From Endomicrobium sp. (GTDB taxonomy: Bacteria; Elusimicrobiota; Endomicrobiia; Endomicrobiales; Endomicrobiaceae): 64,000 bases of DNA. This document shows positions 1 to 64,000 of this stretch, piece after piece (position 1 is the first letter of the stretch; each line of letters begins with the position of its first letter). The translations under genes and the position numbers were made by a program. The notes beneath the pieces were generated by a model that made no database searches, was not told the origin of the DNA, and saw only the letters and a list, made by a program, of their open reading frames with translations. Location: assembly GCA_031290575.1 (NCBI GenBank), contig JAITNH010000003.1, positions 62,001-126,000 of the forward strand, read 5' to 3'.

Positions 1-978
1 TTTCCAATTAATTTTAATATCAAAAAGTTTTTTATCCAAAATTGCTGTACAAATATCAATTAAATCCGTATTAAGCAAAGATAAAACAACTTGTGCTTCA
101 GGATCTCCGAAACGGCAATTAAACTCCAAAACATACGGAGAATCATCGTTCATAATTATTCCAACATATAAAACACCCTTGTAATCAAACTTTTCAGCTT
201 TCATACCCTCAATAATCTTGTCTACTATAATTTCAACTTTTTTGTTTATTTTCTCTGTCACCAAAGGAACAGGAGAATAAGCACCCATGCCACCTGTATT
301 AGGACCTAGATCATTATTGTTTAACCGTTTATGATCTTGTGAAACAGGCATCATTGAATAAGATATGCCATCAGTAAATAATAAATATGAAAGCTCAAAT
401 CCAGAAATATAATCCTCTATAATTATATCCTTTCCAATATCAGCACCAAATTTTTTTTCATTCATTATCTGTACAACAGCATCCTTAGCATCTTCCATTT
501 TGTTACACACATAAACACCTTTACCAGCAGCAAGCCCGTCTGCTTTTATTACAACTCTTTTATTTTCATCACAATTTTCCAAAAACTTTAAAGCATCATC
601 AATATTCGAAAAGCTATCATAGCGTGCTGTAGGAATATCATATCTTTGCATAAATTTTTTGGAATATATTTTGCTTGACTCTAATCTGGCTGCATTTTTT
701 GATGGTCCCACTATTTTCAAATTTTGCGCTCGAAAACAATCCACTATGCCTAAAGACAATGGAACTTCGGGACCAACAAAAGTAAGATCTATTTTATTTG
801 CTTTAGCAAAAACTGCAAGTTTGTCAAAATCATTTACAGCAATATCCACATTTTCTGCAATCTGTGATATGCCACCATTCCCAGGTGCACAAAATATTTT
901 TTCTACTTTAGAACTAATTGCAAACTGCCAACACACAGCATGCTCCCGTCCGCCAGAACCTACAACCAATATTCTCAT
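1..978 (-). CDS. purD: Phosphoribosylamine-glycine ligase (GARS), C-terminus cut by window edge
   Basis: PurD joins 5-phosphoribosylamine and glycine using ATP to make GAR, the second step of purine synthesis. Reading the minus strand from the ATG at 978 gives 326 uninterrupted residues: an N-terminal Rossmann start (MRILVVGSGGREHA), GNGG near residue 34, the FVGPEVPL segment, the ATP-grasp part KADGLAAGKGV, and NTGGMGAYSPVP and EFNCRFGDPE farther on. About 100 residues of the usual ~425 lie outside the window. An AGAGG Shine-Dalgarno (SD) sequence lies just before the start. It follows purQ on the same strand after about 150 bp, so it probably belongs to the purine cluster but may have its own promoter. 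Family assignment is secure. Confidence 0.96.
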   Translation of the reverse strand, partial: MRILVVGSGGREHAVCWQFAISSKVEKIFCAPGNGGISQIAENVDIAVNDFDKLAVFAKANKIDLTFVGPEVPLSLGIVDCFRAQNLKIVGPSKNAARLESSKIYSKKFMQRYDIPTARYDSFSNIDDALKFLENCDENKRVVIKADGLAAGKGVYVCNKMEDAKDAVVQIMNEKKFGADIGKDIIIEDYISGFELSYLLFTDGISYSMMPVSQDHKRLNNNDLGPNTGGMGAYSPVPLVTEKINKKVEIIVDKIIEGMKAEKFDYKGVLYVGIIMNDDSPYVLEFNCRFGDPEAQVVLSLLNTDLIDICTAILDKKLFDIKINWK

Positions 979-1130
979 TCAATCCTCTGTCTTATTTAAT
1001 TATCAACTCCGTATATGTATTTTAAAATAATACCCAACATACAAATTAAACAACATAAGTAAAAAACTTTTTACATTATCTATATAATTCGTAATAAAAA
1101 TCTAAACAACAAAGAACGAACACGCAGTCA

Positions 1131-1919
1131 TTATTTTACAAAATCGACAGCATTTTGAAAAATTATTTTTCCAAAACCATATTCACTACTATCAATCCTT
1201 TCTTTCGCAGGATGCTGTAATGCAAAAACATATCTCTCAGGATGAGGCATAAGTCCAAAAATATTTCCTTTCGTATTACATATCGCAGCTATTTGCTTAA
1301 CGGAACCATTTGGATCCAAAGGATACTTTGGTTCATCTCCATTTTTTGTAGAATATTTTAAAACAATCTGATTATTTGTATTTAAACTATTCAAGAGTTT
1401 TTTATCGTTCATAATAAATTTGCCTTCACCGTGAGCTACAGGCAAACTAATTAAATCTGGCATATTTTTTGTCCAAATACAATTGGATTCATTTTTAACC
1501 TTTTTCTCAATTTTTAAATAAACCCAACGGCATTCAAATTTGCCTGAATCATTGTAATAAAGAGTAGAGGTTTGTTCAAAAAAAACTGGATCTGGGAGCA
1601 ATCCCATTTTAAGCAAAACCTGAAAACCATTACATATGCCAATAATCGGTTTACCGCTCAAAGCAAATTTTTTAACTTTATCACCAAACTTATTTTTGAT
1701 TTCATTGGCCAATATTTTCCCAGAAGCTATATCATCACCATAAGAAAAACCGCCAGGAAAAACTAAAATATCATATTCAAAAATTTTATCTCTTTTGTCA
1801 TTAAGCGAATTAATATGTATACGTTCTACAAATGCACCACACAACTCGAACGCAGTTTGTGTTTCATAATCACAATTCGTTCCTGCAGTTCTTAAAATTA
1901 ATACCCTAATTTTCTTCAC
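1131..1919 (-). CDS. purQ: FGAM synthase glutaminase subunit PurQ
   Basis: PurQ is the class I glutamine amidotransferase that supplies ammonia to PurL for making FGAM from FGAR. The nucleophile Cys sits in GKPIIGICNGFQ and the conserved MPHPER box lies near the C-terminus. The frame can be extended to a TTG at 1964 that overlaps purL, but I choose the GTG at 1919 because AGGACAG precedes it at good spacing and the protein then begins VKKIRVLILRTAGTNCD, as in the family. This gives 262 residues, somewhat longer than the ~225 of Bacillus PurQ. It starts 38 bp after the purL stop and is the fourth gene of purC-purS-purL-purQ. Confidence 0.95.
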   Translation of the reverse strand: MKKIRVLILRTAGTNCDYETQTAFELCGAFVERIHINSLNDKRDKIFEYDILVFPGGFSYGDDIASGKILANEIKNKFGDKVKKFALSGKPIIGICNGFQVLLKMGLLPDPVFFEQTSTLYYNDSGKFECRWVYLKIEKKVKNESNCIWTKNMPDLISLPVAHGEGKFIMNDKKLLNSLNTNNQIVLKYSTKNGDEPKYPLDPNGSVKQIAAICNTKGNIFGLMPHPERYVFALQHPAKERIDSSEYGFGKIIFQNAVDFVK

Positions 1920-1957
1920 GTTCTGTCCTATATAAATTTTATAAATTCCAACAATAA

Positions 1958-4378
1958 CTACCAATTAATAGTATTACGCCACGAATTTAAAAGAACTTCA
2001 ATTTGTTCTTGAATTTTTATTTTGCTTTTTTTGCTTTCGAAAACAATTTTTCGATTATTAGACACAACACCGACTTCAGAATACACAACATCTTTGAATA
2101 TATCTTTCAATCTTGTTATATTTTCTGGTTTTATTTCAACAATAAATCGCCCATTCGATTCTGAAAACAATATTTCACTCGCAGTAAGCGGCAAATTCTT
2201 ATTATCAGTTTTAACAGCATCTATATTTATTTTCACACCCTTGCCAGATGCAAAAGCCATTTCACTTATTGCAACTATAAGTCCACCATTAGAACAGTCA
2301 TGGCAAGACTCTATCAAATTTATACTTATTGCTTTATAGATTTTTTTCATTATATCTTTAGATTCTTTTGCGTATACATCAGGAACAAAACCATTTTTAA
2401 TGTTTTTTATTTTAGAAAGTACAGACCCCCCAAGTTCATTTTTTGTAATTCCAAGAACAAATATTCTATTTCCATAATTTTTCAATGCTATTGTAACCGT
2501 ATTTCTCACATTTCTAATAACCCCAATTGCGGATATCAAAAGTGCAGGAGGTATTGAATACTTTTTCTTTTTTATATAATATTCATTATGTAGACTATCC
2601 TTGCCAGATATAAAAGGTACTTCGAAGGCTTTGGACATATCATAACAAGCATTTGCTGCATACACCAAACTTCCCAGAATTTCTGGATTATTAGGATTAC
2701 CCCAACAAAAATTATCCAAGACTGCTATTTTTTCAATATCAGCACCAACCGCAACAGCATTTCTTAGAGCTTCTTCTATAGCAGAAGCTGCCATTTTATA
2801 AGTATTAATTTTCCCATATTGAGGATTTAAACCATTAGACAAAACAATGCCTCTTTGTGTGCCTTTAACAACGGTATAAGGGAAAATAACGGCTGCATCA
2901 CCAGGACCAGAAACTTCAACACTACTTCCATGCAATGGTTTTATAACAGTTTGTCCTTGTACTTCATGATCATATTGTCTTACAATCCACTCTTTTGAGC
3001 AAACATTCAAATCTGCAAGGGAAACCTTTAGAGCTCTTAAAATCTCAAAAGAGGTCATATTAATTGGTTTTTGGAGTTTCTCTTTATTTATTTTACAAAC
3101 AGCAAACCTTGTCGGTTTAGGAATACCATTATGAAGAAAAGACATCTCAATATTCGCTACAATGTCACAATTGTATACAAGAGTTAGTTTCATATCGTTT
3201 GTAAATTTTCCGATGAAAACAGCTTCTACATTTTCCTTCTTAAATACATTAATGATTTTATTTTTATTTTTTGGAGGAACTGCAAAAACCATTCTCTCCT
3301 GAGCTTCAGAAATCCATATTTCCCACGGACAAAGACCACCGTACTTTAGTAATACTTTGTCTAAATAAACAATTGCTCCTGTCTCTCTACCCATCTCTCC
3401 AATGGCACTAGACAAGCCCCCAGCACCACAATCAGTAACACTCCTGTATAAATTTAAATCTCTCGCTTGTAACATAGTATCTAAAACTTTTTTCTCGATT
3501 ATTGGATTTCCTATCTGTACAGCACCCACATTGGATTCTTGATCAAGTTGTATTGAAGAAAATGTCGCACCGTGAATTCCATCTCTGCCAGTTCTTCCTC
3601 CGGCAATCAAAATTAAATCTCCTGAATTGACTTTTTTTACAATTTTGTTTTTTGGTATTATTCCCATCGTTCCGCAATAAACAAGAGGATTTGCCATATA
3701 ATCTTCATCAAAACAAATAGATCCGTTCACCGTAGGAATACCCATTCTATTTCCATAATCTCCAACACCAGAAACTACGCCTTTTGCTATTCTTTTTGGA
3801 TGATGTATTCCCTCCGGAACTTGCGAAAGTTTTACATTAGGATCTCCAAAACAAAAAACATCTGTATTAGCCAATGGTTTTGCACCAAGACCAACCCCCA
3901 AAATATCTCTTATAACACCGCCCATTCCTGTTGCTGAACCACCATAAGGCTCAAGAGCTACTGGATGATTATGTGTCTCAACTTTAAAAGCAACACCGTT
4001 TTTAGAATCAAACTCAATAATACCAGCATTATCTTTAAAAACAGATAAACACCATCTTTTATTTAATTCAACTGTAGCCCTAAAAATTGTTTCTTTTAAA
4101 AGATTATTATACGTTTTTTTTGTCTTTTTATTATGAGCAATCTCACTATATTCTATTATTCCTGTTAATGTTTTATGATTACAATGCTCACTCCATGTCT
4201 GTGCTATAGTTTCCATTTCAACATCGCTGGGATTTTTAGCAAATTTTTTAAAATAATTCTGAATTGCTTTCATTTCTACAAGCGATAAAGAAAAAAGACT
4301 TCTTTTACTCAATTTAATCAAATCTTTATCAGACAAACCTAATATCTTAATAATCTTACAATTAGTTTTATAATTCAT
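1958..4378 (-). CDS. purL: FGAM synthase large subunit PurL (small-type, PurS/PurQ-dependent)
   Basis: PurL is the ATP-dependent synthetase that turns FGAR into FGAM with PurQ and PurS. At 806 residues it is the multi-subunit type, not the ~1300-residue fused enzyme. WSEHC is at residues 62-66 and VETHNHP at 133-139; GGSATGMGG, CGAGGLSSAIGEMGRE and a C-terminal HDCSNGGL follow in family order. The start codon overlaps the purS stop as ATGA, so translation is probably coupled. The length and conserved motifs show no sign of decay despite the neighbouring gene erosion. Confidence 0.97.
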   Translation of the reverse strand: MNYKTNCKIIKILGLSDKDLIKLSKRSLFSLSLVEMKAIQNYFKKFAKNPSDVEMETIAQTWSEHCNHKTLTGIIEYSEIAHNKKTKKTYNNLLKETIFRATVELNKRWCLSVFKDNAGIIEFDSKNGVAFKVETHNHPVALEPYGGSATGMGGVIRDILGVGLGAKPLANTDVFCFGDPNVKLSQVPEGIHHPKRIAKGVVSGVGDYGNRMGIPTVNGSICFDEDYMANPLVYCGTMGIIPKNKIVKKVNSGDLILIAGGRTGRDGIHGATFSSIQLDQESNVGAVQIGNPIIEKKVLDTMLQARDLNLYRSVTDCGAGGLSSAIGEMGRETGAIVYLDKVLLKYGGLCPWEIWISEAQERMVFAVPPKNKNKIINVFKKENVEAVFIGKFTNDMKLTLVYNCDIVANIEMSFLHNGIPKPTRFAVCKINKEKLQKPINMTSFEILRALKVSLADLNVCSKEWIVRQYDHEVQGQTVIKPLHGSSVEVSGPGDAAVIFPYTVVKGTQRGIVLSNGLNPQYGKINTYKMAASAIEEALRNAVAVGADIEKIAVLDNFCWGNPNNPEILGSLVYAANACYDMSKAFEVPFISGKDSLHNEYYIKKKKYSIPPALLISAIGVIRNVRNTVTIALKNYGNRIFVLGITKNELGGSVLSKIKNIKNGFVPDVYAKESKDIMKKIYKAISINLIESCHDCSNGGLIVAISEMAFASGKGVKINIDAVKTDNKNLPLTASEILFSESNGRFIVEIKPENITRLKDIFKDVVYSEVGVVSNNRKIVFESKKSKIKIQEQIEVLLNSWRNTINW

Positions 4379-4845
4379 ATTATTCTATACTCTTGTATCA
4401 ATGTGTTCGCTAGCAATTTTGTAACTATTTTATTTAAAACCTCATACGAAGACTTGCCATATAAATAATATTTACATCCTGTCTTAACTTTGATTTCTTT
4501 TACGATACCTAAATCCTTAACGGCCTTTACAACACTTTCAGAAACCGTATCAGTAACATCTTTCTTATATAAAACCTCTATAATAGATAAATTAATATTA
4601 AATGCAAATTTAGAAAGCGATTCAAAGTAACGATGTACAACATAAGCTTCAGTTATTTTATCAATTAACAGTTTTGACGCTATTATTTTAGCTTCAACAT
4701 AACTTATACTACCATCTATAATGTACAACGTGGAGTAATCAACCTTTGTTATATTTTTAATACCAATACCGCAAATATCAGCCAAAACATGTTCTCCAGG
4801 CAAGTTTTTAAAACATTTTTTTGTAAAAACTTCTATTCTAAACAT
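4375..4845 (-). CDS. purS: Double-length PurS: two tandem PurS domains in one chain
   Basis: PurS is a ~80-residue protein that, as a dimer, bridges PurL and PurQ. This protein has 156 residues and reads as two PurS-like halves, about 2-72 and 86-156. They align by eye: RIEVFTK with LSIIEVLYK, GEHVLADICGIGI with SESVVKAVKDLGI, TLYIIDG with KYYLYG, and ASKLLIDKITEAY with VTKLLANTLIQEY. The second half is the more canonical. It lies between purC and purL with one-base (TAATG) and four-base (ATGA) overlaps, so it is translationally coupled on both sides. The N-terminal domain of large-type PurL is known to mimic a PurS dimer, so a tandem PurS could do the same as one chain; that is inference. 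Confidence 0.8.
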   Translation of the reverse strand: MFRIEVFTKKCFKNLPGEHVLADICGIGIKNITKVDYSTLYIIDGSISYVEAKIIASKLLIDKITEAYVVHRYFESLSKFAFNINLSIIEVLYKKDVTDTVSESVVKAVKDLGIVKEIKVKTGCKYYLYGKSSYEVLNKIVTKLLANTLIQEYRII

Positions 4846-5720
4846 TAGAACTTTCTCCCTGTCAATTTCTCATATATATCGATATATTTTTTCACTGTTT
4901 TTTCAACAACATCTTTTGGTAATTCAGGAGCAGAAGAAGATTTGTTCCATCTGAGATTTTCAAGATAATTCCTTATATACTGCTTATCCAAGCTATCTTG
5001 TTGCTTCCCTATCTCATATTTGTTTAGTTCCCAAAATCTTGAAGAATCAGGCGTAAAAATCTCATCTATTAGTATTAATTGATTATCATAAAACCCAAAT
5101 TCAAGCTTTGTATCTGCAAGTATTATCTCCCTTGAAAGCGAGTATTCACTAATTTTTTTATATAATTCTATTGAAACTCTTCGCAGATTTTCAGCAGTTT
5201 TTTGGCCAACTCTTTGCACTGTTTCTTCAAAAGAAATATTCTTATCATGTTTACCATCGCTTTCTTTACTTGAAGGTGTAAAAACAGGCTCAGGCAATTT
5301 TGATGATTCTTCCAGTCCATAAGGCAATTTGACGCCACAAATTGTTTGTGATTCTTTATATTCTTTCCATCCAGAACCTGCAAGATATCCTCTGACTATA
5401 CATTCTATATCGACTCTATTTGCTTTCTTTACTATCATTGATCTATCGCGTAAATACTTGTACTGTCTAAGACACGTTGGAAAATTATCAAAATCTCCCG
5501 TAATAATATGATTTGGAAATATTCCCTGAACAACATCAAACCAGAACATTGAAATCTTATGAAGAATTTTACCTTTATTCGGTATCAACGTAGGGATAAT
5601 ATAATCAAATGCTGAAATCCTGTCTGAAGCAACGATTAAATAACTTTGATTTAAATCATATACATCTCTAACCTTACCTTTATATACTAAAGGAAGATTT
5701 ATATTATATTCTTCATTCAT
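4845..5720 (-). CDS. purC: SAICAR synthetase
   Basis: PurC ligates aspartate to CAIR with ATP to form SAICAR in purine synthesis. The 291-residue protein opens with the phosphate-binding YKGKVRDVYDL and has ASDRISAFDYI, VRGYLAGSGWKEY and ADTKLEFG, all PurC signatures; the length fits the ~290-300 residue class. AAGGAAGGTG precedes the ATG. It is the first gene of the purC-S-L-Q run, and its TAA overlaps the purS ATG by one base. A long gene-free stretch lies upstream, so the operon promoter should be there, though I could not identify it. Confidence 0.96.
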   Translation of the reverse strand: MNEEYNINLPLVYKGKVRDVYDLNQSYLIVASDRISAFDYIIPTLIPNKGKILHKISMFWFDVVQGIFPNHIITGDFDNFPTCLRQYKYLRDRSMIVKKANRVDIECIVRGYLAGSGWKEYKESQTICGVKLPYGLEESSKLPEPVFTPSSKESDGKHDKNISFEETVQRVGQKTAENLRRVSIELYKKISEYSLSREIILADTKLEFGFYDNQLILIDEIFTPDSSRFWELNKYEIGKQQDSLDKQYIRNYLENLRWNKSSSAPELPKDVVEKTVKKYIDIYEKLTGRKF

Positions 5721-7029
5721 TTATTTTCACCTTCCTTTTAAAAACTTTTAAATTTCACAACATCATCTATCTATAATAAGCAAATAATATACATTACATC
5801 TTATATACAAAAGTTACACTTCATTTTAGCCATATTTCATTGTACAGCTTATATTTTTTATTGCTTTAGATATTTTATAAAATAATCGTAGAATTCTTTT
5901 TATACTTAAAGCACTCCGACGAAATGGATCCATTTTGAAAATAAGCATTAAAAACATAAAAATTTTTATTATTTAAATTAACATCGACAATGAATAAGTA
6001 TTATTGCATCTATAAAATAACTCCAAAACAACATCCCAGCAATACAACTACTATCTACCAAAAAAACTCACTTATTACAAAAGAGCACTCCAGTACTGAT
6101 CATTCGACATTTATTTTAAGGTAAATCCGAAACTAAAAAAAATTTTATACTTACTTAACTATATATCCTCTCTATTCGATTCAATATTTCTCTTTTGCTC
6201 GTGACCCTTATAAAACACATAAAAAGCACTCTCTAATATTTAACTTTAATCCACAGTCTATCTTTGCTGTACCTTTTTATATGCTGGAGTATCTCATCAA
6301 ACACTTTATATCCCTTTATTATCCATCTTTTCAACATAACTACATACTTCTCTCCGGCATATGAATAACATAATTACCAAAAAATACTTTTTATTTCTTT
6401 GAGTTACTAAAGCTGTATTTTCAACAATACACATTGAATTCATATACTACTGCATATATTTATGGATGTTTCCTTGTTTCTTCTTTTCCTTAGTTTATGT
6501 TTAAAAATAAGAACAATTTAATAATCTGTAGAAGATAAATATTTGGCCAGATCTCACCATTCATTATTTAATCTTTATTTGACGTACACACAACTATACA
6601 ACACAACCCCAAGATATCTTTCATCAGCAAGAAAATATCAGAAACATATTACGTGTAAGAGATATTATATTTCACTATTACATAAAATTCGCATCAACCT
6701 TTTTGATTCGCTCTCGCCATAATTAAAACCCTATTCCGTAATACTTTAAGAATTTATACTTAAACAAAAACATCAATAGTTTTTACAACACTATCGCACA
6801 CTATTTATTACTTTTTTTTAACATGAGAAACCAAAAAAAATGACAAAGTTTATATATCAATCATAAAACATATATGCTATATAAACTCGGACCAGAAAAT
6901 CACGTTAAAAGTTATTTAGTGCATCTACACACAAAAACAGATTTTATTCTAAAAAAATAAAATATTTTGTTTTTCAACAAAACCAACACTTCTGCATTTA
7001 TTAATTCCTTTTCATTTTAAAACACATAT
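5721..7029. other. 1.3-kb gene-free AT-rich spacer between purC and engB
   Basis: No intact gene is visible on either strand. The sequence is very AT-rich and full of stops in all frames. The only coding-like remains I could read are a short minus-strand frame near 6155-6337, listed separately. The purC promoter presumably lies at the low-coordinate end. The most likely explanation is a gene or genes eroded beyond recognition; I see no transposon ends, tRNA or repeat. Confidence 0.6.
6155..6337 (-). pseudogene. Possible relic of an eroded gene
   Basis: From an ATG at 6337 the minus strand reads 34 residues (MLKRWIIKGYKVF... ending DRLWIKVKY), meets a TAG at 6235-6233, then continues in the same frame for about 25 protein-like residues to a TAA at 6157-6155. 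The composition is more protein-like than the surrounding sequence, but I recognise no family. No ribosome-binding site stands out. It may be chance; confidence is low. Confidence 0.2.
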
Positions 7030-7614
7030 TTAACAACAACTTAAGAATTTTACAATATCTATTTGTAAATTACAAAATCCGTTTCCTTTTTTTGCGCTTA
7101 CCATAAATACGTTCGAAACGTTTATAGCAAAACAATCTGACACTTTGCTTTGAATTTTTTCATTGCTAATACTAGTAGAAATTTTATCGCACTTATTAGC
7201 AACAATTTTAAATGCAATACTATAATTATTGAGCCAACTGGCCATAGCAAAGTCTAATTCAGTAGGCCCTATGAAAGCATCCACAATTATATAAACTATC
7301 TTCTTGGTTTTTCTTTTAAGTATCCACTTTTCCACCATGCTTTCCCAAATATTCTTTTTTTTGCAATATCCTCTTGCAAAACCATATCCTGGCAAATCTA
7401 TTATCCATTTTTTCATGGCAACACTATATATATTTATGCTTCTTGTTCTTCCAGGTGTCTTTGACGTTCTTGCTAAATTCTTTTGCAAACACAAAGCATT
7501 TATAACACTACTTTTCCCAACATTAGACCTACCGGAAAAAATAACTTCAACAACACTTTTCGATAACAAATCTATATTTGACACTGCTCTAAAAAAAACT
7601 GTATTTTTTAACAT
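7030..7614 (-). CDS. engB: Ribosome-biogenesis GTPase EngB (YsxC/YihA)
   Basis: EngB is an essential GTPase in assembly of the large ribosomal subunit. The 194-residue protein has G1 GRSNVGKSS, G3 DLPGYGFA, G4 NKCDK and G5 SAKKG in order, and family-typical length. The ATG at 7614 lies three bases after the stop of the membrane-protein gene upstream, so the two are probably co-transcribed. The SD is weak (AGAGA), consistent with translational coupling. Confidence 0.95.
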   Translation of the reverse strand: MLKNTVFFRAVSNIDLLSKSVVEVIFSGRSNVGKSSVINALCLQKNLARTSKTPGRTRSINIYSVAMKKWIIDLPGYGFARGYCKKKNIWESMVEKWILKRKTKKIVYIIVDAFIGPTELDFAMASWLNNYSIAFKIVANKCDKISTSISNEKIQSKVSDCFAINVSNVFMVSAKKGNGFCNLQIDIVKFLSCC

Positions 7615-7617
7615 AAA

Positions 7618-8328
7618 CTAATCTCTTAACTTTGTTAAAAATCTTAATATTTCAAGATAAATCCATACAAGTGTTACCATAAGAGAAAAAGCACTATACC
7701 ACTCCATATATTTGGGGGCTCCATGCTGTGCATTGCGTTCAATCAAATCAAAATCAATAATAAGATTTAAAGATGCAACAGTAACAATACTAAGATTTAT
7801 AATAATACCTAATCCAGAAGAATTATGAATATATGAAAACCCTCTTACTCCAAAAAAATTAAAAAACAAATCAATAACATAAACAAAAGCTATGGCAAAT
7901 GTTGCGATTATTATAACTTTTTGAAATCTTGGTGTTGCTTTAAGGATTCCTGTTTTATAAGCTGCGAGCATACAAAATAAAACACAAATTGTTAAAAAAA
8001 TAGCATTTACTACAACACCAGGATACACTCTTTCGAAAGATAAAGATATGAAACCCAAAACAAGGCCCTCGCAAATAGCATAAAGTGGAGACAAAAATGG
8101 CGAAAATATCTGTTTAAACACTAAAACAATTGCCAAAATAAACGCTACAATTAATATTGGAAACATTAATGACATTAATTTGTCAGGATGCATCCATGAA
8201 TAAAAAGCACTTATGGCAAGAAAAAACCACAAAATCATACTCTTATTTATTGTTCCCGGTACAGTCATAACTTCATTACCCTTTGCTGGTGATTGAAAAA
8301 AACTATTTTTTAAAAGTGGATTGCTCAC
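7618..8328 (-). CDS. Bax inhibitor-1 / YccA family membrane protein
   Basis: This is a multi-pass membrane protein of the BI-1/YccA (TMBIM) family, whose bacterial members are small channels or stress-related proteins of uncertain role. About seven hydrophobic segments fill residues ~35-230, and the N-terminal pattern SNPLLKNSFF...MTVPGTINKS is typical of the family. The open frame extends to an ATG at 8397 without an SD; I prefer the GTG at 8328 because GGAGAG precedes it and the protein then begins at the conserved VSNPLLKN, giving 236 residues. It is followed at 3 bp by engB. Confidence 0.88.
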   Translation of the reverse strand: MSNPLLKNSFFQSPAKGNEVMTVPGTINKSMILWFFLAISAFYSWMHPDKLMSLMFPILIVAFILAIVLVFKQIFSPFLSPLYAICEGLVLGFISLSFERVYPGVVVNAIFLTICVLFCMLAAYKTGILKATPRFQKVIIIATFAIAFVYVIDLFFNFFGVRGFSYIHNSSGLGIIINLSIVTVASLNLIIDFDLIERNAQHGAPKYMEWYSAFSLMVTLVWIYLEILRFLTKLRD

Positions 8329-8514
8329 ATTTCTCTCCAGTATTAATTTATAAGTTAATTCTACGTTTTCTTTGCTTACTAAACAAACATTTCGCATATA
8401 TCATAAAACACTAACCCCCACCTCTACGAAATTCTTAAAGAATTTTAAATCCATAATTATAATTTATCAATGCTGAAAATAAAAAAATATCAACACGTAT
8501 TATTTAAAAAGTTT

Positions 8515-9816
8515 TTAAGAATGTTTTATAATCAATTTTCTCCTTAAAAGATTTAAAGCTGTGCTTACAATTTGAGCTCTTATATCTTCTCTTGTGCCTA
8601 TAAAATTAAATCTAGAAACCTCCACTTGTTGCCACTGCTGCTCCATTCGGCTTTTTTCACCAAAACCAATGTACACAATGCCTATTGGTTTTGCTTTTGT
8701 CGCTCCACCAGGGCCAGCAATTCCAGTTACTGAAAGTGCATAATCACTTCCGGAAAGTTTTAAAATACCCATCACCATTTCTTTAGAAGTTTCTTCACTT
8801 ACAGCTCCGAAATCTGCCAAAGTTTTCTCTTTTACTTCAAGCAATCTAATCTTCGATTCATTTGAATATGCAACAAGAGAACTTTTAAAATACAGAGAGC
8901 TCCCAGCTACATTTGTAATCTCTGATGCTATTTTACCACCTGTACAGGATTCCGCAAAAGAAATCGTCTTCTTTTTTTTAGTCAAGAGTTTTCCAACAAC
9001 AAAAGCGAGAGTGTCATTATCAAATCCAAAAATATTATATTTAAAAACATTGCAAATTTCAAATTTCAGTTTGCCTACTGTTTTATTAACGACAAGCTCG
9101 TCCGTCCCTGAGACCGAAAATTTTATATCTACAATATAATTCTTTGCAAAAATACCAAAATTCACAGTTGTAAAATCGCTAAATCTCGCAACTTCCATGA
9201 TCGGTTTTATCGTCTCCTCAACAACAGATTCTGGAACACCAAAAATACGCAATACAGTATTTTTTCTCACACCAAAAGAAAAGCTTTTCAAAAACGGTTC
9301 AACATTTTTCTCAAACATCGGTTTAATTTCTTTTGGGGGCCCTGGAAGCAAAAACAAAATTTTACTACATTTTTCAGATCCATCTTTGAATTCAAAATGC
9401 AACATCTGTCCAGGAGCAGTGCCTGAAAAATTCTTTAAAACCTTTGCACCTTTAATTACCCTTGCTTGTCTTGTATTAATTTTTGGAATAAAAGTAATAG
9501 ATTTTTTAAAAAAATATTCCTCTATAGATCTCAAAACTTTTTCATCGAAATACATTTCAATATTTAAACATTCCGCAACAATTTCAACCGTCATATCATC
9601 AAATGTAGGTCCAAGTCCACCGGTAATAATAATAATCTCACTCCTTCCAAAGGATTTTTTAAATTCACGCAATAAATCCTCTTTTCTATCAGCAACACTA
9701 GTAATCAATGACAATTCCAAACCCATCGCAGAAATTCTCGAACCTATATACGAAGCATTTGTATTTAAGCTTCCAGAAAGAAGTTCGCTACCTGTACACA
9801 CAAGCTCTATCTTCAT
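8515..9816 (-). CDS. cinA: CinA family nicotinamide-nucleotide amidase
   Basis: CinA has an N-terminal MoaB/MoeA-like molybdopterin-binding-fold domain (COG1058, residues ~1-170; IITGGLGPTFDDMT, LLPGPPKE) and a C-terminal PncC domain (residues ~275-430; SFAESCTGGKIASEIT, SVTGIAGPGGA) that deamidates NMN to nicotinate mononucleotide in pyridine-nucleotide recycling. The protein has 433 residues and both domains look intact. The ATG at 9816 lies four bases after the thrC stop, with AGGA upstream, so thrC and cinA are likely one transcript. Confidence 0.94.
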   Translation of the reverse strand: MKIELVCTGSELLSGSLNTNASYIGSRISAMGLELSLITSVADRKEDLLREFKKSFGRSEIIIITGGLGPTFDDMTVEIVAECLNIEMYFDEKVLRSIEEYFFKKSITFIPKINTRQARVIKGAKVLKNFSGTAPGQMLHFEFKDGSEKCSKILFLLPGPPKEIKPMFEKNVEPFLKSFSFGVRKNTVLRIFGVPESVVEETIKPIMEVARFSDFTTVNFGIFAKNYIVDIKFSVSGTDELVVNKTVGKLKFEICNVFKYNIFGFDNDTLAFVVGKLLTKKKKTISFAESCTGGKIASEITNVAGSSLYFKSSLVAYSNESKIRLLEVKEKTLADFGAVSEETSKEMVMGILKLSGSDYALSVTGIAGPGGATKAKPIGIVYIGFGEKSRMEQQWQQVEVSRFNFIGTREDIRAQIVSTALNLLRRKLIIKHS

Positions 9817-9820
9817 AAGA

Positions 9821-10885
9821 TTAAAATCCTATTATATTCATAATAGAATCAATATTTGCCTTAACTTTTTTAGGTTTAACTGCATTTGCCACTGCTGTGG
9901 CAGGATCTTTCAATCCATGCCCTGTAAGTATACAAACAACTTTTATATGATTAGTATTTTTAAAATAACCATGTCCAATATACTTGATAAACCCAGCTAC
10001 AGACGAAGCAGATGCAGGCTCACAAAAAACACCTTCCGTAACAGCTACAATTCTATAAGCTTCAAGAATTTCTTCATCACTCACTTTATCTATTACACCG
10101 CCTGATAAATCCCTTGCTTCTTCAGCTGTTTTCCACGAAGCAGGATTCCCTATTCTTATAGCAGTTGCTATCGTTTCAGGATTTGCAATAGAATGACCTT
10201 CAACAATTGGGGCCGCTCCTGCTGCTTGAAATCCCATCATTTTAGGAAGAGCATACTTTTTTGGGTTCATTTCATTACAATCTTTATATCCTCTCCAATA
10301 TGCAGTAATATTCCCCGCATTTCCAACAGGCATAAACTGATAATCAGGAGCTTGATTTAAACTTTCACATATCTCATAAGCTGCTGTCTTCTGCCCCTCT
10401 ATTCTAAAAGGATTAATTGAATTAACTAGAGTAAAAGGGTATTTGCTACTCAAATCCTTAACAAGACTTAAAGCTTCATCAAAATTACCACATATTTCTA
10501 AAACCTCAGCACCGTGCATAACAGCCTGTGAAAGCTTTCCAAGTGCTATTTTTCCATTAGGAATTAATACCACACATTTTATCCCAGCTCTTGCTGCATA
10601 AGCTGCAGCAGATGCTGATGTATTGCCTGTAGAAGCACAAATAACAGCCTTGCTACCGCTCTCAACCGCCTTTGAAATTGCCATTGTCATCCCTCTGTCT
10701 TTGAAAGAACCAGTAGGATTCATGCCTTCAAATTTAAGGTATATTTCACCATTAAATCCAAGCTTTCTTTGCAGATTTACCATAGATATCAAAGGAGTAT
10801 TGCCTTCACAAAGTGATACAATAGGAGTTTTATCGCTAACCGACAAATTGCTTTTGTACTTCTCAATCAAACCATTGTAATACAT
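9821..10885 (-). CDS. thrC: Threonine synthase
   Basis: ThrC converts O-phosphohomoserine to threonine using PLP. It is the short (~350-residue) type. The PLP lysine is in GSFKDRGM; ASTGNTSASAAAYAARAG, the phosphate-binding PVGNAGNITAYW and the C-terminal LTGHGLKDP follow. AAGGAT lies just before the ATG. The earlier threonine-pathway genes (thrA, thrB, asd) are not in this window. Apparent intactness suggests threonine is still made. Confidence 0.95.
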   Translation of the reverse strand: MYYNGLIEKYKSNLSVSDKTPIVSLCEGNTPLISMVNLQRKLGFNGEIYLKFEGMNPTGSFKDRGMTMAISKAVESGSKAVICASTGNTSASAAAYAARAGIKCVVLIPNGKIALGKLSQAVMHGAEVLEICGNFDEALSLVKDLSSKYPFTLVNSINPFRIEGQKTAAYEICESLNQAPDYQFMPVGNAGNITAYWRGYKDCNEMNPKKYALPKMMGFQAAGAAPIVEGHSIANPETIATAIRIGNPASWKTAEEARDLSGGVIDKVSDEEILEAYRIVAVTEGVFCEPASASSVAGFIKYIGHGYFKNTNHIKVVCILTGHGLKDPATAVANAVKPKKVKANIDSIMNIIGF

Positions 10886-11295
10886 TATTTATCCTTATAC
10901 AAAATTTTCATGGTGCACAAAAAATATACTCTTCTAAGACCACAAGGTCAAACATTTGATACACTTTTAGTAATAATCCGCAAAAGCCAAGAATTTAACT
11001 TTTATATTATTACATTTATTATGCCTATTTGCAAAGCATTCCAAATCATTTTTTTTTGTTTTTATAATTTTCGTTCGTATCATTAAAACCAAAAATCACC
11101 AAAGCAACAACTTTATACTTTATAAAAGAATATTTTCTTTTCATGATTACAGCAACTATCTTCTATATTTTAAAGATTTCTTCACAAAATCTCAAGGATA
11201 TCATTTTTTATTCTTTCTAATATCATGTTATCTATTTTATAATCTTGCACTATATTCAATTAAAAAAAATATCAGATTTCTTTACGTTTTTATGT
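10886..11295. other. Gene-free AT-rich spacer between thrC and metF
   Basis: About 410 bp without a convincing open frame, hairpin terminator or repeat. It should contain the thrC promoter and the metF 3' end signals, but I could not assign either. Confidence 0.5.
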
Positions 11296-12153
11296 TCATA
11301 AACTATTTTTTATTATTTCAGGAATATGTTCTTCTACACCAATTGCCATTATATGAACACCATCGGCAAAAGATCTAAGTTCTCTAATTATTTCAGAACA
11401 TATTTTCATACTTTCTTCTAAAGGATTAAAAGCAAAATTTATTCTATCTTGTATTTTCTGTGGTATATTAATTCCCGGCAAAGTTTGTATAAATTGCATA
11501 AATTTAATGGATTTTATTAAAATAAGTCCCGGTAAAACTTTTATATTTAAATGTCTTATCTTGTTAAAAAATTCTTTATATTTCTGAGCATCAAAAATTG
11601 CTTGCGTTTGAAAAAACTCAACTCCAGCTCTAACTTTTTTTTCAAACATTAAAACCTGCAAATCTATTGGCTGTGCCGATGGGTTCACAACAGCTCCAAC
11701 GCAAAAACTAGGACTTCCGTATAATTTTTTTCCAGCCAAATCTACACCTGTTTCCAAAAGTCTTGCCGTTTTTATAAGCTGTATTGTATCTAAATCATAG
11801 ACAGGCTTTGCCGTTGAATATTCACCAGTAGATGGATGATCACCACTTAAAAGCAAAATATTCTCTATTCCCAAAACATTTGCACTTAACATTTCAGATT
11901 GCAAAGCGATCCTATTTTTATCTCTCGCCGTAATTTGTAAAATAGGCTCTAATCCACGTTCTATTAAGATTTTACTCATGGCAAGAGAACCTGCTCTCAT
12001 AGATGCTCTTTGATTATCAGTAATATTTATAGCATCAAGCCCAAATAAAAAATCTGCTCTGCATAAAAAAGAATCTACATTTACACCTTTCGGCGGAAAT
12101 AATTCTGCAGTTGTCAAAAACTTATCTGATCTTATTTTTTCTTTAAATTTCAA
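11296..12153 (-). CDS. metF: Methylenetetrahydrofolate reductase
   Basis: MetF reduces 5,10-methylene-THF to 5-methyl-THF, linking the folate pool to methionine synthesis. The 285-residue TIM-barrel protein shows AELFPPKG at the N-terminus, INITDNQRASMR, LLLSGDHP and FFQTQAIFD, as in the FAD-dependent MetF family. The start is a TTG at 12153 with AAGGATAAAG at good spacing; no ATG occurs near the expected N-terminus. A short protein with the MTHFR C-terminal cysteine domain is encoded about 300 bp upstream on the same strand, which suggests a MetF/MetV-type two-component reductase. Confidence 0.92.
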   Translation of the reverse strand: MKFKEKIRSDKFLTTAELFPPKGVNVDSFLCRADFLFGLDAINITDNQRASMRAGSLAMSKILIERGLEPILQITARDKNRIALQSEMLSANVLGIENILLLSGDHPSTGEYSTAKPVYDLDTIQLIKTARLLETGVDLAGKKLYGSPSFCVGAVVNPSAQPIDLQVLMFEKKVRAGVEFFQTQAIFDAQKYKEFFNKIRHLNIKVLPGLILIKSIKFMQFIQTLPGINIPQKIQDRINFAFNPLEESMKICSEIIRELRSFADGVHIMAIGVEEHIPEIIKNSL

Positions 12154-12447
12154 AACTTTATCCTTTTATAAATTTATCAATAATTGATAAAACAACAACG
12201 AAATTTCATCAACAGTACACACCCAGCCTATCCAACAATAGACAAAACATAATAAAATACTATACGATGACAAATTATTTCTTATAAAACAAAAAAAATA
12301 TTTTTTAATTAGCAAACTAAAAATTACATGAATAAAGATTAAAAAATAAATAAGACTTATGTCACAAGCGACATTGGATCCAGTGATAAAACTGTGAATC
12401 TTGTTTTACGAATACGATGTTTAATAAACTTAACAAGCTAAAAATCA

Positions 12448-12651
12448 TCATTTCTTTGGTGCTACATATTGATTAACAAATTTTTTAGTATTATTATCTT
12501 TTTTCAATCTTTCATAAACCAAAACCCATGCACAATCTTTTGTCTTATCTACTTCACATTTACCATCAACAAAACTACCGCAAGATCCATTAACAAAACC
12601 TTTTGGGCACAGCATTCTTATTCTTGGTATTTTTCTATCATTATTTATCAT
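12448..12651 (-). CDS. Short MTHFR C-terminal (MetV-type) cysteine-domain protein, probably N-terminally truncated
   Basis: The 67-residue protein contains LCPKGFVNGSCGSF..GKCEV....CAWVLVYERLK, the signature of the methylene-THF-reductase C-terminal domain (MetV-like; Pfam PF12225 from memory), with four cysteines at residues 15, 24, 32 and 40. Family members I know usually carry an additional upstream CxxCGxCxL cluster; here the ATG lies right before the CPKG motif, so that cluster is absent. The ATG overlaps the pth stop as TAATG, so translation is coupled to pth. It may act with MetF encoded downstream, or be a decaying remnant. Confidence 0.7.
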   Translation of the reverse strand: MINNDRKIPRIRMLCPKGFVNGSCGSFVDGKCEVDKTKDCAWVLVYERLKKDNNTKKFVNQYVAPKK

Positions 12652-13418
12652 TATAGTTTCTTGTTTGCAAGCATATAAATTGCTTTATCAATTCCAAACA
12701 TGTTTATTGTTTTAAAAACATTAATCGATGTTCTTTTGATCAAATTTATTTTTTCGTTCTCTTTATTATTTTTATTATTAAATTCTGATAATACAAAACT
12801 AGCATATGGCAACATAGCAGCAGCAACCAAAGCAGCAACTAAATCCTCTCCTTGACGACGAATAGAATGATCACGTTTAAATTGAGCAGATGTCATAACA
12901 GCAGCAACCAAAGCAGCAACTAAATCCTCTCCTTGACGACGAATAGAATGATCACGTTTAAATTGAGCAGCAACCAAAGCAGCAGTTAAATTTTCAGGGC
13001 CCGTTCCAAGCTTCATTCTTGGGAAATTGTTCGTATGCAAATGTTCTATTACAGACCTTATCCCATTATGTCCACCAGAAGAACCAGATGTTCTGATCCT
13101 ACATTCCCCAAACTGTATCGAAAAATCATCATAGAAAATAAAAATTTCATCTGGATCAATACCATAATATTTCATAAAAAAAGCAATGACACCACCAGAA
13201 AGATTCATCGAAATCATAGGCTTTAAAAGCCATATTCTATCATTATTAAAGCTATTTAAAAAAGCAAAACTTGTATTTATTATTTTGTTACTATTAAATG
13301 ATAAATTTTCCGATTTTGCTATCTCATCCAAAATAATAAAGCCTAGATTGTGACGAGTATTTTCAAGTTTCTTTTCTGGATTTCCAAGACCAATAAAAAG
13401 CTTAATTTGTCTACTCAT
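12651..13418 (-). CDS. pth: Peptidyl-tRNA hydrolase with ~57-residue tandem repeat insertion
   Basis: Pth recycles peptidyl-tRNAs released from stalled ribosomes and is usually essential. The core is intact: GLGNP, NTRHNLGF with catalytic His23, MNLSGG, FYDDF, SGGHNGIRS and FPRMKLGTGP. The protein has 255 residues instead of ~190-200. The excess is an in-frame insert at about residues 144-200, between GTGPEN and the family's VLSEF helix, consisting of the unit QFKRDHSIRRQGED flanked by LVAALVAA, present twice. Removing it restores normal length. No SD precedes the ATG, which lies 18 bp after rplY. Whether the insert is tolerated as a surface loop or reduces activity is unknown. Confidence 0.93.
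   Translation of the reverse strand: MSRQIKLFIGLGNPEKKLENTRHNLGFIILDEIAKSENLSFNSNKIINTSFAFLNSFNNDRIWLLKPMISMNLSGGVIAFFMKYYGIDPDEIFIFYDDFSIQFGECRIRTSGSSGGHNGIRSVIEHLHTNNFPRMKLGTGPENLTAALVAAQFKRDHSIRRQGEDLVAALVAAVMTSAQFKRDHSIRRQGEDLVAALVAAAMLPYASFVLSEFNNKNNKENEKINLIKRTSINVFKTINMFGIDKAIYMLANKKL
12819..12990. repeat. Two identical 71-bp units plus partial third copy inside pth
   Basis: A 71-bp unit occurs at 12819-12889 and again, identical as far as I can read, at 12900-12970, separated by a 10-bp spacer (period 81 bp = 27 codons). The first 25 bp of the unit (agcagcaaccaaagcagc...) recur once more at 12966-12990 with two mismatches, so the array is bounded by short direct repeats. All lengths keep the pth frame open. 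It resembles in style the protein-coding palindromic elements of Rickettsia, though I see no strong internal palindrome. I found no other copy in the window. Confidence 0.9.
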
Positions 13419-13436
13419 AAACGCATAAAATTTGTA

Positions 13437-14126
13437 TCATATTTTTTTTGTTCCAGCAGCAGAAGTAAATGCTGTAGCAATATCTTCATTTTCTTTATCT
13501 TTTTTACCTTTGCTAATCACTTCTGGTTGAGCTATTTCTGGACATTCTACCTTTGCAAGTTTCTCTTCTTCAACACTAACGGCTAAAACATTAACAATTA
13601 GTGTTAATGAATCATGAATATAATCTACTCCGTCCAATTTAGGTAGATTTGCAACAGTTATTCCATCTCCTATACCCAACGCACTTACATCAACACTAAT
13701 TTTTTGTGGAATGCTTTTAGGAAATGCTTTAACTCTAACTTCCCTAACTATAAACTCCATAACACCGCCAAAGTTCTTAACTCCTTCAGCAATACCATCA
13801 ATATGTATAGGTACCAAAACTTCAACCTTATCATCAAGAGAAATCACTTGAAAATCTATATGTATAGGAATCTGAGTTAAAACATCTTTCTGTAATGATT
13901 TTATAATTGCAGGCTTCCTGGCATTTTTAAAATTTAAATCTATAATCACATTCGCACCATTTTCTTTTATTATTGAAACAAAGGTTTTTGAATTAACACT
14001 TATGGATTCAGTTTTAATATTTTTCCCATAAAACACAGCCGGTACTTGTCCGTTCTTTCTTAAAGCCGACAAATCCCCTTTTGATCCCGTAATTCTTGCT
14101 TCCACATCTAAAACCACTTCTTTCAT
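13437..14126 (-). CDS. rplY: Ribosomal protein bL25, long (TL5/Ctc) form
   Basis: bL25 binds 5S rRNA; the long form adds a C-terminal TL5 domain. The N-terminal domain (residues ~1-95) begins with KEVVLDVEAR and contains GQVPAVFYG, typical of L25/Ctc; the TL5 domain follows (VLVPIHIDGIAEGVKNFGGVMEF, LPKLDGVDYIHDSL). The last ~35 residues are low-complexity and charged. The protein has 229 residues. The usual SD is replaced by a run of nine G residues six bases from the ATG (see the tract at 14129-14143). Neighbours prs and pth are the common bacterial order. Confidence 0.94.
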   Translation of the reverse strand: MKEVVLDVEARITGSKGDLSALRKNGQVPAVFYGKNIKTESISVNSKTFVSIIKENGANVIIDLNFKNARKPAIIKSLQKDVLTQIPIHIDFQVISLDDKVEVLVPIHIDGIAEGVKNFGGVMEFIVREVRVKAFPKSIPQKISVDVSALGIGDGITVANLPKLDGVDYIHDSLTLIVNVLAVSVEEEKLAKVECPEIAQPEVISKGKKDKENEDIATAFTSAAGTKKI

Positions 14127-14128
14127 TT

Positions 14129-14143
14129 AATCCCCCCCCCAGT
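14129..14143 (-). promoter_or_regulatory. Nine-G tract serving as apparent SD of rplY
   Basis: The minus strand reads ACTGGGGGGGGGATT, then AA and the rplY ATG. The G-run could pair with the anti-SD CCUCC only partially, but it is the only G-rich site at the right distance. The same 15-mer occurs at 38140-38154, and a variant with eight G at 41335-41344. Such homopolymers are prone to slippage, which would change SD spacing. The function is inference. Confidence 0.5.
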
Positions 14144-14170
14144 ACAAATCATTAAGCACGACATATAATT

Positions 14171-15106
14171 TTATAAAAAAAGTGCACTTATCGATTCATC
14201 GTTTGAAATCCTCATTATTGCTTCAGCCAAAAGAGAGGCTATGCTCAGTACAACTATTTTGCCAATTGGACCATTATCATTTAAAAGAGGAATCGAATCT
14301 GTTATAACAAGCTCCTCTATGGATGAACTCTGAATTTTTTGCTTTGCACTGCCGGAAAGAACACCATGAGAAGCTGCGGCAAAAACCTTTGAGGCACCTT
14401 TTGCAGTTATAGCATCTGCAACTTTTGTTAAAGTCCCAGCCGTATCAACTAAATCATCTAAAATTACGCAAACCTTATCTTTCACTTCACCTATAATGTT
14501 CATAATTGAGGCTTCGTTAGGACGCGGTCTTCTTTTATCTACAATTGCCAAATCAGCATTAAAATACTTAGCAAAAGTTCTTGCTCTTTCAACACCGCCA
14601 GCATCAGGAGAAACTATAGTAATATCGCTTAGTTTTTTTTCTTTAAAATAACTTAAAATAACGGGCATACCATAAAGATGATCAACAGGAATATCAAAAA
14701 ATCCTTGGATTTGACCAGCGTGCAAGTCCATCGTCAAAACTCTTGTAATACCTGCAGTGGCAAAAAGATTTGCAACCAATCTTGCCGTAATTGGCACCCT
14801 TGGCTCAGCTTTTTTATCCTGTCTTGCATAGCCATAGTAAGGAACAACAGCTGTTATTCTCTCTGCAGAAGCCCTTCTTAACGCATCAGCAATAATTAAA
14901 AGTTCCATTAAATTTTCATTTACCGGAAAACTTGTAGGTTGAATTATATAACAATCCGCACCTCTTACATTATCAACAATTTTAACTTGTATTTCACTAT
15001 CACTAAAGCGATCAACTCTCGCTGCACTTAGCTTAACTCCGAGCTTATTTGTGATTTCCCTGGCAAGATTAATATTGGCGTTGCCTGCAATAATCTTAAG
15101 TTTCAT
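14171..15106 (-). CDS. prs: Ribose-phosphate pyrophosphokinase (PRPP synthase)
   Basis: Prs makes PRPP from ribose-5-phosphate and ATP; PRPP feeds the purine cluster in this window as well as pyrimidine, His and NAD synthesis. The 311-residue class I enzyme shows RFSDSEIQVKI, QPTSFPVNENLMELL, YYGYARQDKK, MDLHAGQIQGFFDIP, SPDAGG and the PRPP loop LDDLVDTAGTL. AAAGAGG precedes the ATG. It lies between glmU and rplY, a common bacterial arrangement (glmU-prs-rplY-pth). Confidence 0.97.
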   Translation of the reverse strand: MKLKIIAGNANINLAREITNKLGVKLSAARVDRFSDSEIQVKIVDNVRGADCYIIQPTSFPVNENLMELLIIADALRRASAERITAVVPYYGYARQDKKAEPRVPITARLVANLFATAGITRVLTMDLHAGQIQGFFDIPVDHLYGMPVILSYFKEKKLSDITIVSPDAGGVERARTFAKYFNADLAIVDKRRPRPNEASIMNIIGEVKDKVCVILDDLVDTAGTLTKVADAITAKGASKVFAAASHGVLSGSAKQKIQSSSIEELVITDSIPLLNDNGPIGKIVVLSIASLLAEAIMRISNDESISALFL

Positions 15107-15176
15107 AATGCCTCTTTAATTGTATTTACTAAAAATTTCAACTCACATTTAGCAGAATATTAAAAACAATTAATAA

Positions 15177-16526
15177 TCACTTATTTCTATTTTTTATTTC
15201 TTGTTTTGCTCTTCCTATCACTAGTTTATCTGATGGAACATCCTGTGTCACAGTTGATCCCGCAGCAACCAAGACACCGCATCCTATTTTTACGGGAGCT
15301 ATAAAATTTACATTAGAACCAACAAACGATTTTGAACCTATAATCGTTCGATGTTTTTTTACTCCGTCAAAATTACAGGTTATTGTTCCAGCGCCAATAT
15401 TTACATCTTCACCAATTTGTGCATCTCCTATATACGACAAATGATTTACTTTTGTATTTTTTGCTATTAATGCTTTTTTTGTTTCTGAAAAATTACCAAC
15501 CTTGACATTTTTTTTTAAAACCGATCCTGGTCTTATATGTGAAAATGGGCCAATGTTGGCTTTCTTACCTATAACAGCTCCATCTATATAAGAATGCGAT
15601 ACAACACTATAATCTCCGATTTTAGAGTTTATTATATAGCTTGACCCTTTTAACACGCAATTTTTACCTATTGAAACATTTGTACCTACAAAAACACCGG
15701 GATACATTATTGTATTTATACCAATTTTTGCATCACTGGATACGTATACATTATTTACATCCATAATACTAACACCAATATTTAAAAGCTCTTTTATTTT
15801 TTTATCTTTTAAGATAACTTCTGCTTGCGAAAGCTCTAACATGTTATTAATGCCCTTAATCTCACATTTATCTTCAATCGACGTCAACGATACCATTTTA
15901 CCAAACCTTTTCAAAATAGGAATAGTATCTGTTATGTAATATTCTTTTTTTACATTGTTGTTTTTAACTTTAACAAGAGCCTCCCATAAATTTTTATCAA
16001 AGCAATAAATACCCGAATTTATCTCTTTTATCTGTTTTTCAACAGGAGTTGCATCTTTCTCCTCCACTACTCTATCCAAAAAACCATTATTTCTTATGAT
16101 TCTACCATACCCAAAAGGTTCCTCCACCTTGGCAGTTAAGACAGTAATTGAAGAACCTGTCTTTCTATTATTTTTAAGCAAATATAACAAAGTAGAAGAC
16201 TTTATTAAAGGCACATCTCCACTTACAACTAGAACATTGCCAGTATAATTTCTCAAGACTTTTTCAGCATACATCATAGCATGAGCCGTTCCAAGTTGTT
16301 CTTTTTGATAGACAAAAATTATATTATTATCATCTAAATATGCCTCAACAACATCAGCCTTATATCCCAAAACAACGATTATATTATCAGGCTTTAAAGC
16401 ATAAACGGCATCCACAACCCATTTAATTAATGGCTTACCCGAAAGTTTATGCATAACTTTAGGTAAAGAGGACTTCATTCTTGTTCCTACACCAGCAGCA
16501 AGTATTACAACCGAAAAATTTTTCAT
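15177..16526 (-). CDS. glmU: Bifunctional GlmU: N-acetylglucosamine-1-P uridyltransferase / glucosamine-1-P acetyltransferase
   Basis: GlmU makes UDP-GlcNAc for peptidoglycan and LPS. The N-terminal uridyltransferase has LAAGVGTRMKSSLPKVMHK, QLGTAHAM and VSGDVPLI; the C-terminal left-handed beta-helix has hexapeptide repeats from ~residue 250, RPGSVL, NHLSYIGDAQIG and GAGTITCNFDG. The frame opens at a GTG (16550) without an SD; I choose the ATG at 16526, where the conserved MKNFSVVILAAG starts, giving 449 residues, close to the ~456 of E. coli. GGA lies 11 bases upstream. It implies a retained cell wall. Confidence 0.95.
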   Translation of the reverse strand: MKNFSVVILAAGVGTRMKSSLPKVMHKLSGKPLIKWVVDAVYALKPDNIIVVLGYKADVVEAYLDDNNIIFVYQKEQLGTAHAMMYAEKVLRNYTGNVLVVSGDVPLIKSSTLLYLLKNNRKTGSSITVLTAKVEEPFGYGRIIRNNGFLDRVVEEKDATPVEKQIKEINSGIYCFDKNLWEALVKVKNNNVKKEYYITDTIPILKRFGKMVSLTSIEDKCEIKGINNMLELSQAEVILKDKKIKELLNIGVSIMDVNNVYVSSDAKIGINTIMYPGVFVGTNVSIGKNCVLKGSSYIINSKIGDYSVVSHSYIDGAVIGKKANIGPFSHIRPGSVLKKNVKVGNFSETKKALIAKNTKVNHLSYIGDAQIGEDVNIGAGTITCNFDGVKKHRTIIGSKSFVGSNVNFIAPVKIGCGVLVAAGSTVTQDVPSDKLVIGRAKQEIKNRNK

Positions 16527-16663
16527 TGACAAGTCAATCCAAAAAAACACATTACGGCAATATTTTTACTATATCCGCCACAACAATATATATTTAGTCA
16601 ACAGAACCATGACGGAAAGAGTATTGATAGTATGCTCTTCTTTTAAGTAAAACAACCTGACTT

Positions 16664-16936
16664 TCATTTTCTCTTGCTTTTTCTTACAGTTTTTCTTACA
16701 GTTTTTCTCTTGCCACCTCTTGCCATTAATGATCTTGAGATATCACCATTTTTGTCAATAAAATAAAGATAACCCTTCTCTTTATTTAGACCAACAAATT
16801 TCACTACTTTTGAAGCTTTATCACCACTATCTCCACCTCTTGCCATTAATGATCTTGAGATATCACCATTTTTGTCAATAAAATAAAGATAACCTGATTC
16901 TCTTTTTATACCAATCTTTTGTACTTTTTCCGCCAT
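16664..16936 (-). CDS. Small protein of two near-identical domains with a basic tail
   Basis: The 90-residue protein has two copies of a ~30-residue unit, roughly VGIKREKGYLYFIDK followed by NGDISRSLMARGG (residues ~6-35 and ~46-75), then a Lys/Arg-rich tail KRKTVRKTVRKSKRK. I do not recognise a named family with certainty. The tail resembles those of small histone-like or nucleic-acid-binding proteins; that is inference. A strong GGAGGTG SD precedes the ATG, so it is likely well translated. It stands alone, about 140 bp upstream of glmU and downstream of a 680-bp spacer. Alternative: an RNA-binding or ribosome-associated factor. Confidence 0.82.
   Translation of the reverse strand: MAEKVQKIGIKRESGYLYFIDKNGDISRSLMARGGDSGDKASKVVKFVGLNKEKGYLYFIDKNGDISRSLMARGGKRKTVRKTVRKSKRK
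16713..16894. repeat. Perfect 62-bp direct repeat encoding the duplicated domain
   Basis: The segments 16713-16774 and 16833-16894 are identical over 62 bp and exactly 120 bp (40 codons) apart. Flanking parts of the two domains have diverged, while these 62 bp have not. This points to recent duplication or ongoing gene conversion within the gene. Confidence 0.92.
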
Positions 16937-17613
16937 TACACACCTCCAATAACTTCAAATGGTTTTGTTTCGCTTCAACGATTTTAACCGAATCTACATT
17001 TTTCTTTTCTATAGCTATTTTGATCTCCAATACAGCTATCAACAAAAACCTTTGAAAACCTATAATGTTACTACCTGCTATCCTTAAAAGCTGGATTTTT
17101 TCATTTTTGCAAACTGCAAATTTTTGATTTTACCATTCCAAAAATTGAAAATCTTCAATATCATATCTATATATTACTTGATAGAACCTGCATTTTCTTT
17201 TATCATCAATCTTTCATTTAACAGAAAAATGGTATGAATTTTATTATATTTTGTCAATAAATTTTTATTTTATATATCAAATTAAAATTTTTTATAATTC
17301 TTAAATGTTTATGAATCAGCGGCATAGTTCATAAACTTAAAATCAAACATCGGTCTTAAATCTTAAAATACATATGCAACAAACAAAAACAACACTCTAC
17401 TCAAATATTTGATAAAATTTCGCACTTGAAGATGCAGATTCTACACTACTACGATTTATACCCTACACTCGCACAAATAAATAATCAAGTAGAGTGGTTT
17501 CACGAATCATTTATGCAACTATACAAAAAGCATATATAAGTTTGACAAAGATAAAAACACCTACGAGAAGCTTCAAAAAATTTAAGGAACCAGTAAAATT
17601 GCTTCTGTTGGTT
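16937..17613. other. Gene-free spacer upstream of the small basic protein, with a possible gene relic
   Basis: No intact gene. Immediately upstream of the SD at ~16945, the minus strand is open for about 60 codons (KIQLLRIAGSNIIGF... ending HLKLLEVC) with no ATG, possibly an eroded gene end. A 6-bp perfect hairpin (17106-17111 with 17115-17120) followed by TTTTT on the plus strand is present, but no plus-strand gene precedes it. The remainder is AT-rich with stops in all frames. Confidence 0.4.
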
Positions 17614-19272
17614 TCACATATTATTCGGAACAGAAATACCCAAAAGATTCAATCCGTTCTGAATTATTATCATAACACCTTCAATAAGTTTAAGCCTTGC
17701 CGAAGCAAGTCTTGCATCATCTGTTAAAACGCGACACTTTTCATAGAATTTGTGATATATATTCGCAAGTTCTATTAAATATGTTGTAAAATGGTGCGGG
17801 CTCATTGTCTTTTCAGATAACCTTAGAATATCACGAAATGCAACAAGCTGTTTGATTAGATCCCTTTCCTCTTTTCTATTAAGCAAACTAAAATTTATAT
17901 TTTTAATATCCATGATAATATCATTCCTGTTTTTACTCTCTCTAATAATAGAATTACATCTTGCATTCACATATTGGACATAAAAAACAGGATTTTCACT
18001 GGATTGTTTTTTTGCAAGTCCTAGATCAAATTCAAGTCTAGAATCAGGGGCCCGCAATAAAAAGAAAAATCTACAAACATCTTTGCCAACTTCATCCACA
18101 ATCTCTTTTAAAGTCACAAATTCCCCGGTACGTGTTGACATTGTAACAGTTTTGCCATTCCGTACTAAAGAAACAAGTTGATAAAGAGCAATATTTAGTA
18201 CTTCCTTACTAAAACCAAGCATTTGTATGCAAGATTTTATTCTTGCAACATATCCATAATGATCTACGCCCCAAAGATTTATAAATTTTACAAAACCTCT
18301 TTCAAATTTATTTTTATGATATGCCACATCCGATGCAAAGTATGTATATCTACCATCACTTCTTCTTAATACCCTGTCCTTATCATCACCAAATTTTGTT
18401 GTAGCAAGCCATAACGCAGCATCTTTTATATAAGCACTACCCTTTGTAATCAAATATTCACATGCCTTATCGATATCTGTTTTATTATCCCTATCTTTAC
18501 GCATAGCCATTTTGCTTTCAGAAAACCAGTTATCAAACTCTACAGCAAAAGCTCTCAAATCATTTTTTATTGTTTTTAAAATATCCTTTATAGATTCATA
18601 CCTAAAATCTATTCCACTTATATCTCTGCCTTCAGAAACCAAACGCTTCGCAATATCAATTATGTAAATACCTTGATAATGATTTGCTGGAAAATCTATT
18701 TTTTCTCCTTTAAGTTGTCTATAACGAATTTCAGTAGATTTTGCTAGAATAAGCATTTGATTCCCAGCATCGTTTATATAATATTCTTTCGTAATATTAT
18801 ATCCCAAATGCTTTAATATCCTCGAAAGAGAATCACCAATTGCAGCACCACGTCCATGCCCAATATGCAAAGGTCCCGTAGGATTTGCAGAAACAAATTC
18901 CAGTATAATTTTTTCTCTATTATTCACATGAGAACTGCCGTATTTGGTTTTTTCTTCAAGAATTTTACAAAGTTCTTTGTAAAAAATCTCGTTCTTAATA
19001 TGTAAATTAATAAAACCAGTGTTGCTTATTTCGGCCTTTTCTATAAGTTCAGTCATTTTTTTATTTATGATATTTGTTATTTCATATGCAATAATTTTAG
19101 AATTTATTTTAAGTTTTTTTGATACAACCATTGCCACATTTACAGCAAAATCTGCATTAATGTTTTTTGGTGGAACTTCCGTAGTAAAATTTAAATCACA
19201 AGCTATTCCCTTACTTTTCAAGTATTTTGTAATTATATTATTTAAATTTTCATTAATGCGATGTCTTATCAT
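17614..19272 (-). CDS. argS: Arginyl-tRNA synthetase
   Basis: ArgRS charges tRNA-Arg. The 552-residue class I enzyme has the HIGH motif in GPLHIGHGRGAAIGD, EYYINDAGNQ, the KMSK equivalent TMSTRTGEFVTL, LRAPDSRLEFD and the C-terminal anticodon-binding domain (RLKLIEGVMIIIQNGLNLLGI). Length and motifs are normal. Its ATG overlaps the upstream nitroreductase stop as ATGA, so the two are co-translated. Confidence 0.97.
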   Translation of the reverse strand: MIRHRINENLNNIITKYLKSKGIACDLNFTTEVPPKNINADFAVNVAMVVSKKLKINSKIIAYEITNIINKKMTELIEKAEISNTGFINLHIKNEIFYKELCKILEEKTKYGSSHVNNREKIILEFVSANPTGPLHIGHGRGAAIGDSLSRILKHLGYNITKEYYINDAGNQMLILAKSTEIRYRQLKGEKIDFPANHYQGIYIIDIAKRLVSEGRDISGIDFRYESIKDILKTIKNDLRAFAVEFDNWFSESKMAMRKDRDNKTDIDKACEYLITKGSAYIKDAALWLATTKFGDDKDRVLRRSDGRYTYFASDVAYHKNKFERGFVKFINLWGVDHYGYVARIKSCIQMLGFSKEVLNIALYQLVSLVRNGKTVTMSTRTGEFVTLKEIVDEVGKDVCRFFFLLRAPDSRLEFDLGLAKKQSSENPVFYVQYVNARCNSIIRESKNRNDIIMDIKNINFSLLNRKEERDLIKQLVAFRDILRLSEKTMSPHHFTTYLIELANIYHKFYEKCRVLTDDARLASARLKLIEGVMIIIQNGLNLLGISVPNNM

Positions 19273-19769
19273 TTCCAGATCTCGTATTTGATCTTATCAG
19301 GCTGCCAAATATTCTTCGGCAACTTATTGTCATCTGATTTACCTATAATAACAAGAGAAAACGCTTTTATATTTATGGGCAAGGAAAAAAGATTTTCTAC
19401 TGCTTTTGATATTCCTTCATTTGAATAGACGCCACACCACACAGAACCATACCCTCTTGCAGTAGCTGCAAGAAGAATATTTTGCGTTGCAGCTGCACAA
19501 TCCTGTGGCAAGTAATTTGCATAAGACTTATCCTGATCTCCAACTACTAAAATAGCAAGAGGGGCCTCCAAAATCATTTGAGCTGATCGATGCACTTGTG
19601 CAATTTTTTTATGAGTTTCTTTATTTTTTATTACTAAAAAAGAGTAGCATCTGCTGTTCATTGCAGTTGGTGCAGACATAGCAGCATGCAAGATATATTC
19701 TAAGTCCTCTTTTTTAACATCCTCATTTGTGTATTTACGAACACTTTTTCTTGCAAATAAAATATCCAT
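19269..19769 (-). CDS. Nitroreductase-family FMN protein
   Basis: A 166-residue flavoprotein of the nitroreductase superfamily: RKSVRKYTNEDV (FMN phosphate-binding Arg/Ser), AAMSAPTAMNSRCYSFLVI, the central DCAAATQNILLAATARGYGSVWCGVY, and KAFSLVIIGK near the C-terminus. The substrate cannot be told from sequence. AGGAGATAAA precedes the ATG. It lies upstream of argS with overlapping codons and is divergent from the helicase gene, with an 87-bp shared spacer. Confidence 0.9.
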   Translation of the reverse strand: MDILFARKSVRKYTNEDVKKEDLEYILHAAMSAPTAMNSRCYSFLVIKNKETHKKIAQVHRSAQMILEAPLAILVVGDQDKSYANYLPQDCAAATQNILLAATARGYGSVWCGVYSNEGISKAVENLFSLPINIKAFSLVIIGKSDDNKLPKNIWQPDKIKYEIWK

Positions 19770-19835
19770 TTTATCTCCTACTTTTAATTAATATCTAAGG
19801 CTATTATACGATTATATCAAAAAAATTATGATTTA

Positions 19836-19844
19836 TGATACAAT
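19836..19844 (+). promoter_or_regulatory. Extended -10 promoter candidate for the UvrD/PcrA helicase gene
   Basis: TGATACAAT (TG at 19836-19837 and TACAAT at 19839-19844) matches an extended -10 element; no good -35 is visible. Transcription would start near 19850, only ~6 bases before the ATG at 19857, which has no SD. This suggests a nearly leaderless mRNA. It is a prediction only. Confidence 0.35.
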
Positions 19845-19856
19845 CACTACAGTACA

Positions 19857-22061
19857 ATGAAAAATTTATTAATTAAAAATCTAAACCTTTTTCAAAAAGA
19901 AGCTGTCTTTTATACTAAAGGACCTTTGATAATTTTTGCAGGTGCAGGAACGGGAAAAACCAAGGTTATAACACATAGAATCGCATACTTACTGTCTTTA
20001 GACATTAGTCCACGGTCTGTTTTGGCTGTCACATTTACAAATAAAGCTGCTACAGAAATGAAGCGGAAGGTAAATAATTTGATTTCTCAAATAGAAGTGA
20101 AAAAATATATGCTAAAAGATATACAGATATCGACATTCCATTCATTTTGTGCATATTTTCTGCGTATCGAGGGTTCTAAGATTAGCTTGAGTCCTAATTT
20201 TGTAATATACGATTTTTCTGATCAGAAAAATATAATTAAAGATTGCTTAAAAGAATTAAATGTTGATGAAAAAAAAATCAAAATCTCAAACGTAATTAAT
20301 AAAATAAGTCGGGCAAAAGATGATTTAAAATCTCCATCAGATATGGCGATTGAAAGTAATAGTGTAAATAACTTTGATATAGCAACGATGGTAGAAATTT
20401 ACAACCTCTATCAAAAAAAACTAGAAAGATCCAATGCTTTAGATTTTGGTGATTTAATAATGCATACTGTAATAATTTTGCAGCAATATCCAACAATTCT
20501 CGAGAAATATCATGAAAAATATAAGTATATTATGGTTGATGAGTATCAAGATACAAATCATGCCCAATACACACTTATAAAATTACTCGCACAAAAGTAT
20601 TGCAACATCTGTGTAGTTGGCGATGACGATCAATCGATCTATTCATGGAGAGGAGCTAACATAGGTAATATTTTGAATTTTAAAAAAGATTATCCAACCG
20701 CAAAATCAATAAAATTAGAACAAAACTACAGATCCACTCCGAAAATTTTAGAAAGTGCTCATAAGGTCGTGAAACACAATAGTGAAAGAGTAAACAAATG
20801 TCTATGGACACAAAACGTTGACGATGGTTCCGTATCAATTGTAAAAGCATTAAACGAAAATGACGAAGCAGCAAAAGTTGCAGATTTAATCTTATCAAAA
20901 ACATTTAACAACAAATATAATTTTTCAGAATTTGCTATCTTCTACAGAACAAATGCTCAATCACGCACATTTGAAGACGCTTTTAGAAAACGCGGAATAC
21001 CTTATACTATTGTAGGCACACTACGATTTTACGATCGTGCAGAAATTAAAAATATCATGGCTTATTTAAAACTTATTCATAATCCAAATGACAATATAAA
21101 CCTTAAAAGAATTATAAATATTCCTAGAAGAGGAATAGGAAAAACATCTTTGCAAACACTTGAAAGATTTGCAAATCTTAAGAAAATATCCATATGGCAA
21201 GCTATTATTTTTGCCCAGGAAGCAGGATTAACTCGAGTAGCATTAAATGCCACAAAAGCTTTTGAACAGTTTGTTAAAATTTTTATAGATTTAAAAAACA
21301 ATATTTCAATTAAAGAAATAGCCGAGAGAATTATCATACATTCAGAATATTTGAAGGACCTTGGAAATGAGAATACATCTGAATCTAAAGCAAAAATAGA
21401 AAATATACAAGAATTAATTTCGGCTATAAACGATTTTGAAAGACATTCTTCTGACAAATCTCTCGCAGGATATTTAACACAAACTGCTTTAATAAGTGAT
21501 ATTGATTTTCTAGATGAATCGAAAGGTAAAGTTACTTTAATGACTTTACATCTAGCAAAGGGATTAGAGTTCCATAATGTCTTTCTCTGTGGACTAGAAG
21601 AAGGATTGTTCCCAATAGGTGAATTCGCTTTCAATTTTGAAGGGTTAGCAGAAGAAAGAAGACTTATGTACGTTGGAATGACAAGAGCCAGGAAACATTT
21701 ATATTTATGCTGGGCAGCAGAAAGAACAATTTTCGGTAAAATTAAATGGAACGTACCATCGCGTTTTATTTCAGAAGCCGGATTTAAGTATGAATTTATT
21801 GAAGGAAAATACAAATACAATGGTGATGATTATACCTATTTACAATCCTATTATGAAATGATAAAAGGCATACAGCCTTATAAACCTACAGAAAACAATA
21901 ATCCGTATAAGATGGGGACAATGGTCTTTCACAAATTTTTTGGGAAAGGCAAAATCATTGAAATAAACGGCATTGGAAATGATTTAAAAATAGTAGTTCT
22001 ATTTGAAACAGGACAATGTAAGAAGCTACTCGCAAAAATAGCCAACCTTGCTTTAGTTTAA
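19857..22061 (+). CDS. pcrA: UvrD/PcrA-type superfamily 1 DNA helicase
   Basis: This is a 3'-5' SF1A helicase for excision repair and removal of RecA or replication blocks. It has 734 residues with motif I AGAGTGKTKVITHRIA, Ia AVTFTNKAATEMK, II DEYQDTN, III GDDDQSIYSWRGANI, IV EQNYRST, V VTLMTLHLAKGLEF and VI GMTRARKHLYL, then a C-terminal Tudor-like segment (GTMVFHKFFGKGKII) as in PcrA and UvrD. All motifs are intact. It is one of the few plus-strand genes left of the origin, so it is head-on to replication. No SD is present. uvrD is an equally valid symbol. Confidence 0.94.
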   Translation: MKNLLIKNLNLFQKEAVFYTKGPLIIFAGAGTGKTKVITHRIAYLLSLDISPRSVLAVTFTNKAATEMKRKVNNLISQIEVKKYMLKDIQISTFHSFCAYFLRIEGSKISLSPNFVIYDFSDQKNIIKDCLKELNVDEKKIKISNVINKISRAKDDLKSPSDMAIESNSVNNFDIATMVEIYNLYQKKLERSNALDFGDLIMHTVIILQQYPTILEKYHEKYKYIMVDEYQDTNHAQYTLIKLLAQKYCNICVVGDDDQSIYSWRGANIGNILNFKKDYPTAKSIKLEQNYRSTPKILESAHKVVKHNSERVNKCLWTQNVDDGSVSIVKALNENDEAAKVADLILSKTFNNKYNFSEFAIFYRTNAQSRTFEDAFRKRGIPYTIVGTLRFYDRAEIKNIMAYLKLIHNPNDNINLKRIINIPRRGIGKTSLQTLERFANLKKISIWQAIIFAQEAGLTRVALNATKAFEQFVKIFIDLKNNISIKEIAERIIIHSEYLKDLGNENTSESKAKIENIQELISAINDFERHSSDKSLAGYLTQTALISDIDFLDESKGKVTLMTLHLAKGLEFHNVFLCGLEEGLFPIGEFAFNFEGLAEERRLMYVGMTRARKHLYLCWAAERTIFGKIKWNVPSRFISEAGFKYEFIEGKYKYNGDDYTYLQSYYEMIKGIQPYKPTENNNPYKMGTMVFHKFFGKGKIIEINGIGNDLKIVVLFETGQCKKLLAKIANLALV

Positions 22062-22411
22062 CATTATATAACCACAACCTAAAACTATATTATATTGCTC
22101 TACTATCCGATTAAAATTAGGACACAATTTCAACAACAAAAACATGATATAACTGCTGTGCTGCATGCAAAACAGATGTCTGTTCTAACATTAAGGAAAC
22201 TCACACCACCACATATATCCCCATCTTAATTTATCATTTTAGAAATCTACATCCAAATTTTACATTATAGCCAAGAAACAATATTTTTCATTTATACACA
22301 GATATAGGAAAATAAATGAATGAATAAATTTTTTTAAAGCAAATTGTATTAATTGTTAATATTTTGTAACTATCACGCGTATACAACAATCATCGAAAAT
22401 AAATATTTTTA
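22062..22411. other. Convergent spacer between the helicase gene and proB
   Basis: About 350 bp of AT-rich sequence between two converging genes. I find no clear hairpin plus T-run terminator and no open frame worth reporting. Confidence 0.5.
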
Positions 22412-23503
22412 TCACAATATAATCAAATTATCACGATGTACAACCTCATCTTCAATAACATTTATAATTTTTTTCATCTCCGATGTTTTTTTGCCTTTTA
22501 TTTTTAAAAGAATCTCACTATCATAATTCGTTAAACCTCGTGCAAAATCTTTTTTTGATTCAGCGTCAGCAATATTTACTGTATCCCCTCTTCTAAAATT
22601 ACAATTTATTTTTACTATACCTGCAGCGAGCAGGCTTTTACCTTTACTTAACAAAATTTCTGTTGCTTTGGCATCAACAAAAATTGTACCTTTTGGTTTT
22701 TTACTAAAAGCTATCCAAGATTTTTTTGCTTCTAAATATTTTTTTTCTGCTTTGAAAATCGTACCTACATTACAATCTAATGCTATATCTTTTAACAAAT
22801 CAAGTTTTAGTCCATTTGTGATTATTGTGTCCACACCAGAAGCAGAAGCTATTTTGGCAGCCATTATTTTTGTTTTCATACCACCAGTACCTTTGCCACT
22901 TGATGAAATAACAGATGCAAAATCTTCAATTTCTTTAGTAATTTTTTCAATTTTAGGTATTATTGAAGAAGTAGCCGGATTTCCACTATATAAACCATCA
23001 ACATCGGTAAAAATAACAAGCTTATCTGCATCTATAGCTGCTGCAACTAACGCTGCTAATGTATCGTTATCTCCGAAATTTATTTCATCAATTGAAATGG
23101 AATCATTTTCATTTATTATAGGAACAATATTATTTTGTAGCAATGTATTCAAAGTATTTCTTGCATTTATATAATCATTTCTTTTATCGAAAACATCTCG
23201 TGTAAGAAGAATTTGTGCAACAATTTTATTATACTTTGCAAAAGCATCAGAATACATACTCATTATTAATGGCTGTCCAATAGCAGCATAAGCCTGTTTA
23301 TCTCTTAATGTTTTAGATTTAATAATATTTATACCAAGACGTGAACGACCAGCAGCTATTGCACCAGAACTGACGATTAAAATTTCATGTCCGTTTTCTT
23401 GAAATTCGGTCAGTTTTTCAGCTAAATCGAATATATATTTTTTATTTAATAGATCATTTTTAGTTGTTAATGTGCTTGTACCTACCTTTATAACAATTCT
23501 CAT
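22412..23503 (-). CDS. proB: Glutamate 5-kinase with PUA domain
   Basis: ProB phosphorylates glutamate in the first step of proline synthesis. The amino-acid-kinase domain (residues ~1-255) shows MRIVIKVGTSTLT, VSSGAIAAGRSRLG, FGDNDTLAALVAA, VIFTDVDGLY and GTGGMKTKIMAAK; a C-terminal PUA domain follows (GIVKINCNFRRGDTVNIAD). The frame can be extended to a TTG at 23530; I choose the ATG at 23503 because the conserved N-terminus starts there and AGAGAGG lies upstream. The protein has 363 residues. proA is not adjacent, so the usual proBA operon is split or proA is elsewhere. Confidence 0.95.
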   Translation of the reverse strand: MRIVIKVGTSTLTTKNDLLNKKYIFDLAEKLTEFQENGHEILIVSSGAIAAGRSRLGINIIKSKTLRDKQAYAAIGQPLIMSMYSDAFAKYNKIVAQILLTRDVFDKRNDYINARNTLNTLLQNNIVPIINENDSISIDEINFGDNDTLAALVAAAIDADKLVIFTDVDGLYSGNPATSSIIPKIEKITKEIEDFASVISSSGKGTGGMKTKIMAAKIASASGVDTIITNGLKLDLLKDIALDCNVGTIFKAEKKYLEAKKSWIAFSKKPKGTIFVDAKATEILLSKGKSLLAAGIVKINCNFRRGDTVNIADAESKKDFARGLTNYDSEILLKIKGKKTSEMKKIINVIEDEVVHRDNLIIL

Positions 23504-23916
23504 GTTGCTATTTAACCTCTCTGAATTCAAAAATCAAACACATACAAATTCTAACAATTCTCTTCTTTTATAAAATAAATTCAGAATTTACATTAAAAAA
23601 CTTTGAATTAATATTTCATATTTCTTTAATAAATACACTGGTAATTATAAACACCTACACCTAGCACAGTTATATAAGATCAAATTTGATCTACTTTTCA
23701 GTTATCGCATAAACTCCAATTGTCAACTTTTTTGAAATGCAGATATATTATTTAACAAACCCACTAAAATTATATTTAACGATATTATATAAAACAATAA
23801 AAATTGAATAACGCACATCGATATTGCATAATTATAAATTGAATACATTCCACCGTGAAATCTTCATACAAAATATATTGTAGCTAATATAAAACAACAG
23901 AGGAGATATTGACGCC
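23504..23916. other. Gene-free spacer between proB and gatB
   Basis: About 410 bp of AT-rich sequence. Apart from the proB SD (AGAGAGG at its left end) I see no promoter-like pair, terminator or open frame that I would defend. Confidence 0.5.
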
Positions 23917-25386
23917 TTAATTTATCTTCAATTTCTCTGTCAAAATTTTATTAACAAGACGCGGATTTGCTTGTCCCTTAGATTTCTTCATAACACAGCC
24001 CACAATTGCATCAATTGCTTTTGTTTTTCCAAGTTTAAATTCTACAACGGCTTTAGTATTTTCAAGAATAGCTTTTTCACACATTTTAATAATACTTAAT
24101 TCATCAGAAATTTGTATAAAACCTTTCTCTTTTACCACTATTTCCGGGTCTGCTGATTTCTCATACATTTCTTCAAAAACAACTTTGGCTATTTTCCCGG
24201 AAATTGTTTTATTTAAAATAAGATCGACCAGCTTTGCCATGTTTTTACTAGAAACTGAAGACTTAGCAATACACACCTTTGAAGAATTGAGTTTTGCATT
24301 TAATTCTGTAATAATCCAGTTCGCAATCGCTTTTGCAGCAATCACTTTATATTCAGAAGCATTCAAGGCTTTTTCATAATAATCCGCAATCATTTTTGTT
24401 GAAGTTAAATGATCTGCATCATATTCTGATAAATTATATTTTTTTATAAATCTTGCCTTTCTTGCTTTTGGAAGTTCAGGCAATTGCTTATTTAAATTTT
24501 CAACAAAAGAATCCGATAAATTAAAAGGAACCAAATCAGGCTCAGGAAAATATCTATAGTCCAATACGCCTTCTTTTAAACGCATTGATTTTGTTATACC
24601 TTCTTTTACTTCCCACAATCTTGTTTCCTGCACAACTTTACCACCTGACTCAAGAACACCCTTTTGTCTTTTAACTTCGTAAGTAATGGAATCCTTTACT
24701 CCTGATATAGAATTCATATTTTTAATTTCAACTCGTGTTCCAAGCTCTTTTCTTCCAACAGGACGTATGCTCACGTTTACATCGCAACGCATTTTGCCTT
24801 CCTCCATATTACACTCAGAAGTGCCTAAATACTCAACTATATTTTTTAAATCAATCAAAAACTCTAATGCCTCTTCCGGAGAACTAAGATCGGGCTCAGT
24901 AACAAGTTCCATTAACCCAATACCTGATCTATTCAAGTCAAGAAGCGAATAATTTAATTTTTTATTCCCTATTTCATGTATAAGCTTGCCAGCGTCTTCT
25001 TCAAGATGTATCCTTGCTATGTTTATAATTTTATCTTTACCATTTATATTTATATTCAGTTTTCCTTTTGAACATAAGGGAGGATCTAACTGCGTTATTT
25101 GATAGTTTTTTGGGTTATCTGGATAAAAATATTGTTTCCTTGCAAAGGCACACTGTTTATTTATAATACAATCCAATGCAAGTCCTGTTTTAACTATATA
25201 TTCAACAGCTTTTTTATTTAAAATTGGGAGTACACCGGGCTGTGACGTGCAAATTACACAAGTGTTTGCATTAGGCTCATCACCAAAACGTGTAGAACAT
25301 TCACAAAAAACTTTAGATTTGGTGTTAATTTGCATATGAACTTCAAGTCCTACAACTGTTTCATAATTAATCATTTGTTCTACCAT
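23917..25386 (-). CDS. gatB: Asp/Glu-tRNA(Asn/Gln) amidotransferase subunit B
   Basis: GatB binds mischarged tRNA and activates its acyl carboxylate for amidation by GatA-derived ammonia. The 489-residue protein has [14 protein letters not shown], a zinc knuckle ([19 protein letters not shown]), [46 protein letters not shown] and the C-terminal tRNA-binding YqeY-like tail ([18 protein letters not shown]). ATGs occur at 25386 and 25374; neither has a clear SD, and the second fits the family N-terminus slightly better. It is separated from gatA by a 260-bp spacer rather than directly joined. Confidence 0.95.
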
Positions 25387-25648
25387 ATTTACAAATTATT
25401 AGCATCATCAACGTTATCTTACTTAAAAATCAAAATATTTAATGAGTCAAATTTTATAAATGTACTTATATAGCTCTATATAAAAAAACAACAAAACATA
25501 ATAATCATCAAATAAGAAAATTAAGCTTTTGCTCATATTTTACAAGACTCCTCCATGTTGTATCAGTTAAGTTGTTTTAACACAACTGTTTGAAATCAAC
25601 TCATAAAACTATAACAATGAGATTATCACAATATAAGCAAATAAATTT

Positions 25649-27109
25649 TTATAAAGATGGATATTTGCCAATATCAAAATCAGATATTCTTTCAAATGCA
25701 TGTGCAACTTGAAAAAGTTTTACATCAGAAAATCTTGGTCCCATAAAATGCATCCCTACGGGCATACCAGAACTCGTGAAACTGCAAGGAACAGTAATTC
25801 CTGGAAGACCTGCAAGATTTGCAGTTGTGAGAAAAATATCACACTCCTCCGACAGTGTCTCTCCAAACTTCACAGGCATTTGCAAAGTCGCAGGTGAAAA
25901 TATAAAATCACATTTTCTATAGGCCATTATTATTTGATTTATTAGCAAAGTTCTTACTTTTTGAGCCTGGCGGTAATATTTATAATAATTTTTTGCACTC
26001 AAAATATATGTTCCAAAAAGTATTCTTTTTTTAACTTCATATCCCAATGATTCTGCACGTGATTTCGCATACTCATCATTTAAATCCACTCCATTTGGAG
26101 ATTTATAACCGTAACGAATACCATCAAAGGTTGCAATATTTGCAGAAACTTCAGCACACATAATAACTTTATACAAAGCAGGAACATACTTATAAGCGGG
26201 AATATCAAGCTCGACTATTTTCACTCCTTCAAGCTTAAGTCTGGCGAGAGCATCGTTAAAATGCTTTATTATTTCCACATTTATATTATAATCCAAAAGT
26301 TGTTTTGGTATACCAATTTTTATTGTTTTTAACACATCAAGAAAATTGTAAAGGTTACACGTATAGTCTACAAACTCTTTTGATTCACAAACAGGATCTC
26401 GATAATCTCTGCCAGCTATAACACTTGTAAGCAATGCAGCATCCATCACTGTCTTTGTAAACGTACCAACTTGATCAAAAGAAGATGCCAAAGCACATAC
26501 ACCAAATCTACTTATTAACCCATAAGAAGGTTTATAACCAACTATGCCACAAAAACTTGCTGGTTGCCTTATTGAACCACCAGTGTCTGAACCCAACGAA
26601 AACGGAACCATTCCTGCGCTTACAACTGCACAACTTCCTCCAGACGAACCACCTGGAATATAATTAATATTCCATGGATTTGCCGTTCTTTGATAAGCTG
26701 AAGTTTCAGTAGAATTACCCATTGCAAATTCATCCATATTTGTTCTTCCTATAAAAATTGCTCCAGCTCGTCTAAGTTTTTCTATAACGGTCGCGTCATA
26801 AGGCGAAATGTAGTGCTCAAGATATTTTGAAGCTGAAGACATCTCCTCGTTTTTTACCATAATGTTATCTTTTATAGCAACAGGAATACCTTCAAGGAGC
26901 TTAGGCTTTCTGTTTTCATAACTATTACTATCAACATCCTCTGCTTGTTTCAAAGCACTTTCTTCGTTTAGCTTAAGAAACCCCTTTATTTTTGGATCAA
27001 CTTCTTTAATGTAGTTAAAGCACGCTTTAACTACATCCATACTTTTTATCTTTTTTGAACAAATTCTTGTTCTTAAATCTTCGATTCTCATCTTTAAAAT
27101 TTCATTCAT
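25649..27109 (-). CDS. gatA: Asp/Glu-tRNA(Asn/Gln) amidotransferase subunit A
   Basis: GatA hydrolyses glutamine and passes ammonia to GatB. The amidase-signature Ser-cisSer-Lys triad is present: Lys in VAIKDNIMVK, and the serines in GGSSGGSCAVVSAG and GSDTGGSIRQPASFCG. The frame extends upstream into corA to 27193, but I choose the ATG at 27109, which lies five bases after the corA stop and starts MNEILKMRIEDLR, giving 486 residues as in the family. No SD is evident, so translation is probably coupled to corA. Confidence 0.95.
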   Translation of the reverse strand: MNEILKMRIEDLRTRICSKKIKSMDVVKACFNYIKEVDPKIKGFLKLNEESALKQAEDVDSNSYENRKPKLLEGIPVAIKDNIMVKNEEMSSASKYLEHYISPYDATVIEKLRRAGAIFIGRTNMDEFAMGNSTETSAYQRTANPWNINYIPGGSSGGSCAVVSAGMVPFSLGSDTGGSIRQPASFCGIVGYKPSYGLISRFGVCALASSFDQVGTFTKTVMDAALLTSVIAGRDYRDPVCESKEFVDYTCNLYNFLDVLKTIKIGIPKQLLDYNINVEIIKHFNDALARLKLEGVKIVELDIPAYKYVPALYKVIMCAEVSANIATFDGIRYGYKSPNGVDLNDEYAKSRAESLGYEVKKRILFGTYILSAKNYYKYYRQAQKVRTLLINQIIMAYRKCDFIFSPATLQMPVKFGETLSEECDIFLTTANLAGLPGITVPCSFTSSGMPVGMHFMGPRFSDVKLFQVAHAFERISDFDIGKYPSL

Positions 27110-27114
27110 ACTTA

Positions 27115-28107
27115 CTAAAACCACTTTTTCTTTTGAAAATATATAAGCAATGCTATTATAGTTATACCCATCAAAGCAACAGCAAAAACCCAAGATCCCT
27201 CTCGTCCAAAAACTGAATATTCAGGAAATTCCACATTCATTCCGTAATATCCAGACACAATAAGAACAGGCATTAAAACTGTTGCTATCACTGTCAAAAA
27301 TTTCATAACCTCAGTAAGTTTCACAGTAACACTGGACATATAAACTTCAATTAATCCTACTATCATCTGATTCCGCATAATTATTGCCTGATTCATTCTT
27401 GCACACTGTGTATAAATATCACGAAAATATATCAAATATTCTATTGCAATTAAATTATTATTAGCTCTTGTGAAATAAACATAGGCCACTTGTTGCGATT
27501 CGGCTATTTTCCTCATTGCAAAAATCATTTTTTTTATATTTAACATTTCTTCCATATTTTCTTTTTCAGGATTCTCAAGGATATCATCTTCTAAGATTTC
27601 CATTTTATCATCAATTTTTTCCAAAGTAAATTCGTAACTGGAAACAACTTTATTGAAAATATTATAAAGCATATTTTCCAGGCTTTTCATTTCAATCTGA
27701 GGTCTCGCTTTTGCTTTTTCAAAAAGAGTTTCTAAAAAAAACAATTCTTCCGTATGTACCGTAACTACAAACCCTTTCCCGGCAAAAAAGTTCAGCTCGT
27801 AAATACTATCTTCAAATTCTTGAAAATAATTTGGCTTTAGCTGTATTCCATGTAGCGCACCAAAAACATAACCCTCAAATTCTTCCATTTTGGGATAATA
27901 TTGTGGAAATAAACAATCTTCAATTGACATTTCGTGAAATTTAAACGATTCAGTAAGAAGCATAGTCTCCTGATAAGTTAATTCATGATTTTCTAAATAA
28001 ATATCGATCCACATAAGATCAGGATTTTTTTTACAATCTGCTACAATCTTTAATACATCGTATTCATTTATAACCGTACCGTTAATAGAATAAATCGCTT
28101 TTATCAT
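27115..28107 (-). CDS. corA: CorA-family magnesium/divalent metal transporter
   Basis: CorA is a pentameric Mg2+ channel of the inner membrane. The 330-residue protein has a large cytosolic N-terminal domain and two C-terminal membrane helices; the signature YGMN lies in the loop after the first helix (VLIVSGYYGMNVEFPE). GAGGATAA is the SD, and the ATG overlaps the gatC stop as ATGA. It is unusually placed between gatC and gatA with four- and five-base junctions, so it is transcribed and translated with them. Confidence 0.93.
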   Translation of the reverse strand: MIKAIYSINGTVINEYDVLKIVADCKKNPDLMWIDIYLENHELTYQETMLLTESFKFHEMSIEDCLFPQYYPKMEEFEGYVFGALHGIQLKPNYFQEFEDSIYELNFFAGKGFVVTVHTEELFFLETLFEKAKARPQIEMKSLENMLYNIFNKVVSSYEFTLEKIDDKMEILEDDILENPEKENMEEMLNIKKMIFAMRKIAESQQVAYVYFTRANNNLIAIEYLIYFRDIYTQCARMNQAIIMRNQMIVGLIEVYMSSVTVKLTEVMKFLTVIATVLMPVLIVSGYYGMNVEFPEYSVFGREGSWVFAVALMGITIIALLIYFQKKKWF

Positions 28108-28397
28108 TTATCCTCTATAACTTTTTTAACCTTATAAAAAGCTCCACTTTTATCAGGAGCACCAACAAGCATCTTATCTACAATTACTCTATGACATGAT
28201 CTCACAATATCCTCTCTCCAGACATTCCTTAGCTCTGTAACATGTGTTGTGGGCTCTAATTCGCTTGTATCAGGTTCTTGCAAAATTTTAATATAATCAA
28301 ACATTAGATTGATATCTGCAAGATATTTCCATTTTTCTTCTTCTTTAACATCTATTCTTGCAAGAAAAGCAGTAGTTTCAAGTTCCTCTTTTAACAT
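28104..28397 (-). CDS. gatC: Asp/Glu-tRNA(Asn/Gln) amidotransferase subunit C
   Basis: GatC stabilises the GatA-GatB interface. The 97-residue protein has ELETTAFLARIDVKEEE at the N-terminus and the family's proline-rich belt DTSELEPTTHVTELRNVWREDI, and ends near FYKVKKVIED. AGAGGATAG precedes the ATG. First gene of gatC-corA-gatA. Its presence with gatA and gatB means the organism can make Gln-tRNA and/or Asn-tRNA by the indirect route. Confidence 0.93.
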   Translation of the reverse strand: MLKEELETTAFLARIDVKEEEKWKYLADINLMFDYIKILQEPDTSELEPTTHVTELRNVWREDIVRSCHRVIVDKMLVGAPDKSGAFYKVKKVIEDK

Positions 28398-29086
28398 ATC
28401 AACTATCCTCTATAGTATGCACTCACTGAATTGTACAAAAATCATTTTTTTTTAACAACAATGCTAAAACAAAAAAAACAAATAAACATTTAAAATCTAA
28501 CATGCAAGCCTTATAAAAAATATACAATACACTGTTTTTTGATTATACAACATACAACTGATCACATAATATAAAATAATATGCTTTAATGGCAAAAACT
28601 TTATAAAAAGTAATAATATAATGATTTTTAAAAAAACACACAAGAACTTTTAAAATAATTATAGATCTTTTCTTATCGTATATATCTTAATAATTAGACC
28701 TTTAATAGAAAACTTTCTTAAGCGTTTCTAAACACATTTTCAAACTATGTAACAATATAAAATACATACTTGCATCTGATATTAACACTATGCTGAATTC
28801 AAACTAATAATTTTACAAAGAAATTTTTAGATTTTATAGTTAAATTCGATGACAATTCAATTGATTAAAAATTTATTAATTATAAACACTGCGGATACTA
28901 TATAATAACATCATCATTTAAAAAAAATCAACAAAATTTGCAATTATATACTATCGCGACATAAACAATTGTATATTGCTTATGAAATAACGTTGTTCCC
29001 GAATACACTAAACATATATCTATAAAATATATAAAAACATAACTACTATGTGCTAATTACATCACAGAGTACATATGACTTAACAT
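28398..29086. other. 690-bp gene-free spacer
   Basis: Very AT-rich, with no intact gene. A short minus-strand open stretch around 28700-28790 (MYFILLHSLKMCLETLKKVFY) may be debris of an old gene but is too short to assign. I see no terminator, repeat or RNA gene. Confidence 0.4.
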
Positions 29087-29626
29087 CTAATAATCCTTAT
29101 TAGATGTTCTTAACCGTCCTACAAGAATTATACGTGCCTTTAAAAGAAATGCTGTAGCTATATTTGAAAGATAGTCAGGATATGACCATGGAAGTTTAAT
29201 ATATCTATTATTCTTATATATTGTTGTAACTTCCCCGTATATACCATTAGAAAGATAGATTCTATGACTATAATCTTTTGTTGTTGCAAGAATAACATTT
29301 GCTGGAGTTATATAGCCAGGATCTATATTTATTATTCTTTTACTATTTATCGCAAAAAGATCCTCAATAAAATTCGTAAAAATTTTTATACCAACAAGGT
29401 CATATGCAAAAATTAATTTTTCAAATGAAACCCAAAAACGTTTTAAATTATCACCCATTTCTGAATTATAGTAATTAGAAAAATCAAAAGACAGAACATC
29501 ACTTATCAAATCAATTTTGCCAAATTTTTCCTCAAATATTGTAAAAAATCTCTGCTTTACATCTTCAGTAGAAAAAATTACACCACAAAAAAACTTTACT
29601 TGTTTTGATATCCCTATGCTTCCCAT
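29087..29626 (-). CDS. DUF4416 family protein
   Basis: A 179-residue protein matching the DUF4416 pattern as I know it: KFFCGVIFS at the start, FGKIDLISDVLSFDFSNYYNSEMGDNLKRFW, KIFTNFIED, NIDPGYITPANVILATTKDYSHRIYL, GEVTTIY and the C-terminal PWSYPDYLS. The family is conserved in several anaerobic and thermophilic lineages and has no established function. GAGGTAAA gives a good SD for the ATG at 29626. It is divergent from the small exported protein and not part of an operon. Confidence 0.85.
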   Translation of the reverse strand: MGSIGISKQVKFFCGVIFSTEDVKQRFFTIFEEKFGKIDLISDVLSFDFSNYYNSEMGDNLKRFWVSFEKLIFAYDLVGIKIFTNFIEDLFAINSKRIINIDPGYITPANVILATTKDYSHRIYLSNGIYGEVTTIYKNNRYIKLPWSYPDYLSNIATAFLLKARIILVGRLRTSNKDY

Positions 29627-29812
29627 TTTACCTCGACGCTTTTTTCATAATGACTTAAAACAAAAATATCCCATGTATTTATTGATCGACAAATAGATAT
29701 TATGAGAGTTTACTATAAAATATCAAAATTGTAAAATACTGTTAGTTGCTGCGTAATTAATATAGGTAGCATAATACAAAATAATATAACATAAGGATTA
29801 AAAAAATTAACA

Positions 29813-30259
29813 GTGAAAAGATACTTTTTAACAATTGCACTTATATCTATTTTTTCAATGAAAACTTTTTGTTTCAGGAATTTTGTTGAAAAAAACAATT
29901 ATTTTGTAGAATTTCAAGAAAAAAATGCAGAAATGGCAGCCGTACTCCACGTTAATTTTACAAATGTTCTTCCAGAATATAAAGAAGCTGAAGAAATAGT
30001 AAAACAACAATTAAAAATATACGGAAATATGCTACTAGCAAAGAGAAAAGTATTTATAACAGTAAAAAAAGAACAGAAATACAAGAATATTATTGGCTCA
30101 GCATGGTACATCAATTCTAGAGCTCATAAAAACCCAAAAAAAATTAAATTTCAAAAGGATGTTGGAGCTTATGTATGGCTTGGCAAAACACGAACGATTT
30201 TATCATTTCCTGGATATATATCTTTTTTAAAGCGGGAAAGCATAACTTCTTCAGAATAA
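29813..30259 (+). CDS. Small exported protein of unknown function
   Basis: The 148-residue frame begins with GTG (AAGGAT about 15 bases upstream) and has a signal-peptide-like N-terminus (positive MKRY, then hydrophobic FLTIALISIFSM, ending before FRNFVEK). The mature part is basic and lysine-rich, with no motif I recognise, and ends ..FLKRESITSSE. The next gene, thiC, converges on it; DUF4416 diverges from it. It is probably periplasmic or outer-membrane associated, but that rests only on the signal sequence. Its start resembles that of the interrupted exported gene at 36546 (GTG AAA AGG). Confidence 0.65.
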   Translation: MKRYFLTIALISIFSMKTFCFRNFVEKNNYFVEFQEKNAEMAAVLHVNFTNVLPEYKEAEEIVKQQLKIYGNMLLAKRKVFITVKKEQKYKNIIGSAWYINSRAHKNPKKIKFQKDVGAYVWLGKTRTILSFPGYISFLKRESITSSE

Positions 30260-30362
30260 AAACTCACAAAACAGCAAGAACTGGAAACAACAATTTGACA
30301 ACATGGAAATAATTTCTCTCCATATTTTTTGTATTTCATCATGAATGAACAGACAAAAACAA

Positions 30363-31628
30363 TTATTCATCTCTCATAGCACAAAATTCCCCGCACATTG
30401 TACACACATCCTGCTGACGAGGCGGAAGCTTCTCTCTTTCTTGTATAAATTTAATTGCATCCACACAAAACATCTTTTGTTTTTCCCAATTCCTTGCTTT
30501 GCGCCATTTAGACATTTCATCATCACGCTCTTTAGCACCTTTAACACCTTTAACTATATCCGCTGCATGTCCTGCAATTCTTGCAGCGATAACACCATTA
30601 TGAACATCCTTCAAATCAGGAAGTCTTAAATGCTCCGCCGGAGTAACATAACAAATAAAATCAACCCCATATGCCGCCGCTAATGCAGCACCAATTGCCG
30701 ATGTTATATGATCATATCCTGGAGCTATATCAGTTACCAAAGGACCTAAAAAATAAAGAGGTGCTCCATGGCCCATTTTTTTTGCGAGAACAACATTTGC
30801 TTCAATGTGATTTAAAGGAAGATGTCCAGGACCCTCTATCATAGATTGAACACCAACCTCTCTAGCTCTCAGAACAAGTTCGCCTAAAACTGCAAGTTCC
30901 ATAATTTGAGACACATCTGAAGCATCTTGTATACAACCAGGTCTAAAGCCGTCACCAAGACTCAAAGTAACATCATATTTTTTCGCTATCTGTAAAAGTC
31001 TATCATACTGTTCAAATAAAGGATTTTCTTCTCCAGTTGCATTTATATATTTAACTAAAAAAGAACCTCCTCTACTTACAACACCAGCAAGTCGCTTTTG
31101 ACGGTTTAACATACCAACATTAGCCTTATTAATACCGCAATGAACTGTAATAAAATCCACACCTTGCTGTGCCTGTTCTTCTATAATATCAAACAAAAGC
31201 TCAGCATCAAGTTGAGATATTTTTTTACCTTTTGAAATCACTCTACACACTGCTTCATAAATAGGCACAGTGCCAACTTGCACTGGTGAAGCAGCAAGAA
31301 TTTCTTTTCTAATCCGTGTCAAATCGCCACCTGTAGACAAATCCATAACTGCATCAGCACCAGCTTTAATTGAAGCATCAAGTTTTGCAAGCTCTTCATC
31401 AACATTTATATGATCAGGGGAAGTCCCAATATTAGCATTAATTTTTGTTTTTAATCCACATCCTATTGCTACAATTTTATGAAGTTTTCTATTAATATTC
31501 TTAGGAATCACAATACTACCACTAGCAACGCCATTACTTATAAATTCTTCACTCAAATTCTCAGTTTGAGCCACATTTCTTATCAAACTATTCATTTTTT
31601 TATCTTTGGCATCATCCATTAATGACAT
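30363..31628 (-). CDS. thiC: Phosphomethylpyrimidine synthase ThiC
   Basis: ThiC is the radical-SAM enzyme that rearranges aminoimidazole ribotide to HMP-P for the pyrimidine half of thiamine. The 421-residue short form has KINANIGTSPD, DLSTGGDL, VPIYEAV, FITVHCGIN, SRGGSF, SLGDGFRPGC, MIEGPGHLPLNHI, PLVTDIAPGYDHI and the C-terminal Fe-S motif CTMCGEFC (CX2CX4C). AGGGAAT precedes the ATG. It follows the ThiD2 gene by 5 bp. I searched the upstream leader of this gene group for a TPP-riboswitch core and did not see one. Confidence 0.96.
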   Translation of the reverse strand: MSLMDDAKDKKMNSLIRNVAQTENLSEEFISNGVASGSIVIPKNINRKLHKIVAIGCGLKTKINANIGTSPDHINVDEELAKLDASIKAGADAVMDLSTGGDLTRIRKEILAASPVQVGTVPIYEAVCRVISKGKKISQLDAELLFDIIEEQAQQGVDFITVHCGINKANVGMLNRQKRLAGVVSRGGSFLVKYINATGEENPLFEQYDRLLQIAKKYDVTLSLGDGFRPGCIQDASDVSQIMELAVLGELVLRAREVGVQSMIEGPGHLPLNHIEANVVLAKKMGHGAPLYFLGPLVTDIAPGYDHITSAIGAALAAAYGVDFICYVTPAEHLRLPDLKDVHNGVIAARIAGHAADIVKGVKGAKERDDEMSKWRKARNWEKQKMFCVDAIKFIQEREKLPPRQQDVCTMCGEFCAMRDE

Positions 31629-31633
31629 TGTTT

Positions 31634-32137
31634 TTATTCCCTTTTTTTACGTTTAAATAAAAATTTATATTTTAAAAAAAAATCCTTTTCAATAATATAC
31701 ACTGCATATCTTTGTTTTTTAAAATCAGATGATATTAAAGATATAAAAATTTTTGAATATTCTTCTAAAACCCGCAAAGACTCTTGAGCACGCTTAAAAT
31801 TGGCTATCAATATTTCCTGTAAACACTTTTTTGATACTTCAGCTATCAGTCTACCAGAATCATCAAAAGAATCACGTTCTTTTATAAGGTCACCATAATT
31901 ATTTCTTAAAATCAAATCAACTTCATGTCGAATACTACGAATTTTGTTATAAAATTTACTATCGTTTAAAACAAAACGTAAAGTATCCTCAACAACTCTT
32001 AAACCCTCTCGACAACGATTTAGATTTGCATCTATTACTCTTAAAATAGATTTTAAACCAAAGCATTTTATAAATGAGGTTTCTAGTTGCTCAGAAACAA
32101 CCTCTCGTTTTTTGGAGATAGTAGATAAAAAAAGCAT
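31634..32137 (-). CDS. thiD2: Stand-alone ThiD2-type HMP-phosphate kinase
   Basis: The 167-residue helical protein carries the ThiD2 pattern: LRVIDANLNRCREGLRVVED with RFVL following (residues ~31-57), IRSIRHEVD, KERDSFDDSGRL and IANFKRAQESLRVLEEYSK (~111-129). ThiD2 is usually found fused N-terminally to the thiamine-phosphate synthase ThiE; a bacterial ThiD2 has been reported as a monofunctional HMP-P kinase. No ThiE domain follows here; the C-terminus is a short basic tail. Its placement 5 bp before thiC fits use of the ThiC product. The domain call is from motif memory. Confidence 0.82.
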   Translation of the reverse strand: MLFLSTISKKREVVSEQLETSFIKCFGLKSILRVIDANLNRCREGLRVVEDTLRFVLNDSKFYNKIRSIRHEVDLILRNNYGDLIKERDSFDDSGRLIAEVSKKCLQEILIANFKRAQESLRVLEEYSKIFISLISSDFKKQRYAVYIIEKDFFLKYKFLFKRKKRE

Positions 32138-32160
32138 GATGCAATTTCGCCTATTATTAT

Positions 32161-32634
32161 TTATTTAGAACCATAACGCTTTAATATCAAATTAATTAAA
32201 TCAGTTGTAGCTTTTCCTTTTATAAATGGGAATCTATAAACACTCTTTGCATACTCCGCTCCAATTATTTCAGATAATTTATAATCAGCACCTTTCACTA
32301 AAATATCCGGGCATAATTCACTCAAAATTTCCTTAGGGGTCTTCTCGTTAAACACAACTACATAATCTACATTTTTTAAAGAAAGAAGTATTTTTGCTCT
32401 GTCTTTTTCACATATTAAAGGTCTTTTTAAACCTTTAAGACAGCTTAAAGATTTATCTGAATTTATCGCAACTATTAAAACATCCCCCATGCTTTTTGCT
32501 TTTTCAAAAAGCATAACATGACCCAAATGAAGCAAATCAAAACACCCATTCGTGAAAACTATTTTTTGATGAAATCTTTTAAGCTTTTTTACTTCTTTTT
32601 GAATTTCTTTTCTATTTAAAACTTTATTTTTCAT
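32161..32634 (-). CDS. rfaE2: RfaE2/HldE-type ADP-heptose synthase nucleotidyltransferase domain protein
   Basis: The protein matches the C-terminal (cytidylyltransferase-fold) half of HldE, which adenylylates heptose-1-phosphate for LPS inner core: IVFTNGCFDLLHLGHV with the HxGH site, VAINSDKSL, GLKRPL, LVKGADY and the C-terminal KGKATTDLI. The sugar kinase half is absent, as in split RfaE1/RfaE2 systems. The frame extends to 32724, but I choose the ATG at 32634, where the family-like MKNKVLNRKEI starts; this gives 157 residues. It implies heptose-containing LPS, so a Gram-negative envelope. Confidence 0.88.
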   Translation of the reverse strand: MKNKVLNRKEIQKEVKKLKRFHQKIVFTNGCFDLLHLGHVMLFEKAKSMGDVLIVAINSDKSLSCLKGLKRPLICEKDRAKILLSLKNVDYVVVFNEKTPKEILSELCPDILVKGADYKLSEIIGAEYAKSVYRFPFIKGKATTDLINLILKRYGSK

Positions 32635-32754
32635 AATTACTTCATATACATTCATATTGTAATGCCAATGCAATACAACAAAATAAACAATCTCCTCAAA
32701 AAAACTAATTAAAATATTTGCCAATTTTATATATTTTTAACATACTAAAATATT

Positions 32755-32779
32755 TCAAACTGCAACCTTTTATGTTGCA
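32755..32779 (-). terminator. Weak hairpin downstream of gcvPB
   Basis: On the minus strand TGCAAC - seven-base loop - GTTGCA forms a perfect 6-bp stem (32761-32766 with 32774-32779), followed by GTTTGAAATATTTT. The T-run is poor, so this is at best a weak rho-independent terminator separating the gcv genes from rfaE2. Confidence 0.3.
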
Positions 32780-32822
32780 ATCCAAATCTTATGCTACCAT
32801 CCATAACACACTATCTTAATCT

Positions 32823-34253
32823 TCATCTCCATTTTAAAATTGGTTTTCTGGCCGCCATAACTTCATTTAATCTATTAATTGGGGTATTAATAGGAGCACC
32901 TTTAACCTTTTCTGGATCTTGAACTGCTTCTTCAAAAATAATTTTCAAAACAACTTCTATGAACATATCCATAGTTTTTTTCGACTCTGTTTCAGTAGGT
33001 TCAACCATAATAGCCTCTTCAACAATAAGAGGGAAATATATAGTTGGTGCATAATATCCATAATCCAAAAGTCTCTTTGCAACATCTAAAGCTCTTACAC
33101 CATTCTTAAATGATATTTTTGGAGACAAAACAAACTCATGCATGCATCTATTCCCTGCAGGAATATCAATTTTACCCCTGAACCTTGAAAGCATATAATT
33201 CGCATTCAGAACAGCATACTGTGAAACATTTTTTAAACCTTTTGCACCAAGCGATTTTATATACACGTAAGCTTTCAATATTATAGGAAAATTTCCATAA
33301 AATGCTTTTACTTTTCCTATACTCTTGGCTTTTTTATAATTTAAAACAAATTTAGACCCTTTTCTTTCAACCCTGGGTATTGGCAAAAAAGATTCTAAAA
33401 ACATCTTTACACCTATAGGCCCAGACCCGGGACCACCGCCACCGTGTGGTGTCGAAAAAGTTTTATGGAGATTGAGATGTACAATATCAAAACCCATATC
33501 ACCAGGCCTTACTATGCCCATAATAGCATTAAGATTTGCACCATCATAATATAAAAGACTGCCATTTTCATGGACCAATCTTGATATCTCAGATATATTC
33601 TCTTCAAAAATTCCCAAAGTATTTGGAATAGTAAGCATCACTGCAGCAGTATCTGCAGTTAAATTTTTCTTCAATTTTTCAAGAGAAATGCTACCATCTG
33701 ATTCCGACTCCAACGATACGACCTCAAAACCTGCAAAAGCTGCTGAAGCAGGATTCGTCCCATGAGCAGAATCCGGAATAACTATTTTTGTTCTTTTTTG
33801 TTCCATTGATTTAAAATATTTTGCAACTATTAAAAGTCCCGTAAGCTCACCATGAGCTCCTGCAGCCTGCTGAAGAGAAAAATAATCCATCCCTGAAATT
33901 TCACACAAATCTTTTTCAAGTTCATACATTACTTCTAAAATACCATGCATACTTTCTTCTGGTTGATATGGATGTATCAAATTAAAAGCTTCGTTTTTTG
34001 AAATACGCTCATTTATCAATGGATTGTATTTCATTGTACATGAACCAAGCGGATAAAAAACCGTACTTAAAGCATAATTTTTTCTTGAAAGATTTGTAAA
34101 ATGTCTTAATAAATCATTTTCAGATACATTCGGCAAACCTAAATGAAAATCTCTTTTAAAATTATCAGGAATTTGTACGTCTAGTTCAACATCTGAACAT
34201 ACAGTATATGCAGAAACGCATTCTGAAGATAACTCATTTAATAATTTTTCCAT
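32823..34253 (-). CDS. gcvPB: Glycine dehydrogenase (decarboxylating) subunit 2
   Basis: GcvPB carries the PLP site of the split P-protein that decarboxylates glycine and transfers aminomethyl to the lipoyl arm of GcvH. The PLP lysine is in NLHKTFSTPHGGGGPG; PLGSCTMKYNP, QQAAGAHGE, DSAHGTNPASA and VEPTETES are also present. The 476-residue length is normal. AAGGAG precedes the ATG. Last gene of gcvH-gcvPA-gcvPB. Confidence 0.96.
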   Translation of the reverse strand: MEKLLNELSSECVSAYTVCSDVELDVQIPDNFKRDFHLGLPNVSENDLLRHFTNLSRKNYALSTVFYPLGSCTMKYNPLINERISKNEAFNLIHPYQPEESMHGILEVMYELEKDLCEISGMDYFSLQQAAGAHGELTGLLIVAKYFKSMEQKRTKIVIPDSAHGTNPASAAFAGFEVVSLESESDGSISLEKLKKNLTADTAAVMLTIPNTLGIFEENISEISRLVHENGSLLYYDGANLNAIMGIVRPGDMGFDIVHLNLHKTFSTPHGGGGPGSGPIGVKMFLESFLPIPRVERKGSKFVLNYKKAKSIGKVKAFYGNFPIILKAYVYIKSLGAKGLKNVSQYAVLNANYMLSRFRGKIDIPAGNRCMHEFVLSPKISFKNGVRALDVAKRLLDYGYYAPTIYFPLIVEEAIMVEPTETESKKTMDMFIEVVLKIIFEEAVQDPEKVKGAPINTPINRLNEVMAARKPILKWR

Positions 34254-34316
34254 TTCATTTCTCCTTCAGAGATCACACACAATACATCATTTTTACACTA
34301 TTTTCAGTGTCTCAAA

Positions 34317-35648
34317 CTATATCTTTGCAAGAATGTTTATTAATTCATCAATTTCATTCTTTGTTCTCTGTTCTGTTACACAAAATAAAAGACAATTCTC
34401 AAAATCTTTACTTGCATTTGATAAGTCTAAAGGACCTAAAATACCATTCTTTAATAAAATCTTATTTAACTTTTTTATATTTTTTTGTGTTTCGATTACA
34501 AACTCATTAAAAAAAAATTTACCTTCAAACTTTGCTGCAAACCCTTTCAAGGATTTTATTCTATTAAAAGCATATCGTGCCTTTGATATGTTGGTTTCAG
34601 CAAGATTTCGGAAACCCTTATTGCCCCAACCTGATAAAAACACACACCCAGCCAGTGCATTTAAAGATGCATTTGTACATATATTTGATGTTGCTTTTTC
34701 TCTTCTTATATGTTGCTCTCTTGATTGAAAGGTTAAAACAAAACCTCTCTTGCCATCTTTATCAATAGTCTGTCCCACAATTCTTCCCGGCATTTTCCAT
34801 TCTAGATATTTTTTTACAGCCATGAAGCCAAACGTTGCACCGCCAGCACTCATTGTAGAACCTAAAACCTGTCCCTCGCCAACAGCAATATCCGCATCAT
34901 ATTCTCCAGGCGCTTGAAAAACACCCAAAGATAGAGGATTCACTACCGCAATAAAGAGAGAATTTTTAGTTTTTATAATGGAAGATAAAGCTCGCATGTC
35001 TTCAACAATCCCAAAGTAATTTGGGGATTGTATCACAACAGCTGCTGTATCATTATCTAAATATGTATTAACAGTCGCTTTTTCGATATCTCCATTCATA
35101 GATAAAGGAAGAACCACTGTTTTTACTCCAAAATTTGCAACATACGTTTGTATAGTTTGTATGTACTCAGGATGCAAAACCGACGAAATTAGTATTTTAT
35201 TTTTTTTAGTTACCCTTAAAGCAATCAAAACTGCCTCTGCTGTTGCAGTAGCACCATCATAAAGAGATGCATTCGATGTATCTAAAGCTGTTAAAGCACA
35301 AATCAAACTTTGATATTCAAACATTGCCTGAAGAGTCCCCTGACTTGCTTCTGGTTGATAAGGAGTATACGCACTCCAAAATTCCGATCTACCCGTAATT
35401 TCGCCTACTAAAGATGGTATATAATGATCATAAATTCCAGCTCCTCGAAAAGATATAAGTACTTTATTTTTTGATGAAAGAACTGCAAAATAATTTAAAA
35501 GCTCCTGCTCTGTTTTATTGGCAGAAATATTTAAATCGTTTATCATCAAATCTTTTGGAATTACATCGAACAGCTCGCTTACGTCATTAATCCCTATTGT
35601 TTTCAACATCTCGCTTTTATCTTTTTGATTCTGCTGTGTATAATCCAT
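34317..35648 (-). CDS. gcvPA: Glycine dehydrogenase (decarboxylating) subunit 1
   Basis: GcvPA is the non-PLP-lysine half of the split P-protein, forming an alpha2beta2 enzyme with GcvPB. The 443-residue protein shows SFRGAGIYDHYIPSLV, FWSAYTPYQPEASQGTLQ, SLYDGATATAEA, NYFGIVEDM and GRIVGQTIDKDGKRGFVLT. TAGGAAT precedes the ATG. It lies 13 bp downstream of gcvH and 63 bp upstream of gcvPB. Confidence 0.96.
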   Translation of the reverse strand: MDYTQQNQKDKSEMLKTIGINDVSELFDVIPKDLMINDLNISANKTEQELLNYFAVLSSKNKVLISFRGAGIYDHYIPSLVGEITGRSEFWSAYTPYQPEASQGTLQAMFEYQSLICALTALDTSNASLYDGATATAEAVLIALRVTKKNKILISSVLHPEYIQTIQTYVANFGVKTVVLPLSMNGDIEKATVNTYLDNDTAAVVIQSPNYFGIVEDMRALSSIIKTKNSLFIAVVNPLSLGVFQAPGEYDADIAVGEGQVLGSTMSAGGATFGFMAVKKYLEWKMPGRIVGQTIDKDGKRGFVLTFQSREQHIRREKATSNICTNASLNALAGCVFLSGWGNKGFRNLAETNISKARYAFNRIKSLKGFAAKFEGKFFFNEFVIETQKNIKKLNKILLKNGILGPLDLSNASKDFENCLLFCVTEQRTKNEIDELINILAKI

Positions 35649-35661
35649 AATTCTATTCCTA

Positions 35662-36039
35662 TTAAATTATTTTTTTATAACTTTCTGCATCAAGCAAAGC
35701 GGCAAATTCTTGATCATCTGTAAATTCAATAGTAAACAAATATCCACTTTCATACGGATACTGATTTACAACTTCAGGCGAACTAAAAATAATATCATTA
35801 ACTTTAATAATATTTCCGCTAACCGGAGTATAGATATCAAAAGCCGATTTCACAGACTCTATAACAGCTACCGGTTGGCCCTTTTTTACATGTTTACCCA
35901 ACTCTGGAAGCTCGATGTGCACAATATCCGTAATTTCATGTTGAGCGAAATCTGTTATGCCAACCTTTGCTTCGTTTTTTTCAATTTTTATCCACTCATG
36001 CGTTTTTGTGTATTTTAAATCGTACGGTATATTCAGCAT
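35662..36039 (-). CDS. gcvH: Glycine cleavage system H protein
   Basis: GcvH carries the aminomethyl group on a lipoyl-lysine between the P, T and L proteins. The 125-residue protein has KYTKTHEWI, GITDFAQHEITDIVHIELPELG and the lipoylation site VIESVKSAFDIYTPVSG. ACAGGAG precedes the ATG. It starts the gcvH-PA-PB run and directly follows the interrupted exported gene. gcvT and the lipoamide dehydrogenase are not in the window. Confidence 0.96.
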   Translation of the reverse strand: MLNIPYDLKYTKTHEWIKIEKNEAKVGITDFAQHEITDIVHIELPELGKHVKKGQPVAVIESVKSAFDIYTPVSGNIIKVNDIIFSSPEVVNQYPYESGYLFTIEFTDDQEFAALLDAESYKKII

Positions 36040-36054
36040 ACTATCACTCCTGTT

Positions 36055-36546
36055 CTATAAATAAATTTTTATACTTACAGTAGTTCCACCTATTGAAAAT
36101 CTCACTTCGCCTCCGCCTGCTTGTAGCCCACATCCGGCTTCTGTAGCAATAGATAAATTATTCATAACAAACAATTCTGCACCCATACTCGCAGCCAACA
36201 CTATATACTTACAATTGTCCCTCTGCACAGAATTTTCAATATCCAAACCTGTTGTTGCTGAAACAAATATATTTAAGCTTTCATAAGATTTAACAACTCT
36301 TAAAGATTTACATCCAAAAATATAAAAATTATTATTGCCACTTCCTGTTTTTAAACCAATATACCCCTCAATTCCGGTTATATCAGTCAACCAATATTTA
36401 ATATTTAGTGATGATGTATGACTATGAGTAGTATCAAGACCTATAGCGATCTTACCACCAAGATACTGATTTGTTGTTCCTTATACTGATGCATATATAA
36501 AAATAAAAACTATAATAAACAAAACTGTTAAGGAACACCTTTTCAC
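36055..36546 (-). pseudogene. Exported, glycine-rich beta-type protein gene interrupted by one TAA after the signal peptide
   Basis: From a GTG at 36546 with GGAGAAAAATT upstream, the minus strand reads a classic signal peptide (KRCSLTVLFIIVFIFIYASV), a TAA at 36483-36481, and then in the same frame about 141 further residues starting GTTNQYLGGKIAIGLD and ending SIKIYL. Alternating polar and hydrophobic residues and glycine pairs suggest a beta-rich surface or outer-membrane protein. No other damage is visible, so inactivation looks recent. A new start downstream (TTG at 36390) is possible but would lack the signal. It lies just upstream of gcvH on the same strand. Confidence 0.75.
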
Positions 36547-36613
36547 AATTTTTCTCCAAAACAAAAATAAAATTTAAATTATAAATCTATCAAGATTTGA
36601 CTAAAACAAAATT

Positions 36614-36641
36614 ATCATACCAAGGTTATACAATAAGGCAA
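36614..36641 (-). promoter_or_regulatory. Sigma70-like promoter candidate upstream of the interrupted gene and gcvH-PA-PB
   Basis: On the minus strand TTGCCT (36641-36636), a 16-bp spacer and TATGAT (36619-36614) resemble -35 and -10 elements. A transcript starting near 36607 would have a leader of about 60 bases before the GTG at 36546 and could read on into the gcv genes. Prediction only. Confidence 0.4.
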
Positions 36642-36682
36642 TACACACAAAACACAAACAGAACACAGATAGAATTTACACC

Positions 36683-37309
36683 TCATTTACAACTGTCAAG
36701 TCTGCTTTGTGCTTTTTCCGCTTCTTTCGTTGCAGGAAAATTAACTATTATTTCTTTTAAAATTTTTAGAGCCTCACTACTAGATCCAGAAATAAAACAA
36801 TACTCTGCTAAGTTTAAGTAAATATCTTTTACAAGAAAATGATTCGGATATTTTTCAATGAATTTTTTTGAAAAAACAATGGCGTTAAAATAATCCTTTT
36901 TCATATCATAAATGTAAATAATTCTTACATTCGCAAGTGGTTTTAGAACCCCAGAATTTCCACCATCATTCAAAACCTCTTTTAAAATTTTTAGAGCCTC
37001 ACTATAATTACCGAGATCAATTAATATATCAGCCTTAATAAGTCTTGCATGATGCGCAGCAGGTGTTTTCGAAAACTTAGATATTGTGTCATCTAAAAAA
37101 GCGATTCCTGCTTCATGATCACCATGATTAAAAGCCACATAAGCTTTTCCAAGACTTTTATATGAACCTTCATATTTATTATGACATCTTAAGCAATAAA
37201 TAAACACTATAACAATAACTAAACTCACGACTGCAAAAATTTTTAATTTATTACTTTCCAGATATCTCATAAAAAAAAATGAAAATTTTTCTTTAATTTT
37301 ATAATTCAT
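36683..37309 (-). CDS. Membrane-anchored TPR protein
   Basis: The protein has a short basic N-terminus, one transmembrane helix (residues ~22-40, KIFAVVSLVIVIVFIYCL) and about four tetratricopeptide-like repeats (for example LGKAYVAFNHGDHEAGIAFLDDTI and LADILIDLGNYSEALKILKEVL-type units), so the TPRs probably face the periplasm. It resembles YfgM/BamD-style scaffold proteins, but the function is not determinable. The frame extends to a TTG inside the upstream gene; I choose the ATG at 37309 with AAAGG upstream, giving 208 residues. It starts 17 bp after the PHP gene, so the two are probably co-transcribed. Confidence 0.8.
   Translation of the reverse strand: MNYKIKEKFSFFFMRYLESNKLKIFAVVSLVIVIVFIYCLRCHNKYEGSYKSLGKAYVAFNHGDHEAGIAFLDDTISKFSKTPAAHHARLIKADILIDLGNYSEALKILKEVLNDGGNSGVLKPLANVRIIYIYDMKKDYFNAIVFSKKFIEKYPNHFLVKDIYLNLAEYCFISGSSSEALKILKEIIVNFPATKEAEKAQSRLDSCK
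36753..37004. repeat. 27-bp direct repeat inside the TPR gene
   Basis: Segments 36753-36779 and 36978-37004 are identical over 27 bp, 225 bp (75 codons) apart, and encode the same SEALKILKE part of two TPR units. TPR units normally diverge quickly at DNA level, so perfect identity suggests recent internal duplication or gene conversion. Confidence 0.75.
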
Positions 37310-37325
37310 ATTAGCCTTTTCAATT

Positions 37326-37973
37326 TTACATATATTTAACAACTATTTCTTGTGAATTTTTTTGCATAATATCATAATAATTTGCAGGAAGCCCTGAATC
37401 AAGCAAAGTTTGCAATATAAGAGACTGTGTCAAAAGATTCTCAGGCATATGAGTATCAGTATTTAAAACAAGTTTTGCATTTTTTTTAATAGCAATCAAT
37501 GCAACTTCTTTATTCGTAATATTATGCCCATTCCTTGTGGTAATTTCTATCTTCACATCATTTTTTGCTGCAATATTAGCTTCATTTTCAGACAAGTGGC
37601 CAGGATGAGCCAATATATCAATTTTGGCATTAACAGCATAATAATTTGTTTCAGGAGGAACAGTTTCTACAACACTTTCGCCATGAACAACAATAATTCT
37701 AGCACCAAGATTTCTACATTCCTTTGCAACAGTATTAATAAGCTTTGGCGGTATATAAGTCAATTCTGCTCCTGGTAAAACCAATATATCATAACTTGTT
37801 GTCAATATTTTTGCAACCTTAATCATTTGCGGAATAACAAGTTCCATATTGGAATAATCAACATGATCTGTAACTGCAATAACAGTATAACCTCTAAATT
37901 TTGCTCTATAAACAAGCTCGGATGGACCCAAAACTCCATCCGAAAAGAAGGTATGAGTATGTAAGTCTATCAT
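37326..37973 (-). CDS. PHP-domain phosphoesterase
   Basis: A 215-residue protein of the PHP metal-dependent phosphoesterase family: DLHTHTFFSDG, AVTDHVDYSN, LPGAELTYI, VVHGESV, ILAHPGHLS and LNTDTHMPEN supply the expected His/Asp/Glu metal ligands. Histidinol-phosphate-phosphatase-like and YcdX-like proteins look like this; the substrate is not determinable. AAAGGAG gives a strong SD for the ATG at 37973. Confidence 0.88.
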   Translation of the reverse strand: MIDLHTHTFFSDGVLGPSELVYRAKFRGYTVIAVTDHVDYSNMELVIPQMIKVAKILTTSYDILVLPGAELTYIPPKLINTVAKECRNLGARIIVVHGESVVETVPPETNYYAVNAKIDILAHPGHLSENEANIAAKNDVKIEITTRNGHNITNKEVALIAIKKNAKLVLNTDTHMPENLLTQSLILQTLLDSGLPANYYDIMQKNSQEIVVKYM

Positions 37974-38408
37974 ATTTCGCTCCTTTAGAACTGCGACAAA
38001 CGAATCAACAAGTTCGCAAAATTATGAACTTTTTGAGATGAAAATTACTAATTTTAATCACATTCCATATCTGTTATTCACCTAATACGTTTACTACTGC
38101 TACCAGCATTGCCATATACTAAAAACAAACAATACTAGCAATCCCCCCCCCAGTTTATATTATTTCATAACTCAACACAAGTTTTTTTTAAAAAGCAATA
38201 GTTCGCCTTGTAAGTTATTATAATTTATCCTAATAATGACCACACCAAATTATATCTTTATTTTATGTTTGATATACTTTACAATGTTATATAACATCAC
38301 AAAAAAATACACTTAGAATCTATTGGCAAAATTTCACGTTCTAAATTTTTATATTTATATAATTTAACAACTCATTTCCATTTTTAAAACAATATCCATG
38401 CAATTTCA
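37974..38408. other. Gene-free spacer between rnhB and the PHP gene
   Basis: About 435 bp, AT-rich, no intact gene. At its centre lies the isolated nine-C tract described separately (38140-38154). On the minus strand a TTG just after the G-run opens 13 codons before a stop, so the tract might mark the start of a lost gene; this is speculative. Confidence 0.4.
38140..38154. repeat. 15-bp nine-C motif identical to the one before rplY
   Basis: The plus strand reads aatcccccccccagt, identical to 14129-14143. Here it is not next to any gene start. A shorter variant (eight C followed by AG) is at 41335-41344. Confidence 0.85.
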
Positions 38409-39023
38409 TCATTTCTTAGTAATAAGCATAGACACCGGAGTAAAAGTCAACCTATGAATTGGAGACGGACCATACTTTTTTAAAGCCTCCATATGCATTC
38501 TCGTCCCATATCCTTTATGTTTTCCGAACCCATAAATATAGTATTGTTTTGTATATGTATACTCAAGCATCATTCTATCTCTGGCCACCTTGGCAAGTAC
38601 AGAAGCTGCGGCAATACATGCACTTTTTGCATCGCCTTTAACAATTGCCTTTTGTCGAAAATCAATATTTGGCAATTCATGATTGCCATCTATTAAACAC
38701 AAATCAGGTTTTATTTTTAATTTTAATATTGCCTTAGTCATAGCAAGAAACACTGCTTCTAAAATATTAATCTTATCTATAATTGCACTATTAACAACCT
38801 CGACAGAGTAATCCAAGGATCTTTCTTTTATTATAATAGAAACCCTTTTTCGTTTTTTTTCTGACAATCGTTTTGAATCATTTAAATCAAAAATTTTACA
38901 ATTTTTCGAAAAAATTACTGCAGCAGCTACCACCGGGCCTGCTAAAGCACCCCTTCCAACTTCATCAACCCCGGCAACATAATCAAATCCTTTATCATAA
39001 AAATTATTATCAAACAAGAACAT
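38409..39023 (-). CDS. rnhB: Ribonuclease HII
   Basis: RNase HII removes ribonucleotides from DNA and RNA of RNA-DNA hybrids. The DEDD-type catalytic residues are seen in [28 protein letters not shown] and [15 protein letters not shown]; the C-terminal KHKGYGT segment is present. Candidate starts are a TTG at 39041 and ATGs at 39029 and 39023, all overlapping the end of rplS; none has an SD. I choose 39023, giving 204 residues. It ends the rpsP-khpA-rimM-trmD-rplS-rnhB cluster. Confidence 0.94.
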
Positions 39024-39420
39024 GGTCATTAGATTTATCAATACTATGTTTCGCCGAAGATATTTTATTGGACTTTTTCGAAGAGTCTTCGGAAATTCTT
39101 GCGGCTTTTCCTGAAAGTTTTCTTAAATAATACAGCCTTGCCCTACGTACTTTGCCACGTCTTAGAATCATAATTTTTTCAATTTTAGGAGAATGCATCG
39201 GAAAAATTCTTTCAATTCCTATGCCAAAAGAAACCTTCCTCACTGTAAAAGTTTTTGAAAGACCACTACCTCTTACACGCATAACTATACCTTCAAAAAC
39301 TTGAACTCTTTCGTTTGCACCTTCAACTACTTTAAAATATATTTTTACTTGATCGCCAGATCTAAAAAAAACACCTAAATCTCTTTTTCGTATTAGCTGA
39401 ATCTGTTCTAATAATGACAT
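39010..39420 (-). CDS. rplS: Ribosomal protein bL19 with acidic/serine-rich C-terminal extension
   Basis: bL19 lies at the 30S-50S interface. Residues ~1-110 are typical ([61 protein letters not shown]). The last ~25 residues ([14 protein letters not shown]...) are extra compared with the usual ~115-residue protein and overlap the start of rnhB; they may be non-essential. AAAGGAG precedes the ATG. Confidence 0.95.
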
Positions 39421-39491
39421 TTACTGCTCTCCTTTATAAATACCACAACACTATTGACAACTAATCATTGCAATATATGAAGCTATATAAA

Positions 39492-40208
39492 TTAGTTTTT
39501 CTTTATTTCTGTATCTAATAAATCAGGACGACGTTTTTTAGTTCTTTCATACGAGTCCTCTGTACACCACTCACCAATTTTTTTATGATCTCCAGATAAA
39601 AGAACTTTGGGTACACCATAACCACGGAATATCGCAGGTCTCGTATAATGAGAATAATCTAACAATCCATCATAAAATGAATCATTTTTCACAGAATCTT
39701 CTTTTTTTATAACTCCTGGAAGCATCCTTGCAACACTATCGACTAAAACCATTGAAGGAATTTCTCCACCTGTAAGAATATAATCGCCTATAGATATTTC
39801 ATCGTCAACATAATTTACAATACGCTCGTCAACACCTTCATAACGACCACACAAAAGAACTAAATGTTTAAACTTAGACAAATTTCTTACAAGCATATTG
39901 TTTAACCTTTTACCTTGCGGCGACATATAGACAACATAAGGTTTTGAATAGGGATTCTTATAAGAATTATTCTTTTTTTTAACCCCAACACTTTTTATAG
40001 CATCATACAGCGGCTCAGGGCTCATAACCATACCCACAACCCCGCCAAAAGGTTTATCATCAATTTTTTTATGCTTACTTTTAGAGAATGATCTTATATC
40101 AACAAGATTGATTCTAATAATTCTTTTATGTATGGCTTTAGCTATCAAACCTTCTGCAAAAGGTCCATCAAACATTTTCGGAAAAATTGTAAGAATATCA
40201 ATCCTCAT
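39492..40208 (-). CDS. trmD: tRNA (guanine-N1-)-methyltransferase
   Basis: TrmD methylates G37 of tRNAs to prevent frameshifting, using SAM in a trefoil-knot (SPOUT) fold. MRIDILTIFPKMF, VYMSPQGKRL, LLCGRYEGVDERI and the knot region DEISIGDYILTGGEIP are intact. The frame extends to 40241, but the conserved N-terminus starts at the ATG at 40208, overlapping the rimM stop by 11 bases; 238 residues result. The overlap implies co-translation with rimM. Confidence 0.96.
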   Translation of the reverse strand: MRIDILTIFPKMFDGPFAEGLIAKAIHKRIIRINLVDIRSFSKSKHKKIDDKPFGGVVGMVMSPEPLYDAIKSVGVKKKNNSYKNPYSKPYVVYMSPQGKRLNNMLVRNLSKFKHLVLLCGRYEGVDERIVNYVDDEISIGDYILTGGEIPSMVLVDSVARMLPGVIKKEDSVKNDSFYDGLLDYSHYTRPAIFRGYGVPKVLLSGDHKKIGEWCTEDSYERTKKRRPDLLDTEIKKN

Positions 40209-40509
40209 AAACGAAACAACCGTTGTACTCAAGAATATCATCCGCCGATTTCACTTGATCATAAATACCTTCATATTCTTTAGGCAAAACGATAAAAATT
40301 TTTTTTCTTGCAATATTAACTTCTTTTATTATGTTTTTTAATGCAGGAATTAAAATTTCCTCATTATAGCACCTTACAACCCAAACATCATTACTACTAT
40401 TCAATATAATATCAGACAAAACACCCATCCATTCTCCATTTTGATTAAAAACCTCAAAACCCAAAATATCGGATATTTTCCATCTAAAATCATTTTTTTT
40501 TAAATTCAT
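40198..40509 (-). CDS. rimM: RimM reduced to its PRC-barrel domain
   Basis: RimM helps mature the 30S head by binding uS19. The family has ~165-180 residues: an N-terminal RimM domain and a C-terminal PRC barrel. This protein has 103 residues, and the PRC barrel starts at about residue 16 (ILGFEVFNQNGEWMGVLSDI, EEILIPALKNII, KKIFIVLPKEYEGIYD). Only four bases separate it from khpA, so there is no room for a lost N-terminal fragment. Context (between khpA and trmD) makes the identity firm. The truncation is either functional streamlining or decay. GAGTGATAAA is a modest SD. Confidence 0.85.
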   Translation of the reverse strand: MNLKKNDFRWKISDILGFEVFNQNGEWMGVLSDIILNSSNDVWVVRCYNEEILIPALKNIIKEVNIARKKIFIVLPKEYEGIYDQVKSADDILEYNGCFVYED

Positions 40510-40513
40510 TTTA

Positions 40514-40744
40514 TCACTCTACTACTTCAACGCTGGCTCTCTTATCAAGTTTCGCAGAAGCAGAATTTACAATAATTCTTATTGCTTTGATAATTCTGCC
40601 CTCTTTACCGATAATTTTACCTCTGTCACAATCGGCTACTTTCAACTCTAAAACAGTTGCCTTTTCTCCAGCAATTTCTTTAACTTCTACCCTATCCGGA
40701 TCGTCAACCAAAGCCTTAGCAATCAAAAGCACAAGTTCTTTCAT
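40514..40744 (-). CDS. khpA: KH-domain RNA-binding protein KhpA (YlqC)
   Basis: A 76-residue single KH domain with the GxxG loop in RGKIIGKEGRIIKAIR; KhpA-type proteins bind RNA, often with KhpB. The frame opens at 40765, but the ATG at 40744 (MKELVLLIAKALVDDP) fits the family and has AGGGG upstream. It is flanked by rpsP and rimM, the standard position of ylqC. Confidence 0.92.
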   Translation of the reverse strand: MKELVLLIAKALVDDPDRVEVKEIAGEKATVLELKVADCDRGKIIGKEGRIIKAIRIIVNSASAKLDKRASVEVVE

Positions 40745-40812
40745 AACTCTTCCCCTCTCAAGCATGATATATTCTCAACATAAAATCAAATATTACTTAT
40801 ATATATTCTCCA

Positions 40813-41076
40813 TCAAGCTTTTTGTTCCTCGCAACAATCTCTGACCTCTTTCTTTATCAATACAGCCACCGTTTCTGATGTCTTTGCTCCAATGGTTAAC
40901 CAATAATTTAGCCTATCCATATTAATAATGAGTTTATTATCTGTTGCTATAGGATCGTACTGACCAAGAACTTCTATAGGTTTTCCATCTCTTTTTGCTC
41001 TCTGATCAATAGCTACAACTCTATAATAAGGTCTTTTCGGTCTACCCCTTCTCTGCAAACGTAATCGAACAGCCAT
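40813..41076 (-). CDS. rpsP: Ribosomal protein bS16
   Basis: bS16 is a primary 30S assembly protein. The 87-residue protein is canonical: MAVRLRLQRRGRPKRPYYRVVAID, EVLGQYDP, DRLNYWLTIGAKTSETV. TAGGAGG gives a strong SD. First gene of the rpsP-khpA-rimM-trmD-rplS-rnhB cluster; ffh, often upstream, is not here. Confidence 0.97.
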   Translation of the reverse strand: MAVRLRLQRRGRPKRPYYRVVAIDQRAKRDGKPIEVLGQYDPIATDNKLIINMDRLNYWLTIGAKTSETVAVLIKKEVRDCCEEQKA

Positions 41077-41556
41077 CTCTACCTCCTATAACAATCAAAC
41101 CCAACTCAACGCAACAAAAATTCAAACATTTAAGATGTGCCCCTAAATATATACAAGAATTTATGATTTGTCAAACAGGCCAGAGTGTTTCGACAATTTC
41201 CAATATTTCCACGAAATATCTACGACCAAAAGATAATATATATATCCACGTCCAAAACAACGAACTCATTAGATATTCATAAAAACTACACTTCCCACGC
41301 CCTCAACAAACACAGATTACCTTTATAAGCTACACCCCCCCCAGCTTCATGATACAAATAAGGCAAGTACCGCATATGCATTCAATAAATTTAGCAACTA
41401 GTTTAAACTCTAATAATTAAATACATCCTTGAACATTACTTAAAATCCATATTTAATATCAAAAGCAATTTGCTATTTTTTGATCACATGAAATCGCTAG
41501 CAGCTGCAAACTTTTTATTTTTTAACTCAAGCTATTGTTGAACAAAAATACTAAAA
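41077..41556. other. Gene-free spacer between rpsP and tRNA-Ser
   Basis: About 480 bp, no intact gene. It holds the eight-C variant of the C-tract motif at 41335-41344. The rpsP promoter should lie within ~150 bp of 41076 but I could not pin it. Confidence 0.5.
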
Positions 41557-41649
41557 CGGAGAGGGAGAGATTCGAACTCTCGGTACGAATTTTATATTCG
41601 CACACCGGTTTAGCAAACCAGCGCACTAGACCAACTATGCGACCCCTCC
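41557..41649 (-). tRNA. tRNA-Ser (GCU)
   Basis: The minus strand folds as a type II tRNA: 7-bp acceptor stem (GGAGGGG with CCTCTCC, one G-U), D-arm with GTTGGTCTAG, anticodon arm CTGGT-TTGCTAA-ACCGG giving anticodon GCU, a long variable arm (GCGAAT pairing ATTCG) and T-arm GAGAG-TTCGAAT-CTCTC. Discriminator G73 and the long arm are serine identity features. CCA is not encoded. It reads AGC/AGU codons and is the only RNA gene I found. Confidence 0.96.
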
Positions 41650-41828
41650 AAAATAACCCCCATACATTGACTTAATTAATCTAAAGTAACCAAGTCTGAA
41701 TTATAATAAATTATCATTATTCATGCAATCATTGAATTGCTTTTTTATATATTAGTTGATATAATTTGAGGTATATATTGATTCATAAAGTACTGTAATA
41801 AAAGCATTTCGTTCGTTATGGAGTAATT

Positions 41829-42713
41829 ATGAAATTAATTGATGGTAAAAAAATATCAGACGATATAAGAGCTGAAATAAAAAAAGCTATTGTCAAAATT
41901 CAACAGCAAACCGGAAGAGTTCCCGCTCTTGCAACAGTTTTAGTAGGCAAAGATCCTGCAAGCCAGTTGTATATTAAACTGAAGATTAAAGCATGCGATA
42001 ATGTCGGAATAAAATCTTTTCACCATAATCTTGCTACAAATTCTTCTCAGGAAAAGATCATTTCTTTAATAAAAAAATTAAATAGAAATGATGAAATTGA
42101 TGGCATTCTATTGCAACTTCCTCTTCCAGACAATAGAAATATCCAAAATTGCATAAATGCAATCGATCCATTAAAAGATGTTGACGGATTGCATCCATTT
42201 AATACAGGACTTCTTAATATCTCAAAAAACTGGAATGAATTGATGCAAAAAAAATCTTTGATTTCTTGTACTCCCCTTGGTATTATACATTTGTTAAATA
42301 AATCGAATATATCCATAGATAGAAAAACAGCAGTTGTTATAGGAAGATCTAACCTGGTCGGCAAACCTCTGGCTATGCTTTTGCTTGCAAACAATGCTAC
42401 AGTTATAATGACTCATTCGAAAACAAAAAATTTAAAGGAATTGTGCAAAATGGCAGATATTATTATTATAGCCATTGGCAAAGCAAAATTTTTAACAAAA
42501 GATTTTATAAAAGACGGTACTACAGTTATCGATGTCGGCATAAATAGAACAGCGAATGGATTATCAGGTGATGTTGATTTTAATGCTGTGAAAAATATGA
42601 ATATAGCAATCACGCCTGTTCCAGGAGGTGTAGGTGCTATGACTATAACAATGCTTTTGAAAAACACTTTAAAGGCATTCTGTAAGAGACATAGAAAAAA
42701 CAATGAGTTTTGA
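41829..42713 (+). CDS. folD: Bifunctional methylene-THF dehydrogenase / methenyl-THF cyclohydrolase
   Basis: FolD interconverts 5,10-methylene-THF and 10-formyl-THF, linking the glycine cleavage and MetF reactions in this window with purine formylation. The 294-residue protein has VGKDPASQLYIKLKIKAC with the catalytic Lys, ILLQLPLP, KDVDGLHPFNTG, SCTPLGIIHLL, VIGRSNLVGKPLA and PVPGGVGAMT. GGAG precedes the ATG. It is head-on to replication if the origin is at ~56.4 kb. Its last 11 bases overlap the next gene. Confidence 0.96.
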   Translation: MKLIDGKKISDDIRAEIKKAIVKIQQQTGRVPALATVLVGKDPASQLYIKLKIKACDNVGIKSFHHNLATNSSQEKIISLIKKLNRNDEIDGILLQLPLPDNRNIQNCINAIDPLKDVDGLHPFNTGLLNISKNWNELMQKKSLISCTPLGIIHLLNKSNISIDRKTAVVIGRSNLVGKPLAMLLLANNATVIMTHSKTKNLKELCKMADIIIIAIGKAKFLTKDFIKDGTTVIDVGINRTANGLSGDVDFNAVKNMNIAITPVPGGVGAMTITMLLKNTLKAFCKRHRKNNEF

Positions 42714-43497
42714 TTTCGTAATAACTTGTTTACTACCAATGATAACAGGTGTTGTATATTTTTTCATGGCGTTTGAAATAAGACGTATAAGCAGATTCCG
42801 TTCAATGATGTTTGGCGAAATTGTTTTTAAAAAAATTGAAAATGCATTTTTAATGTTTGGTATTTATTTTATCACTCGTCTAGTTCAAAATTTTTCAGGC
42901 CCCCACCCTTTGCCGTTAATAATAAATTGCTTGAGACAATTTCTTTTGATGGCAATAATTGCTCCATCGATTGTTGTGACCATTTCTCATTGGGTACCAA
43001 CACCAAGCGAAATACTTCGTTCTACAAAACTTGTTGCATATACAATTGGGATATCAATAGGTGTAATCTTTGTTTTACTAAACACCATCGCCGTAACAGA
43101 TTCCAAAGTTTTATCAACATGGGGCAATATTCAAGCGTATGAGCCTATATGGTTTCAATCTGCAAACACGCCAATACAACTCATATTAGTACATTTAATA
43201 TGCCAATTTATTTCGCCTGTTAGTTTTTTATTACTTGCAGCAATATACGTAAGACATAAACGACACAATTATCAACTTGCAAGTATATATAACTTAATTC
43301 CTGTTAAATGGAAATATCTTGAAGCTAGTTTAATTATTTTCGCTTTTTCATTTGTCGTGGCAGGCATTGCTGTAATTTGTGGCAAATATTACACATATAT
43401 ATGGTCTATTTATTTTGTCGGAGCAATTATTTCAGGGGTTCTTGAAATGAGAAACATAAAACTTCCCCCACGTGAAATGCCAAATGATTTGAAATAA
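42703..43497 (+). CDS. Seven-helix membrane protein of unknown function
   Basis: A 264-residue integral membrane protein with about seven hydrophobic helices (residues ~5-26, 48-65, 79-97, 110-131, 159-184, 205-226, 232-249) and a short polar C-terminus (KLPPREMPNDLK). I recognise no family; it resembles 7-TM sensory modules in general layout only. The ATG lies inside the end of folD (11-base overlap), so it is translationally coupled to folD. It converges with serS. Confidence 0.8.
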   Translation: MSFDFVITCLLPMITGVVYFFMAFEIRRISRFRSMMFGEIVFKKIENAFLMFGIYFITRLVQNFSGPHPLPLIINCLRQFLLMAIIAPSIVVTISHWVPTPSEILRSTKLVAYTIGISIGVIFVLLNTIAVTDSKVLSTWGNIQAYEPIWFQSANTPIQLILVHLICQFISPVSFLLLAAIYVRHKRHNYQLASIYNLIPVKWKYLEASLIIFAFSFVVAGIAVICGKYYTYIWSIYFVGAIISGVLEMRNIKLPPREMPNDLK

Positions 43498-43574
43498 AAA
43501 AATTTTCAGCTTTCAATTATACATAAAAAGATTGTCTAGTTATGAATTATCATAATTTTTAAGAATGGACATTT

Positions 43575-44849
43575 TCATCTAGACTCAATAATGCTGAAAC
43601 CTGTGTATTTACGCAAAACCTCGGGAATCACTACTGAGCCATTTTCTTGTTGATAATTTTCAAGTATTGCTGCAAATGTTCTGCCAATAGCAACTCCTGA
43701 ACCATTTAATGTATGCAATAATTTTTTCCTATTGTTTTGAGAATATTTTACTTTTATATTCATTCTTCTTGCTTGAAAATCTTTAAAATTTGAACACGAA
43801 GAAACTTCTCTATAAACTCCATCTCCTGCAAACCATACTTCTAAATCATAAGTTTTTGCTGATGAAAAAGCCATATCACCTGTAGATAAAAGCACAACCC
43901 TGTAAGGAAGATCTAAAAGTTCTAAAACATTTCTTACATCAACAACGAGGGAATCTAATTCTTCATTTGATGTTTCGGGACTGACAAATTTTACAAGCTC
44001 CACCTTATTGAACTGATGATTTCTTACAAGCCCTTTTGTATCTCTACCATAACTACCAGATTCCCTTCTAAAACAAGCAGAATAAGAAACAAATTTCTGT
44101 GGGAGAAAAGATTCCTCTAATACTTCGTCTCTATAAATATTTGTTACAGGGACTTCAGCTGTCGGTATTAAATACAAATCATCATTAACACATTTAAATG
44201 CTTCCTCTTCAAATCTAGGAAGTTGGCCTGTTCCTATCATAGAATTAGTATTTACAAGATAAGGAGTCATTATTTCTTGATAACCTTTTGTTTTATGCGT
44301 ATCTAAGAAAAAAGTAATAATTGCTCTTTCCAAAACACAACCATCATTTCTTAAAACTGCAAAACGAGAGCCTGAAATTTTTGAAGCTGTTTTAAAATCT
44401 AGAATTCCTAATTCCTTTCCTATTTCCCAATGATGCTTAGGTTTAAAAGAAAATCTTTTTGGCTGACCAATAAATCTTATAATCTTATTATAGCTTTCAT
44501 CTCCACCAATAGGAACATCCTCATCAGGAATATTCGGCAAATCAAGAAGAAAATTCTCTATTTGGTTTTCAACTATTAAAAATCGTTTTTCCAGTTCTTG
44601 AATTGCAGTTCTTATATTACCTGTTTCTTTAAAAAGTTCAGCCAAAACCTCACCCTCCTCTCTTCTAAATCTGCCTATTTCCTCAGATTTTTTGTTTCTC
44701 CTCAATCTTAATCCCTCTATTTCGCCTATTATAAACTTTCTTTCATTGTCCAATTTTAAAAGTTGACCAAAATCAATTTTTTTATTTCTATTTAACATTG
44801 CCTGCGTGATTATTTCAACATTTTTTCTAATAATCTTGATGTCTAACAT
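43575..44849 (-). CDS. serS: Seryl-tRNA synthetase
   Basis: SerRS charges tRNA-Ser (one such tRNA is 2 kb away). The N-terminal coiled-coil arm (residues ~30-100) precedes the class II core: motif 2 [22 protein letters not shown] and motif 3 [19 protein letters not shown]. The frame extends to 44888, but the ATG at 44849 has TTGGAG upstream and starts with the canonical [12 protein letters not shown], giving 424 residues. It lies 72 bp after dnaE on the same strand. Confidence 0.96.
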
Positions 44850-44921
44850 TTTTTTCTCCAATATTATGATTATATATTGTATTTTCAATTAACTATATTT
44901 TGTAATATATGAAGCAAACAC

Positions 44922-47900
44922 TCAGTTTATATAATGTAGTTTTACTGAATCTTTCGAACCAATTACTGCTTCAACTTCGTTTATAAACCTATCAGAACAA
45001 TCTGACAGATACTCAGTTTCAATAGAAAATTCCCCATGTAAAGAATCCTTTAAATCGAGATAAACCCTTGATTTACCTTTGTATATTTTAAAAATACCTT
45101 TTAAAGATTCACTTAAAGTATTACTATAGTTTGCAATTAAAAGTTTTATATGTATTTCACCACCATTAAGATCAGCATTGTTGCCGTTAAGATTAAGTTT
45201 TTTTTTAGCTTCATTAATGCTCATTAAATGATTTACTATTATTTCAGGTTGGCCTTGAGTGCCCATTAACCAACCATCAACAACAATGACATTGTTAAGA
45301 TCAAGATAGTTGTTAAATTTTTTAAAATTTTGTGGTAATAGTATCGCAGTTACACCACCATATAAATCCTCAATTATTAATCTTGCATAAATTTCTTTTT
45401 TTATTTTTGAAATAAGTTTTTTAACAGAAACTATCATACCTGCAATGCGAACAATTTGAGCCGTTTTAAAATCAACATTTTCTTTAGGCTCGGGGAGATT
45501 GTTGAGCCTATAATCAGAATAAGCAACAAGTTCTTCTCTTTTTGACGCTAACGGATGTCCCGAAAGATAAACGCCCAATACTTCTTTTTCATAATCTAAA
45601 GCTTCAAAAAAATCAAGTGGCTCTGTTTCTCGTAAGGATGATACATTTGTTAATATTTCTGGAGTATTAAAAAGAAAACCCTGGAGAGATTTTTTTTCTT
45701 TTTTTGTTTTTATAGCTTTATCGACAGACAAATCTATGTTTCGAAGTAAACTTGCTCTTATTTCAAGCTTGTTCTTACCAAATGCATCGAAAGCCCCTGC
45801 TTTTGAAAGATTTTCAAGGGCTTTTTTATTTGTTGATTTTAAATCTATCCTTTGTAAAAAATCATCCCAATTCGCAAATTTTGGTATTTTTTTATCAATG
45901 AGCCTTGCATGTTCTATAGATTCAGTTAAACTTTCTCCTACTGTTTTAATAGCAAGAAGCCCAAAACGTATATTTTTGTCTTCTATTTTAAATTTTCCAT
46001 CAGAATATTGCACATCAGGATTTAGTATTTTAATACCAAAAACAGAAGCCTCTCCTAAATACATTGAAAGTTTACTTTCTTCATTATCCTTTACAGTTGA
46101 ACGTCTAATTTCGCTATTAAGTAGTGCAGTCAAATATTCCAATGGATAATTCGCTTTTAAATATGCTGTCCTATAAGAAATTACACCATAAGCAGCAGAA
46201 TGCGATTTGTTGAAACCGTATCCACCAAAAGCCACAATATTATTAAATATTTTTACGGCAATTTTTTTATCAATACCATTTTTTTTAGCTCCATATATAA
46301 ATTTTTCCCTTTGTTTTTCAATAACTTCAGATTTTTTTTTACTCATTGCTTTACGCAAACTATCAGCCTCTCCAGGACTAAAACCCGCAATAACAACAGA
46401 CATCCTCATTACTTGCTCTTGATATAAAATAATCCCATAAGTGGTTTTTAATATGGGTTCCTGCATGAGGTGATCGTAAACAATTTTTATTTTACCATGT
46501 TTACGGTTCACAAAATCATCTAACATACCAGAACCTATAGGCCCTGGACGATATAAAGCAATTAAAGCTACTATGTCATCAATGCTGTTTGGTTTAAGTT
46601 TCTTTATAAGCTCTCTCATCCCCTTGCTTTCAAGTTGAAACACTCCCATTGTCTTGGCTTCGTCAAGTAATTTATAAGTTTTTTTATCATCCAAAGGTAT
46701 ATTATTTAATTTAAAATTCGGTATTTTTTTATGTATAAATTTAACACAATCATCAATAATAGTAAGGGTTCTTAAACCTAAAAAGTCAACTTTCAAGAGT
46801 CCAAGTTGTGGCAACACCATGCCGTCATATTGTGTTGTAACAATGTCTTTTGAGCCCTTTGCAAGCGGAGAATAATTTGTAATTTCCTCGTTTGCTATAA
46901 CCATACCTGCAGCGTGCACACCAGTATGTCTTTTTAATCCTTCAAGTTTTCGTGAAACTGTTATAAGTTTTGAAATTTTTTCATCCGTTTTAATAAGTTT
47001 TGATAACTCGCTTGAAGTTTCTAGGGCTGTGACAATACTCGCATTTTGTGGTATAAGTTTTGCAATATTATTTGATTCTGCAGGGGTAAACCCCATGACT
47101 CTTGCTACATCTTTTATAACAAGTCTTGCCTGCATTGATCCAAATGTTATAATTTGAGCACATTTTTCTGCGCCATATTTTTTTCGTACATACTCTATAA
47201 CTTTATCTCGCCCTGAATCTGCAAAATCTATATCTAAATCTGGCATTGAATGTCTGTCTGGATTTAAAAATCTTTCAAATAATAAATCGTATTTTAATGG
47301 GCAAATATCCGTTATACCTAAAACATACGCAACCATAGAACCTGCACCAGAACCTCTTCCCGGCCCTACTGGAATTCCGCTATCTCTTGCATATTTTATA
47401 AAATCTGCCACTATCAAAAAATAAGAAGCAAATCCCATCTTATTAATGACAACAAGCTCATGTTTCAATCTCTCTTTATGTTCCGATTTTGGCACACCAT
47501 ATCTTTCTAGGAGTCCTCGATAACAAAGCATTTCAAGATATGCCGAATCGGATTGATAATCTTTTGGTACTGGAAACTGTGGCAAAAGTAATTTATCCAT
47601 ATTGATTCTAACATCTATTTTTTCAGCAATTGACAAAGTATTTTTTATAGCCGTAGGAACATAAGAAAATGTCTTTACCATATCTTCAGCACTACGATAA
47701 TAAAAAAGATCTGAATTAAAACGCAGTCTTTTAGTATCATTAAGGGTTTTATTTGTTCCGATACAAAGCAAAATATCATGAATCTCAGAATCTTCTTTTC
47801 TTAAAAAATGACAGTCATTTGTTGCAACAAGCGGAATCGCAGTTTTTTTTGATAATTTAATAAGGCTTGGAATTATTTTTTGCTGATTTTCAAGACCATT

Positions 47901-48470
47901 ATCCATAATCTCTATATAGAAATTATCTTTTCCGAAAATGTCAGAATACTCTATTGCTACAGTTTGTGCTTTTTCGATATTTCCCTTAACCAAAGCAGAT
48001 GCAACTTCGCCAGCGAGACAGCCGGAAAGTGCAATTATGCCCTTACTATACTTTCTCAAAACCTCTCTATCAACACGTGGCTTATAATAAAACCCCTCTG
48101 TAAATCCTATACTTACTATACGCATAAGATTTTGATATCCTTCAAAATCCTTAGCAAGAAGTGTTAAATGATTATAATTGCCGCCATCTTCAGCCGTTCT
48201 ATCAATATATTTATCAAATCGTGATTTTAAGGCAACATATATTTCGCAACCTATTATCGGTTTTATCTCACTTTGTTTTGCAGCCCAATAAAACTCTACA
48301 GCACCATACATATTACCATGATCTGTAATGGCAAGCGCTTGCATTCTATACTTCTTAGCTATTAGATAAAATAGCTCACCTGGATTTCCTTTCTCATCTG
48401 TAAGCCTACAAGCACCATCAAGAAGAGAATACTCCGTATGATTATGTAAATGTATAAATTCTGCTGTCAT
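44922..48470 (-). CDS. dnaE: DNA polymerase III alpha subunit
   Basis: The replicative polymerase catalytic subunit (1182 residues, DnaE1 type). The N-terminal PHP domain keeps its metal ligands (HLHNHTEYSLLDG, AITDHGNMYGAVEF, IGCEIYV, ATNDCHF), so it may retain proofreading. The palm has PDLDIDFADSGR and the finger region GGYGFNKSHSAAYGVISY; a C-terminal OB fold (VRIAGMIVSVKKL) and a weak tail domain follow. AGGTG lies nine bases before the ATG. No truncation is visible. Confidence 0.97.
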   Translation of the reverse strand: MTAEFIHLHNHTEYSLLDGACRLTDEKGNPGELFYLIAKKYRMQALAITDHGNMYGAVEFYWAAKQSEIKPIIGCEIYVALKSRFDKYIDRTAEDGGNYNHLTLLAKDFEGYQNLMRIVSIGFTEGFYYKPRVDREVLRKYSKGIIALSGCLAGEVASALVKGNIEKAQTVAIEYSDIFGKDNFYIEIMDNGLENQQKIIPSLIKLSKKTAIPLVATNDCHFLRKEDSEIHDILLCIGTNKTLNDTKRLRFNSDLFYYRSAEDMVKTFSYVPTAIKNTLSIAEKIDVRINMDKLLLPQFPVPKDYQSDSAYLEMLCYRGLLERYGVPKSEHKERLKHELVVINKMGFASYFLIVADFIKYARDSGIPVGPGRGSGAGSMVAYVLGITDICPLKYDLLFERFLNPDRHSMPDLDIDFADSGRDKVIEYVRKKYGAEKCAQIITFGSMQARLVIKDVARVMGFTPAESNNIAKLIPQNASIVTALETSSELSKLIKTDEKISKLITVSRKLEGLKRHTGVHAAGMVIANEEITNYSPLAKGSKDIVTTQYDGMVLPQLGLLKVDFLGLRTLTIIDDCVKFIHKKIPNFKLNNIPLDDKKTYKLLDEAKTMGVFQLESKGMRELIKKLKPNSIDDIVALIALYRPGPIGSGMLDDFVNRKHGKIKIVYDHLMQEPILKTTYGIILYQEQVMRMSVVIAGFSPGEADSLRKAMSKKKSEVIEKQREKFIYGAKKNGIDKKIAVKIFNNIVAFGGYGFNKSHSAAYGVISYRTAYLKANYPLEYLTALLNSEIRRSTVKDNEESKLSMYLGEASVFGIKILNPDVQYSDGKFKIEDKNIRFGLLAIKTVGESLTESIEHARLIDKKIPKFANWDDFLQRIDLKSTNKKALENLSKAGAFDAFGKNKLEIRASLLRNIDLSVDKAIKTKKEKKSLQGFLFNTPEILTNVSSLRETEPLDFFEALDYEKEVLGVYLSGHPLASKREELVAYSDYRLNNLPEPKENVDFKTAQIVRIAGMIVSVKKLISKIKKEIYARLIIEDLYGGVTAILLPQNFKKFNNYLDLNNVIVVDGWLMGTQGQPEIIVNHLMSINEAKKKLNLNGNNADLNGGEIHIKLLIANYSNTLSESLKGIFKIYKGKSRVYLDLKDSLHGEFSIETEYLSDCSDRFINEVEAVIGSKDSVKLHYIN

Positions 48471-49559
48471 AATAAAAACACCTATTTCTAAATATTCATT
48501 GATTAACTAAAAATCACAACATACACAATACACATCTTGCATTGTATTTATGTAACACTTTAAAAAAATTACCTGCAAATAAATCCCAACAACACTTATG
48601 CCAAGACAAATTTACATATCTTTATTAAAATAACTAAATTTCGATCTTGACACTTGATATCAATTACTAATTTTATTACGGTACATATGTTGCCGCACTA
48701 TTTTAGTATTTATAAAAATATTTGTAAATTCCTCTTATAAGATAGATGATAGACAATAATCCAAAGAAATAATATTAAAAAAACAACACTATAAAGTAAA
48801 ATAAATACTAACTACATAATGACAAACAAACCAACAACATAACATCCAAAACATGCATTTTTTTAAAAATAACATTTCAACCATAGTTTTACACAAATAT
48901 TATAACTCATGATGAAACAAAATCATCAAAACTTAACTCATTAACAATTATTGTTTTTTACTCTAGCAAATAAAAAAAACTACATTAATATAATTTCAAT
49001 TTCAGAAGTATTCATGTAGCACAAATTTATATTGACATAAACAAACACCACATAGTATAAAAGACAACTTATGTCCAAGATGTGCGAAAGTTGTTAAATG
49101 TATAGCAAGATTTCTTTAAACGCTTTTGTAGCTACAAGTATAATCTCATGCCTATCTAAAATATAATAAGTTTTCACTTCCTGTTCAATGAATTTAACAA
49201 ATTCTTCCGCATAACATGGCATAATTTTTAAAATATTCCAATAATTAATTGAGATTGTATTGTAATAATTTGTTGTTAAAATTATAAAAATCATCAACAC
49301 AATAAGCTATTGTGCCATCACAATACGCTTCGCAAAAACAGATATGGTTTGCGAGCATTTTCTTTACAATACATATTCGTTTTTTTTATATAAATTATTA
49401 TAATTTTTTAATTCGCATCTTTTAATTTAGTATTGCAACATTAAATTTTATTATTTGCTATATTACGAATTGTGCATTTAAAAATGTAAATGCATAGGTA
49501 TGGTAAAATGTTGTTTCCCAATTTAGTCTCGTAAATTTTAAGATATTAAATGTTTATAT
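48471..49559. other. 1.1-kb spacer between divergent dnaE and DUF116 genes
   Basis: No convincing gene. A 68-codon minus-strand frame (49094-49300) lacks an SD and any known motif. The left half is strongly C-rich over G on the plus strand (12 C versus 2 G in 48781-48840), like the minus-strand gene regions, so it is not the skew switch. Probably contains divergent promoters and gene debris. Confidence 0.45.
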
Positions 49560-50075
49560 ATGATAAACTGTGCTGAAAGACAAAATAAGATTATGACAAT
49601 GAAATTATGCAAGTTTTCACAAAGAAATGAAGAAGAAATCCATAAGATTTTCACAAATAGACAAAACAAAATTTATGCAAAAAAATTCGCCTCTACCCAA
49701 TTTAACAAGCGCATAGTTTTTGTTCCTCACTGTATGAGAAATATTAATGCTTGTATTGCAATAGAAAAAGATGGTTATTATATTTGTGTTGAATGCGGGA
49801 AATGCAAAATAGGCGATATAAGCGGACTTATGAGAGAATTGCATTATAGTGCTTTATATATTGCAAAGGGTGGTAGGAGTGTTGAGAAAATTATTAAAGA
49901 TCAGAAACCTGAAGCCGTAGTAGGTATTGCCTGTTTTTTTGAGGGAGATCAGGCGTTTAGAACTCTAAAAGAAAAAAGAATAGTAATGCAGTTTGTGCCT
50001 CTTACAAAGGATGGATGTACGGCTACAGATATAAATTTAAAAGAGGCAGTAAAAGTATTAAGATGCACTATTTGA
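49560..50075 (+). CDS. DUF116 family cysteine-rich protein
   Basis: A 171-residue protein matching the DUF116 pattern: VFVPHCMRNINACIAIEKDGY, CVECGKCKIGDISGLMRE, YIAKGGRSVEKII, AVVGIACFFEG and VPLTKDGCTATDINL. The conserved cysteines suggest metal or Fe-S binding; no activity is established. Possible starts are ATGs at 49560, 49593 and 49599, none with a clear SD; I keep the longest. It is the first plus-strand gene right of dnaE and lies 187 bp before deaD. Confidence 0.85.
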   Translation: MINCAERQNKIMTMKLCKFSQRNEEEIHKIFTNRQNKIYAKKFASTQFNKRIVFVPHCMRNINACIAIEKDGYYICVECGKCKIGDISGLMRELHYSALYIAKGGRSVEKIIKDQKPEAVVGIACFFEGDQAFRTLKEKRIVMQFVPLTKDGCTATDINLKEAVKVLRCTI

Positions 50076-50262
50076 TAATTACCAATAAAATTTGTTTATC
50101 TTGTATAATCGCAATATCTATAATACCAAGAACATCATTGTTAACATAGCTTTGATAATGATACAAGAAAATTGGTGTAATGCTACAATAAATGCTAAAC
50201 TAATAATTACAATTATATATCAAACTATCTTAAAAATAGCCATAAAAGGAAGATGGGAAATA

Positions 50263-51939
50263 ATGACAACATTAAAATTTAATGAGTTGAACTTATCGAA
50301 CGAAATAATTAAAGCAATTGAAGATTTAGGATTTGAAGAAGCAACACCTATTCAAAGTCTTTCTATACCAAAAATGATGTCAGGTATAGATATCATTGGA
50401 CAAGCACAAACAGGCACTGGAAAAACAGCAGCTTTTGGTATTCCAGTTCTAGAAAAAGTTGACATCAAAAATAAAAATGTACAAACGATAATTTTATGCC
50501 CTACAAGAGAACTTGCAATACAAGTTGCAGAAGAGCTAAAGCTTTTCTCAAAATATAAAAAAGGCATTAACATAGTTCCTGTCTATGGTGGCCAAACTAT
50601 ACAAAGGCAAATTATAGCACTTCATAAAGGTGCACAAATTGTTATAGGAACACCAGGAAGAGTTATAGATCACTTAGAACGAAAGACTTTGAAACTTGAT
50701 AGCACCTCGACTGTAATTTTAGATGAGGCCGATGAAATGCTTGACATGGGCTTTAGAGATGATATAGAACTGATTCTTAAAAGTATGCCAGAAGAAAGAC
50801 AAACTGTTTTTTTCTCAGCTACAATGCCAAAAGAATTTTTGTTTCTTACAAAGAAATATCAATGTCATCCGGAAACCATAAAAGTTGTAAGCGAAAAGCT
50901 AACTGTCCCACTTACTGAGCAATATTATTTTGACGTAAGGGAATATCAAAAACTCGAAGCACTTACAAGATGTCTTGATATGTACGATCCAAAACTTTCA
51001 ATTGTTTTTTGTAACACAAAAAGAAAAGTTGATGAAGTTACATCTTCTCTTCAAACAAGAGGATATGCTGCTGATGCAATTCATGGTGATATGAATCAAT
51101 CTCAAAGAGACAGAGTGATGTCCAAATTTAGGAGTGGCTCTATAGAACTTCTTATAGCTACTGATGTGGCGGCACGAGGTATCGATGTTAGTGATATAGA
51201 TGTGGTTTTTAATTATGATGTTCCTAAGGACGACGAAGATTATGTGCACAGAATTGGAAGGACAGGAAGGGCAGGAAAAACAGGCAAAGCATTCAGCTTT
51301 ATTTCAGGAAAAGATATTTACAAGCTAAGAGACATTCAAAGATATACTAAAGCAAAGATAAAAAGAATACACGTTCCGTCTCTTACGGATGTTGAAAATA
51401 CAAAAGTAACAATAATGCTAGACAAAATAAGAGAAGTCTTGAAAGGTAAAAACCTGGAAAAATATACAAGAATAGCAGAATCTTTAATTTCAGACGAAAG
51501 CACTTCTTTAGATGTTGCTGCTGCTCTTTTAAGAATGATGTTTGTTTCAGAAAAAAGAGAACAAAAGCAAAAATCTGATGTTTTTGAAAATACATTAAAT
51601 AATAAATGTTTTCTTAATAAAAACATTAAGGATCATGACATGGCAAAATTATTTATTAATATAGGCAAAAAAGATAATATAAAGGTCGGTGATTTTGTAG
51701 GGGCCATCACTGGTGAAACAGGCATGGATGGCAATTTAATAGGCGACATCAAAATTTTGGACAGCTTCTCCTTTGTAAATGTCCCTAAAAAACATGTTGA
51801 AAATATAATTAATGCTTTGCTATCCAGTAATATTAAAGGAAAACGAGTGTTTGTTGAACTTGCAAAAAGCAACACTAATTCTCAAAACAGAGAAAAAAGA
51901 TGCTTAAGTTTTAAGAGTCTTCCAAAACATACAAAATAG
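50263..51939 (+). CDS. deaD: DEAD-box RNA helicase with DbpA-type RNA-binding domain
   Basis: A DeaD/CsdA-like ATP-dependent RNA helicase for ribosome assembly and mRNA turnover. Q motif FEEATPIQ, I AQTGTGKTAAF, Ia PTRELAIQ, Ib GTPGR, II DEADEML, III SAT, V ATDVAARGIDV and VI HRIGRTGRAG are intact. The C-terminus (residues ~460-540) has a DbpA-type RNA-binding domain (LFINIGKKDNIKVGDFVGAI, GDIKILDSFSFVNVP). The frame opens at 50092, but I choose the ATG at 50263 with AAAGGAAGATGGGAAA upstream, giving 558 residues. Confidence 0.94.
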   Translation: MTTLKFNELNLSNEIIKAIEDLGFEEATPIQSLSIPKMMSGIDIIGQAQTGTGKTAAFGIPVLEKVDIKNKNVQTIILCPTRELAIQVAEELKLFSKYKKGINIVPVYGGQTIQRQIIALHKGAQIVIGTPGRVIDHLERKTLKLDSTSTVILDEADEMLDMGFRDDIELILKSMPEERQTVFFSATMPKEFLFLTKKYQCHPETIKVVSEKLTVPLTEQYYFDVREYQKLEALTRCLDMYDPKLSIVFCNTKRKVDEVTSSLQTRGYAADAIHGDMNQSQRDRVMSKFRSGSIELLIATDVAARGIDVSDIDVVFNYDVPKDDEDYVHRIGRTGRAGKTGKAFSFISGKDIYKLRDIQRYTKAKIKRIHVPSLTDVENTKVTIMLDKIREVLKGKNLEKYTRIAESLISDESTSLDVAAALLRMMFVSEKREQKQKSDVFENTLNNKCFLNKNIKDHDMAKLFINIGKKDNIKVGDFVGAITGETGMDGNLIGDIKILDSFSFVNVPKKHVENIINALLSSNIKGKRVFVELAKSNTNSQNREKRCLSFKSLPKHTK

Positions 51940-51949
51940 GATTTGTTAT

Positions 51950-52174
51950 ATGCCATTATTTGAATTTATATGCAAGAAATGTAATGAAAACTTTGAGAAA
52001 CTTGTTTTTTCTGGAGAAATTGTAAATTGTCCTAAATGTGGAAATATTAAAATCGTAAAACAGTTTTCAAGATTTGTGACAGGAATATCTTCTCCAAAAT
52101 GTTGTGATATCATAGATTCACAACAAAAAATATTAGAACAAGAGCATAAATGCTGTAAGAATTGTCGTCATTAA
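51950..52174 (+). CDS. FmdB-type zinc-ribbon protein
   Basis: A 74-residue protein starting MPLFEFICKKCNENFEKLV with CxxC at residues 8-11 and a second pair in NCPKCGN, the FmdB-family zinc ribbon (putative regulatory). The C-terminus adds further cysteines (KCCDII, KCCKNCRH). AGGATTTGT precedes the ATG. It starts 10 bp after deaD, so it is co-transcribed; the role is unknown. Confidence 0.85.
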   Translation: MPLFEFICKKCNENFEKLVFSGEIVNCPKCGNIKIVKQFSRFVTGISSPKCCDIIDSQQKILEQEHKCCKNCRH

Positions 52175-52369
52175 TGAACCAAACAAGATGGCAAAGATTA
52201 TTATTAAAATAAAATTAATATTATTTTTTTTAGTTAATGCTTTGTTGTTGTTTTTTGTTTGCTTATGTTGTTATTTACTAAAAATAATAAATATCGTCAA
52301 GCAACAAAAAATTTATATCTGCTGTACGGCAATATGTTTTTGTAACACGATTTAATTCCCTCTTTCTAT

Positions 52370-53749
52370 ATGAATTATTTAAATGATGATACCATTGCTG
52401 CATTGTCTACAGCTACCGGGGAATCTGCACTTGCAGTTATTCGTTTGTCAGGAGAAAATGCATTCCAGATTGTAAACAAAATATTTCAAACTAAATCTAA
52501 ACCTCAACAACAAGTTAAATATGGATATATTATAGATAAAGCAGAAAAAAAAGATGAGGTTCTCTGTACTTTTTTTAAAGCACCTCGTACATATACAGGA
52601 GAAAACCTGGTTGAAATATCGTTGCATGGAAATCCGGTAATAATAAACGAAACTTTAAACCTTTTATATAAAAACGGTGCAAGACCAGCAAATCCAGGTG
52701 AATTTACTTACAGAGCTTTTTTAAATGGCAAAAAAGACCTTGCAGAGGCAGAGGCCATATGTAATTTAATTGCAAGCAAAACAGTGACATCTGCAAAAGT
52801 CGCATTAAATAATATTAGCGGATATTTTTCGCAAAAAATCAAAAATATTAGAGATTCTGTTACAAATCTTATTGCTTTTATAGAAGCCAATTTAGATCAT
52901 CCTGAAGAAAATGTAATTTTTTTATCTCATGATAAAAAAATTACATTGCTTGATTCTTGCATACATGATGTTCAAAAACTCTTAGCCTCTTACAAAACAG
53001 GTAAATTTTTACAAAGTGGCATAAAGGTAGCAATTATAGGCAAACCAAATACTGGAAAATCATCACTATTTAATGCTATTTTAGGTAGAAACAAAGCAAT
53101 TGTCACAAATATTGCGGGCACAACAACAGATACCATCGAAGAAAGCGTGATTTACAATGGCGTTCAGCTTATAATTAAAGACACGGCTGGCATTAGAAAA
53201 CGCACTAAAAATTCAATAGAAGTTTTAGGTCATAAAAAAACCAAAGAAGCCATTGAAACATCGGACACATTAATCTGGCTCTTTGATGCTTCTTGCCAAT
53301 TAGATAAAAATGATATAAAAATTTACAACTTGTTAAAAAAATTAAAATTGAACATACCAATAATATGCATCATAAATAAAATTGATTTGCCTGTTAAATT
53401 ATTGTTCGAAACAAGTTTAAACCTTAGACTTTTGTTTTCTGCTATTATAAAAATTTCTGTAAAAACCGAGATTGGCATTTGTGATTTGTTAAATGAAATT
53501 ACAAAAATAACAAATACAGATGCTCAAAATAACTACTTAATGATAAATTCACGTCATTTTGCGTTGTTACAGAATGTTTTAGATGCTCTTATTAAAACAA
53601 AAACATTAATTACAACAGAAGATAATAATGATGAAATTGTTTGTTTTGAAGCAACACAGGCACAAACGGCCCTAAATGAAATTTTAGGCATTAATATTAA
53701 GCAAGAAATTTTAGATACAATTTTTTCAACATTTTGCATAGGAAAATAA
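52370..53749 (+). CDS. mnmE: tRNA uridine-5-carboxymethylaminomethyl modification GTPase
   Basis: MnmE with MnmG modifies U34 of tRNAs. The 459-residue protein begins DDTIAALSTATGESALAVIRLSG (tetrahydrofolate-binding N-terminal domain); the GTPase domain has GKPNTGKSSLFNAI, TTDTIEE, DTAGIRKR and NKID, and the essential C-terminal FCIGK cysteine motif is present. No SD is visible before the ATG at 52370. MnmG is not adjacent. Confidence 0.96.
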   Translation: MNYLNDDTIAALSTATGESALAVIRLSGENAFQIVNKIFQTKSKPQQQVKYGYIIDKAEKKDEVLCTFFKAPRTYTGENLVEISLHGNPVIINETLNLLYKNGARPANPGEFTYRAFLNGKKDLAEAEAICNLIASKTVTSAKVALNNISGYFSQKIKNIRDSVTNLIAFIEANLDHPEENVIFLSHDKKITLLDSCIHDVQKLLASYKTGKFLQSGIKVAIIGKPNTGKSSLFNAILGRNKAIVTNIAGTTTDTIEESVIYNGVQLIIKDTAGIRKRTKNSIEVLGHKKTKEAIETSDTLIWLFDASCQLDKNDIKIYNLLKKLKLNIPIICIINKIDLPVKLLFETSLNLRLLFSAIIKISVKTEIGICDLLNEITKITNTDAQNNYLMINSRHFALLQNVLDALIKTKTLITTEDNNDEIVCFEATQAQTALNEILGINIKQEILDTIFSTFCIGK

Positions 53750-53966
53750 TTTATTACCATATTTCTTTATATCAATGAAAACATATACAAAAAAATTATC
53801 TTTCAATGAACAACGTGTAAAGAATAATAGTCTACTCGATTTTATATAAAAGCCTATAAGCCTCGTTTTTTTTGAAATGTTAATTATCAAAGTAAGTCAT
53901 TGTAACACGAGTCTATTGATTGTCAAACTTTATTCTAAATATTTTAGCTAACAAAAACAAGTAAAT

Positions 53967-54746
53967 ATGAGACAGAAATACGGACAAAATTTTTTAATCG
54001 ATAATAATATAGCAAATAATATTGTTAAACTTGCTAACTTGGAAAAAGATGATCAAGTATTAGAAATTGGACCAGGAAAAGGTATTTTGACAAAAATTAT
54101 ACAGCCACAAGTTAAGCGTATTATTGCAGTTGAAATAGACAATAATTTATTTAAGCAATTATTTCATTATTTTTCTTGTTTTAACATTAAAAATATTGAT
54201 ATAATAAACGCGGATTTTCTTAAATTTAATATTCCGAATATAAAATTTAAAGTTATTTCTACTCTACCGTATAATATTGGTACTGCGATAATTCAAAAAA
54301 TACTGCCTCTAAAAAATTGGAGCACTGCTGTTTTTGTACTTCAAAAAGAAGTTGCCCAAAGGCTTGTAGCTAGCTACGGCAATAAAAACTATGGCTATAT
54401 CTCAATATTTACATCATATTATGCAAATTCTGTAATTTTATTTAATGTTTCACCGAGATGTTTTAATCCACCACCAAAAGTTTTTTCTTCAGTTATTAAA
54501 CTTACAAATAAATTTTCTTTACAACCTGATTCTACTTTTTTTAATTTTATAAAACATATTTTCACAATGCGCAGAAAAACAATTTTAAATTGCATCACTT
54601 CTTTTAAAAATTTAAAAAAAGTACATATTGCACGCATTATGAATAACTTACAATTAGATCCATTTTCAAGACCTGACGAGCTCTCGCCTGATGATTTTTT
54701 ACGTTTGACAAATGAAATAAAAAAACATACAATTTATCGAGTATAA
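53967..54746 (+). CDS. rsmA: 16S rRNA (A1518/A1519) dimethyltransferase
   Basis: RsmA (KsgA) dimethylates two adenines in 16S helix 45. The 259-residue Rossmann methyltransferase has KYGQNFLIDNNIANNIV, VLEIGPGKGILT, VEID and a C-terminal domain (MRRKTILNCI, RPDELSPDDF). The catalytic NLPY motif reads STLPYNIGT here: Thr99 replaces the expected Asn. This may reduce or abolish activity (see findings). It lies 85 bp before dnaA. Confidence 0.93.
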   Translation: MRQKYGQNFLIDNNIANNIVKLANLEKDDQVLEIGPGKGILTKIIQPQVKRIIAVEIDNNLFKQLFHYFSCFNIKNIDIINADFLKFNIPNIKFKVISTLPYNIGTAIIQKILPLKNWSTAVFVLQKEVAQRLVASYGNKNYGYISIFTSYYANSVILFNVSPRCFNPPPKVFSSVIKLTNKFSLQPDSTFFNFIKHIFTMRRKTILNCITSFKNLKKVHIARIMNNLQLDPFSRPDELSPDDFLRLTNEIKKHTIYRV

Positions 54747-54810
54747 AAAACATCTTTATTCTAATAAAATTGCCTGTTCTGCAGATAGTTGTAAATATAT
54801 TATTAACATA

Positions 54811-54830
54811 TGTGGATAACTTGGGGATAA
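54811..54830 (+). promoter_or_regulatory. Two DnaA boxes immediately upstream of dnaA
   Basis: TGTGGATAA (54811-54819) is the exact complement of the consensus TTATCCACA, and TGGGGATAA (54822-54830) differs at one base. They sit directly before the dnaA ATG and overlap its SD (GGGGAT), suggesting autoregulation of dnaA by DnaA. Regulation is inference. Confidence 0.8.
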
Positions 54831-54831
54831 C

Positions 54832-56184
54832 ATGAGCAATTCGGTTTATGATTTATGGCAAAAAGTTGTTGATAATCTTAAAATATCTATTACTACTGAA
54901 ACTTATAATCTATGGATTTCCCCTATAAAACCATTAGCTTTTGAAAACAATGTTTTTATTTTAGAAGTTCCAAATATTTACTTTTCGCAATGGATAACAA
55001 AAAATCAACAAAAAAACATAGAGAATATTTTATCTGATTTTTGTGGACAGCGTATATCTCTAAAACTAAAAGCACAACAAGACATATCAATAATAATAAA
55101 AAAAGTTGAAGATACCCCAGAACATATAGACTTACCTTCACAAATAATTCAAAAAGATCAGATAAACCCTAAATATATTTTTTCAGGGTTTGTTATAGGA
55201 ACTTCAAATAGATTTGCACATGGCTGTGCTGAATCGGTGGCAAAAAACCCTGGTAAGCAATTTAATCCTTTATTTATGTATGGTGGAGTGGGACTTGGCA
55301 AAACGCATTTGCTTCATGCCATAGGCAACCATATAAAACAAACTACCCCAAATTTGAAAGTCCTTTACGTTACTTGCGAAAAATTTGTTACTGAATTCAT
55401 AGAATCAATTCGTTTTGATAAAACATCATTTTTTAAAAATAAATACAGGAGTTTAGATTGTTTGTTAATTGATGATATACAATTCTTGGTAGGCAAAGAA
55501 AGCTCTCAAGAAGAATTTTTTCACATGTTTAATACATTGTTTAATTCAAAAAAGCAAGTTGTTATTTCATCTGATAGACCTCCAAAAGAACTTGAAGGTG
55601 TAGAAGAAAGACTTATCTCGAGATTTGAATGGGGGATTATAACAGATATACAGCCACCAGATTTAGAAACAAGAATAGCAATCTTGCGTAAAAAAGCCGA
55701 AGAGGAAAAAATATACGTTCCGGATAATGTTATTTTACATATAGCTACACAAGTTAAATCAAACATAAGACAACTTGAAGGCTCGCTTTTAAGAGTAACT
55801 GCGTTTTCTTTATTTACTGGTACTCCATTAATTGTTGATTCCGTCCAAAAAATGCTCAAAGATATTATTAAAACAGATGAATCTAAACATATAACTATTG
55901 AAATCATACAAAAAACTGTAGCCGATGATTTCAATATTGATACAAGAGATATGAAATCTAAACGTAGAACAGATGTTATTGCCTTTCCAAGACAAATTGC
56001 AATGTATCTAGCTAGAACACTAACTGATGAATTTTCCACAAATGCTATAGGCACTGCATTTGGAGGAAGAGATCACTCCACAGTTATGCATGCTTGCAAT
56101 AAAATAAAAGAAAAGATGAACTCTGATCCATATTTTAACGCTAAACTTAATCAAATCATTAAAAAAATACGCAATGCCAATTAA
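54832..56184 (+). CDS. dnaA: Chromosomal replication initiator protein DnaA
   Basis: DnaA binds DnaA boxes and unwinds the origin. The 450-residue protein has an N-terminal DnaB/DiaA-interaction domain (LWQKVVDNLK...TYNLWISPI), Walker A GGVGLGKTHLLHAIG, Walker B LLIDDIQFL, ISRFEWG (sensor/arginine-finger region) and the C-terminal DNA-binding DHSTVMHACNKI. GGGGATAAC precedes the ATG at 54832. Gene order rsmA-dnaA-oriC-dnaN-dciA-gyrB-gyrA. Confidence 0.97.
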   Translation: MSNSVYDLWQKVVDNLKISITTETYNLWISPIKPLAFENNVFILEVPNIYFSQWITKNQQKNIENILSDFCGQRISLKLKAQQDISIIIKKVEDTPEHIDLPSQIIQKDQINPKYIFSGFVIGTSNRFAHGCAESVAKNPGKQFNPLFMYGGVGLGKTHLLHAIGNHIKQTTPNLKVLYVTCEKFVTEFIESIRFDKTSFFKNKYRSLDCLLIDDIQFLVGKESSQEEFFHMFNTLFNSKKQVVISSDRPPKELEGVEERLISRFEWGIITDIQPPDLETRIAILRKKAEEEKIYVPDNVILHIATQVKSNIRQLEGSLLRVTAFSLFTGTPLIVDSVQKMLKDIIKTDESKHITIEIIQKTVADDFNIDTRDMKSKRRTDVIAFPRQIAMYLARTLTDEFSTNAIGTAFGGRDHSTVMHACNKIKEKMNSDPYFNAKLNQIIKKIRNAN

Positions 56185-56663
56185 TAATTAATTTATTGAT
56201 TAAAATTTTATAAACTAAAATCAGAATGCATAGAAGCAATGTTATTCTACTCATCTACTCATAAGTTGAATTCATTACTAAATTTGACTATTATTTATTG
56301 TTAACATTGTTTTCACAATATAACGCAATAACCAGCAGAAGTTTATGAAGAGCATATTCTAATAAATTTAAATATGATATTTACATAAAAACAAATTACA
56401 TTCTACAACAAAAAATTTTTATAAAACATCAGTGTATCAAGTTTGTGTATAAATACTATATAATAGTATGCATAACATGTGAATTTTTGTATAATGATGT
56501 TTCCTGGTTATAGTATGGATAACTTTATTGTTTTATCAACATAATTATAATCGTCGTTTTTTTTAAATTTTGCTTAATAAACAAGTTATTTTAATGATCT
56601 TGAAGATTTATCAACAATATACAAAATACTATTATTACAAATATTATTCCAAAAGGAAAACAA
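56185..56663. other. Putative replication origin (oriC), dnaA-dnaN spacer
   Basis: The 479-bp spacer holds four 9-mers with one mismatch to the DnaA box: TGTGTATAA 56445-56453, TATGGATAA 56514-56522, TTATCAACA 56533-56541 and 56608-56616; much of it is very AT-rich and could serve as the unwinding element. The plus strand is balanced at 56341-56400 (5 G, 5 C) and G-rich at 56461-56520 (12 G, 4 C), so the skew flips inside it. C exceeds G to the left (for example 53761-53820: 8 C, 4 G) and G exceeds C to the right. All support an origin near 56.4 kb. Confidence 0.75.
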
Positions 56664-57785
56664 ATGAGAGTAATTTGTGAAAAAGAGGAACTAATTAAAG
56701 GTATACAGATCGTGTTACCAGTAACATCATCTAAAAGTACCTTGCCCGTATTATCAAACATTTTATTTGAAACCAATATTGACAAAATCAAACTATCCTC
56801 TACAGATTTAGAAATAGCTGTAAAATGTTGTATTAAGGGTGAAATAATAGAAGATGGAGGAATAACTGTACCTGCAAAAAAGTTCGCAGATGTCATTAAG
56901 GAATTATCAACAAAAGACGAAATAGAAATAAATTCCGATGAAACAAATCAAATTAACATTAAATCCGGAAAATCAAAATTCAATCTTATGGGAATTTCGT
57001 ATACAGAATATCCCATAATACCGGAAATTCCTAAAAAAGAGAGCTTTGCTATTAAAAGAAATCTTTTTATTTCAATGCTAAAGAAAACTATTTTTGCAGT
57101 TTCTAAAGATACTCAAAGATATGTTTTAAATGGCACATATTTCATTGTAGAAAATGGTCAACTTAAAATGGTGGCTACTGATGGCAGAAGGCTCGCTTAT
57201 ATTACTACAAATCAGATACAAACCCAGATGTTCGGAAAAGCAATAGTTCCTAATAAAGCAATAAGCGATATATTAAGATTACTTTCCACAGAGTTGAAAT
57301 CTGAAATTATAAAAATAGGAATTACAGATAATAAACTGGCTATAGAAATGGAGGAAATTATCTTTACTTCAACGCTTATAGAGGGAACATTTCCAAATTA
57401 TGAACAGGTAATACCTAGAACATTAAGCTCTAAAGTAAAACTAAATGTTAAAAATACACTTTCGGCTGTTAAACAAATGGCCATTTTAACAGTAGATAAA
57501 CTTTCATTAGAAGGCTCTGCGGTAATAAAATTTTGCTTTAAATCAAACCTTTTAAAAATTTCTGCTTCAACATCAGGGGTTGGTTTTGGAGAAGTTGAGC
57601 TTGAGACAAATTATGAGGGCGAACCAATTGAAATTAGTTTTAATCCAAGCTTTATTAAAGACGTATTGCAAAATATAAATGAAGATTTTGCAATTTTTGA
57701 ATTTAAAAATTCTTTAAATCCTACAATAATAGTTCCTGAAAAAAATAAAGATTATGTTTGTGTTGTAATGCCAATGAGGATCTAA
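56664..57785 (+). CDS. dnaN: DNA polymerase III beta sliding clamp
   Basis: The processivity clamp that DnaE and MutS-type proteins bind. The 373-residue protein shows MRVICEKEELIKGIQIV, VLSNILFE, STDLEIAVK, MVATDGRRLAYI and the C-terminal VVMPMRI. AAAAGGAAAA precedes the ATG. First gene right of the putative origin; three bases separate it from the dciA-like gene. Confidence 0.96.
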   Translation: MRVICEKEELIKGIQIVLPVTSSKSTLPVLSNILFETNIDKIKLSSTDLEIAVKCCIKGEIIEDGGITVPAKKFADVIKELSTKDEIEINSDETNQINIKSGKSKFNLMGISYTEYPIIPEIPKKESFAIKRNLFISMLKKTIFAVSKDTQRYVLNGTYFIVENGQLKMVATDGRRLAYITTNQIQTQMFGKAIVPNKAISDILRLLSTELKSEIIKIGITDNKLAIEMEEIIFTSTLIEGTFPNYEQVIPRTLSSKVKLNVKNTLSAVKQMAILTVDKLSLEGSAVIKFCFKSNLLKISASTSGVGFGEVELETNYEGEPIEISFNPSFIKDVLQNINEDFAIFEFKNSLNPTIIVPEKNKDYVCVVMPMRI

Positions 57786-57788
57786 ATT

Positions 57789-58061
57789 ATGGCTTGGAAT
57801 CATGCTAGCAAAATAATCGAAATGTTAAGAAAACAACTTGGTTTGGATTCGGAACTTTTTACTATAGAAAAAATCTGGGATAAAGAAGTTGGTATAGATG
57901 GTATTAAAATAGTTGGCTATAAAAATGGTACAATTTTTACGAGAACAGAAAGTTCTGTGGCATGTTGTGAGCTTATTATACGTAAAGATGGTATAATAAA
58001 AAGATTAAATCAGTATATTGGTAATATAAAAATAAAAAATATAAAAGTTAAAATAGGGTAA
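57789..58061 (+). CDS. dciA: DciA-like (DUF721) protein
   Basis: A 90-residue protein matching the short DUF721/DciA module, the bacterial replicative-helicase operator: W3 at the start, IWDKEVGID, KNGTIFTRTESSVACCELIIRKDGIIKRLN and a C-terminal NIKIKNIKVKIG. It sits three bases after dnaN and 40 bases before gyrB, a position that in many bacteria holds recF and/or dciA. recF is absent here. The family match is by pattern, and the N-terminal half is diverged. Confidence 0.72.
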   Translation: MAWNHASKIIEMLRKQLGLDSELFTIEKIWDKEVGIDGIKIVGYKNGTIFTRTESSVACCELIIRKDGIIKRLNQYIGNIKIKNIKVKIG

Positions 58062-58086
58062 TTTATATTCAAGTAAAATGTAATAA

Positions 58087-60603
<2,517 letters not shown>

Positions 60604-62023
60604 AACAGAACCTTAGAGTAGATAAGTATAAAATGACAACAAAGAACCATGTTGTACAATTTAAAATATAAATGAAATAAAAATAGTAATTTTCTCTTAC
60701 GATTCAATGCGATATTAGTGGCATCAATTTTATTTTTGCGAATTTTGCTGAAAATGATTTCATTATTTCTGTAGTGATCTTTGTAAATTGTGAATAATAC
60801 TAAGATTAGTTGGATGTTGTTAAAAAATATATATGTTTTGGTGTCGATAGTTTTTTTAGATTTTGTAAAATAGGAAACAAAAATAAATTTTTTCATAGAA
60901 AAAATGTTACTAAATTATGATTATGATGAAATTTCTATATCGTCTCTGCTACCTGGATTCGATACTAAATAGAAAACTATTGTAAATGGTATACAACCAA
61001 GGTAGCTATGGTAGGGGCTGTTGTTGATATTTCTGATAAATATTATAATTAGCTTCATTATTCCCCCAACTGTTTTTTAATAGAATAATTGTGATATCAA
61101 TTTGGCTTTAACAATCAAATTATGATTTGTAAGAAAGCTAGTATCGGTTTGTCATAGCACTTATATATTTGACATTCATTATTATGTGTTAGATTTTGAT
61201 TTGACTCAAGTATGAAAATGAAGGATGATGTTTTGTGCTAATATTTTGTAAATCTTTTTTTTGCATTCAATAAGTATACAACAAACAAATACAGAAAATA
61301 AACGTTTTAGTTGCAATATAAAATTTATAAGAACTTAATAGCTAAATATACGATGATACGTTGTGCTGAATAATTATTTCAATAATAATTTAGAGATTAG
61401 CCTAACATTTAAATTATTTTGAAAATCTATAGTTGATGTTAATGTTGTATCCACTTTTCACAACAGAATGTCAATAAATTTGTTAGTTTTTTTGTTCTCT
61501 ATAAGATGTATTATGCGGTTAGTTTTAGTACATAAAAAAGATATGTTTATTAAGTTAATTACGAAGTATAGGAAGAGTAATATAGATTTAAAAAAACGCA
61601 ATGTAAAATCATAAGTTTATTTTTTATGGCTATATAATTTGATTAATCAGATAAAATTTATAAAGAAAAGTGTAAAAATCTATATATTATTGAGGAGTTT
61701 AGATTACAATTTCTATACTGTTTAATGCTAATAAATAACGTAAGCAAATAAAGAATTCAGAATTCACCGATTCGAAATATAATTAAAATTTGTAACAGAG
61801 TAGGATAGAGAAAACGATGATGAGAGAGTAGTTAAAGCTTTCAAATAGGATTTAGAAACAATAAACAAAATAGTAAGAATTTGCTGTATCTAACTAAAAT
61901 AATGATTTTATATAAACTGTTATAATATGCATAAACTGGATATGAACTGTATAAATAAGTACTATTAAAATTTGATGTGTATAGAAAAATAAATCTAGGT
62001 TATAAAATTAAGAGGTTAATACG
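60604..62023. other. 1.4-kb gene-free spacer between gyrB and gyrA
   Basis: No intact gene on either strand. Strongly G-over-C on the plus strand (for example 61801-61860: 15 G, 4 C). Short protein-like stretches occur on the plus strand, such as MLLNYDYDEISI near 60905, KVAMVGAVVDISDKY near 61000 and ENDDERVVKAFK near 61810, each cut by stops; these could be remains of one or more dead genes. The gyrA SD (AAGAGG) is at its end. No recF-like sequence was recognisable. Confidence 0.45.
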
Positions 62024-64000
62024 ATGTCGAATAAAAATGAAGCAAAAAACGAACAGGCAATATTGTCCGGGAGCGTTGTTTCCAGAAATATTGCAGATGA
62101 AATGAAAATATCTTACATTGATTACGCTATGAGTGTAATTATTGGCAGAGCCTTGCCTGATATACGCGACGGTTTAAAACCTGTACATAGAAGAATACTT
62201 TATGCAATGAAAGAAATGAATCTAAGGCATAATATGGCATATAAAAAATCTGCAAGAATTGTTGGAAATGTCCTCGGCAAATATCATCCGCATGGTGATT
62301 TGGCAGTTTATAGTGCTATGGTTAGAATGGTACAGAGTTTCTCTTTAAGATATCCAATGATTGATGGACAAGGAAACTTTGGTAGTATAGATGGTGATTT
62401 TGCAGCGGCTATGCGTTATACAGAAGTAAGAATGAGTCAGATTACAGATGAAATGCTTGCAGATTTGGATAAAGATACTGTTGATTTTGTGCCCAATTAT
62501 GACGGCTCTTTAAAAGAACCAGTAATATTGCCCACAAGGCTTCCAAGTCTTTTGATTAACGGTTCATCGGGTATTGCTGTAGGTATGGCTACAAATATTC
62601 CTACACATAATCTCGGAGAGATTTGTGATGCTTTAATGGCCTTAATAGATAACAGCCAATTGCCTGTTTCTGAACTTGCTAAGTTTATTAAAGGACCGGA
62701 TTTTCCTACTGGTGCAATAATTTTAGGCGGTAGTGGTATTAGGGATTATATGATAAATGGTAGGGGTTCTATAAAGATTAGAGCCAAAATCGAGATAGAA
62801 GAAATAAAAGGTGGTAAAGAAATTATTTTAGTGAATGAAATTCCTTATCAGGTAAACAAAGTTAGTCTTATAACCTCTATTGTAGATTTGGTAAAAAGTA
62901 AAAGAATTATTGGAATTTCCGATTTACGTGATGAGTCGGATCGTGATGGTATAAGGATAGTAATTGAGATTAAAAAAGATGCCCAGGCACAGGTTGTTCT
63001 AAACCAATTATATAAGCACACGCAATTACAATCATCTTTTGGTGTTATAATGCTTGCTATTGTAGATAATAGGCCTAAAGTTATGGGTATGAAAGAAATT
63101 TTAATGCATCATATTAATCATAGAAAAATTGTTATTATGAGAAGAACTAAATTTGATTTAAAAAAAGCGGAGGCAAGAGCACATATTTTAGAAGGGTTAA
63201 AAATAGCTATAGATTATATCGATACTATCATTAGAATAATGAAAGAATCTAATAATGAAGAGACAGCACGTGTAACGTTGATATCAAGATTTGCTTTAAC
63301 CAAAATACAAGCAGAAGCTATTTTAGAAATGAAAATTCGTCAATTAACTGGATTGAAGAAAAAAGAAATATATGACGAGCATACAGAAATAGTAGAACTT
63401 GTTAAAAAATTTCATTCCATACTGTCAGATTCGGAAAAAATTTTAGCTATAATTAAAGATGAGATCGTTGAAATAAAGAAGAAATATAATAATAAGAGAA
63501 AGACACAAATTCAACTAGATGAGATTGATTTTAATGTTGAAGATTTAATTCAAGAAGAAGAGGTTGCCATAACGATGTCTCATACGGGGTATATTAAACG
63601 TATATCGCTTGACACTTATAAAGCACAACATAGAGGTGGTCGTGGAATAGCCGGGATGAATACGAAAGAAGAGGATTTCGTTGAAGATATGTTTATTACA
63701 AGTTCTCATGCATATATGTTATTCTTTACAACGCGTGGAAGATTGTATTGGATGCGAGTTTATGAAATACCGGAGTGTGTAAGAACATCAAAAGGAAAAG
63801 CAATAGTTAATCTTTTACAATTGCAAACAACAGAGGAGAAAATTACTGCCGCGATTCCAATAAGATCCTTGAATTCAAAAGATATTAAAAATGAGTGCCT
63901 ACTTATGTGTACAAGAAAAGGTACAATTAAGAAAATTGCTCTTAATGAATTTAGCAACACAAGAAAAGTCGGTATAAGAGCAATTAAACTTAAAGATGGT
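62024..64000 (+). CDS. gyrA: DNA gyrase subunit A, C-terminus cut by window edge
   Basis: GyrA holds the breakage-reunion site of gyrase. 659 residues are visible: [30 protein letters not shown], the gate motif [14 protein letters not shown], and the catalytic tyrosine at position 132 in AAMRYTE, then the coiled-coil arm and start of the C-terminal beta-pinwheel ([10 protein letters not shown]). AAGAGGT precedes the ATG. At the quinolone-contact positions equivalent to E. coli Ser83 and Asp87 it has Leu93 and Ser97. Confidence 0.97.

Follow-up and report, generated by a model that had tools for sequence, protein, structure and literature searches.

Features of the pth Locus

The window, that is, the whole stretch of 64,000 nucleotides analysed here (Endomicrobium sp., GCA_031290575.1, contig JAITNH010000003.1), carries a pth gene encoding peptidyl-tRNA hydrolase (Pth). 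Pth is a core enzyme of translation recycling and is also an antibiotic target. The gene lies in the order glmU-prs-rplY-pth-metF, and congeners showed the same order. Its product, P0001, has one Pfam Pth domain (PF01195, E = 4e-46), and the profile search gave 157.6 bits against a curated cut-off of 27. The six catalytic residues are kept, with N13, H23, N72, D97, H117, and N118 corresponding to E. coli N10, H20, N68, D93, H113, and N114. P0001 was assigned to the Pth1 family (PF01195) on this profile score and these six residues. It resembles other bacterial Pth1 proteins in its domain match, its conserved catalytic residues, and the single copy found, but differs from them in a lid loop of 66 residues and in the replacement of G12, Y15, and F66 (E. 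coli numbering). The features of the locus are listed in Table 1.

Table 1. Positions in the window of pth, its repeat, and the replaced substrate-cleft residues.
Feature	Position	Strand	Basis
pth, peptidyl-tRNA hydrolase, 255 aa (P0001)	12651..13418	minus	open frame and Pfam domain
Repeat unit, first in coding order, 71 bp, QFKRDHSIRRQGED LVAALVAA	12900..12970	minus	
Repeat unit, second in coding order, identical 71 bp	12819..12889	minus	
Partial third copy (LTAALVAA), 24 of 26 bp the same as in the units	12966..12991	minus	
10-bp spacer between the identical units, within the 15-bp VMTSA segment	12890..12899	minus	
Lineage-specific insert, residues 146-201 (56 aa)	12816..12983	minus	congener alignments
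Residues 15-18, EKKL, with E15 and L18 at the sites of G12 and Y15 in E. coli-type Pth	13365..13376	minus	alignment
S70, replacing F66 (substrate-stacking aromatic)	13209..13211	minus	alignment

A small cysteine-containing ORF (MINNDRKIPRIRMLCPKGFVNGSCGS...) was seen at about 12450–12650 on the minus strand, between pth and metF, and was judged by eye to be similar to a MTHFR C-terminal-type domain. In genome G031, a sequence similar to this ORF (KVCPKGFLNGPCGGFINGKCE) comes after pth. In genomes G017, G034, and G031, the glmU and prs matches lie in one uninterrupted frame of 606–813 aa, which is possibly a GlmU-Prs fusion or a read-through frame.

Anatomy of the Tandem Repeat

The lid of P0001 reads, in coding order, ENLTAALVAA / QFKRDHSIRRQGED LVAALVAA VMTSA / QFKRDHSIRRQGED LVAALVAA AMLPYAS. 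The insert as defined by homology is flanked by ...PENLT and MLPYASFVLSEF. A previous sequence-only reading of this DNA had described two identical 71-bp units with a 10-bp spacer and a 25-bp partial third copy, and all of these elements were recovered. The true period of the repeat is 81 bp (27 codons), with 12813–12893 repeated as 12894–12974, and the array has 98% matches. In a Tandem Repeats Finder scan of the contigs of this genome, the pth array scored 309, while the next best of the arrays listed scored 90, which excludes chance. The two copies are identical, and this does indicate a recent duplication, as had been proposed. The tandem repeat in pth is confirmed as real and, in the sequences searched, is confined to one locus and specific to this lineage.

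Location of the Insert in the Lid Loop

Between the GTGP and FVLSEF motifs, P0001 is 57 residues longer, with the frame kept. The lid loop has 66 residues, compared with 9 in P0002, its intact relative from Endomicrobium. In the 30 aligned congener loci, about nine residues lead from GIGP to FVLSKF, and the corresponding loop of G017 reads ...TQNLT-MVK-FVLSEF. The alignment to E. coli Pth placed the insert within the segment HPGDKNKVVG, directly before FVL, and identified this region as the lid loop. The alignments agree with the sequence-only reading, which had put about 57 added residues, in frame, in a loop of Pth, and they show these residues to be specific to the lineage. In the congener G014, the same lid loop carries an independent 14-aa insert with a partial duplication that contains PRM.

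In E. coli Pth, the lid loop meets the CCA end of the tRNA through residue K142, which is close to C74 and A73; the Km of the K142A variant is more than 5-fold larger (PMC11202043). The remaining lid of P0001 has no lysine, and all basic residues of the lid are located in two KRDHSIRR stretches. The translated insert may form helices carrying these two basic stretches. We speculate that they could replace the missing lid lysine in contacting the CCA end or its backbone. The AlphaFold model of P0001 had a pLDDT of 32 and was unusable, and the helices drawn in it for the insert (158–177 and 184–213) were not taken as evidence.

Coding Character and Composition of the Unit

The repeat contains no inverted repeats. 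Its predicted RNA folding is weaker than that of shuffled sequences (z = +3.65 for the region and +1.78 for the unit). An intron, an intein, and a structured RNA were considered and rejected, as the insert is too small, is in frame, and has no Rfam match above the gathering score. Of the six reading frames, only that of pth is free of stops, and in this frame the unit is coding-like (+0.30 nats per codon). Its codon adaptation is ordinary (65th percentile) and its GC content is 41% (94th percentile). Third-position T reaches 67%, which is the 99.6th percentile of gene windows, and its three arginines are all encoded by CGT, a codon used for 13% of the arginines in the genome. For the 42-bp QFKRDHSIRRQGED part, neither pth nor the rest of the assembly contained a match of more than 13 exact bp.

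The third-position T content and the CGT arginines differ from the genome and suggest that the donor was foreign and the unit not a pure local duplication. This composition suggests that the unit derives from coding sequence not typical of the genes of this genome, but 27 codons are a small sample. Endomicrobium species are reported to have retained competence genes, to express them, and to acquire genes by transfer (PMC8809381), so that a foreign fragment could conceivably have been taken up. No donor of the insert sequence (QFKRDHSIRRQGEDLVAALVAA) was found in the GTDB contigs or in the contigs of this genome.

Perfect repeats in a draft genome may also arise from a chimeric join or a wrong copy number during assembly or amplification. 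We give this explanation very little weight. Both ends of the insert join intact pth in frame within a conserved gene order, the unit has coding codon statistics in the pth frame, and the searches for a donor sequence were negative.

Search for Further Copies

Within the assembly, the 81-bp unit and its 49-aa translation were found at a single locus. This assembly is about 34% complete, with about 400 kb of readable sequence; contigs C1, C3, and C4 consist of N only. No copy of the unit was detected in the 60 relatives searched or in ten chosen congeners, and the other 41 genomes of the genus gave one match at chance level (G061, E = 0.275). That match lies within a CRISPR-like array read in frame, and a link to CRISPR was rejected as chance. 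The repeats of this array (G061, contig C173) translate as ISIHAPARGAT, FNSRARTRRD, and FQFTRPHEAR.

No confirmed relative of the unit was present in the GTDB contigs of 84,980 species. Nor was one found in IMG/VR, in the phage collections, or in the plasmids, in which a single 27-bp match was due to chance. The comparison of the insert with PDB gave no significant match, and no Pfam family exceeded the cut-off. A phage source was also rejected. The 66-aa insert had a weak match to PHROG 23744 (E = 0.0038), whereas the single unit had none, and this family had no match in the genome itself. We treated the PHROG match as chance inflated by the repeat.

In the 149 Elusimicrobiota genomes with a Pth, no second case of such an interruption was seen; the other split Pth matches seen were in G029 (broken) and G138 (across two contigs). 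Insertions were surveyed in 256 reciprocal best pairs between this genome and the congener G062 (median identity 68%). The 57-aa insert in pth was the only insertion of more than 15 aa specific to this lineage in these pairs. At least in its assembled part, this genome thus shows no widespread in-frame insertion into conserved genes.

The sequence-only reading had regarded the insert as a selfish, mobile repeat invading pth. A dispersed in-frame element of this type, like the Rickettsia palindromic elements (RPEs) or coding MITEs, would be expected to have further copies in the unassembled part of the genome. The insert is in frame, specific to the lineage, located in a loop, and slightly foreign in composition, and at about one-third completeness other copies could be missing from the assembly. 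Against such an element, the unit occupies one locus in the readable sequence, is absent from the 41 congeners, has no inverted repeats, folds more weakly than shuffled sequences, and is accompanied by no second insertion of more than 15 aa specific to this lineage in the 256 conserved genes. We therefore consider a dispersed element very unlikely, and on present evidence the repeat does not represent a mobile repeat family. By the earlier reasoning, a unit found only here would be a local duplication, and in this partial assembly it was indeed found only here.

Substrate Cleft and Evolutionary Rate

The statement that all catalytic residues remain is correct for the six residues named above, but three substrate-cleft residues are replaced. 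Thirty positions do not vary among 28 other Pths, that of E. coli among them, and P0001 is changed at 3 of these positions (G12E, Y15L, and F66S). Y15 and F66 of Pth stack the substrate (PMC11202043). With L18 and S70 at these sites, P0001 lacks the substrate-stacking aromatic feature usual in Pth1, which is not a criterion of family membership.

Similar losses were seen in a few other species. F66 is lost in P0001, G017, G034, and G021, Y15 in P0001 and G017, and G12 in P0001, G017, and G034; each is invariant in the other Endomicrobium compared. The G12/Y15/F66 sites are E, L, and P in G017 and D, Y, and P in G034, and neither genome has a lid insert. The losses may be convergent or transferred. 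In the pth tree, P0001 is near G017 and G034. A transfer of pth from their lineage was considered, based on the shared E15/L18, the loss of F66, and this leaning of the tree. The AU test did not reject the grouping of P0001 with its species-tree neighbour G011 (p = 0.19), so convergence explains the losses as well as transfer does.

The terminal branch of this genome was 0.43 on pth, compared with 0.15 on rplY, prs, glmU, and metF, so that pth has evolved faster here than the syntenic genes around it. The ratio of 2.8 was the highest of 14 genomes, followed by 2.7 in G031 (both are point estimates). In the neighbour G011, the pth branch was 0.29, compared with 0.14 on the four neighbouring genes. 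A highly reduced genome was our first guess and was dropped, as the four neighbouring genes place this genome beside G011 with a normal branch. In G029 (contig C2, 76000–82000), pth appears frameshifted just upstream of the lid loop, with the surrounding gene order intact. In G031 (contig C2, 10000–16000), a short insertion (KTKIKHKTNSFGRHNG) was seen in the gate-loop region of a Pth with a very long branch.

One explanation of these changes is decay. In this case, the lineage would no longer need pth or would have replaced it, and the insert would be carried neutrally in a gene becoming a pseudogene. The loss of three invariant residues, the highest rate ratio, the apparent frameshift in G029, and the gate-loop insertion in G031 are in its favour. 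The open frame and the six catalytic residues are intact, however, and the length of the insert is divisible by three, with no stops in it. We regard decay as quite improbable.

Another explanation is functional adaptation, in which a long, basic, and possibly helical lid offsets the lost Y15, F66, and lid lysine and alters the handling of the CCA end or substrate. It draws on the position of the insert exactly at the lid loop, on KRDHSIRR occurring twice in a lid otherwise without lysine, on the replacement of Y15, F66, and G12 while the catalytic residues were kept, and on an intact frame with coding-like codons. G017 and G034 have both lost F66, and G017 also Y15, yet neither has a lid insert, which implies that compensation is not needed in those genomes. 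The structure model also gave no support. Adaptation is thus unlikely in our view, although it deserves some consideration. A more specific proposal would make the repeat a new lid module, with a Pth without its stacking pair handling the tRNA CCA end by a repeat-built lid of tunable length; we hold this to be unlikely as well, and slightly more so. The present lid can be read as neutral or as useful.

Proposed Origin and Comparison with Known Systems

We consider it probable that the insert is a single-locus intragenic tandem repeat, in which a short coding-like segment was gained or duplicated once, expanded in tandem, and accommodated by a Pth on which constraint is relaxed or altered. A coding-like segment of about 81 bp would have entered the pth lid loop in frame in this Endomicrobium lineage. 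Replication slippage or unequal recombination would then have produced the head-to-tail duplication of the segment. The first junction lacks the 15-bp VMTSA piece, which slippage between GCT repeats probably removed. With a unit of 27 codons, the frame is maintained whether copies are gained or lost. The lid loop belongs neither to the fold core nor to the catalytic residues, which may be why it tolerates changes in length. This tolerance was probably raised by the relaxed or altered constraint on P0001 at the substrate cleft.

The pth insert resembles RPEs in being a short in-frame insertion in a conserved housekeeping protein with the active site kept. RPEs are dispersed, with many copies and families (PMC10969869), and are palindromic, whereas the pth insert consists of tandem copies at one locus without a palindrome. 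It resembles PARCEL as a tandem coding repeat of about 25–27 residues, but PARCEL DNA is dyad-symmetric and recurs across taxa, while the pth unit has no inverted repeat and no relative was found. The insert also resembles an intragenic minisatellite (VNTR) in its perfect head-to-tail units, its length divisible by three, and its single locus. Intragenic minisatellites are best known from surface and repeat proteins, whereas this one is located in a substrate-facing loop of a translation-recycling enzyme.

A one-off expansion together with gene-specific relaxation fits the pth insert better than a mobile element does, and no new element family is revealed. In a symbiont lineage, core proteins with in-frame inserts need not owe them to a mobile element family. 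If real, this Pth would be a natural experiment on the extent to which the lid loop and the stacking residues of the enzyme can change.
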